Source: Mariniblastus sp. (GTDB taxonomy: Bacteria; Planctomycetota; Planctomycetia; Pirellulales; Pirellulaceae). Taken from it: a DNA stretch of 64,000 nucleotides. A program made the translations under genes and the position numbers. The notes beneath the pieces were generated by a model. It saw nothing but the letters and a program-made list of their open reading frames with translations. It did no database searches and was not told the DNA's origin. The stretch is from positions 1-64,000 of the forward strand of contig WTFU01000017.1 of NCBI GenBank assembly GCA_011523945.1. Direction: 5' to 3'. This document shows, piece by piece, positions 1-64,000 of this stretch; the stretch's first letter is position 1; each line of letters begins with the position of its first letter.

Positions 1-686
1 GGCCTTCTGAGTCCAGCGTGCTTGGTTATTTGGTGGATAAGGGGAACGCAACGTTTAGCACTCGTCATTTCCGTCGTTTAATTACAAATCTGGCAAAAGA
101 ATGTGATATTGATTCGATTACCATTATTGGACACAGCGCCGGAACGCCGATCGTGGTCAACGCTATGCGAGAGCTTCGACTGTTGGAAAATGATTTAACG
201 CCCGAGCAGGTGCAGGAAAAATATCAAATCGATCGAGTTGTGTTGGCTGCTCCTGATATGGATCTTATGGCTTTTGTGAATGCCATTCATGACCGCTTCT
301 TCGAGCTTGCGAATGGAGTGGCGGTTTATGCTTCGCCCAACGATAAGGCTTTGGGGCTGTCGCAATTGCTGTACAGTGAGAAGCGGCTAGGCAGATCGGT
401 GGGTGGTCTTGAGGAGTGGGAGCGCCAGGTTTTGATGAAAGTGAAGAGCATCGAGATGATCGATGCTTCACGGATGGATAAAGACGCCAATAGTTTCCTC
501 GGTCATAGTTATTTTCACCGCGATCCCTGGGTTAGCTCTGACATTGGCTCGTTCATGCTTGGCCTTTCTCCCAAGCAAAGAAAGCTGGTGCGGGAAGATG
601 ACAATGTATTTTGGACATTTCCGGAAGACTATCCCGACCGGCTTTTGAGGGAGCTTCCCGAGGTGGTTTCGACTGCGAAAAATTGA
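1..686 (+). CDS. Alpha/beta hydrolase, DUF900-like (5' end outside window)
   Basis: The frame is open from base 1, and the first visible residues (W-P-S, then S-V-L-G-Y) match the segment before the catalytic core in DUF900-type hydrolases, so the true start lies upstream. The nucleophile elbow G-H-S-A-G is encoded at 129-143, with its serine at 135. A second conserved-looking stretch (V-V-L-A-A-P-D-M-D) follows about 35 residues later, and H-S-Y-F-H near the end could supply the catalytic histidine. The substrate is unknown. The protein is probably exported or envelope-associated, as is usual for the family, but the N-terminus cannot be seen. A GTG at 18 is not a credible start because homologous sequence precedes it. 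Confidence 0.8.
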   Translation, partial: PSESSVLGYLVDKGNATFSTRHFRRLITNLAKECDIDSITIIGHSAGTPIVVNAMRELRLLENDLTPEQVQEKYQIDRVVLAAPDMDLMAFVNAIHDRFFELANGVAVYASPNDKALGLSQLLYSEKRLGRSVGGLEEWERQVLMKVKSIEMIDASRMDKDANSFLGHSYFHRDPWVSSDIGSFMLGLSPKQRKLVREDDNVFWTFPEDYPDRLLRELPEVVSTAKN

Positions 687-821
687 TGGTTGCTTAAAAT
701 TCGTTTCAAAATTCCCATGGAACTCAAGTATTCTGTCGTGGAATGTAAAATTGTTTAATTGAGTGAATGATTTATGAAGCGCCACGCATTAAGATTGGGT
801 TAAACCACTTAAGGGCGAACC

Positions 822-3800
822 ATGAAATACATTCTGTTTGTTATTGCGTCTTTTCTTTATCCCTGTTTGGGCCTGGCCCAACAGTGGCATACCTTTCGTG
901 CTGATAATGCGAGATCCGGTCGTGCCGACATTGCATTCAAGGCGGAATGTTTGGAATTAAGTTGGCAGTGGAAATCTCCGTCTGCTCCAACACCGGCCTG
1001 GGATGGTCCCGCTCGATGGGATGCCTTCAGTCAGATTCGCGACTTACCGGCGATGCGTCAGTACGACGCTTGTTTTCATCCAGTAAGCGATGGAGAAACG
1101 CTTTTTTTTGGTTCATCCAGTCAGGACTTATTACGAGCGGTTGATCTTTCCAACGGAGATTTAAAGTGGATTTTTGTTGCGGGTGGTCCTATTCGCTTGG
1201 CGCCAACCATCGACGAGGAACGGATTTTATTTGGAAGTGATGACGGTTACGTCTACTGCCTGAACCGGAATTCGGGAAAACTAATTTGGAAATTCAATCC
1301 TTCGATGCATCTAGGCGATGAGCAGCGGCGGTTGATCAACAATGATCGTTTGATCAGTTATTTCCCCATTCGAACCGGAATTGTCGTTCGCGATGAGGTC
1401 GCTTATTTTGGTGCATCATTATTGCCGTGGCGAGACTCATTTATTTGTGCGGTCGATTTGGCAACCGGAAAAATTCAGAATCCGGATAAACACTATGTTG
1501 TGCCCCATGCCAAATCAACTCTCGAGGGGAATTTATTAGTAGCCGAAGGAAGATTGATTGTGCCTCAGGGGCGCGTGGCTCCACGGTTGTTTGAAAGAGC
1601 CAGTGGTAAGGATCTGGGGACACTGCCGGGGGGTGGTGGTGTGACGATTGTGATTACCGATACCGGTAAAATTGTGCGCACGGAAGGAGGGCGTGCTTCC
1701 CGTCCTGGGCAAGTGGGCGTATTCGAAGGAAAAGAAAGAGTCGCGTCTTTTCCAAGAGGTCGTTCGATTGTTGTTGCTGGAGATGACTTTTATGTGATTG
1801 ATGGACAAAAGTTATTCGCCGCCGCCCGGATGACGAATGAATTGAAGTGGTCATGCGAGGTGGATGAGCCATTGGAGTTGGTGATGGCAGGAAACACGCT
1901 GTTTGTGGGTGGGCGTGATCATGTGACGGCAGTGAGCGCGAGTAATGGCGAAGTGCTCTGGTCATCTCCGACCGATGGCCGGGTATTTGGGATGGCATTG
2001 GCAGGTGGGAGATTGATTGCCTCCACAGATGCCGGGGCGATACATGTCTTCTCTCAAACCGCCGATCCCAGAGTTCATAAACCATCGGCGGTCGAACCAG
2101 TTGCAGATTCGCCTGCCGTGAGTCCCGTTCGTGATAAGAATTTACTCCATCGCTGGGTATTTCATCGATCGGCAATGTCCAAGCGAAATGGCTCACCTGT
2201 CGCAACCGAATCGATTAGTCAGACTGTGGTGAAAGATCAAGTATCTAATGTTCCTTTAAATCTTGACGGAAGCGGACGCATCATTTCTATTCCCGGGACT
2301 GATCGGTTGGAAGCGACTGAAATGGATGGCGGTAGGTTCCTCATCGATGAAGAAAATGCTGCCAATTTACCAACAGAATCGATTGCCATTGAGGCTTGGG
2401 TTCGTGTGGATCAAAAGCAGCAATGGGGCGGTATTGCCGGATGTATTCAAGATGACGGGGCGACCGAACACGGTTGGTTATTGGGTTACAATGATGACCA
2501 TTTTTGTTTGGCAATCGCCGGTGGCGGGAACGGTCTGACTTACCTTAAATCGCCGCGCGCTTTTACATTGAAATCGTGGAATCATGTTGTGGGAACCTAC
2601 AACGGTCGCGAGATGAGATTGTATGTCAACGGATCGCTTGCAGTTTCAAGTGATTTGGAAAAAGGTGCCATCAGTTACGCCCAGAAACGATACTTTTCGG
2701 TCGGAGTTTATCGAGATGCAAATGAGTCGTTTCCGCTAAAGGGAGCGTTGCACGAAGTCCGCATCTACTCCACCGCCATTGATGGACCCGCGGTTGCTCG
2801 CAGGTTTGAATCCGCTCAGGCAGATTTTCCGAACGAAGTTATACCCGATTTGAAGCTTCCCCAATTTATCTCTTACGGTCCCTATGTTCGATACGTCGCT
2901 CCAAGTGAGGTAGAAATTTCTTATGGGACGGATCAGGAGTGTCCAACTGTCGTTGACTTGATAACGGAAGATGGGGTCAAACGAATGGGTTCCCGCGAGT
3001 TGACCCAAACCCACAAAGCTCGTTTTAGGGATTTGCCGTATCGTCGCGTTTTGCAGTATCAGATCCGAACCGATGACAACGAAGACGCCAAAGTGTCTGA
3101 GAGTTTCTCACTGGATACGCATTTCGATTGGACAGCGGATGATCGTCAGAAACCATCGGCTTGGTCCGCCAGTTTGATTGCAGAGAGTCCTAACCCACGA
3201 GGTCTTGCATTTGTTATTGGGAGCAAGAACCTTGAGAGAGCAAAAAAGCTCTCGGTTGAGAGTCAATTTAACGTCGTGTTGATCGCTGACAATGAACGCG
3301 ATGCAATCGTTATTCGGCGGCAACTGGTTGAAGATGCCGATGTGGTCTACGGCGATAGCTTAAGTGTTTCCGATATGCCAATTCAGTTTTTACCTGCTGC
3401 GAGTGCGTCAGTGGTTATTGGAGATCCCAAGAGTGAGCAAATGCGTCGTTTGGTTCGTCCTCAGGGCGGAGTCTTCCATGATGGTGAACGAGTCGCATGG
3501 AAGCGGAGTGCATTGAAGGGATCTGGAGTTTGGAGTCATATGTACGGCCAGGCAGATAACAGTGCCTTTGGTGGTGAAGAACTGTCAAATGCCTCAGATC
3601 GGGCGGACTTGGTGACTCAATGGATTGGCCGCCCCGGCCCGCGTTATCAAACAGATCGCCAGAATCGCAAGCCTGCTCCACTGGCGGCGGGCGGTCGATT
3701 GTTCCTTCAGGGACAACAGCGAATGATCGCCCTCGACAGTTATAGCGGTGTCGTGTTGTGGAGCGTCGAATCACCATCGGTGATGCGTTGGAATGTTCCG

Positions 3801-4868
3801 CATGACTGTTCGAATTGGTGTGCGGATGAAAATGGCGTTTTTGTTGCAAGCGAAAATCAGGCTTGGTTTGTCGACGGTAAAACAGGAAAGGTCGCTCGTC
3901 GATTCAACCTCCCAAGCCATTCGAGTCAAGGAGATGTAGTGCCAACGGACCGATCTTGGGGGTTCATTAGTCGCTATAAAGATCAGTTGATTGGTACCGA
4001 AGTCAGGTCTTCCGCGATCTACAAAAAATGGTGGGGCAGCAGTCAGTGGTTTGACTCAACCGGTGGCGCGGACACTCATGTCGTCGCGGGCGATTGTCTT
4101 TTTTCAGTGGCTCCAGCTAACGGGGATTTGCAATGGGAATACAAGGGCCTCGTTTTGCATCCGACAATTACAATTATGGACGACCGAATTTTCTTCGTGG
4201 AAGATAAAACTCCAGCTCATATTACATCGGACGAACGCCGGATTTCTCTCGACCATTCCCAGTCCTATGAATTGGTGTGCCTTGATGCAGTTGACGGTCA
4301 AGTTCAATGGAGGCAATCCCTTGAGCCGTTCGCGGGTCATTTGGCAAGCTTCTACCTCGCAGGTGGAGGAGATAAAGACAATCGTTGTCTCGTGACGGTG
4401 GCTTCTGAATCAACTAAAAAACAGTTTTCCGTAGCGGCGTTTGATCGCGATAATGGGCAGAAGAAATGGAGTAAGGCAGTTGTCTGGGAATCCAACCACC
4501 ATGGAAAACACATCTCGCGGCCTGCTATTCAGGGTGAGTTGATGTATCTTCGTCCTGAGGTACTTTCTTTGTCCGATGGTGCAACCATTCAACGCGGCTT
4601 CCCGGGCGGGCATGGGTGCGCCAGTTATACCCTTACGACTAATGGTATGTTCTCGCGGTTAGGTGAAACGACTTGGTGGGATGTGCGAACTCAAAAGGTA
4701 AATCGGTTTGACCGAATCCGGACTGATTGTTGGATTAGTGTAGTGCCTGCTCAGGGAATGTTGCTGTCGGCCGAAGGTGGAGGAGGTTGTTCGTGTGGAT
4801 CTTGGCTCGAAACATCTCTTGGTTTTTTGCCGCGAAGTGTTGATGAAAGCCTGCCCGAACAAGAATGA
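822..4868 (+). CDS. Secreted PQQ-propeller / LamG / degenerate methyltransferase-fold giant protein
   Basis: This 1348-residue protein begins with a signal peptide cut near A-Q (residues 19-20). Residues about 20-415 form a BamB/PQQ-like beta-propeller with repeated G-x-L-x-W blades. Residues 440-630 are a concanavalin/LamG-like domain (I-A-I-E-A-W-V-R-V and the later W-N-H-V-V-G-T-Y). Residues 640-755 resemble an Fn3 or phosphatase N-terminal beta-sandwich. Residues 785-905 look like a class I methyltransferase Rossmann fold that has lost its glycine-rich SAM loop. A second propeller covers 945-1340 and ends with C-S-C-G. Such mosaics are typical of planctomycete secretomes; the propellers and LamG suggest binding of polymers or partner proteins. 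The stop codon overlaps the next gene by 4 bp, so the two are probably co-translated. The ligand is unknown. Confidence 0.85.
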   Translation: MKYILFVIASFLYPCLGLAQQWHTFRADNARSGRADIAFKAECLELSWQWKSPSAPTPAWDGPARWDAFSQIRDLPAMRQYDACFHPVSDGETLFFGSSSQDLLRAVDLSNGDLKWIFVAGGPIRLAPTIDEERILFGSDDGYVYCLNRNSGKLIWKFNPSMHLGDEQRRLINNDRLISYFPIRTGIVVRDEVAYFGASLLPWRDSFICAVDLATGKIQNPDKHYVVPHAKSTLEGNLLVAEGRLIVPQGRVAPRLFERASGKDLGTLPGGGGVTIVITDTGKIVRTEGGRASRPGQVGVFEGKERVASFPRGRSIVVAGDDFYVIDGQKLFAAARMTNELKWSCEVDEPLELVMAGNTLFVGGRDHVTAVSASNGEVLWSSPTDGRVFGMALAGGRLIASTDAGAIHVFSQTADPRVHKPSAVEPVADSPAVSPVRDKNLLHRWVFHRSAMSKRNGSPVATESISQTVVKDQVSNVPLNLDGSGRIISIPGTDRLEATEMDGGRFLIDEENAANLPTESIAIEAWVRVDQKQQWGGIAGCIQDDGATEHGWLLGYNDDHFCLAIAGGGNGLTYLKSPRAFTLKSWNHVVGTYNGREMRLYVNGSLAVSSDLEKGAISYAQKRYFSVGVYRDANESFPLKGALHEVRIYSTAIDGPAVARRFESAQADFPNEVIPDLKLPQFISYGPYVRYVAPSEVEISYGTDQECPTVVDLITEDGVKRMGSRELTQTHKARFRDLPYRRVLQYQIRTDDNEDAKVSESFSLDTHFDWTADDRQKPSAWSASLIAESPNPRGLAFVIGSKNLERAKKLSVESQFNVVLIADNERDAIVIRRQLVEDADVVYGDSLSVSDMPIQFLPAASASVVIGDPKSEQMRRLVRPQGGVFHDGERVAWKRSALKGSGVWSHMYGQADNSAFGGEELSNASDRADLVTQWIGRPGPRYQTDRQNRKPAPLAAGGRLFLQGQQRMIALDSYSGVVLWSVESPSVMRWNVPHDCSNWCADENGVFVASENQAWFVDGKTGKVARRFNLPSHSSQGDVVPTDRSWGFISRYKDQLIGTEVRSSAIYKKWWGSSQWFDSTGGADTHVVAGDCLFSVAPANGDLQWEYKGLVLHPTITIMDDRIFFVEDKTPAHITSDERRISLDHSQSYELVCLDAVDGQVQWRQSLEPFAGHLASFYLAGGGDKDNRCLVTVASESTKKQFSVAAFDRDNGQKKWSKAVVWESNHHGKHISRPAIQGELMYLRPEVLSLSDGATIQRGFPGGHGCASYTLTTNGMFSRLGETTWWDVRTQKVNRFDRIRTDCWISVVPAQGMLLSAEGGGGCSCGSWLETSLGFLPRSVDESLPEQE

Positions 4869-6223
4869 TTGTAGATGTCGTCATGAATGCGAAACCAATG
4901 TCTAAAAACGATCGGTTGTCTTTCAGGAAAGCGTTGCAAGGTAATTTGACTTTACGACGTTTAAGATTGATTTTTTTGGCGATCATTGCTTGGGGGGTAT
5001 ACCCTCATCTAACTAGTCGAGGGATTGCAGAAGAATTAACGCGTTGTAAATACAGCGTGAGAGATGTTGCTTTTGTCAATGTGCATGGGAAATCATGGCA
5101 ATTGCGGCTGGTAAAGCCCCCGCGGATTTCGGCCGAGCGTTTTGAGAGTTGGAACTTAGTTTTGCGGAATCAGTTGTCGGATTCGAATATCGCGTATGCT
5201 TGGCATGATTCGGAATCAGATATCGGGAAACAAATTCGGCGGTCGAACCCTGATGCTGATCAACTGCCTGTCATGGATTTGGTTCGTTTAGGTGTCACCG
5301 AAAATCCGGTGTCAGTCCCTTCCACGGTAAAACTGGAAGAGGGGCTGAGATTGTTGTCGCAATCTCCTGCACGGAATGAGATTTTTTCGAAAGTGGTCGA
5401 TGATCTGTGCGTTTTCCTACTCGTTGAGTCTGGAGATAAATCCAAGGATGTTGTCGCCAAATCAGAATTGATGGCGGCAGTAAAACGAGTCAATGATCAA
5501 ATGTGGACACTTGAAAAACCGACTGATTCTGGACCTTCCGTTGTTGTTGTACCAAAGTCACGTCGCCTAGAAGAAAAGTGGCTGCTCTCGTCGCTTGGGA
5601 TTGCGGACGATTCGCAACCAGCCGTTGCGGTAATTTATGGGCAGGGACGTTTGTTAGGAGGTGTGCTTTTCGGCGATGAGATAACAGTTGACGCAATTGT
5701 GACCAGGGCAAGTATTTGCGGGCAAGATTGCGAATGCTCATTAAATCGAAACTGGCTCTATGGTGTTCAGATTTTGCACCGATGGGATAAGACTTTAGAG
5801 CGGAGATCGGAAGAAAGTCTCGATTTTGATCCTAATTCCGCTTTTGTGATTGCCGAGGTGGCTCAAATTTTGCAGAAGAACGCAGGGCAGGTAACGCAGG
5901 CTCCCCCGGTGATGCTTGGCGGAGGTTTGGTGATCCACGATCTTACGGAGTTGGATCCTGACAGTAATATGGAAAGCGACGGAACAGAATCAAGTCCAGC
6001 AAAAGTGCCCGGGACAGAAGAGGTCTGGGGGGGGGAGAAAGCTGGTGAAGAGGATGGGAAGGCCGATGCTCGAGTGAAAAAAACGAAAAACTTGAGTGAG
6101 ACGTTAGAGGCAAGTAGTCAGGAAGTTAGACATAAAACGGTATTTGAGATGCCCTGGGCAATTTTGATTTTCTTTTCGGGGCTTGTGATCACCGGTGTGT
6201 TCTGGCTGTTGTCAAGAACTTAA
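4865..6223 (+). CDS. Membrane-anchored hypothetical protein, partner of the propeller protein
   Basis: The ATG overlaps the stop of the upstream gene (ATGA), which implies translational coupling. The 452-residue product has a hydrophobic segment at about 34-50 (signal or anchor), a roughly 300-residue extracytoplasmic region without a recognised domain, a cysteine cluster (C-G-Q-D-C-E-C) near residue 284, an acidic linker rich in E, G and D at about 375-415, and a C-terminal membrane helix followed by S-R-T. This layout suggests a periplasmic domain held to the membrane at its C-terminus. I do not recognise the family. ATGs at residues 7 and 12 are alternative starts. Its stop overlaps the convergent xylanase gene by 4 bp. 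Confidence 0.7.
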   Translation: MIVDVVMNAKPMSKNDRLSFRKALQGNLTLRRLRLIFLAIIAWGVYPHLTSRGIAEELTRCKYSVRDVAFVNVHGKSWQLRLVKPPRISAERFESWNLVLRNQLSDSNIAYAWHDSESDIGKQIRRSNPDADQLPVMDLVRLGVTENPVSVPSTVKLEEGLRLLSQSPARNEIFSKVVDDLCVFLLVESGDKSKDVVAKSELMAAVKRVNDQMWTLEKPTDSGPSVVVVPKSRRLEEKWLLSSLGIADDSQPAVAVIYGQGRLLGGVLFGDEITVDAIVTRASICGQDCECSLNRNWLYGVQILHRWDKTLERRSEESLDFDPNSAFVIAEVAQILQKNAGQVTQAPPVMLGGGLVIHDLTELDPDSNMESDGTESSPAKVPGTEEVWGGEKAGEEDGKADARVKKTKNLSETLEASSQEVRHKTVFEMPWAILIFFSGLVITGVFWLLSRT

Positions 6224-7680
6224 TGGGGCGATCGCCGAGTCCGCCACAAGACTGGCAAGGCGCATAAGGTCAAGATCGCCATGCTTGAGGGCTCGGGCAC
6301 GCTAACAATAATATTTTTTCCGTCAGAGCCGAGTGAGATATTCTGACGGTAGGATCTACCCTGATAGTCGACCGTAATTTCGTAGTCGCCAAGAAATCCG
6401 CGGGTGCCAAACTTGCCGTCGAGGTTGGAAAATCCATTTTCTTCGGTCCACCACTGATTGAAAACGAGATCGAGATACTCTTCGCCATTAAGGTTAGGGT
6501 TGAAATTGATATCGAATAACGCTGCCTCCGCGTGATTAATTTTTCCTTCCCAAAATCCCCAGAGAATGAAGGCTTCGACAGATTCGTGAGCAAAAATTGC
6601 CGTCATGTAATCACGGGTATAGTCAGCTTGGAGGTCTTTATTTGTTGTGTTGTAGTCGAATTCAGTGATATGAACGGGTAGGTCATAATTGGCGGCAAAC
6701 TCATCAAGTAGTTCCCATATCTTCGTTGGGCTCGTTGGGAGTCGATTTGTTTCATTGAAATGGGATTGAAATCCGAGCCCGTCCATCGGGGTGTTGGCAT
6801 TTGTAAGTTCGGAGAGTACTGCGCGATAATTGTTTCGGATGTTGCTATTAAGATTGTCGCCGCCAGCTAAGATGCCAAAGTCATTTAAGAACATACTCGC
6901 GTTATTATCGACTGCCTGAGCAGCTTCGAACCAACGCTTGCGAATGTCGGTTCGGCTTGTGATTGCAGGTTGTCCCTGTGGGGTGAAACCGATCAGTTTA
7001 TCTTCGATATCGAACGATGTGCGAGGCTCATTTAACATGTCCCAGGAAAACACCTTGCCTTTAACGGCGGACCCGATATCCGCGATATGGTTGAACGACA
7101 GGTCGTAAAGGTCTTGAAGGTTTTGCTGGGTTGGGTTGCTGATATCCAGGATCTCCCTAACGGAGTCTGGTACGCTTTGGTATCGAGGCCACATCATGGC
7201 ATGACCGCGAACATCAATTTCACGATCACCCAGCCAGTCGAGTCCGGCTTGTGTCACTGATTGATCGAAGCTATTCCCCCAGGCACCGTCCCAAGCTCGC
7301 CATTTCAAATGATTTTCGAGGGTCGTGGCATTAAAGATCTCTGGAACTTTAGCTGCGTAGCCTGCGTTGTATTGGCTTTGAGATTCGAGAAAGTACCTTG
7401 GGTCAACAGCCGACCCAAATTTAAATGCGTGTTTCTTCATCTGGATCGAAACAGCAGCGTTCTCGAGTTTATTACCATCAAGATCCTGTACGGTAATCTC
7501 CAAATCGGCTTTTCGAATTTGATCAATTTTTTGCGCCGCCGCCGCACGCCACGGGGCGTCGTCACCACGGCCAGAATACTGAGCATGCAATTGCACGGTC
7601 AACAGAATCCAAATCACAAAGGTCGCCGGAAAAAACAAAGGCCAGTTGTCAGCCCGTTGATAATTTAATTGAGTTTTCAT
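6220..7680 (-). CDS. Endo-1,4-beta-xylanase, GH10, with PEP-CTERM sorting signal
   Basis: The 486-residue protein has a hydrophobic N-terminal signal, a small beta domain at 55-85, and a GH10 TIM barrel. The acid/base glutamate is E218 in W-D-M-L-N-E-P, and the nucleophile is E340 in H-I-T-E-F-D. The family motifs R-G-H-A-M-M-W and G-L-G-F-Q-S-H-F are also present. GH10 enzymes cleave xylan backbones. The C-terminus reads V-P-E-P-S-S-M, then a hydrophobic stretch and R-T-R-R, which is a PEP-CTERM/exosortase signal, so the enzyme is probably sorted to the surface instead of freely released. It is monocistronic and convergent with the preceding gene. Confidence 0.93.
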   Translation of the reverse strand: MKTQLNYQRADNWPLFFPATFVIWILLTVQLHAQYSGRGDDAPWRAAAAQKIDQIRKADLEITVQDLDGNKLENAAVSIQMKKHAFKFGSAVDPRYFLESQSQYNAGYAAKVPEIFNATTLENHLKWRAWDGAWGNSFDQSVTQAGLDWLGDREIDVRGHAMMWPRYQSVPDSVREILDISNPTQQNLQDLYDLSFNHIADIGSAVKGKVFSWDMLNEPRTSFDIEDKLIGFTPQGQPAITSRTDIRKRWFEAAQAVDNNASMFLNDFGILAGGDNLNSNIRNNYRAVLSELTNANTPMDGLGFQSHFNETNRLPTSPTKIWELLDEFAANYDLPVHITEFDYNTTNKDLQADYTRDYMTAIFAHESVEAFILWGFWEGKINHAEAALFDINFNPNLNGEEYLDLVFNQWWTEENGFSNLDGKFGTRGFLGDYEITVDYQGRSYRQNISLGSDGKNIIVSVPEPSSMAILTLCALPVLWRTRRSPH

Positions 7681-7961
7681 CGGCTTGATTTCGCACGTTG
7701 CGTCAAAGAAGGTTAAACTGATGGGAATCAGACATTTACTATAGCCTAAAGAAATCCGAAATTAAGCCCTGACTTTTTGCTTGCTCGGTCGCAATTGAGT
7801 TGACTTGGATTCTCTGGAATTCGAGTGTGCTAGTCTCGAAAAAAAATGGATTAAAACTAGAATAAGGCGGCTTAAGTTTTTCACGAGTCAACCGGCGAAG
7901 TTAAAAGCGTTTTCCGTTAATTTACGTTCGCCTTAAATTTACGTTTGGAATTACAGAATCC

Positions 7962-9137
7962 ATGAACCCGTTTTATTTAGCCTTCCGAGAATTGCACTTT
8001 CGTTGGAAAAGCGGTTTGGTTTTTGTTCTAGTAGTGGCATCCGTGACGGGCGTACTTGCTTATTTTTCAGTCAACGACGCCAGCTTTCAAAAAGAGATTG
8101 GGCGAAATGTCCGCGATATTGGTTCCAACGTTGTCATTTTACCTGTGGAGGTTGATCAGTACGCCTATCATTTAGAGGGTGGTTATTCGGAAAGTACCAT
8201 GGATTCGAATTTGGTTTCGAAGTTGATCGAACATCGTGCTTCGTTAAATCATTTGATTCCAATGCTTGAGCGGCGAGCAATGTGCTCAACCGGTGATCGG
8301 CAGTCGGTTGGTCGAGTCGTTGGGCTGTCCGCATCCATTGCGATGCCGGATCGCCCCAAGGCTCCAATGCAAAGATCGATCCCAGTTGGTGAGCTTCAGC
8401 TTGGAAGTGAACTTGCAAGGGAGCTGGGGGTTGATCGTGACGCAAAAGCACAAGTGACGATTGCAGGAGCGGTGTTTAAGGTCCAACGTGTTAATCGGTC
8501 TTCCGGGACATGGCAAGATGCGGCTGCGTTTATTGATTTGGAGTCCGCTCAGGAAATTTTTGAGTTGCCCGGGCGCATTAGTCGCATTGAGGCGATCGAA
8601 TGCACGAGCGAGCAGTGTGAAGCGTCTGGATTGCAATCTTCTGTGATCTTAAACAATGAGATAGAGAAGATAACAGATAAGGCATCTTTTCTTCGGAAAG
8701 AGGAGATGGCGGAAGCAAGGCTTAGTGTGCGTTCGGTGAGCCGAGAGAATTTTCTGGTGTTGCAAAATGTGCTTTGGGTGTTTTTAGGTTTTACCGTGCT
8801 GGGGTTAGCGATTCTGAATTCGTTAAGTCGGAAGTCAGAGATTGGAGTTTTGCAGGCTGTTGGGTATGGGCGGTATCGCATCGTTGCTCTATTTTTGGTG
8901 CGGTCGCTTTTGCTCGCCGGGCTGGGAGCCGCTGTGGGCGTTACCGTTGGAATGCTGGTCTCTGTAAACCAGGCCAATGAACTGTTTGTGATGACTGGAA
9001 AAAAGACTGCACTTGATTGGTCAGCGGCAATGACGATCGGATGCGTTGCTTTTTTACTTGCCGTTTTGGGAGGCTGTGTACCCGCTTTATGGGCGGCAGG
9101 AGAGAACCCGGCTGACTTAATTGGAGGGGAATCCTGA
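7962..9137 (+). CDS. ABC transporter permease, FtsX/MacB/LolC type
   Basis: This 391-residue permease has one N-terminal membrane helix (about 17-37), an extracytoplasmic domain of about 220 residues, and three C-terminal helices (about 268-385) that match the FtsX-like permease fold (V-L-W-V-F-L-G-F, then S-E-I-G-V-L-Q-A-V-G-Y). Transporters of this class move lipoproteins, peptides or lipids outwards, or work as mechanotransmission devices. They do not import oxyanions. The stop overlaps the start of the ATPase gene (TGATG), so the pair is one unit. The position directly before a molybdate-type importer is unusual. The substrate is unknown. Confidence 0.88.
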   Translation: MNPFYLAFRELHFRWKSGLVFVLVVASVTGVLAYFSVNDASFQKEIGRNVRDIGSNVVILPVEVDQYAYHLEGGYSESTMDSNLVSKLIEHRASLNHLIPMLERRAMCSTGDRQSVGRVVGLSASIAMPDRPKAPMQRSIPVGELQLGSELARELGVDRDAKAQVTIAGAVFKVQRVNRSSGTWQDAAAFIDLESAQEIFELPGRISRIEAIECTSEQCEASGLQSSVILNNEIEKITDKASFLRKEEMAEARLSVRSVSRENFLVLQNVLWVFLGFTVLGLAILNSLSRKSEIGVLQAVGYGRYRIVALFLVRSLLLAGLGAAVGVTVGMLVSVNQANELFVMTGKKTALDWSAAMTIGCVAFLLAVLGGCVPALWAAGENPADLIGGES

Positions 9138-9808
9138 TGGATAAACAGTCATCTCTGCTGGTCGTCAATGATCTTGAGCACATGTTTTCGAATCGCGGCC
9201 AAAATGTTCATGTATTCGAAAAGTGCAGTTTTGAGGTTGCTCCTTCTCAGTTCGTGGCCGTTCAAGGATCGAGTGGAAGTGGGAAAACCACCTTACTGCT
9301 TGCTTGTGGAGGGATGCTCGCCCCGAGTTCAGGCGAGATTCATTTTCAGGGGAATGATTTATTTAAGCTGCCATTGGCTCGCCGAACCAGGATAAGATCT
9401 GCTTCGATCGGCTATTTGTTCCAGACGCTGGAACTTGTTCCGTATTTAGATTTGACATCCAACGTCAAAGTCGGAACCGGGGTCAGCAGCATCGTCGCCA
9501 ATCAGTGGCTTGATCGACTGGGCTTAGGGGATCGCAGTCGCAGTTACCCGGGAGAATTGAGCCATGGTCAGCGTCAACGAGTTGCTTTGGCAAGGGCGAT
9601 CGCGCATGAACCGGCATTGGTAATCGCGGATGAGCCGACGGGGAATTTAGACAGTCGCAATTCGGAAATGGTCTTTGGTGTTTTAAAGGAATACGCGCAG
9701 GAAGGCGGTGCCGTTCTTATGGCGACTCATGAGCCACAGCCTGCCACCTTTGCTGATTTTGTAATTGATATTGAAAATCTTGATTTATTGAAAGCGAGAA
9801 ATCGTTGA
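9137..9808 (+). CDS. ABC transporter ATP-binding protein, LolD/MacB type
   Basis: The 223-residue nucleotide-binding subunit has Walker A G-S-S-G-S-G-K-T-T near residue 45, an ABC signature altered to L-S-H-G-Q-R-Q-R-V-A-L-A-R-A, Walker B L-V-I-A-D-E-P-T-G-N-L-D, and the switch histidine in A-T-H-E-P. D-E-P-T-G-N-L-D is characteristic of the LolD/FtsE/MacB clade, which matches the FtsX-type permease encoded just upstream. It would power that permease from the cytoplasmic face. Translation is coupled to the permease gene by overlap, and the coding region runs up to the binding-protein gene. Confidence 0.93.
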   Translation: MDKQSSLLVVNDLEHMFSNRGQNVHVFEKCSFEVAPSQFVAVQGSSGSGKTTLLLACGGMLAPSSGEIHFQGNDLFKLPLARRTRIRSASIGYLFQTLELVPYLDLTSNVKVGTGVSSIVANQWLDRLGLGDRSRSYPGELSHGQRQRVALARAIAHEPALVIADEPTGNLDSRNSEMVFGVLKEYAQEGGAVLMATHEPQPATFADFVIDIENLDLLKARNR

Positions 9809-9834
9809 AAATTTCATCTTCGAGATCGAGGAAA

Positions 9835-11463
9835 ATGAAATTAGCGAACCGGTGGGGGAAGGTTTCGGGTGTGCTGATTGCATTCATTTCCTCCGGTCTA
9901 TCGATCGTGATCTTGCTGGTGGTTGCTATTCAACTTCGGCCGGATGCGTTGCTTGAGGCAAGTCGTCAAACGGTTCGAATCTATTGCGCAGCCGGAATTG
10001 CAAAACCGGTAGAGGACATTGTGAATGCGTACAACGCACAATACGGAGCGGATGTAGAAATCGTCCGCACGGGTGGATCGGGAGAGCTTGCCGGCCAAAT
10101 TACAACCGAGTACGAGACAGAGTTGTCGGGCGGTGCGGATATTTATATTACTGCCGACGACCGACTTTTGGACAAAGCCCACAACTCCGGGGTGATTGCC
10201 GAACGCTTTCCGGTGGCCGAGCAGCGTCCCGTAATTGCGGTTCCCGTATCAAGTGAGCTACCACTCGGTGGTTTAAGTGAGATGTTGTCGAACGAGGAAG
10301 TGAAGTTTGGAATTGCCTCTGAGCGAGCAGCAGTAGGGAAATTGGTTCGAAGGGTAGCTTCTGATTTGCAGCTTCTCGATCAGTTGGAGCAACGCAAAGC
10401 CACCGATGCCGAAAACGTAATGACACTGGCGCAGGCGTTGGTGGCTGGAAGTCTCGATGCCGCGGTTATTTGGGATACGACCGTAAGTCAGTTGAATCAA
10501 GTCGGGGCTGAACCGGTTTTGAAAATCGCTGCCTTGGTTGATGTAAGCGACCAAACGAAAAGTGAGATTGCACTGGGAGTTGTGTCGACGACTCCATCCC
10601 CAACAGCCAGTTTGCAGTTCGCGCGGTTTCTAACCGCTAATCAAACCGGGCGACCTTCCTTTGAAAATTATGGGTTTTCGTTCTTGCCTGGTGATGATTG
10701 GGAGCAGGTCCCAGAAATTCATCTTTATTGTGGTTCGATGTTTACGCCGGTGATTGAAACTGCGATTCGAGAATTTGCGACTCGAGAAGGCATTAATCTT
10801 TATCCTCGCTGGGAGGGGTGTGGGAAACTGGTTGCCGCCATGCAAAGCATTCAAGATGAGGATCTCTTTCCGGATGCCTACCTTGCCTGTGATGAGTCCT
10901 TTTTGGTTCAGGTTCAGGAATTTTTTTATAATCCCATTGAGTTTAGTCAAAACGAAATTGTTTTGGCGGTAGCCAAGTCGGCACCGTCAGCGGTCCGGAG
11001 TCCTCTTGCGTTAGCGAATTCAGATCTGCGAGTTGGCATCTGTGATCCCGAGTATTCCGCACTCGGTTTTCTTACGCGTGAGATTCTCAGTCGCAATCGG
11101 GAAGCCACTGCTAAGCAGGCTGACGGTTCGCTTGGCGAAGAAAATTTGTATCAAGCAATTGAGCGTCAAGCGGTTGTTAAAGCGGACGTTGGTCCGACGT
11201 TGATTAGTCAATTGGTGGCCGGAGGGCTCGATGCGGCATTCGTTTATCGGTCGAATTTAGCTTCCGATCCAAAAACTCTTCAGGCTGTAAACGTGTATTC
11301 AATCGCCAGTGACCAGACTGGCGGAGTTGCGACTCAGCCGTGGGCGATTTCTAAGTCGAGTCGCAACCCTGCCTTGATGCAAAGGCTTTATGAATGGCTC
11401 GATCGTGCTGAGATAAAATCAAACTTAAAGGAAAACGGTTTCCTGGAGCCTGTATCGGACTGA
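9835..11463 (+). CDS. Tandem (ModA-ModA) molybdate-type substrate-binding protein
   Basis: After an N-terminal membrane helix (signal or anchor) there are two successive periplasmic binding protein type 2 domains of the ModA class. The first begins R-I-Y-C-A-A-G-I-A-K-P (about residues 45-285) and the second begins L-Y-C-G-S-M-F-T-P-V (about 295-540). Both contain the class features D-A-A-(V/F)-I/V-(W/Y) and a run of G-x-x-S-type ligand loops. ModA proteins bind molybdate or tungstate for import. A tandem copy in one chain is rare. I chose the ATG at 9835 (GAGGAAA just before it); a TTG at 9805 overlapping the ATPase stop is an alternative and gives 552 residues. It probably serves ModB/ModC downstream. 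Confidence 0.85.
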   Translation: MKLANRWGKVSGVLIAFISSGLSIVILLVVAIQLRPDALLEASRQTVRIYCAAGIAKPVEDIVNAYNAQYGADVEIVRTGGSGELAGQITTEYETELSGGADIYITADDRLLDKAHNSGVIAERFPVAEQRPVIAVPVSSELPLGGLSEMLSNEEVKFGIASERAAVGKLVRRVASDLQLLDQLEQRKATDAENVMTLAQALVAGSLDAAVIWDTTVSQLNQVGAEPVLKIAALVDVSDQTKSEIALGVVSTTPSPTASLQFARFLTANQTGRPSFENYGFSFLPGDDWEQVPEIHLYCGSMFTPVIETAIREFATREGINLYPRWEGCGKLVAAMQSIQDEDLFPDAYLACDESFLVQVQEFFYNPIEFSQNEIVLAVAKSAPSAVRSPLALANSDLRVGICDPEYSALGFLTREILSRNREATAKQADGSLGEENLYQAIERQAVVKADVGPTLISQLVAGGLDAAFVYRSNLASDPKTLQAVNVYSIASDQTGGVATQPWAISKSSRNPALMQRLYEWLDRAEIKSNLKENGFLEPVSD

Positions 11464-11660
11464 GTGTTGACCGTCGCCGAGATCTCTCATGAAGCTTGTT
11501 TTTACGACAGATCTTAATTGACCAAAGGTGATAATTCGGTGAAACTGATAGAGTTGGTTTGTTGAACGTGTTTTAGCAGTAATGTTTTGATGGTTGTGGT
11601 CCTCGATCGCTCCGTTCGGTTTTCATTGCTCAACGTCATTTTTGGTGCACTTGAAATCCG

Positions 11661-12596
11661 ATGTCAGACAATAACCCAAAATCGATTCGTCAGACGCGAA
11701 CTCAAAGGAATAGTTTGTTCTGGACGACGATGTCGGTTTTTGGAGTTTTCTACCTCGCCTTGATTATTGCCATGCTTGTGGCCGACTTTCAGTTTGCCAA
11801 TTGGTCCGATATGACGAGCTTACTTTCAGATGAGCGCGTGCGGTTTTCAATTTGGCTCAGTTTAATTTCTTGCACGATTGCGGCGATCTTATCCTTGTGG
11901 GTAGCGATTCCAACGGGTTTCTTACTGGCGAGATTAGGTTCGGAGTCAATGACGCAGCGGTTAGGGCAGCAGTCTTCCGGTAGGCGTCGTTTATTCCATT
12001 GGGCTCGCTATTCCGTCGATACACTTTTGGATATTCCAATCGTTTTACCTCCCTTGGTGGTTGGGATTAGCTTGCTGGTTCTATTTCAAACCCCCTTGGG
12101 ACGGTGGCTTGATCAACGAACCGGTGAGCTATTTGCATCGCTTGGCTATGCTGGAATTCGAGGGATTACGTATGAAATACCCGCGGTAATTTTAGCGCAG
12201 TTTACTGTTGCGGCAGCGTTTGCAGTGCGAACGATGCGTAATACATTTGAACAAATCGACGACCGGCCGGAGCGGGTGGCCATCACCCTTGGCGCCAGTC
12301 ACTACCAGGCTTTTTCGATGGTCGCGTTGCCCCAGGCATGGCGCGGTGTCGTGGCGGCATTTACGCTGGCCTGGGCGCGTTCGTTAGGCGAGTTTGGTCC
12401 GATATTGATTTTCGCTGGCACAGCGAGAATGAAGACCGAAGTGCTTTCGACAACGGTGTACTTAAATTTTCAATTTGGAAATCTGAGAGGTGCCGTTTCG
12501 GCATCACTGATTCTCGTCACATTAGCGATTGTTGTTCTTATTTTAACGCGTTTAATTACTCTTGGCGGGAGTTCAAAAAAAGGAGTAATCGTATGA
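11661..12596 (+). CDS. modB: Molybdate/tungstate ABC transporter permease (ModB-like)
   Basis: This 311-residue inner membrane permease has about six membrane helices and the binding-protein-dependent transport EAA-type loop (I-T-L-G-A-S-H-Y-Q-A-F, then A-L-P-Q-A-W-R-G-V), followed by R-S-L-G-E-F-G-P, which is characteristic of ModB/CysT permeases. With the ModA-type protein upstream and the ATPase overlapping downstream it would form an oxyanion importer. A longer than usual insertion at residues 90-115 separates helices. Molybdate is the likeliest substrate, but tungstate or another oxyanion cannot be excluded from sequence. Confidence 0.88.
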   Translation: MSDNNPKSIRQTRTQRNSLFWTTMSVFGVFYLALIIAMLVADFQFANWSDMTSLLSDERVRFSIWLSLISCTIAAILSLWVAIPTGFLLARLGSESMTQRLGQQSSGRRRLFHWARYSVDTLLDIPIVLPPLVVGISLLVLFQTPLGRWLDQRTGELFASLGYAGIRGITYEIPAVILAQFTVAAAFAVRTMRNTFEQIDDRPERVAITLGASHYQAFSMVALPQAWRGVVAAFTLAWARSLGEFGPILIFAGTARMKTEVLSTTVYLNFQFGNLRGAVSASLILVTLAIVVLILTRLITLGGSSKKGVIV

Positions 12597-13264
12597 TCTC
12601 AGTTCAGCAATTACTTCTCCGCCAAGGTGATTTCGAGTTGAGTCAAGTCAGTTTTGAAATCCCTCGTCATGCTTACGCGATTTTAATGGGCGCGACGGGC
12701 AGCGGTAAGACAACATTGCTGGAGTCAATTTGTGGCCTCAGGAGGATTTCAGGCGGAAAAATTTTTCTCGATGGTGATGAGATTACACGAACCCCTCCGG
12801 CGCAGCGGCAAATTGGTTACGTGCCGCAGGATTCTTCTTTATTTCCGACCATGAAAGTGCGTCGACAAATTGCCTTTGGAATGGAAGTCCGTGGGTTCAG
12901 CCAAGCGGAACGAAGTCAGCGAGTCGAGGAACTTGCTTCGAGCCTAAATATTACTGAAATTCTGGATCGTTACCCACGTGGACTTTCAGGTGGTGAAAAA
13001 CAGAGAGTGGCACTTGCTCGTGCCTTATCGTTTCGGCCCCGGTTGCTGTGTCTCGATGAACCACTGAGTGCATTAGATGGTGAGACTCGAAGTAATTTGA
13101 CGAAGCTGTTGAAAAAAATTCAGCAATCAGAATCGGTTACTGTCCTGCACATCACACATAATGTCGAAGAGGGGGTGGAGCTGGGAACCGTCCATTTTCG
13201 ATTAGCAAAAGGCGAGGTGCGGGCGGTTGCCCGTAGAGATTCAGGTGATAAAAATACAGCGTGA
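12593..13264 (+). CDS. modC: Molybdate-type ABC transporter ATP-binding protein (ModC-like)
   Basis: The ATG at 12593 overlaps the permease stop (ATGA) and has AGGAG at 12581-12585, so this start is well supported; the open frame extends further upstream but inside modB. The 223-residue ATPase has Walker A G-A-T-G-S-G-K-T-T, Q-loop V-P-Q-D-S-S-L-F-P, signature L-S-G-G-E-K-Q-R, and Walker B L-L-C-L-D-E-P-L-S-A-L-D. It lacks the C-terminal MOP/TOBE molybdate-sensing domain of classical ModC, ending soon after the H-loop, so feedback by bound oxyanion is not expected through this subunit. Confidence 0.9.
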   Translation: MISVQQLLLRQGDFELSQVSFEIPRHAYAILMGATGSGKTTLLESICGLRRISGGKIFLDGDEITRTPPAQRQIGYVPQDSSLFPTMKVRRQIAFGMEVRGFSQAERSQRVEELASSLNITEILDRYPRGLSGGEKQRVALARALSFRPRLLCLDEPLSALDGETRSNLTKLLKKIQQSESVTVLHITHNVEEGVELGTVHFRLAKGEVRAVARRDSGDKNTA

Positions 13265-13316
13265 ACTTTTAAGAAAGACACCCACTTCGAGAGCACTTGC
13301 ATCCTCCACTGGTTGA

Positions 13317-14087
13317 ATGATGGAAAACGAAATTCCGAAAAGTCCCGCGGCATCTCTGACTGAGGTTGAGCAGGCGACGTATCAATGGCAAATTTGGACG
13401 GATGGCTTTGGTGAAGAAGGCCAACGCCGATTAAAAAACAGCACTGTTTTGATTTCACGTTGTGGTGGCCTAGGCAGTGTGGTTGCGTATGAATTGGCGG
13501 CGGCAGGGGTGGGAAGGCTGGTTATCGCTCATGCAGGTAATGTGAAGCATTCCGATTTAAATCGTCAATTACTGATGACTTATGACTGGCTTGGTAAGCC
13601 ACGGATTGAGACGATCGAGCGTCGACTGAAGGAGTTGAATCCTCGGCTCGAAATTGTTCCGTTGGCAGCGAACTTGGATGATGAGTTGGCTGAAAAATGG
13701 GTACCAGAAGTGGATTTGTGTGTTGGTGCTGCACCGATGTTTCAAGAACGATTCGCAATGAATGATGCTTGCGTTCGCCATGTTAAACCGCATGTAAATT
13801 GTGCGATGTATGACACCTCCGCGACCATCACTACGTTTCCGGCCGGGGGGAAACCATGCTTGCGATGTTTGACACCTGAAGTTCCCGAGCACTGGAAACG
13901 GGAATTCCCGGTATTTGGGGCGACTTCCGGTACGGTCGCGTGTATGGGGGCATTGGAAGCTATCAAAGTGTTGGCGGGTTTTGGTCAGACGCTAGAAAAA
14001 CGTGTGCTCCATTTTGACTTGCGACAAATGGCATTTCACGAGGTTACCCTCCACCCTCGCGAAGATTGCAAAATTTGCGGGAAATAG
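13317..14087 (+). CDS. HesA/MoeB/ThiF family E1-like adenylyltransferase
   Basis: The 256-residue protein has the nucleotide loop G-G-L-G-S, the conserved D-x-N-R-Q (encoded as S-D-L-N-R-Q), and two cysteine pairs, C-L-R-C and C-K-I-C, that bind structural zinc in this family. MoeB and ThiF adenylate the C-terminal glycine of the ubiquitin-like proteins MoaD or ThiS. The position directly after a molybdate-type ABC operon suggests MoeB activity in molybdopterin synthesis, but no moaD or moaE is in the window, so ThiF cannot be excluded. There are two adjacent ATGs (13317 and 13320). No rhodanese domain is attached. Confidence 0.88.
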   Translation: MMENEIPKSPAASLTEVEQATYQWQIWTDGFGEEGQRRLKNSTVLISRCGGLGSVVAYELAAAGVGRLVIAHAGNVKHSDLNRQLLMTYDWLGKPRIETIERRLKELNPRLEIVPLAANLDDELAEKWVPEVDLCVGAAPMFQERFAMNDACVRHVKPHVNCAMYDTSATITTFPAGGKPCLRCLTPEVPEHWKREFPVFGATSGTVACMGALEAIKVLAGFGQTLEKRVLHFDLRQMAFHEVTLHPREDCKICGK

Positions 14088-14199
14088 TAATTGCAGCATC
14101 GGTCGCGTGCGAGTTGTTTGCCAATTTGACTATTCTTCTGTGGCGAAGATTGACTCGAAGAAAATCCAAGCAACAATCAAATTGAGTATTAAAGAATTT

Positions 14200-14901
14200 A
14201 TGGGTTTTAGTATGTCAAAATATTGCACTTTGTTGTTGATCGTCAGCCTTTGCGTTGGTTGCTTTCCAACTGAAAAAGAAGAGGTGGTCGAGCCGGTGAC
14301 GCTTCCTTCGGTGAATTGGGAAGAGGGTAAGACATCCGTCGAAAACGCAGCAACCGAGGGGGAGTATCGCGTCAAGTTTGAAACCACTGCAGGCGATTTT
14401 GTCCTCTTGGTTCATCGAGATTGGGCGCCGCTTGGAGCAGAACGCTTACACGCGTTGGTGGAAAGTAAGTTTTACGACGGTGTTGCTTTTCATCAGGTGA
14501 ATCCCGGCATGCTTCAATTTGGAATTAGTGGTGATCCCAAGGCGACCACATATTGGGACAAGCCGATTGCCGATGAGCCCGTGAAGGAAAGTAATTATGC
14601 TGCGGTGGTCTCGTTTGCAAAAAAAGGCGAGAACTCAAGAAGGACGCAACTTTGTCTTAGTCTTGTCGAAAACTCCTATATGGACGGGGAAGGTTACTCT
14701 CCTCTGGCTGAAGTTGAAAGCGGCTGGGAAGTTGTTAAAAGTATTAATTCAGAGTACGGAATTAACGCGAGTGAAGAAAAAATCAAACAGCAAGGGAACG
14801 AGTATATATTTAAAAATTTCCCGAACATGGATTACATCATCCAAGCAACCATCGTTTCAAATGAATCCGAATCCGATGAAGAGGCCGGTACACAAAAATA
14901 G
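14200..14901 (+). CDS. Cyclophilin-like peptidyl-prolyl isomerase lipoprotein
   Basis: The start is ATG 14200 or, equally likely, 14212, both of which give a lipoprotein signal ending L-C-V-G-C; the open frame upstream overlaps the E1 gene and is not coding. The mature part has a cyclophilin core: F-E-T-T-A-G-D-F, then Y-D-G-V-A-F-H-Q-V-N-P-G and a later N-S-R-R-T-Q-L segment. In active cyclophilins the F-H motif is followed by arginine and Q-F-F-I appears later; here these are F-H-Q and Q-L-C-L, so isomerase activity may be weak or absent. It would sit on a membrane facing the periplasm. A strong terminator overlaps its stop. Confidence 0.8.
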   Translation: MGFSMSKYCTLLLIVSLCVGCFPTEKEEVVEPVTLPSVNWEEGKTSVENAATEGEYRVKFETTAGDFVLLVHRDWAPLGAERLHALVESKFYDGVAFHQVNPGMLQFGISGDPKATTYWDKPIADEPVKESNYAAVVSFAKKGENSRRTQLCLSLVENSYMDGEGYSPLAEVESGWEVVKSINSEYGINASEEKIKQQGNEYIFKNFPNMDYIIQATIVSNESESDEEAGTQK

Positions 14902-14923
14902 CCGCCATTGAAGGCGGCTATTT
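14896..14923 (+). terminator. Rho-independent terminator after the cyclophilin gene
   Basis: A perfect 11-bp stem (arms 14896-14906 and 14913-14923, core GCCGCC/GGCGGC) with a 6-nt loop ATTGAA is followed by GTTTTCC. The left arm includes the stop codon of the cyclophilin-like gene. It is flanked by A and T runs and could also end the convergent sulfatase transcript. Confidence 0.85.
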
Positions 14924-14967
14924 GTTTTCCGTATTACTTGTCCGGAGAGGCAGAGGGCTACACTTGG

Positions 14968-16524
14968 TTACCGGCTTCGACCGTCTGCAATAATTTGGTT
15001 AAGTTTCGCCTTCATCTTTTTCGCAACTTCCGGATTCTCTTTTAATACGTTTTCTTTTTCTCCAGGGTCTTTTGCAAGATTAAAGAGCTGGAATTCGTCG
15101 ACGGTCGTATTGGCTAACTTTGCCTCGACGACAACATTTCTCGCTCGTTTTTTGCCGTGCCGCTGCAGTTTCCAGTCTCCCATTCTCAGACCGTACGAAC
15201 CGGTTGTTCCGTTGTCTTGCTGGACGAGGTGATCACGACCAGATGCCCCCGGTTTTCCCAGAAGGGCATCAATTACGTTATGACTGTCAACGCAATCTTT
15301 ATCGTCGACTTTCTGACCGGCTAAAGCAGCGAGGCTACTTGGAAGGTCAATGGTACATACCATTTCATCGCTGACCCCCGGTTTAATGCGCGTTGGCCAG
15401 CGTGTAATAAACGGGGTACGGGTGCCTCCCTCATAGATGCTGTACTTTCCTCCGGTAAAAGGACCGCCGGCGCGGTGTTTACCAATTTTTTCAATCGCTC
15501 CGTCTACATATCCATCATCCAATACCGGTCCGTTGTCGGAACAGAATACGACGAGTGTTTTATCGGTAAGTTTCAGCCGATCAAGCGTCTTCATGATCTC
15601 ACCAACACACCAATCGAGCTGGATAATCGCATCTCCCCGAAATCCAAGATCGGTTTTTCCTTGAAATCTCTCATGTGGAATTCGTGGAACATGAATGTCG
15701 TGTGAGGAAAAGAAAAGGAAGAATGGATTGTCCTTGTTGGCCTCCATGAATTCATTGGACTTTTCAACCCATTTGTCGGCGAGATCTTCATCTCGAAAAC
15801 GAGCGGCGTGTCCACCTGTGTAAAAGCCAATTCGGCTAATGCCGTTATGAATCGTGGAATTATGGCCGTGCGACCAGTCCATTTTTAATGAGCTTCGATG
15901 AGTGATTCCGGTTGGATGGTCTTCACTCGGTTTTTTCTTACCGACCCAAAGTGGATCTTTGGGGTCAAGATTGAGTACACGATGGTCCTCTACGTAAACC
16001 TGCGGAACACGATCATTCGTGGTTGGAAGTAAAAAGCAATGATCGAATCCAATTTCGAGCGGGCCTGGGTTTAGCTCTCCATTCCAATCCGGACCGCCAG
16101 GGTCTGATTTAGTCGCTTCTTTTCCCAATCCCAAATGCCACTTGCCGATAACCGCAGTTTCGTAGCCTGCTTTTTGCAAAAGAGACGCAACGGTTACGAC
16201 GCCAGGTTTAATGATAGCAGGGGCGCTCGGTGGCGCGATTCCAGTCCGTTTCGCGCGGAACGCATAATTGCCGGTCAGCATTGAGTAACGCGTAGGCGTA
16301 CAAGTCGAAGCTGAGCAATAGCCGCTGGTAAATCGCTGACCCTCAGCAGCAAGGCGGTCAATATTAGGAGTTTCTAATTCAGTGGCGCCATAGCAGGAGA
16401 CATCACCGTATCCCAAGTCATCCGCCATGATCACAATCACGTTCGGTTTGTCTTGGGCGAAAAGTGTCGCAGCCATCAGAGTGAGACAGGAAAATAAAAA
16501 ATAGCGAAGGTGGTGTTGAGGCAT
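14968..16524 (-). CDS. Secreted type I sulfatase (arylsulfatase family)
   Basis: This 518-residue protein has a signal peptide ending A-L-F-A-Q, then P-N-V-I-V-I-M-A-D-D-L-G with the metal-binding aspartates. The formylglycine-forming motif is C75-T-P-T-R, followed by Y-S-M-L-T-G. The G-K-W-H-L-G motif and the C-S-D-N-G-P metal site are present. The cysteine must be oxidised to formylglycine by a sulfatase-modifying enzyme encoded elsewhere. Such enzymes remove sulfate esters from marine polysaccharides, and planctomycetes carry many of them. The polymer is not predictable here; it is the only carbohydrate sulfatase in the window. Confidence 0.95.
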   Translation of the reverse strand: MPQHHLRYFLFSCLTLMAATLFAQDKPNVIVIMADDLGYGDVSCYGATELETPNIDRLAAEGQRFTSGYCSASTCTPTRYSMLTGNYAFRAKRTGIAPPSAPAIIKPGVVTVASLLQKAGYETAVIGKWHLGLGKEATKSDPGGPDWNGELNPGPLEIGFDHCFLLPTTNDRVPQVYVEDHRVLNLDPKDPLWVGKKKPSEDHPTGITHRSSLKMDWSHGHNSTIHNGISRIGFYTGGHAARFRDEDLADKWVEKSNEFMEANKDNPFFLFFSSHDIHVPRIPHERFQGKTDLGFRGDAIIQLDWCVGEIMKTLDRLKLTDKTLVVFCSDNGPVLDDGYVDGAIEKIGKHRAGGPFTGGKYSIYEGGTRTPFITRWPTRIKPGVSDEMVCTIDLPSSLAALAGQKVDDKDCVDSHNVIDALLGKPGASGRDHLVQQDNGTTGSYGLRMGDWKLQRHGKKRARNVVVEAKLANTTVDEFQLFNLAKDPGEKENVLKENPEVAKKMKAKLNQIIADGRSR

Positions 16525-16621
16525 GTCTTGGCGTCCGTTAATCGAGAAGTTTTAAACTCGGAAACTTAAGTTTATCTAATTTAAGGTGCCTTGAGGGAGA
16601 CGGGATTGAAAAAAAACTGAT

Positions 16622-18181
16622 TTATCTCCCGACGTTAATCCGTAATAGCCAATTCAGGATTTTCTGATTCATTGGTGTTAGTTTTGTCTTGTTAAATTGG
16701 TCACCAAGTTTCCGAATTGCATCCGCGTAAGTTGGATAGGGGTGAATGGTTGCCCCGATTTTAGAAAGCCCAATTTTATTGTTGATCGCGATGGTAACCT
16801 CGGAAATTAAGTCACCGGCATGGTCTGCAACAATGGTAGCTCCGACAATTTGGTCGGTGCCTTTTCGCGTGTGGACTTTAACAAAGCCTTCTTCAGTTGA
16901 TTCGAGAATAGCACGGTCGAGATGTTCAAATGACTGAGTGAAGGTGTCAATCTCAATCGATTGCTCTTTCGCTTCTTGAGGGTAAAGACCGACGTGAGCA
17001 ATCTCTGGGGATGTATAGGTTGCCCGTGGGATTAGAAGCTGGCTTGCTTTCTTTCGGCCAATCGGTCCGATTGCAAACAGAGCATTTTGAATTACGATCC
17101 GCGCCTGGAAGTCGGCAGCATGCGTAAATTTATATTTGGAACATATATCTCCAGCAGCAAAGATTTTTGGGTTGCTGGTTTGCATTGAATCATTAACGAC
17201 AATGCCCTGATCATTGTATTTCACCTTAGCCGACTCAAGGTTTAGGTTCTCAAGATTGGGGGTTCGCCCCACCGCGATTAAAAGTTGGTCAACCGTGGTT
17301 TCGAATGGAGGGTCATTGTCATTCTTCTGTCCGCGAACCAGAATTCCGTTTTCTGTTTTTTCGAGGGTTAGATTATTCGATTTGAGAAATAAGCTAATTT
17401 TCTCTTTTTTAAATTGGTCTTGCAGGACATTAGCTGCATCCGGTTCCTCTCGACTGAGGATATTGGGTCCTCGTTCAAAGAGCGATACCCGACTGCCGAA
17501 TCTTGCAAAGCACTGGGCGATTTCGCAACCGATTGGCCCCCCGCCAATGACGCCAAGTCGCGGTGGTAATTTGGTCAGAGAGAATAAAGTTTCGTTGGTT
17601 AAGAAGTCAACCTGATCGAGCCCGGGGATCTCTGGGATTTTAGCTCGGGCTCCAGACGCGATCACTGCCTTTTTAAATTTTAATTGTGTTGATGATTCGC
17701 TAGTTGATTGAATCGAGACCGTTTGCTCGTCGACAAAACTCCCTTGTCCAAAAAAAACATCAACCCCCAACTCTGCGAATCGTTTTGCTGAATCTACAGG
17801 GCTAATTTCAGAACGCTGTCGTCGCATTCTCTCCATGACCTCTGAAAAGTCGATGTCCGGGTTGCCGGCATTGGCAAAGCCCATTTTTTTAGCTCGCTGG
17901 TCGATGGCTGCAAGACGGGCTGATGCAATCAGACTTTTGGATGGAACGCATCCGACGTTGAGGCAATCGCCTCCCATTAACTCGCGCTCAATCAACGCAA
18001 CACGCGCTCCGAGGCCTGCCGCTGCCGCTGCGGTTACAAGTCCGGCAGTACCCGCACCAATTATCACCAAATGGTAGTTAGAAGCGGGTGATGGGTTTTT
18101 CCAATTGGGAGGATGAACTTTTGATTCGAGGTGCCGATTGTGTTCGTCGAAAGGAACTAATTGTGGAAGTTGATGGACCAT
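16622..18181 (-). CDS. Mercuric-reductase-like FAD/NAD(P) disulfide oxidoreductase
   Basis: The 519-residue flavoprotein has an N-terminal extension of about 35 residues, the FAD motif G-A-G-T-A-G, and the redox disulfide G-G-D-C-L-N-V-G-C-V-P-S-K (C73 and C78). An NAD(P) motif G-G-G-P-I-G and the second FAD motif A-A-G-D-I follow, and a dimerisation domain contains H-P-Y-P-T-Y near the C-terminus, which supplies the active-site histidine. The spacing matches MerA-like/SidA-type reductases more than lipoamide dehydrogenases. There is no MerA heavy-metal-associated domain and no C-terminal C-C pair, so mercury reduction is doubtful. It is monocistronic. Confidence 0.88.
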   Translation of the reverse strand: MVHQLPQLVPFDEHNRHLESKVHPPNWKNPSPASNYHLVIIGAGTAGLVTAAAAAGLGARVALIERELMGGDCLNVGCVPSKSLIASARLAAIDQRAKKMGFANAGNPDIDFSEVMERMRRQRSEISPVDSAKRFAELGVDVFFGQGSFVDEQTVSIQSTSESSTQLKFKKAVIASGARAKIPEIPGLDQVDFLTNETLFSLTKLPPRLGVIGGGPIGCEIAQCFARFGSRVSLFERGPNILSREEPDAANVLQDQFKKEKISLFLKSNNLTLEKTENGILVRGQKNDNDPPFETTVDQLLIAVGRTPNLENLNLESAKVKYNDQGIVVNDSMQTSNPKIFAAGDICSKYKFTHAADFQARIVIQNALFAIGPIGRKKASQLLIPRATYTSPEIAHVGLYPQEAKEQSIEIDTFTQSFEHLDRAILESTEEGFVKVHTRKGTDQIVGATIVADHAGDLISEVTIAINNKIGLSKIGATIHPYPTYADAIRKLGDQFNKTKLTPMNQKILNWLLRINVGR

Positions 18182-18406
18182 GAATTCACCTTAGAAAGTG
18201 GGTAGGCTTGTAGTCTAACGAGTTTTGAAGCGACACCACAGGACTGGTTGGAATGAGGTGACAGAGTGAATTGGATGATCGAGTCTGGACTTTGGGTTGG
18301 ACTGTTCGGAACCTGGTTAGAAAACTAAAATAATCAATTCAAATGATGGAAACCAAGATTTTATCGTGGTCTAAATCCAGTTTGCCTCGTTATTGATTTG
18401 TGCAAG

Positions 18407-19735
18407 ATGATTGAAAAACAAGAATTGCCACGCCAGATTGGCGCTGTTGGCGCCGTTATGTTGGGGCTGGGATCAATTTTAGGGACAGGCGTGTTTGTCA
18501 GCATCGGTATTGGAAGTGGCGTTTGCGGAGTGAATATAATTTGGGCGATCTTCATTGCTGGCGGAGTTGCTATTTGCAATGGCCTAAGTAGCGCTCAATT
18601 AGCCGCCGTTCACCCCGTGAGTGGTGGAACTTACGAATATGGTTATCGCTGGCTTTCCCCTTCGATGGGGTTTGCTGCTGGTTGGTTGTTTCTTTGTGCA
18701 AAATCAGCTTCGGCAGCGACCGCAGCCTTAGGCTTGTCTGGTTATCTAGCTTCCTTGAGAGGCCATTCGGTGAATCAAGTCGAAGGATTGGCTTACACTG
18801 GCAGCGTTTTAGGAGGGCTCCTGATTCTCGCCGGCATCACGGTAATTGTGATAATGGGGATTCGTCGCACGGCCAGAATTAACACAGTGATTGTCTGTCT
18901 CACTCTTGTTTCATTGATGGTTCTTGTCGTGGCCGGATTTTGGGTGAAGGGGGATATGAGTTTCGTGCCGACATCGGGATCGGCCTGGCGCTTTCCATCG
19001 GGAGTGGAGGATGATTCGTGGTATTCGTTGTTATCCGCTGCGGCACTTATGTTTGTTGCTTATACAGGTTATGGACGGATTGCGACGATGGGAGAAGAGG
19101 TCGTTGATCCTCGCAGAATCATACCGCGGGCTATGATCATCACGCTTGTAATTGCGATGTTGGTTTATGTTCTTGTTGCCTGGGTCGGCATTGCGACCGT
19201 TGGGGCCGTCGAGCTGAGTGAGGCAACCGGGAAATGGGCTGCACCTCTTTTCAGGGTAGCTGAGTCGACGGGGATGTCGTGGGTTGTTGTATTAGTGAGT
19301 GTCGGTGGGATGACGGCGATGCTTGGCGTGATGTTAAATCTTGTCCTTGGGTTGTCTCGCGTTGTTCTTGCGATGGCTCGCCGATCTGATCTGCCAACTT
19401 CGCTCGCGTTAATTAATCATCGTGGAGTGCCACTACGGGCGACCTTGACCGTTACTGCGGTGATCGGCGCTCTCATTTTTATTGGTGACGTCAAATTGGC
19501 GTGGTCATTCAGTGCGACGACGGTTTTGATTTACTACGCTCTGACAAATTTGTGCGCTATCCGCGTTGACTCTGCCGAGCGAATTTTTCCAGTGGGATTT
19601 GCCTGGTTGGGTTTGGCCGGGTGTTGCGGATTGGTTTTGTTTATCCCCTGGGAAATGCTCGTTGCTGTCGGGGGCTTAATTGCTTTGGGAATGTTTGTAC
19701 GGTGTTTGAAGCAATCAATCGTTTGCGATTCTTAG
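18407..19735 (+). CDS. Amino acid permease of the APC superfamily
   Basis: I chose the ATG at 18407; the TTG at 18398 is only three codons upstream. The 442-residue protein has about 12 membrane helices. The first helix contains G-L-G-S-I-L-G-T-G-V-F, the substrate-binding signature of APC transporters. The sixth-helix region reads F-V-A-Y-T-G-Y-G-R. These are usually proton-coupled importers of amino acids or amines. The neighbours give no clue to the substrate. Confidence 0.88.
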   Translation: MIEKQELPRQIGAVGAVMLGLGSILGTGVFVSIGIGSGVCGVNIIWAIFIAGGVAICNGLSSAQLAAVHPVSGGTYEYGYRWLSPSMGFAAGWLFLCAKSASAATAALGLSGYLASLRGHSVNQVEGLAYTGSVLGGLLILAGITVIVIMGIRRTARINTVIVCLTLVSLMVLVVAGFWVKGDMSFVPTSGSAWRFPSGVEDDSWYSLLSAAALMFVAYTGYGRIATMGEEVVDPRRIIPRAMIITLVIAMLVYVLVAWVGIATVGAVELSEATGKWAAPLFRVAESTGMSWVVVLVSVGGMTAMLGVMLNLVLGLSRVVLAMARRSDLPTSLALINHRGVPLRATLTVTAVIGALIFIGDVKLAWSFSATTVLIYYALTNLCAIRVDSAERIFPVGFAWLGLAGCCGLVLFIPWEMLVAVGGLIALGMFVRCLKQSIVCDS

Positions 19736-19774
19736 GCCTAACACCGTTGATGACAAAAATTAGCCTGCTCAATT

Positions 19775-20374
19775 TTAAGCGTTGAGTCGCTTTTTGATAA
19801 TTTCCAGATGGTAGCGTACATGCCCCGCTAAAATAAACAGGTTGGCTCTCGCTGAAACGGGGTTGTCAGAGGCGATACCCATATTGGTCATCGAAGCGGT
19901 CGGCAAGCGATTACACAATAGACTGTTGGCGATCCGCAAATGTTCGAATTCCTCCAGCAGATGGGGCATGGGAATGGCCGAGTAGTCGATAGCGGCTACA
20001 TACTTGTTTTGGTCAATGCCGGGAATTGGTGTTGGGTCACCAACGGCAATGCGATTTAAGCGATGGCTGAAAATTCTTTCGCAATCTATTAGGTGACCGA
20101 CCACCTGCTTGAGAGTCCAGGTGTAGGGTTCGTGTAGGCAATTGACTTCCGCGTCTGAGAGGGGGATGAGTAGTTTTCTCAATTCGACCGGTTGGTTAGT
20201 AAATTCGACCGGTAATTTTTCAGGATCAACAAGTGAGATGTATTTTCCATAAAATTGATGATATTCACCAAGTGGGGGGGCTGAATTGAATTTCATTAAT
20301 AAATCCAAAAAATAGATTTGCGAGACCGCAACCAAATGTTGTTTGTTTAGCGCAAGGATTTGAGTCAAGCGCAT
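19775..20374 (-). CDS. DinB-fold family protein
   Basis: A DinB/YfiT four-helix protein of 199 residues, or 173 if translation starts at the internal ATG at 20296 (M-K-F-N-S), which I think likelier because the first 26 residues have no family counterpart. The three metal-ligand positions are visible: the histidine in V-V-G-H-L-I-D-C-E-R and the pair in A-G-H-V-R-Y-H. Members are metal-dependent transferases acting on small thiols or proteins of unknown function. It is convergent with the permease gene. Confidence 0.85.
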   Translation of the reverse strand: MRLTQILALNKQHLVAVSQIYFLDLLMKFNSAPPLGEYHQFYGKYISLVDPEKLPVEFTNQPVELRKLLIPLSDAEVNCLHEPYTWTLKQVVGHLIDCERIFSHRLNRIAVGDPTPIPGIDQNKYVAAIDYSAIPMPHLLEEFEHLRIANSLLCNRLPTASMTNMGIASDNPVSARANLFILAGHVRYHLEIIKKRLNA

Positions 20375-20446
20375 CGAGGTTGAGAATCTAGATTAGAGGG
20401 AAGGTGACTGCGTGAATTGCCGGCACTCAATGAAAGCTCCCTGAAA

Positions 20447-21361
20447 TTATTTGACTTGAGCACAACCTAGTTTTTGCATGATTCGGTCTCGACACTCTAG
20501 CAGCGGTTTCAAATATTCATCGCGGTCTGCTTTGAGGCGGTAGATCGGCACACTAATGCTAACACCAGCGGCTGGTTGACCGTTGCGATCAAAAATACAA
20601 GTTGCAAAACACTGGATTTCAAGATCGCTTTCCTGATGAGAAGTTGCATAGCCATTTTTGCGGATCTTCTCAAATTCGGCGAGTAAATCATTGCGGTCAG
20701 TGATTGTGAAATCAGTCAGCCTCCGCATGTCCATTGAATCAACAACACGCACTCGCTCTTCTTCAGACAAAAACGCAATGAGGCATTTACCAACGGCACT
20801 CGCATGACAGGGAACACGAGCGCCGACTGTCGAGGCAATTCGCACCGCATGGGGTGTGTCTTTTTTGTAGATGTAAACGAGGTCGTTGCTGCTTCGAATT
20901 GCGAGATGTACTGTTTCCTGCGTTTGAGCACTTAACAAGCTCATCTCAGGGGCAGCAATTTTTGCCAAATCATTTTGAGCGAGTGCACGCCCTGCTAACT
21001 GAAGAGTCCGCGCACCAACGGCGTAAGTTTTGTTGGGTCTGAGTTCAACCATATCCTCAGCCGCGAGTGCTTTTAAGAGTCGATGCAGTGTGGGGCGAGG
21101 CAAATTGCTTTGTCGAACCAGCATTGAAATGGATGGAGGTTGTTCGGAGTCCGCAATCATCTGCAAAATCGCAATGCTTTTTGAAAAAGCCGCTGCGCCT
21201 TTGACAGCGTTGGTCGCCAGGCTGGTTTTACGGGGTTCGATGGTCACATTGGTTACGCTGTCGGCGGTAGAGCTTGCTCTTCCATTGGCTTCCGGATTGT
21301 CTGGGAATTGACTTGTAGCTTTAGTTGGGGCAGTCTCTTTGACTTGTGATGATTGGCTCAT
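20447..21361 (-). CDS. IclR family transcriptional regulator
   Basis: This 304-residue regulator has a low-complexity N-terminal tail of about 55 residues, unusual in length for the family, then a winged helix-turn-helix (S-M-L-V-R-Q-S-N-L-P-R-P-T-L-H-R-L-L) and the IclR effector domain with V-P-C-H-A-S-A-V-G-K-C-L-I-A and G-Y-A-T-S-H-Q-E-S. IclR proteins usually control catabolic genes in response to small metabolites. A near-perfect inverted repeat lies about 90 bp upstream and may be its own operator. The M1 peptidase gene is divergent from it. Confidence 0.92.
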   Translation of the reverse strand: MSQSSQVKETAPTKATSQFPDNPEANGRASSTADSVTNVTIEPRKTSLATNAVKGAAAFSKSIAILQMIADSEQPPSISMLVRQSNLPRPTLHRLLKALAAEDMVELRPNKTYAVGARTLQLAGRALAQNDLAKIAAPEMSLLSAQTQETVHLAIRSSNDLVYIYKKDTPHAVRIASTVGARVPCHASAVGKCLIAFLSEEERVRVVDSMDMRRLTDFTITDRNDLLAEFEKIRKNGYATSHQESDLEIQCFATCIFDRNGQPAAGVSISVPIYRLKADRDEYLKPLLECRDRIMQKLGCAQVK

Positions 21362-21451
21362 AATTTCACCTCACGAATGTTTAATGAAAGATTTTGGAAC
21401 TTTATTAGCAGAAGAGTCGTGATTCAACGGGGCGATTAGTTTACCTCTCTG

Positions 21452-21481
21452 CCACCATCTGAACAACAGTTCAAATGGTGG
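21452..21481. promoter_or_regulatory. Inverted repeat between iclR-type gene and M1 peptidase (possible operator)
   Basis: Two 13-nt arms (21452-21464 and 21469-21481) pair with one mismatch around the loop AACA; the core is TGAAC-N4-GTTCA. It lies in the 281-bp divergent region, about 90 bp from the regulator start. A T-rich tract follows, so a hairpin terminator is the other reading, but no plus-strand gene ends there. Confidence 0.4.
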
Positions 21482-21642
21482 AGTTTTTCAATTTTTGTAC
21501 GATTCGGTGGTTGCGGGCCTAATTTGGTCAGGTTTTTGGGTAGCAATCGGGGAGATGTTGATTTGCGGGGAGGGATATCAAGGGAGCGGCGTTACAATTG
21601 GGGCATTAATGAACCTGGATTTATACGAACGGATAAGTGGTC

Positions 21643-23298
21643 ATGCGCGGTTGTAGATTGTTGTTTTTGATGCTGTTTCTAAATTCGATTTCCTGGGGAG
21701 TGTTTGCACAGACCGATGCGCCAGTGACTGAGCAGCGAGCCGTCGAGCTCCGAGGAAAGGTAACTGCCGAACGAGCGTGGTGGGACCTTCGACGTTACGA
21801 CTTGAAAATAGAAGTTGATCCTGGAGCAAAAACGATCGAGGGTACCAATGAAATTACATTTGTCCCGTTGAGCCCGGGCAGGCGGCTTCAAATTGATTTG
21901 CAGGCGCCTCTAAAGATCGAGTGGGTCAAAGCGGGGGAAAAGGTTTTAGACTTCGTTCGAGAGGGCAATGCGTATTTCGTTGAATTCGATAAAGAATTGA
22001 ATGTCGGTACCCCTAGCTCGGTTGTTGTTAAATACGGTGGTCAACCAATCGTGGCTAAGAATCCCCCGTGGAGTGGAGGTGTGTCTTGGCAGAAAGATGA
22101 AAAAGGAAATCACTTTATTGCCACGTCATGTCAGGGAATTGGAGCGAGCGTTTGGTGGCCGAATAAAGATCATGGATATGACGAGCCCGATCAGGGAATG
22201 TCAATTCAGGTAACTGTTCCCGAGGATTTAGTTGCGGTTTCAAACGGTCGTCTTAAGGAAAGGTCCCACAATCAAACGAACAAGACGCGGACTTTTTTGT
22301 GGGAAGTCACCAATCCGATTAATAACTACGGCGTTAATATGAATATTGGAAACTACGTCAATTTCTCAGAAACTTTCTCGGGTGAAGGGGGAGATTTAGA
22401 TGTCGATTATTGGGTTCTCGATCATCAGCGCGAGACTGCCAAAAAACACTTTAAAGAAGCGCCGAGGACCTTGCGAGCCTTCGAACACTGGTTTGGACAG
22501 TACCCATTTTATGAAGACAGCTACAAATTAGTTGTTGTTCCTTATTTAGGTATGGAACATCAGAGTTCAGTAACTTACGGGAACGGATTCAAAAATGGCT
22601 ATCGTGGTCGAGACCTTAGCGCGACTGGCGTTGGCTTAAAATTTGATTTTATTATTGTCCATGAGTCAGGGCATGAGTGGTTTGGTAACAACATCTCGAT
22701 GAAAGATGCTGCAGACATGTGGATCCATGAGAGTTTCACAAACTACTCGGAGAATTTATTTGTCGAATATCACTTTACTGAAAAAGAAGCTCAGGACTAC
22801 GTTATCGGTTGTCGAAAATTGGTCCGAAATGACTTGCCAATTATTGGTGAGTACGACGTGAACGGTCGCGGTTCGTCTGGGGATATGTACTACAAGGGTG
22901 GCAATATGCTGCATTCGATCCGGCACACTATCGATGACGACAAAAAGTGGCGTAGTATCCTGCGAGGGCTGAACAAGAAATTTTGGCATCAAACCGTGGG
23001 AACCCAGGAAATTGAGTCGTACATTAGTAAGGAATCCGGGATTGATTTTGGCTTGTTTTTCGATCAGTACCTAAGAACTACTCAAATACCAGTGTTGGAG
23101 TATCAGATCGATGGAAATCGACTTGAGTATCAATATCAAAACGTCGTCCCAGGTTACGCTTATCCCGTTAGAGTTCGGATAAACGGAGAGGTTGTCTCAT
23201 TAAAGCCAACCGAGCAAATGCAAGAAATGCGGCGAGACGAACCAATTAAAACGTTCGTTGTAGATCGAAACTTTTTCGTGAATTCCAAAGCACGCTGA
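21643..23298 (+). CDS. M1 family metallopeptidase, secreted
   Basis: I chose the ATG at 21643 over the GTG two codons earlier, because it directly begins a signal peptide cut near F-A-Q. The 551-residue protein has an N-terminal beta domain and a gluzincin catalytic domain with H-E-S-G-H (H340, E341, H344) and the third ligand E363 in W-I-H-E-S-F. The exopeptidase motif, normally G-x-M-E-N, reads G-M-E-H-Q here, so substrate binding at the free amino end may differ. It is short for an M1 enzyme because the C-terminal helical domain is missing. It would act in the periplasm or outside the cell. Confidence 0.9.
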   Translation: MRGCRLLFLMLFLNSISWGVFAQTDAPVTEQRAVELRGKVTAERAWWDLRRYDLKIEVDPGAKTIEGTNEITFVPLSPGRRLQIDLQAPLKIEWVKAGEKVLDFVREGNAYFVEFDKELNVGTPSSVVVKYGGQPIVAKNPPWSGGVSWQKDEKGNHFIATSCQGIGASVWWPNKDHGYDEPDQGMSIQVTVPEDLVAVSNGRLKERSHNQTNKTRTFLWEVTNPINNYGVNMNIGNYVNFSETFSGEGGDLDVDYWVLDHQRETAKKHFKEAPRTLRAFEHWFGQYPFYEDSYKLVVVPYLGMEHQSSVTYGNGFKNGYRGRDLSATGVGLKFDFIIVHESGHEWFGNNISMKDAADMWIHESFTNYSENLFVEYHFTEKEAQDYVIGCRKLVRNDLPIIGEYDVNGRGSSGDMYYKGGNMLHSIRHTIDDDKKWRSILRGLNKKFWHQTVGTQEIESYISKESGIDFGLFFDQYLRTTQIPVLEYQIDGNRLEYQYQNVVPGYAYPVRVRINGEVVSLKPTEQMQEMRRDEPIKTFVVDRNFFVNSKAR

Positions 23299-23352
23299 GG
23301 GTAATACTTCTTGGTGCAGCTAGGAGTTTAGCTGGAATGAGCGGCGACAATG

Positions 23353-23601
23353 CTAATTAAGAGAAGCAATCAAAGAAGAGTTGACGCTTGTGCCTTGAGA
23401 GCTGGCGAAGTCATGGGCGGTTAGTTCATACAAATCGCCAACTTCGCAGTAATCCGGCTGTAGTGTAAATTCTACAAATTGTTCGGTTTCTTTACCGTTA
23501 AGCATCAACTCAAACACTACATTAACGAGAAAACTTCCATCAGAAATTTGTTCGATTCGTCTGCACATCAGTTGAAGCATGGATGGGCTCTCCGTTAGCA
23601 A
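23353..23601 (-). CDS. Small hypothetical protein
   Basis: This 82-residue open frame has a plausible amphipathic composition (R-R-I-E-Q-I-S-D-G-S-F-L-V-N-V-V-F-E-L) without a signal peptide or recognisable motif. Internal ATGs at residues 8 and 12 could be the true start. I do not recognise it. It stands alone, convergent with the M1 peptidase gene. Confidence 0.45.
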   Translation of the reverse strand: MLTESPSMLQLMCRRIEQISDGSFLVNVVFELMLNGKETEQFVEFTLQPDYCEVGDLYELTAHDFASSQGTSVNSSLIASLN

Positions 23602-24121
23602 GTGGTAGGAGCAGGGTGTGGTTCTTAGATTGCTGTAGTTGTCCGTTTCTTCAGAGTGAGGTACTCAATCTGAGGAGGCTGAGACACCGAAAAGACTCAG
23701 AGATTCGTTCGTCATTCTCGTGCCGAAAATACAATAAAAAAACATTCTCTGACCAATAATGCAATTAAATTGCAAAAAGGTCAAGGAGTTGATTCAGACT
23801 TAAACCGACTGTTACGCTTCGATACATTAATGGGGAATAGTTTCTATAGGATTTTCATCCTTGGGGTGGGTTAGCCGCACCGGTTTTCGCAAAAAATAAT
23901 TGAGTTAGGTTTAAGCTGATTTTGCCAGCGATGAGTTTTCCCGCAAATTCTCTCTATATGGAGGAAAATGATTGCCGAACGACCAAATTAGAGACTTCCG
24001 GATTAGCCCTTGCAGTTACCTCAGTAAGTGGGGAAGGGGAAGGGGTTTCTTTCCCCTCGAACACAATTGAATTGTTCCGTCCAGAACGATTAGGTTCTTG
24101 CGGCGAGGCGACGAAATAAGA
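23602..24121. other. 520-bp stretch without a convincing gene
   Basis: AT-rich, with no ORF that looks like coding sequence. It includes a perfect 15-bp palindrome, TGCAATT-A-AATTGCA, at 23760-23774, and a G-rich/C-rich segment around 24030-24057. Confidence 0.5.
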
Positions 24122-24934
24122 TTAGGTTTGTAATCGTAGGGATGGTTGGCTTGAACCACTTGTTTTTAATTGCTGATGCATCCCATCCCACAAACAGAGC
24201 CGCGCCTGCAATGCGTCTTTTGCTGCCAGCTCAGCGAGGTGCCAATTGACCGAACTGTTTCCGCAAAGTGATTCGATCATTCGTTCGGCCATGGGACCGT
24301 GTTCTTCGGAGTCCAGTTCGATATGACGATTCAAGTAATAGCGAAAGTTATCGAGTTTTCCATGATTTTTTAAGTTCAATTGATCGACAATTCTTTCGAA
24401 AATTGCGGGTAGCAAGTCTTCTCTGCCAAATGTAAAAGCCGCGGCGACACGAACCGTTTGATTCGATTCGATTGTCGAAAATGTACTAGCCACGAATGTT
24501 TGCACCGGCAAGGGAGCATTGATTCGTCGCAGTGCTTCGCTTACGGCGACCCCTTCGTGAAGGATGTTCAAGAAATCACTGATTGATAAAATACTTGCCC
24601 CACAGTCGACCATCGACTGTAGGTACATTTCAAAGTGACTACTGAATGCTCCATCACTTCTTTGGTCGCTCTCTTCACCAAGGACGATCTCATTGATCAA
24701 ACGCGTTGCTACTTTGTTTTCTGATGGCAGCCACGGAATTGTTGACCCAGTGAGTTGCTGCTGAAGGCTTTTCAGCAAAGACATAAAATCCCAAACGGCA
24801 AAGACGTGATGCTCCATGAAGATCTGAAGGTCACGAAGTGTGTTGATGTCTTCATAAATTGGGTGATTGATCAGAGCTGCTCGGTGTACCTCGAGGTTTG
24901 CATTGATCTTCGAGATTTTGCTGCCGGTTGTCAT
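24122..24934 (-). CDS. DUF3050 family protein (haem-oxygenase-like fold)
   Basis: The 270-residue protein matches DUF3050 across its length: H-P-I-Y-E near the start, then F-M-E-H-H-V-F-A-V-W-D-F-M, E-I-V-L-G-E-E-S-D, and Y-Y-L-N-R-H-I-E-L-D-S-E-E-H-G-P. The spaced E/H/H/D/H residues on helices match the ligand pattern of haem-oxygenase-like di-iron proteins, so an iron oxidase or oxygenase is plausible, but no member function is clear. It is cytoplasmic and monocistronic. Confidence 0.9.
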   Translation of the reverse strand: MTTGSKISKINANLEVHRAALINHPIYEDINTLRDLQIFMEHHVFAVWDFMSLLKSLQQQLTGSTIPWLPSENKVATRLINEIVLGEESDQRSDGAFSSHFEMYLQSMVDCGASILSISDFLNILHEGVAVSEALRRINAPLPVQTFVASTFSTIESNQTVRVAAAFTFGREDLLPAIFERIVDQLNLKNHGKLDNFRYYLNRHIELDSEEHGPMAERMIESLCGNSSVNWHLAELAAKDALQARLCLWDGMHQQLKTSGSSQPSLRLQT

Positions 24935-25110
24935 TTGGAACTACTGTCAAAGTGTTTCTGGAACTCTTGCCGAGAACCGAATTTTTCTGGTGATTGTTAA
25001 CTTATTTCTGCGGGATCGCGAAAGCACTTCTAAACCTATTATTTAATGATTTTGAGGGCAATTCCCCCTGTTTAGGCGGTTCTAAAGGGTTGTTGGCGAA
25101 GGAGGGAGTG

Positions 25111-25755
25111 TTGCAGATCGATAAGTTCGAAATTGGATATTTTAACGGCTGGCTTGTTGCGATCTATATCCTGCTTGTCGGCGTGTTTCTATTTGGCATT
25201 TTAAGGCCGCGACGAAAGGTTGAATGGAAGTCAGCTGGCGCTGCCCAGGCCTGGGTAATGGCGCTCTACGCCGAAATGTATGGCGTACCTCTTACTGCTT
25301 ATTTTGTGATGGCGTGGGTCGGGCGGACACGGGCAGATGCTGAAAATCATTTCAATGGCCATCTGTGGCCAATCATTTTTTCAATTCCTGAAGCTTATCT
25401 TCGTCCAACGCAGGTTTGGTTGACCTTCATCGGGCAACTGTTCATTGTTTCTGGTGGTTTGTTAGCCGTTCTTGGCTGGCGGGAAATACATCGTGCGGTT
25501 GCATCAAATTCGTTAGCCCAAACTGGACTCTATCGCTTTATCCGCCATCCGCAGTACACCGGTTTTTATTTATTTCTTATTGGCAGTGTAATAAACTGGC
25601 CAACTTTGCTTACGTTTTTGACCCTTCCGGTTTTGTGTTGGGTGTATCGCCGGTTGGCGATTGCGGAGGAGCAGGAAGCGTTAGAGACGTTTGGAATGGA
25701 TTATCAGAAGTATATGCAAAGGACCGGTCGGTTCGTTCCAAAGTTTTTCGGCTAA
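25111..25755 (+). CDS. Membrane methyltransferase, isoprenylcysteine carboxyl methyltransferase-like
   Basis: The frame opens at 24994, but a strong AAGGAGG at 25099-25105 lies 5 nt before a TTG at 25111, and homology-like sequence begins after it, so I use TTG (214 residues). The protein has about five membrane helices. The C-terminal signature G-L-Y-R-F-I-R-H-P-Q-Y-T-G, a later E-E-Q-E-A-L, and F-G-M-D-Y-Q-K-Y match the ICMT/PEMT superfamily SAM site. The substrate could be a lipid, a protein thiol or a small compound. Confidence 0.82.
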   Translation: MQIDKFEIGYFNGWLVAIYILLVGVFLFGILRPRRKVEWKSAGAAQAWVMALYAEMYGVPLTAYFVMAWVGRTRADAENHFNGHLWPIIFSIPEAYLRPTQVWLTFIGQLFIVSGGLLAVLGWREIHRAVASNSLAQTGLYRFIRHPQYTGFYLFLIGSVINWPTLLTFLTLPVLCWVYRRLAIAEEQEALETFGMDYQKYMQRTGRFVPKFFG

Positions 25756-26004
25756 CGAATCGAAGCTCGTCTAATTTTTAGTGAAGCATTCAATGGTTGG
25801 TAAGCTAAGCGGTTCTTTCCAAAGGTCGAGTTCCTGGTTTTTATTCGAAGTCGTGAGTGAAGGTTTCAAGTTAGACTGATCGGAGTAAAATCGTTGCACA
25901 TCGCACTCGACAATTTAATTGGTCGAGTTGATGTTATAATTTGGATTTAATTCTTGCGATTGGTTCTTCCTGCCAAAATGGTTTAAGTAAAGGGTTGGAA
26001 TTCG

Positions 26005-26448
26005 ATGAAATATTTATTGGTTTTTGTGCTTGCTTGTTTTGTTGTCGGACACCATGACGAGCATGAGGTTCACGACAAAGATATTAGAATTGAGGAGTTG
26101 GCCAAATCGACAAAGAGCTGGAATGGTAAGTTGCTTCCCTCTTATCCGAAGGGGCAACCCGAGGTCACAATCCTAAAGATAACTGTTCCGCCAAAAACAA
26201 AATTAGCGATGCATCGTCATCCTTACATCAATGCGGGCGTCTTGCTTAAGGGCGAGTTAACGGTGGTCACAGATGACCATCGTCAATTGAAAATAAAGGC
26301 GGGGGACTCCATTGTGGAAATCGTAAACCAATTGCATTTTGGCGAAAATGCAACTGACGAACCGGCGGAGATCATCGTGTTTTATGCGGGTGTCCAAGGC
26401 AGGCCGGTGACCGTTAAAGAGGGGGCAGCCAAAACTGACGACAAATGA
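26005..26448 (+). CDS. Secreted small cupin protein
   Basis: This 147-residue single-domain cupin follows a short signal peptide (about residues 1-14). The metal motif reads H-R-H-P-Y-I-N-A-G-V-L-L-K-G-E, and the second motif G-D-S-I-V-E-I-V-N-Q-L-H-F-G supplies the last histidine. An H-H-D-E-H-E-V-H segment follows the signal. Function is not predictable from the fold; a metal-dependent binding or dioxygenase role is possible. It precedes the selenoprotein candidate on the same strand, 276 bp away. Confidence 0.78.
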   Translation: MKYLLVFVLACFVVGHHDEHEVHDKDIRIEELAKSTKSWNGKLLPSYPKGQPEVTILKITVPPKTKLAMHRHPYINAGVLLKGELTVVTDDHRQLKIKAGDSIVEIVNQLHFGENATDEPAEIIVFYAGVQGRPVTVKEGAAKTDDK

Positions 26449-26724
26449 CGGAGCCACAGGGAGTTTAATTCTGCCTGACCGTCGGAAAATCGTCCTTAAT
26501 TCTTTCTGTTAGATCGCCGCTTTAGCACTGTTTCTCGTTTTGAATTGCGAGGGTAATCAAACAGTAACGTTATCAAAGGGGTTTTCTAACTGGGACCACC
26601 TGCTCTCTTGGTTTTAGGGCATTGGGAGGGAAAAGTGGAAATTCCTCGTCATTGCCTTGAGGACTGCTATACTGGGAGCGCTGGAAACATCAGTTTTTGG
26701 CTGTCCAATCTTGGGGAGTTCGAA

Positions 26725-27924
26725 ATGAAAGTAGCCGGAATACTAAACACGTGTGCCGTTTTGATCGCAATGGTTAGCATGGCAGGGTGTGCTGATCCGG
26801 AACCGGAGGTGGTTTCGACATCTGGTTCAGCAACTAATTCTGAACGCGACTCCGTTTCTTCCAGCGGTCCGGCTAGACCAGACACTCGCCCTGCGGAGGT
26901 CGAAGAGCGAAACGGTCGCGATATGGCGGCGGTTGATCGTGAACCCACCAGTACGGGTTCACAACCACGCGATTCACGTGATTCAAGACCGCGCGATTCA
27001 CGCGATTCATGGCCGTCCGAATCAAGAAGTTCTCAACCTGCGGGTCCTGGTGCCGGTGTTGGGGTTGGAGCGGGTATCGGGAGCGGACCGGTGCCAGGTA
27101 TTAGACCGCCCGGTGGAAATGATCTAAGCGATTCATCGTCTGGAATAGGCATGGCCTCCCGAGACAACGCTGCTCGAATTCCAGGTGTCTCAGGGCAACC
27201 GGAGCCTGGAGGGCAGCCTGCCCCCCGTGAGTACAAGTTAGAGTTTACTTCTGCCTCAGGTGCGAAAGGGTTGGAGGTGGGAGATACGATTCCAGAAGTG
27301 AGTGGTAAGGATCTGGATAACATCAAATTCAAACTTTCGGATTATAAAGGCAAAGTCATCATGTTGGATTTCTGGGGGGATTGGTGACCGCCTTGCCGTG
27401 CGATGTACGGACACGAGCGGACGCTCGTCAATGAGATGAAGGGACGCCCCTTTGTTTTACTAGGAGTTAACAGCGACAAAGAAAAGACCAGAGCCAAAGA
27501 CGCGGTGAAGGATAATAATTTGAATTGGCGAAGTTGGTGGGACAAGAGCACCCAGGGTGACATTTCATCCAGTTTTCAAATACGCGGTTGGCCAACGATT
27601 TTTTTGATTGATCACGAAGGCGTCATTCAGGCTAAGAACTTGCGAGGTAGTCAACTAGATACTGCGATTGAACAATTGGTTGCCCGGGCGGAGGGCGATG
27701 GTGCTGAGGGAGGACCTTTCATTAGTGAATGGCGCACCTTCGAAGACTCAAATGGGAGGTTTCAGGTGGAGGCACGATTGGTCGGTATGGCAGATGGAAA
27801 TGTTATCCTGCTACGGAAATCAGACCAGGTGGAAATAAACGTACCGCTTTCTAGGTTAAGCAAGCGAGATCAATCATTCTCGCGAACTGAGATTAAACGT
27901 TTAAACGCGATGAATCGGTTGTAA
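26725..27924 (+). CDS. Probable selenoprotein: TlpA-type thioredoxin lipoprotein with SHD1 domain (TGA read as Sec221)
   Basis: The ATG at 26725 follows GGGGAG and begins a lipoprotein signal ending M-S-M-A-G-C. Residues 60-165 are a low-complexity spacer with two R-D-S-R-D-S repeats and a G/P-rich run. From about 183 comes a TlpA/AhpC-like thioredoxin fold: K-V-I-M-L-D-F-W-G-D-W, then in-frame TGA at 27385-27387, then P-P-C-R-A-M-Y. The TGA occupies the first cysteine of the C-x-x-C motif, giving U221-P-P-C224. The same frame stays open to 27924 and encodes the rest of the fold, including the cis-proline G-W-P-T-I, and an SHD1 domain (330-399), as in other planctomycete thioredoxins. A SECIS-like hairpin follows. 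The alternative is a nonsense mutation or a read error. Confidence 0.75.
27413..27428 (+). promoter_or_regulatory. SECIS-like hairpin downstream of the in-frame TGA
   Basis: A perfect 6-bp stem, ACGAGC (27413-27418) with GCTCGT (27423-27428), carries the loop GGAC. The loop begins 32 nt after the TGA, within the UGA-to-loop range usual for bacterial SECIS elements, and starts with G-G, as in the E. coli fdhF element. A mutually exclusive hairpin, 27388-27420 with CCGC/GCGG and CCGT/ACGG, could also form closer to the TGA. Confidence 0.55.
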
Positions 27925-27995
27925 TTCGACACATCCGCGGTCGTCAATTGGAGAATTCGATGCGGAGTGAGCGGGTTAGCCTTCTCCCATCGGGG

Positions 27996-28025
27996 TTTGG
28001 GGGATTAAGATTTGGGGGATTAAGA
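27996..28025. repeat. Two perfect 15-bp tandem repeats
   Basis: TTTGGGGGATTAAGA occurs at 27996-28010 and again at 28011-28025, in the gap between the convergent selenoprotein candidate and the channel gene. No function is apparent; it is probably a slippage product. Confidence 0.8.
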
Positions 28026-28039
28026 TTTCTAATTGGGAT

Positions 28040-31000
28040 TCAGGTTTCGAGTTGAGAATCTGGGTTTAGAGTGTCTTGAGTCCCGCTAGGTCCCGGCCAC
28101 CCCGACCGTAAATTAAGGTCTCGCTGAGGGAATGGAATTTCTATATTGTGTTCTGCGAAACGTTGATTGATGCGGGTATGTAATTCAGTGATCACGCTCA
28201 AGCGATCTTCCAGGTCAGGTAAATAGGCGCGTAACGAAATCGTCAAAGCGCTATCCCCGAACCCGTCAAACGTTGAGATCGGCGGTGGTTCTTGCATAAG
28301 ACTTGGGTGGCCATTTGCAATATCAACCAAGAGTTTTCTGGCGAGTTGTGTATCGCTTCCGTACGCAATTCCAATGGTGATTTGTACGCGATTGATTGAA
28401 GCTGTCAACGTCCAGTTAATAAAAGAACCGGTGATCAGCGTTTTATTGGGAACGACTAAATCTTGTCGATCCCAGTTGGTAATGACGGTTGACCGCATGT
28501 TTATTTTGACAACTTTTCCCGTCGTACCCTCGACAGTCACGATGTCACCGGCGCGAATCGGCCGTTCAAACAGAAGGATGAGTCCGCAGACAAAATTCGC
28601 AACCACTTCTTGTAATCCGAATCCCAGTCCGACGCTTAATGCGGTCAGAATCCACCCAAATTGAGACCAGTCTAATTTTAGGATGTTTGCGAAAATCGCA
28701 ACTCCAATTGCGATGACGCCGTATTGGCATAGCGTTGTGATTGCTGTGCGTGTCCCCATGTTAATACGCGTGTCACTGGAAAGTAAAAGCTCAATCAGGC
28801 TTGAGAGGTTTTGGACCGCGCCGTAGGTCACGACAATTACAAGGCCTGCTTTGATGAGGCTGAGCAGAGTCGGAGATCCAAAAAATGGAATTTTAATATT
28901 GTTCGCTGCTTCAAAGATCGGCACCGATTGTGACCAGACGAGAGCAATTATGAACAAGGTTGCCAGGCTTACGAGCAAGCGGATAAGCGTTCGGGCTTGG
29001 TCACCAACCGAGGCGAGGTCAATGGCTTCTTCTTGCTCTGCCATGTGGATCAATCGCTCCCCTGCGGTATCAGGGATTACATTAGACGTGTCTTGAGACT
29101 GCTTGAGGCGACGTTTCTCGAGAGCTTCCGTAAGTGCAAGTCGCCGATATTTGATTGCAAACCAGCGAATAATCAAGCTGTACGTAAGAGCTCCGCCGGC
29201 CGAAATGATAATCGCTGTCATCATTCCAATTCCCATTTGCAGTGCAGTGTAGGTGTAGCCGTAAATGGCTAATACGCTAATGGCGACCGGGCAGCTTAAC
29301 AAAATAGGAAACCAGAGATATCTCAAGCGAGATATCATTCGCAACGGGTGTTCGCGGATTACATCAGCGAGTATGCCATCTGAAAACCGAAACAAGCGGT
29401 AGAGTGCTAGGAGCATGCAAAGGCTCGCGAGCAATAAACTGATTCGTCCGAGTCCGCCAAAGTGAATCGCTGCATCTCCGTGGACTGTAATGGAAGTGAT
29501 CAGGATCGCGGGAATGAATGCGAGCGTGAAGGAGCGGATGATCCGCCGCGTTAAGGCGAGCGAGTGGGTATTCCAGTGGAAATGTGTATCGCCGAGGCCA
29601 TCTTTTCGACAAGCATTGTAAATGAGTTGTAAGGAAACGATGACGAATGCGCTTAGTTTTAGCCCCTGTGCCAACCCTTCGAGCCATCCGGAGTTAGTTT
29701 CCACTTGAGAGAGAGCGAGCCCAATCCCTGCAAAGAGAATTGCCCCTGGAAGCGACATCAAAATGGTCAAAAGTAGAGCTTGCCACGTGTAGAAATACTG
29801 ATCTGTTGATATTTTTTTTACATGAGATTTGATATTCACTAGCAATGAAATGAATTTGAATCGAAGCAAAGCCAACGAGAGAAATAGAGTCAAGAAAATA
29901 GTGGTGGCGATGGGAGAGCGCCGGAGCGTAAGGAGTAGGGCATCGGAGAATTCAAATGCACGCTTTGGGTTTGCTACCCACTGGATTCCATCTTTCAAGC
30001 CCAGCAAGGAGTTAAGGTCAAAGGAATTAGATGTTCGCATCCAGAGTAATGATTCTTTGATCGATTTGTCGATGTCGTCGGTTTTTTCAAAAAACTGTTG
30101 TTTGTTTGCCTTAAGAGTCGCCAGATCACGTGTCAGTTTTTTATATTGATTTTTCAGATCGAACAGGTATTTATTTTGGTAGGCCAAAAGCTGTTTGATG
30201 TCTGAGGAGTCCGTGTCTTTGTACTCACTCATCAAAGCTTTGTGCTGGCGAATACGGAGGTAGTTCTCGCGTTCCTTCGCAAATGTATCGTCAACACTTG
30301 GAAGCGCTTCTGGTTGTTTTTGCTCGATTTCAAGAAAACCACTATGGATTTCCGCTTGAAGATAGAACAGGCTTTTGGCCATTGCCTGCCCGCCGCTTCC
30401 CAAACTTAGTTCGGCCGCAAAACTGTCGTATTCCGCCGTTATCTTTTCCAGTTTTTCAATTATGGCGGCATCGAATTCGGCAACTTGATTCCGCTGATTG
30501 ACCGAGGCCTCGTATTCCTTGATAAGTTCTTCAAGATTTGCTGCGACTTCGACGAGGTCGGGGTTGTTTGGGAAATTAAATGTCTTGATGGTGGATATTG
30601 TTTTTTGAGCTTCGCTTTGATTAATCTTGGCCTGCTCAATTCGAAGATTTTTTAGATTTTCGGATTCAACGTTCCAAACTTCATTCTGATAGTTTAGTTC
30701 GGCTTCGAACGTGGCCAGTCTGTCAGGAAGGCTCTTCTCTTCTGCGAGAAGCATGGCATTTTCTGTGGTGAGTGCATATTTTTCTGACAAAAACTCGAGG
30801 TTCTGAGCTGTTTGTTGAGCAGAATCATTGGCTGCTGGTTGATTGAAAAACTCTTTTAACTCACTTTGACGTATTTTTATTTCACTCAGACGCTTGCTGA
30901 TTTCAAACGGTCTTGTGTTAATTTGGCCGACTCGGTCGGCCAGATCGGATCGCGTTTGGGTCAGGATCTTGAGTGCATCACTTTGGGTGTCAATGATTTT

Positions 31001-31372
31001 CTGAAGATTGCCGGTGTCTTCCGGTAGCGTCGGAGGCACGCCATTTTTTTCTTTTGATTCAAACTGTTCTAACTTAGCCTGCCAGGATTTTATTTTGGTT
31101 GGCGATTCAGTGATTGCTTTGTTGTAAGTCTCGGTCTGGATTTTGCTTTTCTCAGCGTTCTGCAGAAATTGAATGGCAGCGTTGTAGTGATTGGTAAGTA
31201 CCAGCTTCTCTTTCTCACCGATCGTAGCGTCGGCATTGATCGCGTCCAATTTGGATTGGATCAATTTGATTTGTGGCGGGGGCGTGTCTTGTGAAATTGC
31301 CTGGCTGTGCAGTGGATCTACGGTTAACAGCCCAATAGAAATGGCAAGCAGAATGATTGAAACAGGGTGCAT
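28040..31372 (-). CDS. Large mechanosensitive channel, MscS/MscK (KefA) family
   Basis: This 1110-residue protein has a signal peptide (cut near L-H-S-Q-A), a periplasmic coiled-coil region from about 30 to 430, about eleven membrane helices between 480 and 890, and the MscS core. The core shows the pore-helix pattern A-L-S-V-G-L-G-F-G-L-Q-E-V-V-A-N-F and the beta domain R-P-I-R-A-G-D-I-V-T-V. This is the organisation of MscK, larger than the minimal MscS. Such channels open under membrane tension and release solutes on hypo-osmotic shock. It is monocistronic. Confidence 0.93.
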   Translation of the reverse strand: MHPVSIILLAISIGLLTVDPLHSQAISQDTPPPQIKLIQSKLDAINADATIGEKEKLVLTNHYNAAIQFLQNAEKSKIQTETYNKAITESPTKIKSWQAKLEQFESKEKNGVPPTLPEDTGNLQKIIDTQSDALKILTQTRSDLADRVGQINTRPFEISKRLSEIKIRQSELKEFFNQPAANDSAQQTAQNLEFLSEKYALTTENAMLLAEEKSLPDRLATFEAELNYQNEVWNVESENLKNLRIEQAKINQSEAQKTISTIKTFNFPNNPDLVEVAANLEELIKEYEASVNQRNQVAEFDAAIIEKLEKITAEYDSFAAELSLGSGGQAMAKSLFYLQAEIHSGFLEIEQKQPEALPSVDDTFAKERENYLRIRQHKALMSEYKDTDSSDIKQLLAYQNKYLFDLKNQYKKLTRDLATLKANKQQFFEKTDDIDKSIKESLLWMRTSNSFDLNSLLGLKDGIQWVANPKRAFEFSDALLLTLRRSPIATTIFLTLFLSLALLRFKFISLLVNIKSHVKKISTDQYFYTWQALLLTILMSLPGAILFAGIGLALSQVETNSGWLEGLAQGLKLSAFVIVSLQLIYNACRKDGLGDTHFHWNTHSLALTRRIIRSFTLAFIPAILITSITVHGDAAIHFGGLGRISLLLASLCMLLALYRLFRFSDGILADVIREHPLRMISRLRYLWFPILLSCPVAISVLAIYGYTYTALQMGIGMMTAIIISAGGALTYSLIIRWFAIKYRRLALTEALEKRRLKQSQDTSNVIPDTAGERLIHMAEQEEAIDLASVGDQARTLIRLLVSLATLFIIALVWSQSVPIFEAANNIKIPFFGSPTLLSLIKAGLVIVVTYGAVQNLSSLIELLLSSDTRINMGTRTAITTLCQYGVIAIGVAIFANILKLDWSQFGWILTALSVGLGFGLQEVVANFVCGLILLFERPIRAGDIVTVEGTTGKVVKINMRSTVITNWDRQDLVVPNKTLITGSFINWTLTASINRVQITIGIAYGSDTQLARKLLVDIANGHPSLMQEPPPISTFDGFGDSALTISLRAYLPDLEDRLSVITELHTRINQRFAEHNIEIPFPQRDLNLRSGWPGPSGTQDTLNPDSQLET

Positions 31373-31463
31373 AGTTGAAACGCTTGTTGCCGAAGAATGA
31401 TGATTGAGGAAATCTTATAATACTCCTTGGCGAAGGAAGTTGCCTAGGGTGTGGTGGAGTGTC

Positions 31464-32522
31464 CTAGCGGCTTAGTCCTATTCGGCGGCGAGCAAGGAGG
31501 CAGGCTGTTCCCGCGACCTCAAAGTCTGCACAGTTCTGAGGGCGTGTGTCATAGTGTCCGCAGCGATAAGGTCGGGTGCGATGTCCGTCTCCTTGCAGCG
31601 CAATACATTTGCCATTCGGACGAGGTACACAGGTTTCGCCATCGTCTCGCAACTGGATTAGTTCTGGATGCAGTTTGATGAAAGGATCTTCGGTAGAGAC
31701 GGTCAATAGATCAAATCCTTGACGGCAGCATGCTCCGCAGGAACCGCAGTCCTCTACGGTAAACCGCTTTTCCCAACGTTCGCAAGCTTGCTCATTAGGA
31801 GCAACGGTGGGAAGGTTGTTTTCATCTAGATGATGTTGACGACAGCTTAAAGTAGGTATTCCTGCCGCATCCCGTTCTCCTTGAACCGCCCAGACGCATG
31901 TTCCGCATTGAAGCTCTTTCGAGCCGGCGAGTAACGATCCGAGTCGATGGCGCTCGTGGGTGACATTCCAAAGTGAAGCTCTGCTAGATACGTTTCGAAC
32001 AATATCAGCGATCGCTGCAGTGGCTTGCAGGGCTCTTGTTAACACCGGTTCAAACGGTGGCAATCTGGCGAGATGGGCGGCGGTCTGAGCAAGCGGAATG
32101 GCTGGGTCGTCACCATCTTTGAGGGGGTCTTGCGGTAGCGCATCCCAGTAAGGTCTCCAATCGGTTGTTACCGCCATAAAATCGCGTAAGCCGTAAGGAG
32201 TCGACAACGCCGCTTGAACGCGATGGGCGGCATATTCGATTGTCAAATCGCGATCATCTATATTGCTTAAGCCCCAATCTGTCAGGTGCAGGCCGCGGCG
32301 CCCCGCGACCAGCCAGTGGCAGAGCTCGTGGAAGATCATCTGGGCTAGACAGTCATCCGCGTCGAAATAAGACGCTTCCGCGATTGTTAGCGTTCCTTTT
32401 CCATCATAGGTGGCAAACGCGTCAGGTGAGCGAACAATTTTAATACCAAGATCTTTTGCAGCCTGAATCCATATCAGGTCGACCGGATCTTGGTAGCGAT
32501 GGGAAATGGAGCGATCGAACAT
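31464..32522 (-). CDS. Zincin-like domain fused to YkgJ-type cysteine-cluster domain
   Basis: The N-terminal half (residues 1-150) contains M-I-F-H-E-L-C-H-W-L, an H-E-x-x-H metal motif like those of minimal zincin proteases. The middle has a first cysteine set, C-G-T-C-V-W followed by two later cysteines (about 208-248). The C-terminal part has C-G-S-C-G-A-C-C-R-Q-G and spaced cysteines that match the YkgJ (UPF0153) family, whose C-x-x-C-x-x-C-C is thought to bind zinc or an Fe-S cluster. No signal peptide is present, so the protein is probably cytoplasmic. The role is unknown; the fusion could join metal sensing to proteolysis or simply use structural metal. Confidence 0.8.
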   Translation of the reverse strand: MFDRSISHRYQDPVDLIWIQAAKDLGIKIVRSPDAFATYDGKGTLTIAEASYFDADDCLAQMIFHELCHWLVAGRRGLHLTDWGLSNIDDRDLTIEYAAHRVQAALSTPYGLRDFMAVTTDWRPYWDALPQDPLKDGDDPAIPLAQTAAHLARLPPFEPVLTRALQATAAIADIVRNVSSRASLWNVTHERHRLGSLLAGSKELQCGTCVWAVQGERDAAGIPTLSCRQHHLDENNLPTVAPNEQACERWEKRFTVEDCGSCGACCRQGFDLLTVSTEDPFIKLHPELIQLRDDGETCVPRPNGKCIALQGDGHRTRPYRCGHYDTRPQNCADFEVAGTACLLARRRIGLSR

Positions 32523-32683
32523 AAACGGACTCGTCGATTCTTCGATTATTGATAAACCAAGAAATCTTTATCGCACTTTTCCGTTGACTGGGATAGTCGA
32601 AAAAAATGTATGCTTATCAGCCTGCCGTTGGGTTTGGCCGAATTGTTGAGAAGCAATAGCTGAAGCATTGTCAGTACTCAAAA

Positions 32684-33793
32684 TTACTTTTCCAGTTGAC
32701 TACTCTTTTCCGGATTATTTTCAGCCAGTGCCATCAATGCGAACGCGGTTGCTGCCCGGCTTATGTAGTGTTTGCGGTCGCGTCTTGGAGAACGTGTGTA
32801 CCAGTCACCCGTCTTGAGCTGATGTTTTTGCAACCAAAGAAGCCCCTGGTCAGTAATGGACTTTTGAGATGCCAGCCCAGTTTTGAGAAGAACGTAGGTT
32901 GCGAACGCAGTCGCATAAGCTTCACTAGTAGTGGTCTGCCCTTCCCCTCCATCCCTCTTCCAGTTGGGTCCAGAGAGTGATGCCATTGACCAACCACCGT
33001 CGGCTGCTTGTGCATTTAGTAATTCTCGGCGGTACCGGTTTTTTTCTTTTTTGCGAAGGAGATCCGGCCAGAAATTACCAGCCCATAGACGCATTGCTTT
33101 GGCATGAAGGCTTTGGGGAGGATTGTTGGCTAGGTAGTTGCCCAGGCGTCCTGCGGCTTCTTTGTCTTGCGGTTTGAGGGCGTTCGTCTCTTTTATTTCT
33201 CCCAACGCAACCAGCATGAGCGTCGGACCAAACTCAGCATCTGATTCGAATGGCGGCCAATTGCATTGCAGCCAGTCTTCCCAGGTCCCGCTTTCATCAA
33301 GCAAGTGCCAGGCGTGGTCTAGCCCAGTCCGTGTGGCTGGATGAATTTCCTGTCCGCTTCGAGCATCACTCATCGCTAAAAAAGCAGCCGTTACAACCAT
33401 GCCTTCAACGCTTCCGTATTGGCTGCGAGGTTTCTCATCGCCATTAATATATTTGGTTAAATAATTTTGGGCGAAAGCGCGACCGTCGACGACCTCCGCC
33501 GAGCGTGGGTCAATGATAGGTTGGGCTGCAAGTCCCCAACCCGTTGTATGGCAACTGATGCAATTCCTCTGCTCGCGCCAGGATCGGGTGGCTTGTACCA
33601 GAGAGGCAACTCCATCAGTAAATGAAAAATCGTTGAGCGTGCGAAATTTGTTATCGACGAGAGCTGATTTTGGTTTTTCTAAAGCCTGTGGATTGCGGCC
33701 CGCCCTCTCATCGATCTCTTGTCCATTCATTACAAGGGATGAAGATGCAGAAACTGCAAAAAGCAATGCGGAAATGCGTCGCCGAGCAATCAT
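32684..33793 (-). CDS. Secreted terpenoid-cyclase-fold (prenyltransferase/squalene oxidase repeat) protein with haem c motif
   Basis: A signal peptide (residues 1-23) is followed by C-I-S-C-H at about 78, a single c-type haem attachment motif. The remaining protein is made of alpha/alpha repeats of the squalene cyclase or prenyltransferase-beta type, for example D-G-G-W-S-M-A and Q-L-K-T-G-D-W-Y-T-R. The catalytic D-x-D-D of hopene cyclases is not present, so this is not a cyclase enzyme in the usual sense. The 369-residue length fits the planctomycete proteins of this architecture, which are probably periplasmic electron-transfer or binding proteins. Confidence 0.82.
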   Translation of the reverse strand: MIARRRISALLFAVSASSSLVMNGQEIDERAGRNPQALEKPKSALVDNKFRTLNDFSFTDGVASLVQATRSWREQRNCISCHTTGWGLAAQPIIDPRSAEVVDGRAFAQNYLTKYINGDEKPRSQYGSVEGMVVTAAFLAMSDARSGQEIHPATRTGLDHAWHLLDESGTWEDWLQCNWPPFESDAEFGPTLMLVALGEIKETNALKPQDKEAAGRLGNYLANNPPQSLHAKAMRLWAGNFWPDLLRKKEKNRYRRELLNAQAADGGWSMASLSGPNWKRDGGEGQTTTSEAYATAFATYVLLKTGLASQKSITDQGLLWLQKHQLKTGDWYTRSPRRDRKHYISRAATAFALMALAENNPEKSSQLEK

Positions 33794-34258
33794 AGGACCC
33801 CTGTGACCTCAAGAATGATTCAAGAAATTTTTCAATGCCCCATTCTACAAACTCTCTGGTGAGTAGGGCAAATATTCCTCGCATAATATTGGCTTAGATC
33901 GAGGGCTGCTGATTTTCTTTTAGGGATTCCAACTGAGTTTTAAATACGGTTGGAGCTCTTATTGATCATTAATGAAGCCGGTTATTCTGAAGCACGTTGT
34001 TTGCGCAGAGAGTGCAGTCTTTGGAAGTGAACCTGGTTGTCATCGATTAGCCCGGAAAAGCCATGTTTTTGTGTTGTGGTGGCAAATCAAGCGAACGCGA
34101 ACCTTGGGATTTCTATTGCTGTTTGCCGGCGCCATTGTTGCAACCTGGTTGGCGATTGGAATGCACTGGCAGTTCGTTAACCGATGCGCGTTTCGTGACT
34201 TCAGCGCAAAAAGGAACCGAGGCCGCTTCCGACCTCGGTTCTTCCAATTTCAAGAAAG
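33794..34258. other. 465-bp stretch upstream of the tRNA gene without a gene
   Basis: It lies between the divergent haem-protein start and the 3' end of tRNA-Arg. The frames crossing it continue through the tRNA and are not coding. I see no repeat or hairpin of note. Confidence 0.5.
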
Positions 34259-34332
<74 letters not shown>

Positions 34333-34777
34333 ATTTAGAAAACGTCAGCACTTGGTTGAACCTAGTAGGGCGAAAAGATTCTACCATCGCGAAAATTTAT
34401 CACAACGCCAATTGGTGGAGCAGTTAGATGGATTCTGGTGATTTTTAAGCGGGTGTCGACTAGATTTTGCTGGTTTTTGTGAAAAGCTTGCTGTATTTTT
34501 TCCACGTCTTTGCAAGTCTTTTTAGAGAAATTCGGCGTTTTTCTTCGTGGACACGATCGATTAATCCGGAATAATTACCCCAACATCCGGACAATCGTCA
34601 ATTTCTTCCCTATTGCGGATGTTTAACGGTGTGGAGTTTGAAATGACGAAATTTGTAAGGTAATTTTTCTTGTTTCGGTAGTTCGAGCTTCAAGTGTGAT
34701 ACAATCGATTACGCGTACGACTCGTCTTTTTCGAGTACGTCAGCTTGCGAAAAGGTATTGTTCAGGGCAATTTGCAA
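34333..34777. other. 445-bp stretch between tRNA-Arg and the FHA gene
   Basis: No convincing ORF. A TGATACAAT extended -10-like box is at 34697-34705, and a short ACTCG/CGAGT hairpin follows before the FHA gene. Confidence 0.45.
34697..34705 (+). promoter_or_regulatory. Possible extended -10 promoter of the FHA gene
   Basis: TG-A-TACAAT, five of six matches to the -10 consensus with an extended TG. It is 73 nt before the FHA start. There is no good -35 hexamer at 17 nt, so the call is weak. Confidence 0.3.
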
Positions 34778-35431
34778 ATGTCAACGATCACTCTCAGGGT
34801 ACTAGACGGTTCCGACCGCGGTAAGGTTTTTGAATCTATTGCAGCGCCCGTTACGATTGGTCGTGAAGAAGGAAATACGATCCAGCTTAATGACGAGCGC
34901 ATTTCGAGGTTTCATCTTAAGATCCAACAGGATCATGATGATCTCGTTCTTACTGACCTTGAGAGTACCAACGGATCGAAAGTTAACAACGAAGAAGTTC
35001 AGTTGCGTATCCTTCGTCATGGCGATTTGATCACCCTGGGCAGAAGTACTCTGATCTTTGGAAGTCGTCTTGAAATCAATGAACGGTTGGATCGAGGTGA
35101 TACTGGCCGGAAAGTCGATTCTCAAGAAGCGGGCTCTCAGCCTTCCGCCGAGAATGTGGCCGTCAAGTCAGGCCGACAAGAGGATCCGAGTTGCCGACAG
35201 GCGTTACTTGCCCACACCCCTCCGAAACTTCCCGATCGACTTTCACCTGGACAAGCGGCTCAGCTTTCTGAGGTAGTGGAGTTCTTACACCTGCACGTTC
35301 GTGGAGTCGTTAGTGAAGTTGAACTGGATAAGCGAAAGAAGAGTGTCGAGCTGACGCGGGAACAGTGGCAGAAAATGATTGACGTTCAAGCGAGACTGGC
35401 GGAGTATCTTCGTCGCATAAGTAATCCTTGA
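34778..35431 (+). CDS. FHA domain protein
   Basis: I use the ATG at 34778, because the FHA domain begins at once (T-I-T-L-R-V-L-D-G-S-D-R-G); the longer frame from 34745 adds 11 unrelated residues. The 217-residue protein has G-R-E-E-G-N-T-I, R-I-S-R-F-H and L-E-S-T-N-G-S, the phosphothreonine-binding loops of FHA domains. A linker of about 50 residues leads to a C-terminal helical region rich in charges (residues 150-215). It probably reads Ser/Thr kinase signalling; no kinase gene is in the window. Confidence 0.9.
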   Translation: MSTITLRVLDGSDRGKVFESIAAPVTIGREEGNTIQLNDERISRFHLKIQQDHDDLVLTDLESTNGSKVNNEEVQLRILRHGDLITLGRSTLIFGSRLEINERLDRGDTGRKVDSQEAGSQPSAENVAVKSGRQEDPSCRQALLAHTPPKLPDRLSPGQAAQLSEVVEFLHLHVRGVVSEVELDKRKKSVELTREQWQKMIDVQARLAEYLRRISNP

Positions 35432-35698
35432 TCTCGCGTTTGTCTTCACGCTGGCTAAGCAATGCTCCGTGGCTCTCACAGAGTTGGCTGCAGTGCAACG
35501 CGCCTCCGTTAATTTGTTCCGAATCTTGCGACCGGAGCTCAAATGTGCCTTCTTAGCCTCTTTTGGTTGTGATGCTACAGTGGGATGTTGCTTATTTGGT
35601 GAGTGTCAAGAATCGCATTACTGAATCAAGTTGTAGTTTTCCAACGCAAGCTCGCCGTGAGTTGAGCATTTCTTGATTGAGTTTTCCTTGAACTGGGG

Positions 35699-36895
35699 TT
35701 AGCTGTTTTTGTCTGCCCAATCAGTCAGCATTTGAAACTGCGCTGCAAAATCGTTTTCGTCAGTACCCAATGGTGATTTGAAGAAGCTGGCGAGGAATGT
35801 CAATAGGCCAGTTTCGCCGCTTCGATTAGCCTTTTCAGTGAATCGGAATAGGTCGAGGACCAGGGGAGCCGCGAGAATGGAATCGCAACCTTGCCAGGTG
35901 AAAGTCATGATCATGGGAGTTCCAAGAAAACCTCGGAAGTGAATGTGGTCCCACGCCGTTTTCCAATCTCCCAGGCTCTTGATGTATTCGATACTTATAT
36001 GTGTCTGCGGGTCGTAGCCGAGGATTTGGCCTAGCAGGCGATCTTTGCTGGTAACCTTCGTTTGTTTGTTGATCGGATCATCAAGAACCTGCCCATCCAT
36101 ATTGCCAAAAATATTATGTCCGACCCAGCTCATTATTTCTAAATTTCGATTCGCAAACGCTGGCGCAAGTACGCTCTTCAAGAAAGTTTCACCAGTTTTA
36201 CCGTCGTGTCCAATGTGACAGGTTCCACGAGCTATTGCCAGTTCATCGATTGCTTTAGGGCAACTTCCCAATGAAGGGGTGAAGTTAATGAAAGGCCAGC
36301 CTTTTTCTAATGCTGCAATCGCATAGAGCGAACTGGCGGGTAAAGCGCAATTGGAGTCGCTGAGTGTGGATTCCAGTTCATCCCAGGTGTCCGGAATCGT
36401 TTCGGGATTGATTGGAGGTTCGGTCGAAGCAAGATTTAGAACAATGACTTGGTCAAGTTTGTTGTTCTCTTTGAATTCAATCAGATCGCTTTGAATTTGA
36501 TTAATTGCTGATTGTGCAGTCTCAGTTTGATTGACAAATTCTTCCGTTGCCAGTTTGGCAATTGTTTCTCCAACATTAAACAACACACCAGGCCGAACGT
36601 TTTTATCAAACTCTGCTAGTTCCGTTTCACATTGGATCACGAGTTCACGACTGATAGCTGGCGTCGTGCCCGAAAGCAAAAATGCTTCGGTGCGACTGTC
36701 TGTTTTCCGAATCTCGTGCCCGCCCATTACGATTTGATCCCAATCAATCAGATCCAGGCTGGAAAATTGCTCGAGCTGGCTTACCAAACCGCAATCATCA
36801 ACAAGATTTAGTTTGAGTGCAGCAAGGCCGACAACAACGGTAGTGGAGACGCCGCCGTGGGCTCCGATAAGCCATAGTCCAACACGTTTTGACAT
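35699..36895 (-). CDS. Inositol-3-phosphate synthase family protein
   Basis: I chose the ATG at 36895 (M-S-K-R-V-G-L-W-L-I-G-A-H-G-G); the upstream ATG at 36943 adds 16 residues that do not resemble the family. The 398-residue protein has an NAD-binding Rossmann start, V-L-N-L-A-S-T-E-P-P, and the catalytic-domain stretch F-T-P-S-L-G-S-C-P-K and G-K-T-G-E-T-F-L-K. These identify the myo-inositol-1-phosphate synthase family, which turns glucose-6-phosphate into inositol-3-phosphate. The motif spacing differs from the yeast enzyme, so a different inositol-type product is possible. It is monocistronic and convergent with the FHA gene. Confidence 0.88.
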   Translation of the reverse strand: MSKRVGLWLIGAHGGVSTTVVVGLAALKLNLVDDCGLVSQLEQFSSLDLIDWDQIVMGGHEIRKTDSRTEAFLLSGTTPAISRELVIQCETELAEFDKNVRPGVLFNVGETIAKLATEEFVNQTETAQSAINQIQSDLIEFKENNKLDQVIVLNLASTEPPINPETIPDTWDELESTLSDSNCALPASSLYAIAALEKGWPFINFTPSLGSCPKAIDELAIARGTCHIGHDGKTGETFLKSVLAPAFANRNLEIMSWVGHNIFGNMDGQVLDDPINKQTKVTSKDRLLGQILGYDPQTHISIEYIKSLGDWKTAWDHIHFRGFLGTPMIMTFTWQGCDSILAAPLVLDLFRFTEKANRSGETGLLTFLASFFKSPLGTDENDFAAQFQMLTDWADKNS

Positions 36896-37204
36896 AGAAT
36901 TTCTGAAACTGGGAATCAAGGAGGTTCGTTGAATTAAAGCCACTGTGAAAGTAGGCCTCAGAGATGGGTATCTGAATTATGGATTATTACTAGCCAATCA
37001 CCTTGCTGCAACGGCGTCGCAATGGGGATAGAGAAATCTCAACGTGTCGGGTGTGTGTTTTGGCACTGTGGATGAGTAGTAGCGATTACATGGTCGTCCT
37101 TCAGTAAATTTTCTGAAGTAAAGTTTGGGGTCTTTCGAACGCGTCCAGCCGTGTTAAATTGTTGGTCAATGGTTGAAGAATTTAAAACGATAAAAGGCAA
37201 GTTG

Positions 37205-38395
37205 ATGTTCGAATCTGCACCGCTAAACCCCCCCGACTCCATTTTTGGCCTGATTGAGCAATTTAAAAAGGATGAAAATCCGCTTAAGATTAATTTGTCG
37301 GTAGGGGTTTATCAGGACGAATCGGGCACAACTCCGGTGATGCAGTGTGTTCGGCAGGCGGAAGAAAAATTACTGGCTGAGCATGGAACCAAAAGTTACC
37401 TCCCGATTGATGGTGCTCCGTCTTACAATCGGGCGATTGGCGAATTAATTCTCGGTGAGTCGCTGTTTAACTCGTCATCGGTTCATTCGGTATCGGCTCA
37501 GACGCCCGGGGGAACCGTTTCTTTGCGGTTAGCCGGTGAGCTGCTTCGTCGCGTTTTTGACGTAAAGACGATATGGATGAGCAATCCAACGTGGGCTAAT
37601 CATCCAAAAATCTACGACGCAGCCGGTTTGGAAATCAAGAAGTACGACTATCTTGATGAGCAAGGGACAGGATTGGATTTTGAGCGTATCCTTGAATCCC
37701 TCCGTCATGCTCAACCAGGAGAGGCGGTCTTGCTGCATACGGTATGTCATAATCCAACTGGAGTCGATCCTACGGTTGAGCAATGGAAAGTTCTTGGGGA
37801 ATTCATCAAAGAACGTCAGTTGTTCCCAATCTTTGATTTTGCCTATCAGGGGTTTGGCGAGAGTTTGGATGCGGATGCATTTCCGATACGAAATTTTATT
37901 GAGAGTGGCGGCGAAGCCCTCGTTTGCAATTCATTTTCGAAAAACTTTGGTTTGTATGCAGAGCGTGTCGGCGGGATATCGGCAATTTCACCAAATGCTG
38001 AAACTGCGGCAGCGATGCTGAGCCAAATTAAGTTGACGATTCGTACGATGTATTCAAACCCACCGTTGCATGGTGGCGCGATCGTGAATACGGTTCTCCA
38101 TGATTCCGAGTTGCGGAAGCTTTGGACGTCAGAGTTGACTGAAATTCGCCAGCGAATTCTTGAGTTGCGTGAAAAATTTGTCGCTGCGATGCAGACTCGG
38201 GTTCCCGAGAAGAACTTTGAGTACATTAATCGACAGCGTGGGATGTTTAGTTACTCGGGTCTGACCGCCGAGCAGGTTGAACGATTGAAGAGTGAGCACT
38301 CCATTTACATCCTCGGAAGCGGTAGGATCAACGTAGCGGGAATCAATAGTGAAAACCTGAACCGGTTGTGCGACGCGATTGCCTCCGTGGTTTAA
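37205..38395 (+). CDS. Aromatic amino acid / aspartate aminotransferase (class I)
   Basis: The start is the ATG at 37205; the frame from 37151 is extra upstream reading. The 396-residue PLP enzyme matches the TyrB/AspC subfamily: F-K-K-D-E-N-P-L-K-I-N-L-S-V-G-V-Y at the N-terminus, L-L-H-T-V-C-H-N-P-T-G-V-D, and the PLP lysine in C-N-S-F-S-K-N-F-G-L-Y. R-I-N-V-A-G at the end carries the arginine for the substrate carboxylate. It transaminates aspartate or aromatic amino acids with 2-oxoglutarate. HPPD, the next step in tyrosine breakdown, is 17 kb away and not in the same operon. Confidence 0.93.
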   Translation: MFESAPLNPPDSIFGLIEQFKKDENPLKINLSVGVYQDESGTTPVMQCVRQAEEKLLAEHGTKSYLPIDGAPSYNRAIGELILGESLFNSSSVHSVSAQTPGGTVSLRLAGELLRRVFDVKTIWMSNPTWANHPKIYDAAGLEIKKYDYLDEQGTGLDFERILESLRHAQPGEAVLLHTVCHNPTGVDPTVEQWKVLGEFIKERQLFPIFDFAYQGFGESLDADAFPIRNFIESGGEALVCNSFSKNFGLYAERVGGISAISPNAETAAAMLSQIKLTIRTMYSNPPLHGGAIVNTVLHDSELRKLWTSELTEIRQRILELREKFVAAMQTRVPEKNFEYINRQRGMFSYSGLTAEQVERLKSEHSIYILGSGRINVAGINSENLNRLCDAIASVV

Positions 38396-38444
38396 TCAAA
38401 ACTCAAAACCAAGATGGTTCCTCGTTGAAGTTCCCGGAAATTCT

Positions 38445-39035
38445 TCAATAGGGGTACGCGGTGATAACCCGGTTGTCGCCGAGGACTAGGTTGAGTCGTT
38501 TCAGCGGTGGGTGGTTTTTTCGAGCTCCGGCTTCGCCTCCAAGGTAACCGATCCGTCGGTCCATTTGAATGACGTACTCGGTTTTCCCGTCTCCTTCTGG
38601 GATCGTTTTGACGCGATTGGAGTCTGATTGAATCAACTCGTAAGCTTCGTCAATCAATCGAAAAACATCATCCCCCTGAACATCAAATACTCCGTGAGGC
38701 CCTGGGCGGTCGGGTTCGTCACTCGCGTGACGCATTACATGTTTGCTGCGATGACCACTTTTTCCTGAGGTGTAGATCAGTCCGGCTGGTGAGACAAGAT
38801 TCTCTCCCCTTCCAGCTCGCAAGTAACGGCCTTCCAGAGTCGAATTCGCTTGATCGCTCGTCTTCGGCCTATGAGTTGTAATGACTCCAGCTGGCGGAGT
38901 GACCACCGAATTAGCTGTTCGCGTTGACTCGGCGTACCATTGATAGGCGACAATCAGAACGATAATTGTCGTACTGATGACTTTTTTAGGAGTGACTTTG
39001 GTAATGTGCGGGGGCGTAGATTGTTGTTTTTTCAT
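38445..39035 (-). CDS. Membrane-anchored hypothetical protein with BECR-nuclease-like C-terminal domain
   Basis: A membrane helix at about 18-36 is followed by a proline-rich linker and a C-terminal domain (about 75-196). The latter shows H-R-S-K-H-V-M-R-H, H-G-V-F-D-V, L-I-D-E-A-Y, then a Y-V-I-Q-M beta strand, R-I-G-Y-L-G-G, and the ending V-I-T-A-Y-P-Y. That order of a histidine/lysine cluster, a helix, three strands and a terminal T-x-Y-P is like the BECR nuclease fold (barnase, EndoU, colicin E5/D, RelE). This assignment is inference only. It has no immunity-like partner next to it. Confidence 0.6.
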   Translation of the reverse strand: MKKQQSTPPHITKVTPKKVISTTIIVLIVAYQWYAESTRTANSVVTPPAGVITTHRPKTSDQANSTLEGRYLRAGRGENLVSPAGLIYTSGKSGHRSKHVMRHASDEPDRPGPHGVFDVQGDDVFRLIDEAYELIQSDSNRVKTIPEGDGKTEYVIQMDRRIGYLGGEAGARKNHPPLKRLNLVLGDNRVITAYPY

Positions 39036-39143
39036 GCGCTCAATGAATGATCATTCGGGTTTAAAGGACTTAGCGCTTGGGCTTCCACCAGTTTACATTT
39101 AATTTGCAACCACACAAAAGGAAGCAGGATAGTCCAACAAAAA

Positions 39144-39170
39144 ACAGCCGAACTGAAGCAGTGCGGCTGT
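39144..39170 (-). terminator. Rho-independent terminator of the double-parvulin gene
   Basis: Arms ACAGCCG (39144-39150) and CGGCTGT (39164-39170) pair, with an inner ACTG/CAGT extension. On the minus strand it is followed by TTTTTTG. It lies 43 bp past the stop of the gene ending at 39213. Confidence 0.8.
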
Positions 39171-39212
39171 CGGTGGTTTTAACTCGGCAATGGGAATCGC
39201 TTGTTTAGCGAA

Positions 39213-41072
39213 TTACCTGAAGTTCGATGGAGTCGAGCTATGATTCGTATTCTGTTGTCGAGCAGATCGCATCGCGGAAGCTCCCGGCTGTGAGGTGCCC
39301 TTGAGAAAATTATCAATCTGAGAGTCTTGACGAAGCGTTTGGAATGCTTGTGCCATCTCAATGTTCAGCTTCTTTTCGAGAATGTTCTTTTGAAGTTCTT
39401 CTTTGACTGCGTCAAAATCAGAGACAACCGGTTCGGTTCGTCCCAGGCATAGCATTGTCACCCAGTATTCTCCCATCTGGACAACTTTGGAAAGTTCGTT
39501 GGGCTGCAGGCTGAATGCCTCTTTTTCCAGATCAGGCTGTCCGCCATGTTTTTGAATCGGCGGGACGGCACCAAAGTTATTTTTCGAAGCCGGTTCGATG
39601 GAGTACTGGTTGGCCAGTTTTCCAAAGTATTCCGGGGTCGGGTTCGCGCTGGCTAGGTTCCAGACCTTCAGTGCGGATCTGTGGTCATTGCTTACGATGA
39701 CGAGGACTTCCACGCGAGGACCGAAGTTTGCTTCAAACCCTTTATCCATATCTTCTTGTGTGACCGTGACTTTGTCCTGCACCAGTTTTTTCAATGCAAC
39801 GGTCGGCCAGACTTGATCCTCGATGTAGAGATCGACTTTTGAGAGGTCATCGTTGGTCATGAGTTGAAGCCAGTCGTCAACGTTAACGCTACCGTCTGGA
39901 TTCAGATGGCCAAGTGATTCAGCGGCCCTCGTGATTTCTTCCGTAATATCTGCTTTTTCGACACGTAGCGAAGCTGATTTTAATTGTTGAATCAGGATCA
40001 TACGGTTGATTTCGGTGTCAAGCATTTGAGAGCCGTATCTGGTAATGCAATCTTCAGCAACGTCTCGCTTGAAAATTTGTATCCCGTTAACGATTGCGGC
40101 AACGCCCGGCATCTCTTTGGAGAGAACTTCGTCATTCATGACGTTGACAATTTTTGCGTTTTTCTGCTCCGTCGTGAACAAAACGCGAGCTGATTCGATT
40201 AGCTTGTCGCTGGCAATTTGTTTTTCGATTCTTTCGTGGTGAAAAGCAGATTCTGTTGGAGAAAGGTCGGCCTCCGGGTAGAAGCGTTCACATCGTAGAA
40301 TCACGAAATTGTTAGCAATCGCGAGCACACGGGAAATTTCATTGGGGCTCAATGAAAATGCGAGCTCTTCAAATTCGGGAAGGCCCGAATTGCGGCGAAT
40401 TGGCTGTAGTAATCCCCCCATCGATTTGCTATTTGCGTCAAGGGAGAATTGTTTAGCGAGGCGTTCGAAGTTTTCGGGAGCAGTTTGGAGCTGGGAATGG
40501 ATTTGGTTGGCCTGTTGGAGCGAATCAACAACGATTTGACGAACCTGAACCTTCGGGCCAAACTCGAATTCCATCCGCTCATTGATTTCCTGATTAGTGA
40601 CTTTCACGTTTTTTTCGGCCAGCTTGCGAATTGCTAATTCGTGCCAGGTAATATCGTTCTTTAGACGATCGACGGTGATATTCCGGCGGCTGCAAATCAT
40701 TTGGACATATTTGTCACCCGACATGCCGAACTTTTTGGCTTTTTCGATGAGCTCATTGTTCACATCGCCCTCAGTGATCATCACTCCATTTTTTTTGCAC
40801 ATGTCGAGCACGAGGAGTTTTTTGATTCGGCTTTCAAGAACCTCTTCGCCAAAACGACGCATGCATTCTTGAGAGATTTGGTGGCGAGTGATTGGGTGTC
40901 CGTTGACAACGGCAAGTGTTTCGATGTGTTTTTGCTTTGACGCTGCTATTTGAGCGGGAGTGTTGGCATTGGTTTGGCCCAAGACCTCATCGCTGGATAA
41001 ACCGAGTAAAATGATGAGGGACACTAAAAGGGGGCAGATTTTAATACAACTAATGCTGGCTTTTTTCGCCAT
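39213..41072 (-). CDS. Secreted double parvulin-domain peptidyl-prolyl isomerase-like protein (SurA-type duplication)
   Basis: The start is the ATG at 41072, with GGAG 8-12 nt upstream; the frame from 41258 is spurious upstream reading. The 619-residue product has a signal peptide, then two copies of a unit made of a helical SurA-N-like region and a parvulin-like domain (the first around 165-265, the second around 430-530). Both units begin with V-N-G-type strands and contain E-F/D-x-E-x-A-F-S-L. The catalytic histidine pattern of parvulins is absent in both (V-R-Q-I-V-V and V-L-V-I-V), so a chaperone role in outer-membrane or periplasmic protein folding is likelier than isomerisation. Confidence 0.85.
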   Translation of the reverse strand: MAKKASISCIKICPLLVSLIILLGLSSDEVLGQTNANTPAQIAASKQKHIETLAVVNGHPITRHQISQECMRRFGEEVLESRIKKLLVLDMCKKNGVMITEGDVNNELIEKAKKFGMSGDKYVQMICSRRNITVDRLKNDITWHELAIRKLAEKNVKVTNQEINERMEFEFGPKVQVRQIVVDSLQQANQIHSQLQTAPENFERLAKQFSLDANSKSMGGLLQPIRRNSGLPEFEELAFSLSPNEISRVLAIANNFVILRCERFYPEADLSPTESAFHHERIEKQIASDKLIESARVLFTTEQKNAKIVNVMNDEVLSKEMPGVAAIVNGIQIFKRDVAEDCITRYGSQMLDTEINRMILIQQLKSASLRVEKADITEEITRAAESLGHLNPDGSVNVDDWLQLMTNDDLSKVDLYIEDQVWPTVALKKLVQDKVTVTQEDMDKGFEANFGPRVEVLVIVSNDHRSALKVWNLASANPTPEYFGKLANQYSIEPASKNNFGAVPPIQKHGGQPDLEKEAFSLQPNELSKVVQMGEYWVTMLCLGRTEPVVSDFDAVKEELQKNILEKKLNIEMAQAFQTLRQDSQIDNFLKGTSQPGASAMRSARQQNTNHSSTPSNFR

Positions 41073-41427
41073 CGCGGTTTCTCCATTAACCGGGCTCGTT
41101 TCAATCCGGCTTGGACGAGGAGTGTGCGAGCCGGGAATCCATTCGCGTGGAGTATAGAGCTGACTTTCCCAAGCGGTCAAGACAAATCGGAGGTGGGAGC
41201 TGGCAGGCAGTTTTCTGGTCGATCTCCGAATCGCAGAACAATCCTTGACTGGCGTCACGCTTAGATAGCTAGCAGTTGGGCGCTGCAGCTATGCCAGGAT
41301 ATGAGAGCGGTCTGTCCGTCAAAGCGTGGTTGATTAGAAAAGAGAATCCGGAAATGCTGAGCCGTTTGGAGGGAGCGGATGAGTTGGAGCCTGAATGCTG
41401 AGTAAGTTTTCACTGCCAGGGAGAGTT
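41073..41427. other. 355-bp stretch without a gene
   Basis: This is the upstream region of the double parvulin gene and the tail region of the next minus-strand gene. I see no convincing ORF, repeat or hairpin. Confidence 0.45.
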
Positions 41428-41997
41428 TTATTTTATACCGCCTGCAATCACTACGGATTCGAGCTTGGCGTTACTTGATTTAGGAGACGGAAGTGAGCGG
41501 GCAATCGAAATTGGGGCGGCCGGCTGAGGGGAACGCTGAGGGTTTAGTGTCGAGAATTCATTAGGAAGCGATTTGGGGCCGGTGGTGGGTACAGAGGGTT
41601 TAAACTGCACAGGCGCCTTCGTTTTATTGGTAGCGGGCTGAAATGAATTTTCTGATTCTCGAATCAAAGGTAAACTATTGGCCGTTTTTCTATTGGAGGG
41701 ACGGCGTGTTGGCGATTTAAATCTTGGATATTTGCTAATACTCGAAACAGAGTTGCTAGGGGCAGTCATTGGCATTGGGGCAGAATCGTTGCGTTGGATC
41801 CACAAAGCCGAGTTGTGTTCTGTGTATGGGTTGTAGTAGTCGGAGTTGGGGCCAGGGTTGGCGACGTGATAGCCATCGCTGATTCCATAACCAACCCATC
41901 TCAAGTAGCGATGTTTTTGGGCAAATCCTGTCGACGCTAGGACGGTAACGACCATTAATACTGGCAGAACTAATCCGAAAAGTCTGATTCGCAACAT
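41428..41997 (-). CDS. Secreted hypothetical protein
   Basis: This 189-residue protein has a signal peptide cut near F-A-Q, then an aromatic, glycine- and asparagine-rich block (W-V-G-Y-G-I-S-D-G-Y-H) and D-Y-Y-N-P-Y-T-E-H-N-S, and a long disordered tail rich in P, S, K and T. Short secreted proteins of this style are common in planctomycetes. I do not recognise the family or a function. Confidence 0.65.
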   Translation of the reverse strand: MLRIRLFGLVLPVLMVVTVLASTGFAQKHRYLRWVGYGISDGYHVANPGPNSDYYNPYTEHNSALWIQRNDSAPMPMTAPSNSVSSISKYPRFKSPTRRPSNRKTANSLPLIRESENSFQPATNKTKAPVQFKPSVPTTGPKSLPNEFSTLNPQRSPQPAAPISIARSLPSPKSSNAKLESVVIAGGIK

Positions 41998-42368
41998 ATT
42001 ACCCGCCTTGCTTGGGAACGATTGAGCGTTGAATTTGCAAAAAATACCGTTATTCCTTCCCGTTTTTTATCGCCGGACAATCGAGGTCGCCTTGATTGTA
42101 TTGACGGACAGGTCCGCGGCGCTGGTAATAAGCGTCCGGTCGTATCGAGAAAAACGGTTTCAATCATGTTTACTTTCATTCGTTTCAAGTAAACAGGCCG
42201 GACAAGGGCAATAGAAGTGCTTTGGCAGGAGAAGCCTCCGGTGGATAGCGAGCTGAATACCGTTTTTGTCAGCAGCCTGTCTTCAACCTCAGTGCCGTTG
42301 TCGAGTCTAAGTGCGGCGCTTTTCCACCAATTTGTTTCCACCAATTCGTTTCCACCAATTCGTTTAAC
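41998..42368. other. 371-bp stretch without a convincing gene
   Basis: A 124-residue frame at 41970-42344 overlaps the next gene's signal peptide and has no coding look. The stretch holds three tandem 14-bp repeats at 42321-42362. Confidence 0.5.
42321..42362. repeat. Three tandem 14-bp repeats
   Basis: Unit TTTCCACCAATTCG; the first copy (42321-42334) has one change, the second and third (42335-42362) are identical. They lie just past the stop of the minus-strand gene ending at 42369. Confidence 0.85.
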
Positions 42369-43022
42369 TTAATTGTGAACATGTTCGTGAGGATGGTGGT
42401 TCGCTATCTTAGAATTCGATTTTGGTTTGGGGGAAAGCGCGAGAGTAATATCGTCATCCGAGTTAAAGGTTTTGTCGGGGCCGGCGCTACGAACGAGTCC
42501 TGAATCAGAGCCTGCGTCAAATCGTAACGATTCTCCCCAGGGGTCAATGTGTTCGACAATCAGCATGTTTGCCTCAATGTCGAAATCAGCGATGTCTCCT
42601 GCTTCTGCGCGAAACGCCTTGACCTTCTTCGCTGCAACCGCCAATAAGACGCCGGTTTCCTTGGCTTGTTTCTTTGCAATTTTATTGCGTTGGGCGATCT
42701 CTCTGGTATGCGTGCGATGGTGATGGGCGTTGGAGATAAGCAAGACAATCGACGTTGCCATTACCACACCGCCAATCGAAACGATGGTTCCAATCGAAGC
42801 CATTATTTTCCCCGGTCGTCGAAGTCCATTGAGGCTAATTAGCAACGGAATTGGCGATGCAAAGCCGGCGGTAAACAGACTGCCAAATGCGAGCCACATT
42901 CCATTAAATCCCCACCAGTTAAATTTCCGTCTTTCGGGGCGGGGCGGTTGAAAACCGATATAAACAGGGGTTGCTTGTTTATTGGCAGATGTCCGTTGAT
43001 TGAAGGGGGTGTGAAACGCCAT
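42369..43022 (-). CDS. Hypothetical membrane protein with pseudopilin-like C-terminal segment
   Basis: The 217-residue protein has two predicted membrane helices (about 45-70 and 76-98) arranged like DUF4190 proteins, then a charged helix and a C-terminal domain with D-P-W-G-E-S-L-R-F and G-P-D-K-T-F-N-S-D-D-D-I. The latter resembles the calcium-binding end of type II secretion pseudopilins such as GspG. It ends in a histidine-rich tail H-H-P-H-E-H-V-H. The combination is unusual, and I cannot assign a role. Confidence 0.7.
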   Translation of the reverse strand: MAFHTPFNQRTSANKQATPVYIGFQPPRPERRKFNWWGFNGMWLAFGSLFTAGFASPIPLLISLNGLRRPGKIMASIGTIVSIGGVVMATSIVLLISNAHHHRTHTREIAQRNKIAKKQAKETGVLLAVAAKKVKAFRAEAGDIADFDIEANMLIVEHIDPWGESLRFDAGSDSGLVRSAGPDKTFNSDDDITLALSPKPKSNSKIANHHPHEHVHN

Positions 43023-43157
43023 CTATTCAAAATCTCCGACGGTTTTTTGGTAACTTCCCTCTTTATTCGATGGGAATTTAAAAACCTTGGGAAATTATTA
43101 AAAAATGTTTTGAATCACGCGGCCACCAATGGATTGGGGTATCGATTGCATAAAAAC

Positions 43158-43189
43158 AGGGCGGTGTTTCAGTCTTGAAACACCGCCCT
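43158..43189 (-). terminator. Rho-independent terminator of the AGCS symporter gene
   Basis: A perfect 14-bp stem (43158-43171 with 43176-43189) with loop GTCT; T runs flank it on both strands (GTTTTTA on the minus side), so it can work in both directions. It lies 66 bp past the symporter stop. Confidence 0.88.
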
Positions 43190-43254
43190 CAGTTTTTTCT
43201 TAAATATTTCCAAGCATCAAGCAGAGTGGCTTTCTACAAAGATTTTAAGCGAAT

Positions 43255-44931
43255 TTAAGCTTTGCTGGCTCGAATTGCTTCGAGGTATCGATTTAGCTGT
43301 TTTTTCACAACTGGGAATAAGAAAAACAGCCCGACCATATTGGGGAAGACCATCGCGAAGATCATGGCGTCAGAAAAACCCCAGACCGAACTCATGTTGG
43401 CAGCAGAACCGATCACCACAAAAGCGCAAAATAGCAATTTATAGGAAAGGTCGGCTGCCTTGCTTCGCCCAAAAAGAAACTTCCAAGATTGCAGACCGTA
43501 GTAGGACCACGAAATCATTGTGGAAACCGCGAACAGAACGACGGCTACTGTTAGGAATACATTGGAAAAAGGAATGTACTCGGCAAAGGCTTTGGAAGTG
43601 ATTCCAGCACCCTCGAAGGACTCGCCGTCGATGACGACAACGCCCTTACCATCACCACCATAATTGAATTGCTCTCCACCCGTGTTGAAAATGATAATGA
43701 CAAGTGCAGTCATCGTGCAGATCACGACCGTGTCAATGAATGGTTCGAGAAGTGCTACGAGCCCTTCGGATGCAGAGTATTTCGTCTTGACTGCGGAGTG
43801 AGCAATGGAAGCCGAACCGGCACCCGCTTCATTGGAAAACGCGGCTCTCTTGAAACCGATCAGTAAAACACCGATTACGCCACCAACTCCAGCCTGGGGC
43901 TTGAATGCCTCGGTAAAGATCAGAGTGATTGCCCCGCCGAGAAGGTTAATGTTGGTAATGATGATGTAAAGGCAAGCCACTGCGTAAAGGATTGCCATAA
44001 AGGGGACGATCTTTTCAGTCACTGAGGCGATTCTTTTGATACCGCCGATGATCACGATCCCAACGAGTATGGCCAGCACGACGCCGATTGCCGTACCTGC
44101 AGCGGTACTTTGGAGTCCTAAAAGATCTTTGAGAACAATGGTGGCCTGATTCGATTGGGCCGCGTTTCCACCACCGAATGATCCGCCGATGCAAAAGATC
44201 GCGAAAAAGATAGCCAGAATCGTACCGATACCGACGAAGCCCTTTTCCTTGAAACCCTTGGCCAAATAATACATTGGTCCGCCATGAACCGTGCCGTCCT
44301 CACCGATATCGCGGTATTGAACACCCAGGGTGCACTCCACGAATTTAGTTGACATTCCCAAAATTCCGCAAACGATCATCCAAAAGGTTGCGCCCGGTCC
44401 ACCGAGGGCAATCGCGAGGGCCACGCCAGCAATATTGCCGTTACCGACGGTTCCTGACACAGCCGTGGCCAAAGCTTGGAAATGGGTTACCTCGCCGTCA
44501 GATTCATCCGCGATGGTGTCGACAACATCGCCGTCGACAATATTGACTTCTGCCTTTTCGTCTGCCGAGTGATGATCGAGTTTGTCGTATTTACCACAGA
44601 CGACTTTTAACGCGGTGGGGAAATGAACGATATTTACAAAGCCGAAAGCAAGGGTGAAAAATAGAGCGCTAAACACGAGGAGCAGAAGAACAAATGGCAC
44701 ACCGCCCAGAAAGGGTACACCCTCGGGTATTGGGTAGAAAACTAACCCGCCAAAAAAATCAGCCACTGGCTTGAAGGCTAAGTCAATTCTCTCATCGATT
44801 CCAAGAGATTCCGCCCCGTCAGCTTCCGCAGCCGCCTGTGCGAGTGCTTCACCTGTGTTAGGAAAATGTCCAATTGCAATAATTAACAGCAGTGCGAGTG
44901 CCGCAATTTTCAACCATTTTGAAGATGTCAT
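43255..44931 (-). CDS. Sodium:alanine/glycine symporter, AGCS family
   Basis: The 558-residue protein has an N-terminal hydrophobic segment, a charged loop at about 115-150, and about eleven helices. AGCS signatures are clear: G-T-V-G-N-G-N-I-A-G-V-A-L-A-I-A-L-G-G-P-G-A, H-G-G-P-M-Y-Y-L, and F-S-N-E-A-G-A-G-S-A-S-I-A-H. It imports alanine, glycine or related amino acids with sodium, fitting a marine organism. It has an insert of about 90 residues near the N-terminus relative to minimal family members. Monocistronic, with a strong terminator. Confidence 0.93.
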   Translation of the reverse strand: MTSSKWLKIAALALLLIIAIGHFPNTGEALAQAAAEADGAESLGIDERIDLAFKPVADFFGGLVFYPIPEGVPFLGGVPFVLLLLVFSALFFTLAFGFVNIVHFPTALKVVCGKYDKLDHHSADEKAEVNIVDGDVVDTIADESDGEVTHFQALATAVSGTVGNGNIAGVALAIALGGPGATFWMIVCGILGMSTKFVECTLGVQYRDIGEDGTVHGGPMYYLAKGFKEKGFVGIGTILAIFFAIFCIGGSFGGGNAAQSNQATIVLKDLLGLQSTAAGTAIGVVLAILVGIVIIGGIKRIASVTEKIVPFMAILYAVACLYIIITNINLLGGAITLIFTEAFKPQAGVGGVIGVLLIGFKRAAFSNEAGAGSASIAHSAVKTKYSASEGLVALLEPFIDTVVICTMTALVIIIFNTGGEQFNYGGDGKGVVVIDGESFEGAGITSKAFAEYIPFSNVFLTVAVVLFAVSTMISWSYYGLQSWKFLFGRSKAADLSYKLLFCAFVVIGSAANMSSVWGFSDAMIFAMVFPNMVGLFFLFPVVKKQLNRYLEAIRASKA

Positions 44932-45085
44932 GATTTTCCACCGGATACGGGGTAATAAAGTCGCGTTGACACTGCTATCGGGGCAGCTTTAATCAGCCGT
45001 TTTTATCGAACAAAGCAACCAGAGTCAATGATTTCTGGAATTTGGCTTGTTTTTGACATATGTGGTTGTGAAAATTGTTTTTAAT

Positions 45086-45095
45086 GAATATATTC
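45086..45095. promoter_or_regulatory. GAATATATTC palindrome upstream of the suf operon
   Basis: A perfect 10-bp palindrome 55 nt before the sufR-like start, beside a TTGACA at 45053-45058. It could be an operator for the regulator, but no family consensus supports this. Confidence 0.25.
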
Positions 45096-45149
45096 CTCGT
45101 CGGTTAATCCAGCAGTTAGCGAGTTTGCCCGAAATTAAGTCCGTCAGAA

Positions 45150-45812
45150 ATGAATCCTCACTCTCAGTTATCTCAAAACGATCGAGCTATGATTTCGGTT
45201 CTTCGCGGGACTGAATCGATGTCGATTTGCGAGTTGACCGACGCGATGGAGGTCACGGCCACTGCGGTGAGGCAGCGCCTAAACCGGTTGATGGCACTTG
45301 AACTGGTTGAACGTTGTCAAACAGTGGAAGGCCGTGGGCGGCCAAGTCATCGTTATTTGTTGACTGATAAAGGCAAACGCAGCAGTGCCAATAATTTAGA
45401 TGATTTGGCAGTGGTTTTATGGGAACAAGTCCAAAAAATTGAAGATCCGGGCGTTAAGCGGAAAGTTATTGCGGGTGCCGTGGAGCGGTTATCGGAGAGG
45501 TACCAACTTGCCATTCGCGGCGACACCGTTGAAGAGAGAACGCGGTCTTTGGTAGAGATGTTCGCTGAGCGTCAGATCGCGATCAGTTTTGATGACAACT
45601 CAGCGCTGCCTCTGATAAAAGTTGGAGGTTGTCCTTATCCAACTCTTGCCGGAGAGAATCATGAGATTTGCGACATGGAACAGGCGCTGCTGGCGAGTGT
45701 CATCGGACATCCTGTGGACAGGTGCCAGTGCCGCCAAGACGGCGACAGTTGTTGCACGTTTGAAGTCGGGCAGGAAGCAGTGGATCACAACCGCGAAGCC
45801 GGAGTGAGTTAA
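45150..45812 (+). CDS. sufR: SufR-like winged-helix regulator of Fe-S assembly
   Basis: The 220-residue protein has an N-terminal winged helix (M-S-I-C-E-L-T-D-A-M, then A-V-R-Q-R-L-N-R-L) and a C-terminal effector region with cysteines in C-P-Y-P-T-L, E-I-C-D-M-E, C-Q-C-R-Q-D-G and C-C-T-F. These are the cysteines expected to hold a labile Fe-S cluster in SufR. SufR represses the suf operon when the cluster is intact. It precedes sufC in the same direction, with 116 bp between. Confidence 0.85.
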   Translation: MNPHSQLSQNDRAMISVLRGTESMSICELTDAMEVTATAVRQRLNRLMALELVERCQTVEGRGRPSHRYLLTDKGKRSSANNLDDLAVVLWEQVQKIEDPGVKRKVIAGAVERLSERYQLAIRGDTVEERTRSLVEMFAERQIAISFDDNSALPLIKVGGCPYPTLAGENHEICDMEQALLASVIGHPVDRCQCRQDGDSCCTFEVGQEAVDHNREAGVS

Positions 45813-45928
45813 GTTACGGGAGTGAGAAGCGCGGTCTACACGAGAGTGTTTCCCGCGGGAGCATTTATTTAGTTGGCCTCGGGGAAAACTCGAGCCGAGA
45901 CAGTCATTTTTAGATTAGAAAAAAGCAA

Positions 45929-46747
45929 ATGAGCGACGTACTAAAAATAGTTGATCTGCATGTGTCGATTGGCGACAAAGAAATCCTCCGGGGAGTTAAC
46001 CTCTCCATGACCGAAGGGGAGACCCACGCTTTGATGGGTCCCAATGGCTCCGGTAAGAGCACGCTGGGATTGGCCATCATGGGGCACCCCAATTATAATT
46101 GCACTCAGGGAGAGATCCTGCTCAACGGCGAAAACATTCTTGAGTTGGAACCTAATGAGCGGGCGCGAGCCGGCATTTTTATGGCCTTCCAACGACCGGT
46201 GGCCATCCCCGGTGTGAAGATGGCTGATTTCCTTCGGCATGCCACAACCAACGTCCGGAACCCGGAACGTAAAGAGGGTGAAGACCTGATTCCAATGCGA
46301 GATTTTCGCAAGGAAATTAAAGCGAATATGGAACAGCTGCAGATGGACAGCGAGTTTGCACGGCGTTATGTGAATGACGGGTTCTCCGGCGGCGAGATGA
46401 AGCGTGCTGAGATTCTGCAACTCGCGATGTTGCAGCCTAAGTTCGCGATCCTCGACGAGACAGATTCCGGGCTCGATGCTGACGCGGTTCGACTGGCCAG
46501 CCAGTCCATCAACGAGATTGGTCACAACAAAATGGGACTGTTGATCATTACACACCACGACAAGCTGTTAGAGCACAATCCACCGAATTTTACTCACGTT
46601 ATTTTGGGTGGGCGAATCGTTGAAACGGGTGGTAAAGAACTGGCCGAAGAGCTACACGCTCACGGATATGATCGTATTCGAAAGCAGTATCCCGAGGCTG
46701 CCAAAGTGAACGATGAATCTGAGGCAGAAGCGGAAGCGGTCGTTTGA
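45929..46747 (+). CDS. sufC: Fe-S cluster assembly ATPase SufC
   Basis: The 272-residue ABC-type ATPase has Walker A G-P-N-G-S-G-K-S-T, signature F-S-G-G-E-M-K-R, and Walker B F-A-I-L-D-E-T-D-S-G-L-D, with the SufC-specific D-E-T-D-S-G-L-D. It powers the SufBC2D scaffold on which Fe-S clusters are built. It carries a C-terminal acidic extension rich in E and A. No membrane domain is encoded nearby, as expected for SufC. Confidence 0.96.
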   Translation: MSDVLKIVDLHVSIGDKEILRGVNLSMTEGETHALMGPNGSGKSTLGLAIMGHPNYNCTQGEILLNGENILELEPNERARAGIFMAFQRPVAIPGVKMADFLRHATTNVRNPERKEGEDLIPMRDFRKEIKANMEQLQMDSEFARRYVNDGFSGGEMKRAEILQLAMLQPKFAILDETDSGLDADAVRLASQSINEIGHNKMGLLIITHHDKLLEHNPPNFTHVILGGRIVETGGKELAEELHAHGYDRIRKQYPEAAKVNDESEAEAEAVV

Positions 46748-46843
46748 ATTTAAAGTACTGAGAAAGAGTCCCAACACAAACAGAATGGCTGCGAAAGTTC
46801 GTCGGTCGTTCATTTATGGATCCCATGAAAGGCAGGGCAATCG

Positions 46844-46883
46844 CTTAACGTTTACCGGTCAGTCTTAACGTTTACCGGTCAGT
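46844..46883. repeat. Two perfect 20-bp tandem repeats upstream of sufB
   Basis: CTTAACGTTTACCGGTCAGT at 46844-46863 and again at 46864-46883, in the 166-bp gap between sufC and sufB. Each copy contains ACCGGT, a perfect palindrome. The location is 31 bp before the sufB start. Confidence 0.85.
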
Positions 46884-46913
46884 AAACCCAAGTGCGATTC
46901 CTGAACAAAAGAT

Positions 46914-48326
46914 ATGTCAACTGAATTGACTGAAAGCCAAGAGCTAAAATCTACTGAGATCAACAAGTACGATTTTAAAACTGAAACGACAGCGGTTTTC
47001 AAAGCCCGTAAAGGGATTGACGCTGAGATCGTAAATCAGATTTCAGACATCAAAAATGAGCCAGACTGGATGCGACAGTTCCGGTTGGAGGCACTCGAGA
47101 TTTTCGAATCAAAGCCGATGCCTGAATGGGGCGGCGATATTGATCTCGATTTCCAGGATATCTTTTATTATCTCAAGCCAACTACCGATCAGGGAAAGTC
47201 GTGGGATGATGTGCCCGAGGAAATTAAAGACACTTTCGAAAAGCTGGGGATTCCTGAAGCAGAACGCAAGTATCTTGCGGGAGTTAAAGCTCAGTTTGAA
47301 TCAGAAGTGATTTACGGCTCGCTGAAAAAAGACCTTTCTGATCAAGGGGTGATTTTTACCGATACGGATACCGCCGTTCGCGAGCACCCGGAATTGCTGC
47401 GTGAATATTTTGGGAAAGTCATTCCGTCGGCCGATAATAAATTTGCCGCGCTTAACAGTGCAGTTTGGTCGGGTGGCTCGTTTATTTACGTGCCACCGGG
47501 AGTAAGTATCGAATTTCCATTGCAGGCTTACTTTAGGATCAACGAAGAGAATATGGGTCAGTTTGAGCGGACCTTGATCATCGTTGACGAGGGCGCGCAG
47601 GTTCATTACGTCGAAGGTTGCACCGCACCAATGTACACCAGCGAGTCATTGCATTCGGCGGTCGTTGAGGTGGTCGTCAAAAAGAATGCGCGATGCCGCT
47701 ACACAACGATCCAAAACTGGGCAAATAATATTTACAACCTGGTAACGAAAAGGGCCTTTGCATATCAGGACGGTACCATGGAATGGGTGGATGGAAATCT
47801 AGGTTCCAAGCTTACGATGAAGTACCCCGCCGTTTACATGATGGAACCTGGAGCTCGCGGTGAAATTTTATCAATCGCATTTTCGAGTAAGGGACAGCAC
47901 CAGGACGCAGGCGCGAAGTTAGTCCATTGTGCTCCCGATACGACCGGGACGATCATTTCCAAGTCGATTTCGAAAAACGGTGGACGCAGCAGTTACCGCG
48001 GCTTGGCAAAGGTTGAAAAAGGCGCGGTTAATTCAAAGTGCTCGGTCGTCTGTGACGCTTTGATTTTGGATGATGCAAGCCGAAGTGATACGTATCCGTA
48101 CATTGAGATCAATGAACAGGACGTATCAATGGGACATGAGGCGAGTGTTTCGAGAATCGGTGAAGAGCAGTTGTTTTATCTGATGAGTCGCGGGCTGTCC
48201 GAGGCGGAAGCCAGTACGATGATCGTGAACGGTTTTATCGAGCCACTGGTCAAAGAACTGCCGATGGAATACGCGGTCGAAATGAACCGGCTCATTCAGT
48301 TGCAGATGGAAGGCTCCGTGGGTTAA
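46914..48326 (+). CDS. sufB: Fe-S cluster assembly scaffold SufB
   Basis: The 470-residue protein has the right-handed beta-helix core of SufB with [14 protein letters not shown] and [13 protein letters not shown]. It ends with [13 protein letters not shown]. SufB accepts persulfide sulfur and, with SufC and SufD, assembles clusters. Length is normal. Confidence 0.97.
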
Positions 48327-48384
48327 CCAACCCTCCTCGCGGCAGGGGTTTTGCAGTTTTAACGATACGATACAAGAATTTGAA

Positions 48385-49704
48385 ATGACACCAACAACAC
48401 TAACTGAAAAAATGCAACTGACATTTACCGATGAAGGTTTCGCCGCGTTCCTTGAAACGTTGAACGAACCTGAGTGGTTAACTGAAATTCGCAAGTCGGC
48501 CTGGGAGAGATTCAAAGAGCTACCGTGGCCGAGCAATCGGGATGAAGAGTGGATGCGAACTGACATTCGCCTATTCCATCTTGAAAAATTCTTTATTCCC
48601 TCGGCTCGGGGCGAAGTCGTATCGGGTACTCCGGTGCTGGCCGATGGTGTGGAATTGGTTGGTTCCGCTGCGTCTTGTGACGGTGTGGCTACCGGTGCGT
48701 CTCAGTTCGATTCGGCGATGGCAGAAAAGGGAGTGATCTTTGGGGCAATTAGTGAGCTGCTTGAAGAGCACGGAGAACTAATTCGAAAGCACTTGTTTCA
48801 AGTAGTGGATGGATTAACAGATCGTTTTGCCGCCCTCCATCAGGCAACCTGGACAAGCGGAATTTTTCTTTATGTGCCGCGGAATGTTTGTGTCGAGAAT
48901 CCGATCCATACTTTTTCTACAATGACCGATGGTGGTAGTGATTTCACCCACACCTTGATTGTGCTCGAGGAGGGGGCGGAAGCGACTGTCCTCGCCGAAT
49001 CCAATAACGCAAATGACGCCGTCGGTTTACATTGTGGAGCCATTGAAATTGTGGTGGGAGACCGTGGTAATTTACGGTACGTCAACCTTCAGGATTGGAG
49101 TCAAAAGGTTTGGCATTTCGCTCATCAAAGGGCGGTCATCGGTCAAGATTCCAATCTTCAGTGGACGGTTGGTGCGCTTGGCTCTCGTTTGGCAAAGGTA
49201 AATCAGCATGTCTCGCTTAAGGGAAAACGTGGGAATTGCCAAGTCAACGGAGTTATGTTTACCGAGAACAAACAGCACCTCAGTTACCATACACTCCAGC
49301 ATCATGAAAAACCGGATTGCACCAGTGATTTTCTCTACAAAGGTGCCCTTCAGGATCAGTCCCGAACGGTTTGGCGAGGGATGATCAAAGTAGATGTCGA
49401 GGCTCAGCAGACCGATGGTTATCAACGGAACGATAACTTACTGCTGTCCAGTAAAGCGCGTGCGGATTCAATCCCCGGATTGGAAATCGAGGCAGACGAT
49501 GTGCGTTGCACGCATGGTTCGACAAGCGGTCGCGTCGACGAAGAGTTAATCTTCTATGCTCAGTGCCGCGGGTTTACTCGCAAGGAGGCCATTCGGGCGA
49601 TTGTGACTGGATTTTTCCAGCAAGTCTTTGACAGGGTCACGATTGAGAGCGTTCGAGAAGCATTGGCCTTGGCGATTTCTCGCCGCGTCAGGGATTATGA
49701 GTAG
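48385..49704 (+). CDS. sufD: Fe-S cluster assembly protein SufD
   Basis: This 439-residue paralogue of SufB has F-A-A-L-H-Q-A-T-W-T-S-G-I-F-L-Y-V-P, N-Y-Q-D-W-type strands, and the C-terminal C-T-H-G-S-T-S-G-R-V-D-E with A-I-V-T-G-F-F. It pairs with SufB in the SufBC2D complex. It is 58 bp from sufB. Confidence 0.95.
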   Translation: MTPTTLTEKMQLTFTDEGFAAFLETLNEPEWLTEIRKSAWERFKELPWPSNRDEEWMRTDIRLFHLEKFFIPSARGEVVSGTPVLADGVELVGSAASCDGVATGASQFDSAMAEKGVIFGAISELLEEHGELIRKHLFQVVDGLTDRFAALHQATWTSGIFLYVPRNVCVENPIHTFSTMTDGGSDFTHTLIVLEEGAEATVLAESNNANDAVGLHCGAIEIVVGDRGNLRYVNLQDWSQKVWHFAHQRAVIGQDSNLQWTVGALGSRLAKVNQHVSLKGKRGNCQVNGVMFTENKQHLSYHTLQHHEKPDCTSDFLYKGALQDQSRTVWRGMIKVDVEAQQTDGYQRNDNLLLSSKARADSIPGLEIEADDVRCTHGSTSGRVDEELIFYAQCRGFTRKEAIRAIVTGFFQQVFDRVTIESVREALALAISRRVRDYE

Positions 49705-49919
49705 ACCGGGAAGGGTTCGACTGGTTGCGCGCAAATCCATGGGGATATTTTGTCTCACCTACGTCAAAGATTCCCCAATCGGCAGTGTTAGCGGGGAACA
49801 GGCTCTTCAAAACTGGAATCTTCGGTCGTAAATCTGGCAGCGGTTGGATACAATAAAAAATGGGCAAATTAGCTCGGTTTTTGTCCTGCCGGTTTCTGGA
49901 CTAGCTATTTGAGGATGCG

Positions 49920-52325
49920 ATGATTATTCGGTCAGCTTCGGAGATATACCTCGATGCCAATGCGACGACACCTGTGTTGCCCGAGGCGGCTCAGGAAGCG
50001 CATGATGCCATGGAGGAGTTGTTTGGGAATCCAAGCAGCGCCCACATTTCCGGGTTGCGAGCCCGTTACATTCTAGAGTCGACACGGGATTTAGTTCGAG
50101 AAGTGCTCGCGGCCGAAGGTGGGCAGATTGTCTTCACCAGCGGAGCAACTGAAGCAATTCAGATGGGCATCTTTTCGACTCTCTGCGATATTCGCGAGCA
50201 TCGCTCCAAGAATCGGGAGAATGAAGGACCGCGGACGTTGCTGTATGGTGCAACGGAACATAAAGCGGTTCCCCAGGCATTGCAGCATTGGAATCAACTT
50301 CTCGGTGTTAATAATCAGATCCTTGAAATACCGGTCGACCAAAACGGAGCGCTTGATTTAGAGTTCCTCAGAAGCCACGCTGCAAACGCGGATTTAATTT
50401 GCACGATGGCAGTAAATAATGAAACAGGAGTCGTTACGGATCTTAAAGCTGTTGAAAAGACCATTCGAGCTGAGAATACATCGGTTCGCTGGTTGGTCGA
50501 CAGCGTTCAGGCGGTTGGGAAAATTGCACTTGATTTGTCAAGTTCGACCATCGATTACGCTGCCGTCAGCGGGCACAAGATTTACGCACCTAAAGGTATT
50601 GGATTGTTGTACGTCCGCGAAGGTGCGCCGTTGGTTCCCCTGTTGGCAGGCGGGGGGCAAGAGCAAGGTGCTCGCGGCGGGACAGAAAATTTGCCAGGCG
50701 TTGCGGCGATCGCCGCAGTGATGAAAAAGTTAGCGGATTCTGAATCCAAGACGTTTACCGACGAAGCAGTGTTGCAGGGATATCGACAACAATTGCTGCG
50801 AGCGCTCGACAGCGCGTTTCCGACTATTGAATACAACATGCCAATTGAGACATCCGTTCCCACAACGATTAACTTTTCCGTCAGAGGTTTTCCCAGTAAA
50901 GAATTACTAGACCTTTTTGATGCGGCGGGCATTCGTGTCAGTTCGGGTTCGGCCTGTGGATCTATGGTGCAGCGATCCTATGTGCTGGACGCGATGGGGG
51001 TTCCCGAGTGGCGATCCTACGGGGCGATTCGTTTGTCATTCGGCCCGTTGGCAACCGCGGCTGAAATCAATTCGGCTTGCGAGCGGATTGAGCAAGCCGG
51101 GCAGGCGTTATGTGAATCCTGTTTGGTTGTCGGTAGTGACCTGGACAGTATGCCGGGACAGGATCTTGATGGCTTAGTGCAGCTCAAGAACGGTTCGATG
51201 TGCACTTGGCTTCTGATGGACTCGAAGAGCCGTAACTGCATCGTGGTGGATCCGTTTGAGGAATTGGCAGAGCGAACCGAGGCTCTGATTCGGTGTCAGA
51301 AAAGCAAGGTGCTTGCGATCCTTGATTCGCATGCTCATGTCGATCATGATTCCTGCCGTAAAATGCTTCTTGGGGTGATTCGTGATCACGCAGCACCGTC
51401 AGCGGAAACCAAAGATGAATTAGGCTGGCCGGAAGTAGTCGATGGAGTGGTGGAACTCTCGGATGGGAGCGAAGCGCCGTACTTGCAATTTTCAGATGAA
51501 TGGATTGTTGCCAAAACAGACTTGCCGGGGCACACACTCATCGGGTGTGCTTATTTGGTGGGAGTGATATCCGAGGGTAATCGGCTTAAGTCTGAAGACG
51601 TCGTGTTCGCCTTTACAGGGGATATGATTTTAATGGGTGGTATTGGTCGAACGGATTTCCCGTGCAGCTCGATCGATAAAATGTATGGCTCTTTGAGGCG
51701 GTTGCCCAGCCTGGTGTCGAATCGAACGATTCTTTGCCCCACGCACGATTACAATAATGACTTTTCAACGACGCTTGAATTTGAGCAAGAGGATAACGAG
51801 TTTTTGGCGAAAATTCTGTGTCCTGAAACTCCATTGGACCTTCAGACGTTTGTAGAAACAAAGCCGGGAATTGATGCGGGGATTGCGGATGCGACCAATT
51901 CCGAACTTGTGTGTGGTCTGATCAAAGATTTTACGGTGGAACAAGAAGGGTCGATCGAGATCGGCCAGGAGGAGCTGAAGCAGTTTTTCCAGGAGCATCA
52001 AGATTCTTTGATTATTGATGTTCGTGAGCCGCATGAATTTGCATTTGCTCAAGACTGGGAGGAACTAGGTTTTCACTCACCGCCGAAGAACATACCGCTG
52101 ACACGGCTAAGTGGATATCTTCCTAAACTATTGGCTGCTCACGGTGAGTCGCCGCGAGATGTGATTTTTCTTTGCCGAAGCGGGCGAAGAAGTGGCAAGG
52201 CAGCTGAAGTCGCGCGTCGGATAGGGGTGGAGACGGCGCGGCACATTTCGGGAGGGATCGCGTTAAACGTTAAGCATAAGTTTGCTTCAGAATTAGAAGC
52301 GGAACAAATGGGCTACATGATCTAA
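49920..52325 (+). CDS. Cysteine desulfurase - MBL-fold - rhodanese fusion protein
   Basis: The 801-residue chain has three domains. Residues 1-395 are an IscS/NifS-type cysteine desulfurase: Y-L-D-A-N-A-T-T-P, PLP lysine K220 in S-G-H-K, and the persulfide-forming C346 in S-G-S-A-C-G-S. Residues about 415-640 are a metallo-beta-lactamase domain with H471-A-H-V-D-H and T-H-D-Y-N-N-D, similar to ETHE1/glyoxalase II persulfide dioxygenases. Residues 690-800 are a rhodanese with C752-R-S-G-R-R-S. Cysteine desulfurase supplies the sulfur, rhodanese binds sulfane sulfur, and the MBL domain could oxidise or process a persulfide. No sufE or sufS is nearby, so this fusion probably feeds the suf operon. 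It lies 215 bp after sufD. Confidence 0.9.
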   Translation: MIIRSASEIYLDANATTPVLPEAAQEAHDAMEELFGNPSSAHISGLRARYILESTRDLVREVLAAEGGQIVFTSGATEAIQMGIFSTLCDIREHRSKNRENEGPRTLLYGATEHKAVPQALQHWNQLLGVNNQILEIPVDQNGALDLEFLRSHAANADLICTMAVNNETGVVTDLKAVEKTIRAENTSVRWLVDSVQAVGKIALDLSSSTIDYAAVSGHKIYAPKGIGLLYVREGAPLVPLLAGGGQEQGARGGTENLPGVAAIAAVMKKLADSESKTFTDEAVLQGYRQQLLRALDSAFPTIEYNMPIETSVPTTINFSVRGFPSKELLDLFDAAGIRVSSGSACGSMVQRSYVLDAMGVPEWRSYGAIRLSFGPLATAAEINSACERIEQAGQALCESCLVVGSDLDSMPGQDLDGLVQLKNGSMCTWLLMDSKSRNCIVVDPFEELAERTEALIRCQKSKVLAILDSHAHVDHDSCRKMLLGVIRDHAAPSAETKDELGWPEVVDGVVELSDGSEAPYLQFSDEWIVAKTDLPGHTLIGCAYLVGVISEGNRLKSEDVVFAFTGDMILMGGIGRTDFPCSSIDKMYGSLRRLPSLVSNRTILCPTHDYNNDFSTTLEFEQEDNEFLAKILCPETPLDLQTFVETKPGIDAGIADATNSELVCGLIKDFTVEQEGSIEIGQEELKQFFQEHQDSLIIDVREPHEFAFAQDWEELGFHSPPKNIPLTRLSGYLPKLLAAHGESPRDVIFLCRSGRRSGKAAEVARRIGVETARHISGGIALNVKHKFASELEAEQMGYMI

Positions 52326-52428
52326 TGTTCTCTCAATTTTTTGTCTGATTTTGATTCAAGGTTTCACCAATCACAATTTAAATCTTTAAAGAGGTCGACA
52401 GGCTTCAAATTTTAAAATACGGATAATT

Positions 52429-52746
52429 ATGAGTGAATACACAATTGTTGCGTCAGTCGATGAAGTTCAGGACGGCTCAACCCGGCTGGTCGAGGTTGAT
52501 GATCGGTTGGTCATTTTGTCTCGAATAGGAGATGAATATTTCTGCATCGACGATATCTGCACCCACGACGGAGGCACATTAAGTGATGGTCCCCATGAAG
52601 GGTGTGAGATCGCGTGTCCCCGGCATGGTGCAAGATTTGATTTAAGGACCGGGAAAGCTCTCTCGATGCCGGCGACGCAGGACACTGCATCACACCAAGT
52701 AAAGGTTGAAAACGGGTCGATTATGATTCGATTAAATGAGTCTTAA
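52429..52746 (+). CDS. Rieske-type [2Fe-2S] ferredoxin
   Basis: The 105-residue protein has the Rieske motifs C-T-H-D-G and C-P-R-H-G, which ligate a [2Fe-2S] cluster with two cysteines and two histidines. No membrane helix or signal is present, so it is a soluble ferredoxin. In the suf operon it could give electrons for cluster assembly or test clusters. It has 103 bp upstream to the fusion gene. Confidence 0.92.
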   Translation: MSEYTIVASVDEVQDGSTRLVEVDDRLVILSRIGDEYFCIDDICTHDGGTLSDGPHEGCEIACPRHGARFDLRTGKALSMPATQDTASHQVKVENGSIMIRLNES

Positions 52747-52805
52747 ATTTTTCAATTTCACTTTATTAATTAAAACACGATCTTTTAGTTTCAGGAATAC
52801 AGACC

Positions 52806-53129
52806 ATGCCGCTGCAGGAAGACCAAGTGCGTGAAGCACTTAAACAGGTAATTGACCCGGAGTTATTTGTGAATATTGTCGATCTTGGGCTCATCTATGT
52901 CGTTGACATAGCTCCGATTGACGGAGAGGAAGAGAAATTCAAGGTGAATATTGAAATGACAATGACAAGTCCCATGTGCCCTGCCGGTCCACAGTTGGTT
53001 GCGGAAACGAAAAAGTATGCTGGTGAAATGGACAGCGTTGAAGAAGTAGAGGTTAAGGTCGTCATGGATCCCCCATGGACTCAGGATATGATGTCCGATG
53101 ACGCGAGAGATCAGTTGGGGATTTTCTAA
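52806..53129 (+). CDS. sufT: SufT / MIP18 family Fe-S assembly factor (DUF59)
   Basis: The 107-residue protein has the MIP18 signature D-P-E-L-F-V-N-I-V-D-L-G-L-I-Y and the conserved cysteine in T-S-P-M-C-P-A-G. DUF59 proteins help mature or repair Fe-S proteins. It is the last recognisable Fe-S gene of this operon. Confidence 0.93.
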   Translation: MPLQEDQVREALKQVIDPELFVNIVDLGLIYVVDIAPIDGEEEKFKVNIEMTMTSPMCPAGPQLVAETKKYAGEMDSVEEVEVKVVMDPPWTQDMMSDDARDQLGIF

Positions 53130-53201
53130 AGAGAAATCTTCTAATTGTCGGTGAGTGCTTGCGCGTTTTAATTCGAATTGTGACGGGCGGGAGAACGGAG
53201 A

Positions 53202-53501
53202 ATGGTCATGGGGGATAGTGAAGTCTTGCCAGGAGTTTCCGTGAATTCTGCTGGTGAAGCGACGATTTCCAAGGAAATGGGCGACGTTTTATTCGAGCTT
53301 GCATTGGCACTGGAGGATCCAGCGGGATTTCCGGTTGACGTTGAGCATGTGTTGGCTGCGATCGTTCTTGCTGTGCGCTGTGGCGATCTTGATGGAGAGC
53401 GGGCAATTGGTGGAGCTAGTCTGCCCTTGGTGAAGCAACTGTTGCCTCATGTGAAAACTGTTTTCCGTGATTTTGGTGGCGTCGTTGGGAAAGATGATTA
53501 G
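53202..53501 (+). CDS. Small hypothetical protein downstream of sufT
   Basis: The 99-residue, mostly helical protein (F-E-L-A-L-A-L-E-D, then V-L-A-A-I-V-L-A-V-R) has no recognised motif. It is 72 bp after sufT and may belong to the same transcript. The start is GTG or ATG at 53202 (M-V-M-G-D) or the ATG two codons later. Confidence 0.65.
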   Translation: MVMGDSEVLPGVSVNSAGEATISKEMGDVLFELALALEDPAGFPVDVEHVLAAIVLAVRCGDLDGERAIGGASLPLVKQLLPHVKTVFRDFGGVVGKDD

Positions 53502-53609
53502 TTCGATTCTGAATTGATCGAAGGGCGCAGGTGAGTGTCTTTAAAATGAGATGTTCACCGCCAGAAATTGGGCGTCAAAAGAACGAGCATTGGGGAAGTG
53601 AGAAGGTCA

Positions 53610-55175
53610 ATGAAATTATCGCCGGTAACTTTAGGTTGGTTACTTGTTTTCCTTATCGCAGGCATGAATCCGGTACTTCTTGCGGCTCAGAGTAATGCCA
53701 GCCCATTTGTCGAAATTGGTTTTAATAGCGCGCCCGCGTCTGCATTCTACAGTGAACTTACGGTGCGGGAATCCAGCGAAGGTACTGCCTATGCGGCCTG
53801 TGGATTTAGTCATGGGTGGCTAGGGGTTCAGGAACTTGTCGGCGGAAAAAAGGCTGTTGTTTTTTCTGTGTCGTCGATGCCAAAGTCAAAAGAGCATGCG
53901 TCTGCGGCAGTTGGGGACGCGCAGGTCAGAGTTATAAAATTGGGAGAGGGGGTTCGTGAACGGGTTCTCGCTGATCAAAGTACAGTGGAATTGTCTTATG
54001 ATTTGAATTGGACAGTTGGAGAATCGCTTCGTTTTATTGTCTACTCCGAAACAGAAAATAAGGAAACTCGCTACGCCGCTTACTGTTATCTGATGAAAGA
54101 GAATCGATGGTTGCATGTTGGTACATGCTCTTTAAATTCTGGCGGTTCGTTGTTACTTGGTCTTCACAGCTTTATCGGTGATAAGTCCGCTGACAAAACT
54201 CCATGTCAGCAACCACGCAGTTGTGATTTGGAATCCCCCTGGATGCTGGTTGGGGAAAAATGGATGCCGACGGTATCGGCAAGCACGATTAACAACGTCA
54301 AAACAGTTGCCGGGATCATGGTGGGGGTTGAAGGTGGGCGGTTCGTTTTGCGAACAGAGCCCGGTTCAAAAAAAACTGGAGTGATTGGGGATTCTGAAAT
54401 TCGGCTTCCGAAGGCTGAACGAAAACCTCCCCTCGATTTGCCTGTTCCGATGGGAGGCGGAGAGATGGGGAGGCGGAAATTCCGGATCCTTGCCTACAAT
54501 ATCAAGCATGGTCGTGGGAACGACAATCAAGTTGATTTAGAACGAACCGCTGAGGTGATTCGGCGGCTGCACCCGGACTTTGTAGCGTTGCAAGAGGTGG
54601 ATCAAGAAGTTCAACGAAGCGGGGTAGTCGATCAGCCAAGCGAGCTCGCCTTATTGACTGGCTTGCAACATCATGCGTTTGGGTCTTTCTTTGATTATCA
54701 GGGTGGGCAGTATGGGATGGCCGTTTTATCCCGTAACCCGTTTGAGCGCGTCAAGAATCTGCGTTTACCCGATGGTTCGGAACCGCGGACATCGTTGGTT
54801 GTAGATGTCAAACTGGATTTGAAAAAACAATTGAAGATTGCAGACGTGCATTTTTATCGTACCGAAAAGGAGCGATTGGCTCAGGCACGGCGATTACTGG
54901 AATTTTTGGATGGAAAGCAAAGCGATATTGCAATCGTAGGTGATTTCAATTCTAAGCCCGAGAGTCCGGTTATTAAATTGTTTCAGAGCAATTGGGAAAT
55001 TCCGGATAAGGGCACCGATCATTTCACATTTCGATCGGATCGCCCCGAGGTTGAGATCGATTACGCCTTGCTTAACAAGGGCGCGGGATGGTCCATTTCA
55101 GAAATTGATGTTATCGAGGAGCCGGTCGTTTCGGATCATCGCCCATTGGTTCTTGAGATCGTCGAGGATAAATAG
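53610..55175 (+). CDS. Secreted DUF3472-endonuclease/exonuclease/phosphatase fusion
   Basis: I chose the ATG at 53610, which begins a normal signal peptide cut near L-A-A-Q; the longer frame starts at 53568. The first half (to about residue 280) matches DUF3472, a beta-sandwich common in planctomycetes. The second half is an EEP phosphodiesterase: L-A-Y-N-I-K-H-G, A-L-Q-E-V-D, D-F-N-S-K-P, and S-D-H-R-P-L for catalysis and metal. It would cut a phosphodiester such as DNA, RNA or a lipid head group outside the cytoplasm. The substrate is unknown. Confidence 0.9.
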   Translation: MKLSPVTLGWLLVFLIAGMNPVLLAAQSNASPFVEIGFNSAPASAFYSELTVRESSEGTAYAACGFSHGWLGVQELVGGKKAVVFSVSSMPKSKEHASAAVGDAQVRVIKLGEGVRERVLADQSTVELSYDLNWTVGESLRFIVYSETENKETRYAAYCYLMKENRWLHVGTCSLNSGGSLLLGLHSFIGDKSADKTPCQQPRSCDLESPWMLVGEKWMPTVSASTINNVKTVAGIMVGVEGGRFVLRTEPGSKKTGVIGDSEIRLPKAERKPPLDLPVPMGGGEMGRRKFRILAYNIKHGRGNDNQVDLERTAEVIRRLHPDFVALQEVDQEVQRSGVVDQPSELALLTGLQHHAFGSFFDYQGGQYGMAVLSRNPFERVKNLRLPDGSEPRTSLVVDVKLDLKKQLKIADVHFYRTEKERLAQARRLLEFLDGKQSDIAIVGDFNSKPESPVIKLFQSNWEIPDKGTDHFTFRSDRPEVEIDYALLNKGAGWSISEIDVIEEPVVSDHRPLVLEIVEDK

Positions 55176-55434
55176 ACTCCCCGGTTTAGAACCCCAATAG
55201 AATCCCAAAACTGCCGCCTCCCGTGGGATTGAAATTGCTAACGACTCGTTCTCTACCAATATGTGGACGAAGCGAGGCTTGAACCGATCGTTTCGGGAGG
55301 GGATCGAGGTTTGAACTTAAACAATTATTTGTTTCTGTTAGAATTCGCAGACGACTTGCGGAACGATAAAGTGTCATCGAGTGACTTAGGTTCCGGTTAT
55401 TGATCATCTACTTCATACCACATGAGTCTTCGCT

Positions 55435-56607
55435 ATGAGTTCTCCACAAACGCTTGCTGAAACGGAAAATTCGAACGATCCCCTGCGTTTAATCGATGTC
55501 GATTATGTCCAGTTCTATGTGGGCAATGCAAAGCAGGCGGCGTATTTTTACGCTCAGGCATTCGGATTTGAAATCGAGCAGATTAGTGACTTGACGACGA
55601 ATGTTAGAGAAGCGGCGACGTATTTACTAACGCAAGGGAATATTCGATTTTTACTGACGACTGGTTTGCATCCCGATCACCCTGCTCAGCAAGAAGTCCA
55701 GCTGTATGGAGATGGAATTAAAGACATCGCTTTTACGGTAGAGGATTCCGTTAAAGCCTATGAGCAAGCACTCAAGAATGGCGCAGAGTCTGCCTACGAA
55801 CCGGTTGAGATTACGGATGAGTTGGGGACTATTGTCAAATCGGGCGTGAAATCCTTTGGGCGTTTTGTGCACACCTTCATTTCCAGAACTGGAAAGTATT
55901 CGATTGAAAACGTAAAGCAACGTGGCGAGCAATTTCTTCCCGGTTTCCGCGTGCTCGATGATCTAGCAATTAATAAATACAATCGTGAAAACCCAACTGG
56001 GCTTTTCTATGTGGATCACTGCGTTGGAAACGTGCCGATGGGTGAGATGGATGTTTGGGTTAAATGGTACGAAGATGTACTCGGATTTAAGCTGTTCAAG
56101 CACTTCGATGCGGAAGATATCTCAACTGAATACACAGCGCTGATGTCGAAAGTGATGGATTCTGGTCGTGAGCTAATCAAGATCCCAATTAATGAACCTG
56201 CTGAAGGTAGAAATAAAAGTCAGATTGAAGAGTATCTTGATTGGCATAATAACACCGGTGGTATTCAGCATCTCGCGTTATTGACGAAGGACGAAGTAAA
56301 TACCGTCGGCGAGCTTCGTTCGCGGGGAGTTGATTTTCTCGATATCCCGGAGACTTACTATGAGTTAGTTTGGGATCGCGTTGGTGAAATTGATGAAGAT
56401 ATCCAGCAAGTAAAAGATCTCCGTGTTCTGGTCGATCGAGATGATAAGGGGTACTTGTTACAGATTTTCACAAAACCTCTGCAGGATCGCCCCACGATGT
56501 TTTTTGAGATTATTTGTCGCCGTGGCAGCGAATCGTTTGGAAAAGGCAATTTCAAAGCTTTGTTTGAGTCGCTTGAGTTGGAACAGTTGCGCCGCGGAAA
56601 CCTCTAA
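55435..56607 (+). CDS. hppD: 4-hydroxyphenylpyruvate dioxygenase
   Basis: The 390-residue protein has two vicinal-oxygen-chelate domains. The iron ligands are visible: the histidine in V-D-H-C-V-G-N, the histidine in I-Q-H-L-A-L, and the glutamate in F-F-E-I-I. The ending F-K-A-L-F-E-S-L-E is also typical. The enzyme converts 4-hydroxyphenylpyruvate to homogentisate in tyrosine breakdown. Homogentisate dioxygenase is not in the window. Confidence 0.95.
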   Translation: MSSPQTLAETENSNDPLRLIDVDYVQFYVGNAKQAAYFYAQAFGFEIEQISDLTTNVREAATYLLTQGNIRFLLTTGLHPDHPAQQEVQLYGDGIKDIAFTVEDSVKAYEQALKNGAESAYEPVEITDELGTIVKSGVKSFGRFVHTFISRTGKYSIENVKQRGEQFLPGFRVLDDLAINKYNRENPTGLFYVDHCVGNVPMGEMDVWVKWYEDVLGFKLFKHFDAEDISTEYTALMSKVMDSGRELIKIPINEPAEGRNKSQIEEYLDWHNNTGGIQHLALLTKDEVNTVGELRSRGVDFLDIPETYYELVWDRVGEIDEDIQQVKDLRVLVDRDDKGYLLQIFTKPLQDRPTMFFEIICRRGSESFGKGNFKALFESLELEQLRRGNL

Positions 56608-56675
56608 ACGATACCGTGGGGTGTACCGAGTTCTTTTGTCTGTTTTGATTGCAGCGGTTTCAGTACAATGCGTTA

Positions 56676-58388
56676 ATGCAAACGCTGAGGTATCAAAAAA
56701 CTCAACTCAAATCGCTGACGGGGCTAAGGTTTTTAGCTGCGCTGGCGGTATTTATCGCCCATATGCCCGGTTCATGGCCGGAATATGATTTTGGTAAGGC
56801 ACCGATTGGTGCCGCCGGGGTGAGTTTTTTTTTCGTGCTCTCCGGTTTTATTCTCGCCTATGTTTACTTGCCCCGTCTTGAGATTTCTGGTTCAAATCAA
56901 TTTCCATTTAAGGAATTTTATCTGCGAAGGGTGGCTAGGATTTGGCCACTGCACCTCACGACTCTCTTGATCGCCCTTATTTTGGTCATGGGTTGGCGGT
57001 TATTTCAAAAACAGGATTACGTCTTGCTGAAGTCGTTTGCGAATGTCTTTCTTTTGCAGGCTTGGATTCCTATTCACAAATGGGGTTATTTTTTAAATGG
57101 GCCTGCCTGGAGTTTGTCCGTAGAAGTTTTTTTTTACGCAGTTTTCCCATGGTTTCTGATTGGTTGGCCCAAGAGGTTTGTTTTAAAGTATTTAAGCGTC
57201 CTGTTTTTCACATTTCTGCTCGTCTTGTTAGTTGGTGTTTATGGGCCGTCGTGGCAAAGCAGGGGCATTCAATTCGATGCTTTGATTCGAAATCTACCTC
57301 CTATGCGTTGTTTTGAATTCGCCTCGGGAATAGCCTGTGGCATCTTTTTCTTGTCGCAGTCTCAACGGTCTGAACGCTCACGGGCCTTTGATACGATGTT
57401 TGAGTTGTTTAGCATTTCGGTCATCATTTTATTTTTCTATTTTTCAAACCGGCTTGGGTTGTACCGGCATGAACAGCCGGCGGGGATAAGTGCCGGTTTC
57501 AATTACTGGTATCGGTTCTCCGGCGCAGCGCCCGTATTTGTGATTTTGATTTTTACATTCGCCCGGAGTCAGGGTTGGGGAGCTCGGTTTCTATCGAGTC
57601 GGTTGCTCGTTTATCTCGGCGAAATAAGTTATTCGTTTTATATGGTTCACATGAGCGTCTTGCTGGTGGTCGCGCGGTATGACCGAGTTGAAGGGAGTTG
57701 GGTCACACCTCTGCAGGTAGCATGTTGTCTTGGTCTTTCCATCGCTGCATCGTCGCTGCTTTATCATCTGGTTGAGGTCCCGTTTCGTAAAGCGATTGTG
57801 GCTCGGTTCGATAATAGTAAAAGTACTACCGTTCCGTTTTTTAAGACCTTAATCAGTGCTTTCGTCAATGAGTTCACAGTCAAGAAAATTATGGTCGCGT
57901 CTGTACTGCTGTTGGCTTGCTGCGGGGGCATTCAACAAACCCGATTCAATTTAAATAGCAACAAGTATGCTGATGCGATTGTGGCAGCTTCATCGAGTGA
58001 ATTTAAAGATGTACAGTTCGGTGGCGATGCTATTCTTCGTGGAATCCGAGTGACTCAAAAGGCAAACGATGGACTACAGATTGAGGCTGTGTGGAAATTG
58101 AATTCGGAACGACGAGAGATTCGTTTTTTATATCTTTTGAATGTTGAGAATAAGATCTTAAAGCGGGGAAGCACAAACAAAGCTGTATTCTCTAATTTGG
58201 AGCCTCAGGAAATTGTGATTGATCGGGTGAAAATTGCCCGAGGCGATTTGACGGGTGTAGAAAAAATCGCGATTGGCTTTTTTGAAAAAGGCCGTGGATT
58301 TGCGGACGTCAATAAAGGCCCTCGCAATGCAAAGATGCAGCAGCTATACATTTGGAGAAAAGACTCCGAATCAAAACAAATCCGTTAG
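56676..58388 (+). CDS. Acyltransferase 3 family membrane protein (OafA/YrhL type)
   Basis: I chose the ATG at 56676 (M-Q-T-L-R-Y), because the frame opens with a TTG at 56649 and the family core begins K-S-L-T-G-L-R-F-L-A-A-L-A-V. The 570-residue protein has about ten membrane helices. The F-x-L-S-G-F-I-L region and R-R-V-A-R-I-W-P match acyltransferase 3. The last 130 residues form a soluble periplasmic domain without a recognisable motif. The family adds acetyl or other acyl groups to sugars of surface polysaccharides. Confidence 0.9.
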   Translation: MQTLRYQKTQLKSLTGLRFLAALAVFIAHMPGSWPEYDFGKAPIGAAGVSFFFVLSGFILAYVYLPRLEISGSNQFPFKEFYLRRVARIWPLHLTTLLIALILVMGWRLFQKQDYVLLKSFANVFLLQAWIPIHKWGYFLNGPAWSLSVEVFFYAVFPWFLIGWPKRFVLKYLSVLFFTFLLVLLVGVYGPSWQSRGIQFDALIRNLPPMRCFEFASGIACGIFFLSQSQRSERSRAFDTMFELFSISVIILFFYFSNRLGLYRHEQPAGISAGFNYWYRFSGAAPVFVILIFTFARSQGWGARFLSSRLLVYLGEISYSFYMVHMSVLLVVARYDRVEGSWVTPLQVACCLGLSIAASSLLYHLVEVPFRKAIVARFDNSKSTTVPFFKTLISAFVNEFTVKKIMVASVLLLACCGGIQQTRFNLNSNKYADAIVAASSSEFKDVQFGGDAILRGIRVTQKANDGLQIEAVWKLNSERREIRFLYLLNVENKILKRGSTNKAVFSNLEPQEIVIDRVKIARGDLTGVEKIAIGFFEKGRGFADVNKGPRNAKMQQLYIWRKDSESKQIR

Positions 58389-59383
58389 TTTGTTTTGGAG
58401 GATTTGTGCTGTTTGACGATGGCTTGCAAGAGTTCACGGGATGCATTTTTCTCTAACTCTACCCTGACATCTTTCCACCCAAGTGAAGAATCGCGTACTG
58501 CCTCGCACTTGATGAGGTGGAATCCGAATTTTGTTCTTACCGGATAGCTGATTTCATTTTCAAGAAGTTCAAAAGCTGTGTTCGTAAATGAGGGAGGCAT
58601 AGGCCCTTTAAGTGTGATCCAGCCCAGGGAACCGCCTGAGAAGCGAGTGGGCGCCTCCGAGTGATTTTTCACGGCTTCCTGCCAGGAAACAGATTTTGAG
58701 AGAATCTGATTTCGGATTTCAAGCAGCCGTTTTTTTATGGCCTGTTCTTGTAATGGGGGAGCGTTACCCGAAAGCTTGACCAGCATATGGGCGACTTTAA
58801 TTTCAGTCCCATTAAAGCGTCGCTTGCTTCTCTCGAAATAGGACTCAAGGAATTCGTCAGTAAGTTTGTTCGTCAGATAACGTTCCCAACTAATTTGCCA
58901 CTTGGTCTGAAACTTTAACTCGTCGCTGGTTTGGTAGGTCTCTTTGAGAAATTCTGTAAAACTCAAATCAATCGTCTGAAGCTCGGATTTTAGATTCTCG
59001 ATTTGGAAATCAACTTCAGAGGGATTAGCGGCTAATCCCCTTTGGGAAAGAAAGTCCAATGCGACATGTTGGTCGACCAGTTTCTGAGTGGTCACTTCCA
59101 TCGCTTTCTTTCTCTCGCTGGCCGAGAGTTTCCGTTCGCCCAGGGTTCGTTTCAGATCGCGAGCCACTTGATCTCGTGTGATGATCGTACCGTTTACAGT
59201 TGCGAGGATATCCTGCTTAGCTGATCGGTCGGAATCAGTTTGTTGATAGCCGTAGGCGAGAGGAGATGCAAGGCTGAAAAGTCCCAACAGAAAACCAAAG
59301 AGCACGGTTTTGTTTCGGGTGTAAACGGCAGAGTAAAGTTGATTGACAAGTGAGGTCAAATCCGCCCTCCAAATTGCATGCAA
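58385..59383 (-). CDS. SurA/PpiC-like parvulin peptidyl-prolyl isomerase
   Basis: This 332-residue protein has a hydrophobic signal segment at about 25-44, a SurA-N-type helical region (A-T-V-N-G-T-I-I-T-R-D-Q-V), and one parvulin domain at about 195-300. Unlike the double-parvulin protein in this window, it keeps the parvulin histidine (V-A-H-M-L-V) and the late F-G-F-H-L-I. It probably helps periplasmic folding. It overlaps the convergent acyltransferase stop by 4 bp. The STN-like protein gene ends 22 bp before its start, so they may share a transcript. Confidence 0.88.
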   Translation of the reverse strand: MHAIWRADLTSLVNQLYSAVYTRNKTVLFGFLLGLFSLASPLAYGYQQTDSDRSAKQDILATVNGTIITRDQVARDLKRTLGERKLSASERKKAMEVTTQKLVDQHVALDFLSQRGLAANPSEVDFQIENLKSELQTIDLSFTEFLKETYQTSDELKFQTKWQISWERYLTNKLTDEFLESYFERSKRRFNGTEIKVAHMLVKLSGNAPPLQEQAIKKRLLEIRNQILSKSVSWQEAVKNHSEAPTRFSGGSLGWITLKGPMPPSFTNTAFELLENEISYPVRTKFGFHLIKCEAVRDSSLGWKDVRVELEKNASRELLQAIVKQHKSSKTN

Positions 59384-59405
59384 AAATTGTGGGCCAAATG
59401 CCGGT

Positions 59406-60776
59406 TTAAGGTAGTGGAATGTCCGTCAATTCCAACTTGACTGGGACTTTGACAATCGAGGCAGGTGTTTGATAAACGAGGGTCATGGCGCTCGGGTCCG
59501 TGTCAAAGTAATAGCGAACGGTTATTTCATTGTCGGTTTGCCCAATTCCGTCGTAGGCAATGGGAACGATCTTGTCACCTTCTGTATTTTCAAGATGAAT
59601 TTTGTTTTCGTAGACCCAGCTGTGAAAGGATTCCAGAGCATTTTGTTGGGCATCGAATCCTAGTTTGATTGAGAGTCCGAACAGTTCTTCATTCTTTTCG
59701 ATTCCTTCATAGGTTACTGTTGCACCTGCCCTAGTTTGTTGATGGCCGTCCTTTAAACGGCCTAGTTTTTTAAAGCGAAAAGTTTCGGTGCGCCCGGCAA
59801 TTATTGCCTCTCCAGTACCGGTGAGGGATTTGATTTTTTCGATCGAACGATCTAAAAGTTCGACCGGGATGAAAAATTCAATTTCAGAAATTTCCGGTTG
59901 AACGGTTCCGTAAAACACAGCTTCACGATTGGTGAGTGTGATTGGTTTGTTTTGGCCGTCGACCGCTTTGATGCTGGCGGCAGGAAGTTGGATTGAAATG
60001 GGGGTGATTCTTGGTTCCCAGCGAACAATCGTACTGATATTGCAGTAGTTGAGATTTGGATTAACAAGATTGCGAGCCGCATTCACTTGGGTTACGGAGA
60101 TTCCAAAAATTCCTGAGACGCATTGCGGAGGCTGTTTGCTCGCAACGGCTACTTGGTTTTCAGTCGGATTCACGGCTTGCTGCATCGCGGATTGTGTAGG
60201 TTCAAGACGAAGTTGCCCGGCGTTTGCAGCGTACGGAGATATCTTGATTTCTCCAGCTTGACTGATGCTGTTGAGTGCTTCCCAGAACGTTCCATTTTCG
60301 ACATTTAGATTAACTTCTCGTTTACTAAAAATATCTGAAGTCGTGTCTGTCAGGGCGACATCATTGCCAGTTTGCTTCTTCAATGCCTCAAGTGCTTCGC
60401 CAACGGTCATTTTTCCAACGAGGGTGGCCCGGGAGGACTTCGTAGCGATGGCAGCAACTATTTTTTCTAGTTCTGTCCGGACTTTACTAATCCGCTGAAT
60501 TAGATCAGTGGCCTCTGCTGGATCGGCAGGGTCTAGATGGTCAAGGACGCGAGTGCCAAGGGCTATCAACTCCTGTTGCGCTTGGTCTCGTTGAGCAATG
60601 GAGGGAGATTCAAGCTGTTGTCTCAGTACATCCACACGGTCAATCAATTCCATGTCACCGAGAATTTTGTCTGATTGATTGGGGGGTGTGTCTTCCTGAC
60701 CAACCAGTGTTGAGGAGACCGTGAAACAAATAAACAATAACAGTACGAAGGTAAATTGAAGAGGCTCGCGTTGCAT
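59406..60776 (-). CDS. Secreted hypothetical protein with STN-like segment
   Basis: The 456-residue protein has a signal peptide cut near L-V-G-Q, a helical region up to about 115, then M-T-V-G-E-A-L-E-A-L-K-K-Q-T and N-V-E-N-G-T-F-W-E-A-L, which look like the N-terminal secretin/STN domain of TonB-dependent and type II/IV secretion proteins. A beta-rich C-terminal half follows with no recognised fold. It sits before the parvulin gene in the same direction, 22 bp apart, and may be its co-transcribed partner. Function is unknown. Confidence 0.7.
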   Translation of the reverse strand: MQREPLQFTFVLLLFICFTVSSTLVGQEDTPPNQSDKILGDMELIDRVDVLRQQLESPSIAQRDQAQQELIALGTRVLDHLDPADPAEATDLIQRISKVRTELEKIVAAIATKSSRATLVGKMTVGEALEALKKQTGNDVALTDTTSDIFSKREVNLNVENGTFWEALNSISQAGEIKISPYAANAGQLRLEPTQSAMQQAVNPTENQVAVASKQPPQCVSGIFGISVTQVNAARNLVNPNLNYCNISTIVRWEPRITPISIQLPAASIKAVDGQNKPITLTNREAVFYGTVQPEISEIEFFIPVELLDRSIEKIKSLTGTGEAIIAGRTETFRFKKLGRLKDGHQQTRAGATVTYEGIEKNEELFGLSIKLGFDAQQNALESFHSWVYENKIHLENTEGDKIVPIAYDGIGQTDNEITVRYYFDTDPSAMTLVYQTPASIVKVPVKLELTDIPLP

Positions 60777-60933
60777 ATTAATTCCTTAGTTCCGATAACA
60801 ATTATTATCTTACCCATTGAGGCCAATTTGAGGGTGAAAAATTTGTTTTGAATGTTATTCAATTGGGAATCCGTTTGCGAAAGGAGAGAGGTGACGTAGG
60901 TTTTGCTGGACATTTAAAGGGAAGGAAACAGAG

Positions 60934-62052
60934 ATGCGGGTAAATTCGATTAAAAAGCGGCTCATCGCCGGCTTTGCCTGTGTCATGGTTTTGTTCGTTG
61001 CCGAATCTGTTTATGGGCAATCGAAGCAACCGATTGCCACCATCGAAGTCCCGTATAAACAGAAGGCCTACATCGGTAAGCCATTAGCGTGGGACGGTCG
61101 CGAAATGATGCTGCTCCGGCGCGACGGTAAGGTAAGCGTTTTGCCGGTAAAAACTAACCGTGATTACTCGACTGTCAGTTCCGGTTTCAAGCCTTTCTCG
61201 GCAGCGGAAATGAGGAAACGCTTGCAGTCAGAATTTGGAAATAAATACGATGTTTCTCTGACTCATGATTTTATCGTCGTGCACCCCCCCGGAAGTCCGC
61301 AGGTTTGGGCGACGCCTTTTCAGCAGTTATATGCCAGATTTCAAGCCTATTTTACAACTCGCGGATTTCGCTTGCAGAATCCTGAATTCCCTATGGTGGC
61401 GATTGTGTTAAGGACTCGAGGTGAATTCGATCGGATGCTGAAGGCTTTTCACCATTATGATTCGTCGGTTCTTGGTTACTATTCACCCAGAAGCAACCGA
61501 ATTATCACCTATGACCAGAGCGAGGGACGCTCAAAAGATAGTTCATGGTTGTTTAATGCAGGAACAATCTTGCATGAAGCCACTCACCAGACGGCTTTCA
61601 ATACCGGGCTGCACAGCCGATTTGCCCCTGTTGTCCGCTGGGAGAGCGAAGGACTGGCGATGCTATTTGAGGCACGTGGTGTAAATAATAGTCAGAATTA
61701 TCCTCGCCAGGAGGATCGTATTCATGCGGCTCGCTTTGCGCAACTGAAGAAGCTGTATCGCGAAGGAAACGTTCAAGGGAAGTTGGCGGATTTAGTGGTC
61801 AGCGATGACTTATTTCGAACTGATGCGCAGGCTGCCTATGCGATTTCCTGGGGCATGACGTTTTATTTTACTGAGGTAATGCCAAGTAATTACAGACAGT
61901 TTCTAAAAAACGACGCAGCACGCACAGACTTTTCTTCTTATTCGAGGAAGCAACGCGCGTCCGACTTTGCGAAAGCATTCGGTAGTAACTTCGAAGAAAT
62001 CGAAGCTCGTATGAAGCGATTTTATCAGGATTTGAAACAGCCTGATCGGTAA
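60934..62052 (+). CDS. DUF1570 family secreted metalloprotease-like protein
   Basis: The 372-residue protein has a signal peptide (cut near V-Y-G-Q) and a DUF1570 domain with I-L-H-E-A-T-H-Q, an H-E-x-x-H motif, followed by W-E-S-E-G-L-A-M-L, which supplies a downstream glutamate. The motif order is that of gluzincin peptidases. A planctomycete-enriched family of unknown substrate; it would act outside the cytoplasm. It is divergent from the STN-like gene. Confidence 0.9.
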   Translation: MRVNSIKKRLIAGFACVMVLFVAESVYGQSKQPIATIEVPYKQKAYIGKPLAWDGREMMLLRRDGKVSVLPVKTNRDYSTVSSGFKPFSAAEMRKRLQSEFGNKYDVSLTHDFIVVHPPGSPQVWATPFQQLYARFQAYFTTRGFRLQNPEFPMVAIVLRTRGEFDRMLKAFHHYDSSVLGYYSPRSNRIITYDQSEGRSKDSSWLFNAGTILHEATHQTAFNTGLHSRFAPVVRWESEGLAMLFEARGVNNSQNYPRQEDRIHAARFAQLKKLYREGNVQGKLADLVVSDDLFRTDAQAAYAISWGMTFYFTEVMPSNYRQFLKNDAARTDFSSYSRKQRASDFAKAFGSNFEEIEARMKRFYQDLKQPDR

Positions 62053-62096
62053 CATCGATTTGAATTCCCGCAAGGTTGAAAGAAACGGATCGCTTC

Positions 62097-62723
62097 TTAT
62101 ATCATCCCATTTTTAAGCGCCCACACGGCGGCTTGCGTGCGATCGTTGACGTCTAGTTTGCGGAGAATATTCTGGACATGCTCTTTGACCGTCTCGACAC
62201 TAATGCCGAGTGACTTTCCGATCTCACGATTACTCAAGCCCATTGCAACGTGTTGCAATACTTGGGATTCGCGTTTGGTTAGCGGGCTTTCGGAAGGACC
62301 TGAACCAAGCCGTTTCATTCTTGTTTTGGTCGTGGCGAGCAAGCTTGTGGGAGGTGTGGATTCGCCAGCGGCGGCGCTGTGCAGTGCGGTGATCAGAGTT
62401 TCGATCGGGGATGTTTTTTGGATGAACTCAAAGCAGCCCAGTGCGCTTGCCCGAGCGATGTTGGTTGGGTTGGAGTGAGAGGTGAAAACAATCACCTTTA
62501 AATTCAAATCAGGATCTACTTTCTCGAGCGACTTAAGAGCATCTTGCCTGCCGAGGCGAACTTCGGTGACTAAGATTTGCGGGCGGTGAATTTCGATTGA
62601 AGGCACAATTTGCGCGGAGCTTCGAATTTGGTCGACGATCTCCATCTGCGATTCTTTCGCGAGGGTGCAGAGGCTAAGGCCAACAATTGGATGATCGTCC
62701 GCGAGCAGTATTTTCGGCGTCAT
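62097..62723 (-). CDS. NarL/LuxR-type response regulator with altered phosphosite
   Basis: The 208-residue protein has a receiver domain (residues 1-118) and a LuxR/GerE HTH (about 145-208, with L-T-K-R-E-S-Q-V-L-Q and E-I-G-K-S-L-G-I-S-V-E-T-V). The acidic pair D9-D10, the T81/S82 site and K103 are kept, but the phosphoacceptor aspartate is glutamate E54 (L-V-T-E-V-R-L-G). A D-to-E change at this site often mimics phosphorylation. No histidine kinase is next to it. Its divergent neighbour is an NtrC-type regulator. Confidence 0.9.
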   Translation of the reverse strand: MTPKILLADDHPIVGLSLCTLAKESQMEIVDQIRSSAQIVPSIEIHRPQILVTEVRLGRQDALKSLEKVDPDLNLKVIVFTSHSNPTNIARASALGCFEFIQKTSPIETLITALHSAAAGESTPPTSLLATTKTRMKRLGSGPSESPLTKRESQVLQHVAMGLSNREIGKSLGISVETVKEHVQNILRKLDVNDRTQAAVWALKNGMI

Positions 62724-63046
62724 GGGTAATATGATGCGGTTAAACTTTGATAAGTGTGCTTAAAGCTAGAAATTAAGCCTTAAGCAAAAGAGTTGCTTAC
62801 AAGAAGCCGGATCAATGGATGAGAATTACGTTATACCCTAGATGGGGAAAGAAATCTCAGTTCAGACCAATTTTATCGAAAATTACCGCATTATCTTAAA
62901 AAACGGAAATATCCCTCAAATTCTGGGTTCTTAGCAAAAACAGGCCTTAATCCGGCAACGGTGACCTAAATAAACATAGGCGTTGTATTTAATCACCTGC
63001 GACCTGTTTGCTACCTCGGTACACGAATAACCGAGATTAATAAGAA
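62724..63046. other. 323-bp divergent region between two response regulators
   Basis: AT-rich, without a convincing ORF. I did not find a clear sigma-54 (GG-N10-GC) or sigma-70 promoter. It must hold the promoters of both regulator genes. Confidence 0.5.
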
Positions 63047-64000
63047 ATGAATTTGAAGATGAACATGAGAACCCCGAACAATTCGAAAATCCTTTTGGTA
63101 GACGACGATAGGCATTTGTTGGAATCAATGGGTGCCTGGTTGACGGATCAGGGATTTCAGGTCTCTCTCGCGTCCAATGCCGAAATGGCACGCCAATGCT
63201 TAAATGAAACTACCTTTGATCTGGCATTACTCGATGTCCGAATTGGGCATGATGATGGATTCGAATTGCTTGCCGAGTGTAAAAAGCATCATCCAAACGT
63301 AGTGGTTGTTTTAATGACCGGCTATGCCACAGTTGATACGGGTATCGAAGCGATTCGTGCCGGTGCGTTTGATTTGGTGACGAAGCCCTTGATTGATGAG
63401 GAAATACTAATTTGCTTCGACCGCGCTTTATCACAGCAAAAAGTCATCGAGGAAAATGAGCAGTTAAAAACACAGTTAGATAAACGATTTGGTCGCCATA
63501 GCATCATTGGGAATGATCACCGGATGCAAAAGACGTTTGATATGGTCGATAACATCGCCGATACCAAAGCAACCGTGATGATTACCGGTGAAAGTGGAAC
63601 TGGAAAATCATTGATTGCCAGAGCGATCCATCAGCGATCCAGTCGGCGCAAGGCTCCTTTTGTTGAGGTGGCTTGCGGAGCGCTGCCTGACAATCTGTTA
63701 GAGAGCGAGCTGTTTGGACATGTAGCCGGTTCTTTTACTGGAGCAACTGGCAATAAGATTGGAAAATTCAAACAAGCCGACGGCGGAACAATATTTTTAG
63801 ATGAAATTGGGACAGCTTCACCGTCACTGCAGGTTAAGCTGTTGCGTGTTTTGCAAGAACTGGAATTTGAGCAGGTTGGCGGCACAGAAACATTTCGTGT
63901 AAATACTCGCATTATCTTAGCCACCAATGAAGACCTAGCGAAAGCAGTCGCCGAAGACCGTTTTCGACAGGATCTTTATTATCGAGTCAATGTAATTAAT
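63047..64000 (+). CDS. NtrC-family sigma-54-dependent response regulator (3' end outside window)
   Basis: The frame starts at ATG 63047 (others at 63059 and 63065) and runs off the window after 318 codons. The receiver domain has D-D-D-R near the start, the phosphosite D63 in L-L-D-V-R, T-G-Y in the switch region, and T-K-P. The AAA+ domain has Walker A G-E-S-G-T-G-K-S (from residue 181), the sigma-54 contact loop G-S-F-T-G-A (228-233, usually G-A-F-T-G-A), and Walker B T-I-F-L-D-E-I-G. It activates sigma-54 promoters when phosphorylated. The DNA-binding domain lies beyond the window. Confidence 0.93.
   Translation, partial: MNLKMNMRTPNNSKILLVDDDRHLLESMGAWLTDQGFQVSLASNAEMARQCLNETTFDLALLDVRIGHDDGFELLAECKKHHPNVVVVLMTGYATVDTGIEAIRAGAFDLVTKPLIDEEILICFDRALSQQKVIEENEQLKTQLDKRFGRHSIIGNDHRMQKTFDMVDNIADTKATVMITGESGTGKSLIARAIHQRSSRRKAPFVEVACGALPDNLLESELFGHVAGSFTGATGNKIGKFKQADGGTIFLDEIGTASPSLQVKLLRVLQELEFEQVGGTETFRVNTRIILATNEDLAKAVAEDRFRQDLYYRVNVIN

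Follow-up and report, generated by a model that had tools for sequence, protein, structure and literature searches.

The frame that opens at ATG 26725 runs through 220 codons to a TGA at 27385-27387, followed by a C, and continues beyond it for 178 sense codons to a TAA at 27922-27924, giving a gene of 399 codons (Table 1). An earlier note on this DNA had counted 179 further codons after the TGA; the open frame stands, and the figure includes the final stop codon. The note had also argued that a restart at the next ATG (27403) would yield a protein without its active site, and the 173-residue open reading frame that starts there does lack both redox residues. The neighbouring genes encode an ICMT/PEMT-type methyltransferase (24994-25755), a cupin (26005-26448) and, on the reverse strand, a large MscS-type mechanosensitive channel (28040-31372); no obvious redox partner was found among these adjoining genes. 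In the window, by which we mean the whole 64,000-nt stretch analysed, nine TGA codons, counting this one and both strands, are preceded by at least 100 open codons and followed by about 60. An open frame across a TGA is therefore not rare here and by itself is weak evidence, so that the case rests on homology, on RNA constraint and on the decoding machinery. Another TGA of the window, at 9135 on the forward strand, has 410 open codons before it and 85 after.

Table 1. Features of the TGA-interrupted thioredoxin gene in window coordinates
Feature	Position	Strand	Basis or remark
Likely ribosome-binding site, GGGGAG	26713-26718	+	Read from sequence; six bases before ATG 26725
Putative signal peptide with lipobox-like end M-A-G-C22	26725-26790	+	Translation by eye; N-termini alike in orthologues
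Fast-evolving low-complexity linker, Ser/Arg/Asp then Gly/Pro rich	26791-27276	+	Translation; orthologue alignment; dN/dS 0.18
ResA/TlpA-type thioredoxin domain, residues 185-303, interrupted by TGA	27277-27633	+	Pfam; predicted structure
TGA at first redox position, residue 221, probably read as selenocysteine	27385-27387	+	Translation; homologue column
TGC, putative resolving cysteine, residue 224 of U-P-P-C	27394-27396	+	Translation; paralogue comparison
13 consecutive codons, nucleotide-identical in seven GGAC-loop orthologues including the own genome	27394-27432	+	
Candidate SECIS hairpin, 6-bp stem ACGAGC/GCTCGT, loop GGAC at 27419-27422	27413-27428	+	31 nt past TGA
SHD1 domain, residues 333-387	27721-27885	+	Pfam PF03983
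TAA, probable true stop of the 399-residue protein	27922-27924	+	Sequence; translation; orthologues

What does appear, from sequence comparison, to lie beyond chance is a single Pfam domain that bridges the TGA, together with the recurrence of TGA at the same column in homologues. A Pfam scan of the read-through protein gives PF00578 70.8 bits at residues 185-303, a span that includes residue 221 and the whole of U221-P-P-C224 and so places the protein in the UxxC group of that family, and PF08534 65.1 bits on the thioredoxin region; SHD1 (PF03983) scores 46.1 bits against a gathering cut-off of 23.7. The description of the TGA as standing at the first redox cysteine of a TlpA-type thioredoxin, in the context W-U-P-P-C and with an SHD1 domain after it, thus holds. 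The predicted structure of the thioredoxin and SHD1 domains has a pLDDT of 85.2, and the top structure matches of its thioredoxin part are 4grf, 3fw2 and ResA entries. No NCBIfam cut-off was reached by the window protein in the NCBIfam scan: the best score was that of ResA (NF002854; 74 bits against 170), and WAxxUGC (NF041054) and TUGYCR (NF053656) scored 23.6 against 300 and 21.9 against 100, respectively. The protein is ResA-like by fold and is not classed as ResA. Among the 50 read-through proteins scanned with Pfam and NCBIfam (that of the window and 49 of the 83 listed), SHD1 was found in 15, HEAT in two and FGE-sulfatase in one. The fusions of the Sec-thioredoxin domain include SHD1 plus FGE-sulfatase (L072), HEAT repeats (L079) and two SHD1 stretches (L070). 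SHD1 has an SH3 fold and is described in PMC5906684 from extracellular proteins of bacteria.

Besides the window gene, the genome has four paralogous thioredoxin domains; the column is TGA in three of these and TGC in one (L010), so that overall it reads TGA in four copies and TGC in one; two further weak matches (32 and 22 bits) lack the TGA. Relatives were collected from 60 genomes (its own and 59 others), 80 stretches being retrieved and most of the weaker listed matches left out. Among the matches listed, 118 distinct ones in 44 genomes were read, with TGA in 79, TGC in 25, TGT in 12, and TTC and GAC in one each, and up to six TGA copies were counted in one genome. When the genome matches were merged by sequence with the best 80 of 431 confirmed loci, some of which duplicate records of the genome set, contexts with N or shorter than 60 nt being dropped, 180 distinct contexts were obtained, of which 140 carry TGA at the first redox column, 25 TGC, 13 TGT, and one each TTC and GAC; the sample consists of close relatives, which the scan patterns favour, and these counts are not population frequencies. 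The TGA therefore aligns with the conserved redox cysteine of the homologues, and the alignment that the earlier note had proposed as a check shows U or C at the column in all but two of the contexts (178/180). Copies with TGA occur beyond planctomycetes, under the names Verrucomicrobia, Verrucomicrobiia, Verrucomicrobiales, Limisphaerales and Kiritimatiellia (L104, L106, L109, L124, L127, L131, L139 and L141). No relative was confirmed in one scan of viral contigs.

The stem of the hairpin past the TGA pairs positions 29-34 with 39-44, counted from the T of TGA. All six pairs are present in 128 of the 140 TGA contexts and five in ten more, and in one further context (L220) the hairpin is displaced by one codon; among the 38 Cys contexts, six pairs are found in one (L192) and five in three more. 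The exact 16-mer ACGAGCGGTCGCTCGT occurs in 111 of the 140 TGA contexts and in one of the 38 with Cys. In the TGA contexts the loop is GGUC, which is also the loop of the E. coli SECIS, in 128 cases, GGAC, as in the window gene, in seven, AGUU in three and GGGC in one. The mean number of pairs is 5.87, against 4.07 in 1000 synonymous resamplings (sd 0.06, largest 4.32). Within the hairpin every Arg codon is CGG (136/136, against 158/964 in the surrounding sequence) and every Ser codon TCG (128/128, against 169/947). This pairing and codon bias indicate strong synonymous constraint: the RNA is under selection, and not the protein sequence H-E-R-S-L-V alone.

The window hairpin agrees with the bacterial SECIS model given in PMC13188914, which has a stem of 4-16 bp, a loop of 3-9 nt with a G within its first two positions, a spacing of 16-37 nt and an energy of -7.5 kcal/mol or lower; the corresponding values are 6 bp, a 4-nt loop that starts with GG, 31 nt and -8.5 kcal/mol (18 nt folded), and one of 200 shuffles folds as well. 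Against this agreement, the 48 nt from the TGA prefer another structure, without the hairpin (-16.2 kcal/mol, z -1.12), which 32 of 200 shuffles equal, and a fold of the 39 nt that surround the hairpin does not surpass shuffled sequence (z 0.09). Taken by itself, the hairpin of paralogue L012, which has one mismatched pair, reaches -5.2 kcal/mol, short of the -7.5 of the model, and RNAalifold keeps the inner four pairs alone. The bare hairpin pattern is not specific, since GAGCGGNCGCTC, with six matches in the own genome, four of them the TGA paralogues, has seven in the backwards control; at least two one-mismatch matches to the pattern occurred in 20 of 100 shuffles of the window. The remaining two matches to GAGCGGNCGCTC (L227 and L228) were rejected as selenoprotein genes because no TGA 10-45 nt ahead of them lies in an open frame.

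In the seven genomes with a GGAC loop, codons 3 to 15 past the TGA are nucleotide-identical, a run of 13, compared with a next longest identical run of four codons downstream and a run of six within the 36 codons before the TGA; we therefore take the GGAC-loop variant to be functional. For the E. coli SECIS, the available part of a review gives U17 and G23 as essential and draws attention to U24 as well. In the window gene the stem is without a bulge, and the loop, in our own mapping onto the E. coli element, has no equivalent of U24. Between the TGA and the hairpin, at 27397-27410, weak covariation in relatives hints at another small stem: it would pair columns 14-16 with 24-26, and columns 15/25 have 17 both-sided changes in 121 sequences and the highest mutual information of the column pairs that are at least 60% paired. 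We do not claim this stem, because the signal combines two registers and more than one subfamily.

A quick tree of 182 domains has nine changes between U and C and few resolved forks, and the direction of change is not readable from it. One Cys locus, L192 in genome G026, carries its TGC at reverse-strand base 409 and keeps both a perfect GGUC hairpin and H-E-R-S-L-V, and its nearest relatives (L193 and L188, 89 and 82% identical) have TGA. The simplest reading is an apparent recent change from Sec to Cys that left the SECIS behind. In three other loci the second redox position is also TGA, giving U-x-x-U (L060 in G046, L199 in G044 and L220 in G015); the motif is VULTUR in two and GUGPU in one, and the hairpin is present in each, that of L220 in its displaced place.

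The own genome, a draft of 5.41 Mb in 208 contigs and 91.9% complete, contains selA, selB, selC and selD: tRNA-Sec scores 67.4 bits, above the gathering score, and is called SeC with anticodon tca by ARAGORN; selA (588 bits) and selB (369.7 bits) are above their cut-offs, as is selD (259.3 bits, inside a 740-residue frame). The absence of sel genes, which the earlier note had named as grounds against a selenoprotein, is thus not borne out. These genes lie on four contigs, none of them the contig of the window, and many genomes of the same genus score alike for them, which argues against a binning error. Among the matches listed, 29 genomes have TGA copies, and in these selD is found in 29, selB in 26, tRNA-Sec in 25 and selA in 23 (selA and selB counted above cut-off); the three without selB (G002, G004 and G023) are same-genus drafts that are 89, 80 and 71% complete. 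In genomes at least 90% complete, TGA was seen among the matches listed in 18 of 32 with selB and 0 of 15 without (Fisher p = 2e-4), and in all 60 genomes in 26 of 42 and 3 of 18, respectively (p = 0.0017); these are hand counts, and because the genomes are related the Fisher test treats them as more independent than they are. Among the 15 genomes that lack selB, seven were read by codon (eight matches), four (G042, G043, G051 and G052) have listed matches without stops and four (G030, G033, G048 and G059) fall below the matches listed, and the 0/15 is what was seen among the matches listed, not proof of absence.

Some selD matches have one TGA inside, four of them in G057 and one each in G036, G021, G044, G023, G027, G029, G024, G031, G034, G047 and G038; selenoprotein forms of SelD are known, and these matches may be of that kind. 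G029 has tRNA-Sec in addition to its TGA-bearing selD, with no selA match and no selB above cut-off, and G032 has selA and selB, while neither selD nor tRNA-Sec was matched in it at the thresholds applied; each is either an incomplete draft or a case of a decaying Sec trait.

The TGA is kept by orthologues in seven other genomes, that is, in all eight with its own, and a TGC or TGT on resequencing, another ground against the selenoprotein named in the earlier note, is not borne out. Seven of the eight sequences, one orthologue being left out for masked letters, give a mean dN / mean dS of 0.043 over the 178 codons downstream of the TGA (21/21 pairs) and of 0.042 over the last 66 of these (the SHD1 part). 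The 36 codons that precede the TGA give 0.022 (18/21 pairs usable), and the linker, measured over the 156 aligned columns between the start Met and those 36 codons, gives 0.18. All these ratios are rough, since mean dS is everywhere about 0.7 or higher. In the seven GGAC-loop genomes, the 179 codons that begin with the TGA include 98 with synonymous and 24 with non-synonymous variation. The part downstream of the TGA is under purifying selection, and this makes it unlikely that the truncated product is the only one. We consider it very probable, from these comparisons, that the product is an exported thioredoxin-fold selenoprotein of 399 residues, probably lipid-anchored, in which the UGA is decoded as Sec221; the selenoprotein reading of the earlier note is strongly supported by the Sec genes, the column, the hairpin and the orthologues.

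If, alternatively, the TGA were a real stop, the gene would be a pseudogene or would encode a 220-residue lipoprotein without the active site, with or without a product from ATG 27403. The adjoining cupin gene ends in a TGA (26446-26448), and the loop here is the GGAC variant, both of which fit such a stop. It is very unlikely all the same, given the dN/dS of 0.043 past the TGA and the identity of the TGA in eight of eight genomes amid codon variation, whereas drift is what one would expect of a neutral stop. Another reading is a dual output, in which the full-length selenoprotein would be made when selenium is plentiful and a truncated lipoprotein of 220 residues, with its own function, when it is scarce. 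Decoding of UGA as Sec competes with termination, what lies upstream resembles a complete lipoprotein with a long linker, and the Cys paralogue L010 could take over in low selenium; the linker, however, would form most of the truncated product and is the least constrained part measured (dN/dS 0.18), and we regard this arrangement as unlikely.

That the TGA is an error of sequencing or assembly for a true TGC, TGT or TGG might be suspected, the source being a draft assembly, but this is already contradicted by independent assemblies, the identical TGA being found in those of several isolates (L063-L068). Three paralogues of the own genome have TGA too, and a constrained hairpin would not go along with errors, so the probability of this explanation is practically nil. 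It is extremely unlikely as well that an ordinary or altered tRNA inserts Cys or Trp at the UGA, or that UGA is sense throughout the genome. Cys does stand at the column in 38 of the 180 related contexts, but the hairpin accompanies TGA and not Cys, the longest nucleotide-invariant run downstream sits just past the TGA, the own genome has a complete Sec set, TGA copies co-occur with selB, and the cupin gene next door ends in TGA.

Selenoproteins with U-x-x-C in a thioredoxin fold were known before, as the earlier note had said. In the parts of the sources available, Prx-like UXXC and thiol-disulfide isomerase-like UXXC families are listed in 2005 (PMC1088965) and again in 2022 (PMC9312934) and 2026 (PMC13188914). 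The window protein has the fold family and U-x-x-C in common with the Prx-like thiol:disulfide oxidoreductase selenoproteins (PF00578, UxxC/UxxU) and the thiol-disulfide isomerase-like ones (cd02966, UxxC) as described there, and unlike them it is lipoprotein-like, with a long linker and a C-terminal SHD1 domain. It shares fold and active-site place with the periplasmic thiol-disulfide oxidoreductases ResA, TlpA and CcmG, but has Sec for Cys, an extra SHD1 domain and a score far below the ResA cut-off. Among planctomycetes, the Porphyra isolates P1 and P2 have full sets of Sec-insertion genes and predicted selenoproteins, of which the available part of PMC4807772 names fdhA and fmdB; the comparison is by these examples alone, and overlap with the SHD1 family is possible. 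The hairpin resembles the E. coli fdhF SECIS in lying past the UGA and in its small G-rich loop, but its 6-bp stem is perfect, without a bulged U, its loop is GGAC, and its spacing is 31 nt; for the upper stem-loop of E. coli, the available part of PMC8659212 gives 11 nt from the UGA. The earlier note knew of no SHD1/lipoprotein selenoprotein, and none is described among the papers listed by the literature search; Planctomyce-, Pirellul- and SHD1 are all absent from the main text of PMC13188914. The lipoprotein/SHD1 architecture, the paralogue radiation, the nearly fixed SECIS and the GGAC-loop variant found here look new.

We infer Sec insertion, lipidation, redox direction, substrate and partner along the following lines. 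The tRNA-Sec would be charged by SelA with selenophosphate from SelD, and SelB, on the hairpin, would bring it to the ribosome so that the UGA is read as Sec221. The putative signal peptide, whose lipobox-like end was recognized by eye, would direct export and membrane anchoring. By analogy with CxxC oxidoreductases, Sec221 would be the attacking nucleophile of U-P-P-C and Cys224 the resolving residue. The protein may thus function as a thiol:disulfide oxidoreductase of the ResA/TlpA type, held in the cell envelope through a lipid anchor and a long linker, with a partner or substrate as the probable ligand of its C-terminal, SH3-like SHD1 domain.

If a gene caller takes TGA for a stop, this protein ends at residue 220 and another may be started at 27403, whereupon the redox site disappears; about half of the window protein is missed in this way, and the same annotation loss is expected for the other TGA copies found. 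The family supplies a set of Sec and Cys paralogues within one genome, along with L192 as an apparent recent change from Sec to Cys, and its natural loop variants (GGAC, AGUU and GGGC) are material for testing what SelB needs. It also raises the question of why selenium and SHD1 are combined in exported planctomycete thioredoxins. We lean, if only slightly, towards a broader view in which planctomycetes and related phyla would possess modular, multiplied exported Sec-thioredoxins, with SHD1, HEAT or FGE-sulfatase modules, that are served by one nearly fixed SelB hairpin. The GGAC hairpin of the window clade would then work although its loop lacks the U of E. coli, so that recognition by SelB would differ there, and the SHD1 domain may aim selenium-based redox chemistry at partners in the cell envelope.
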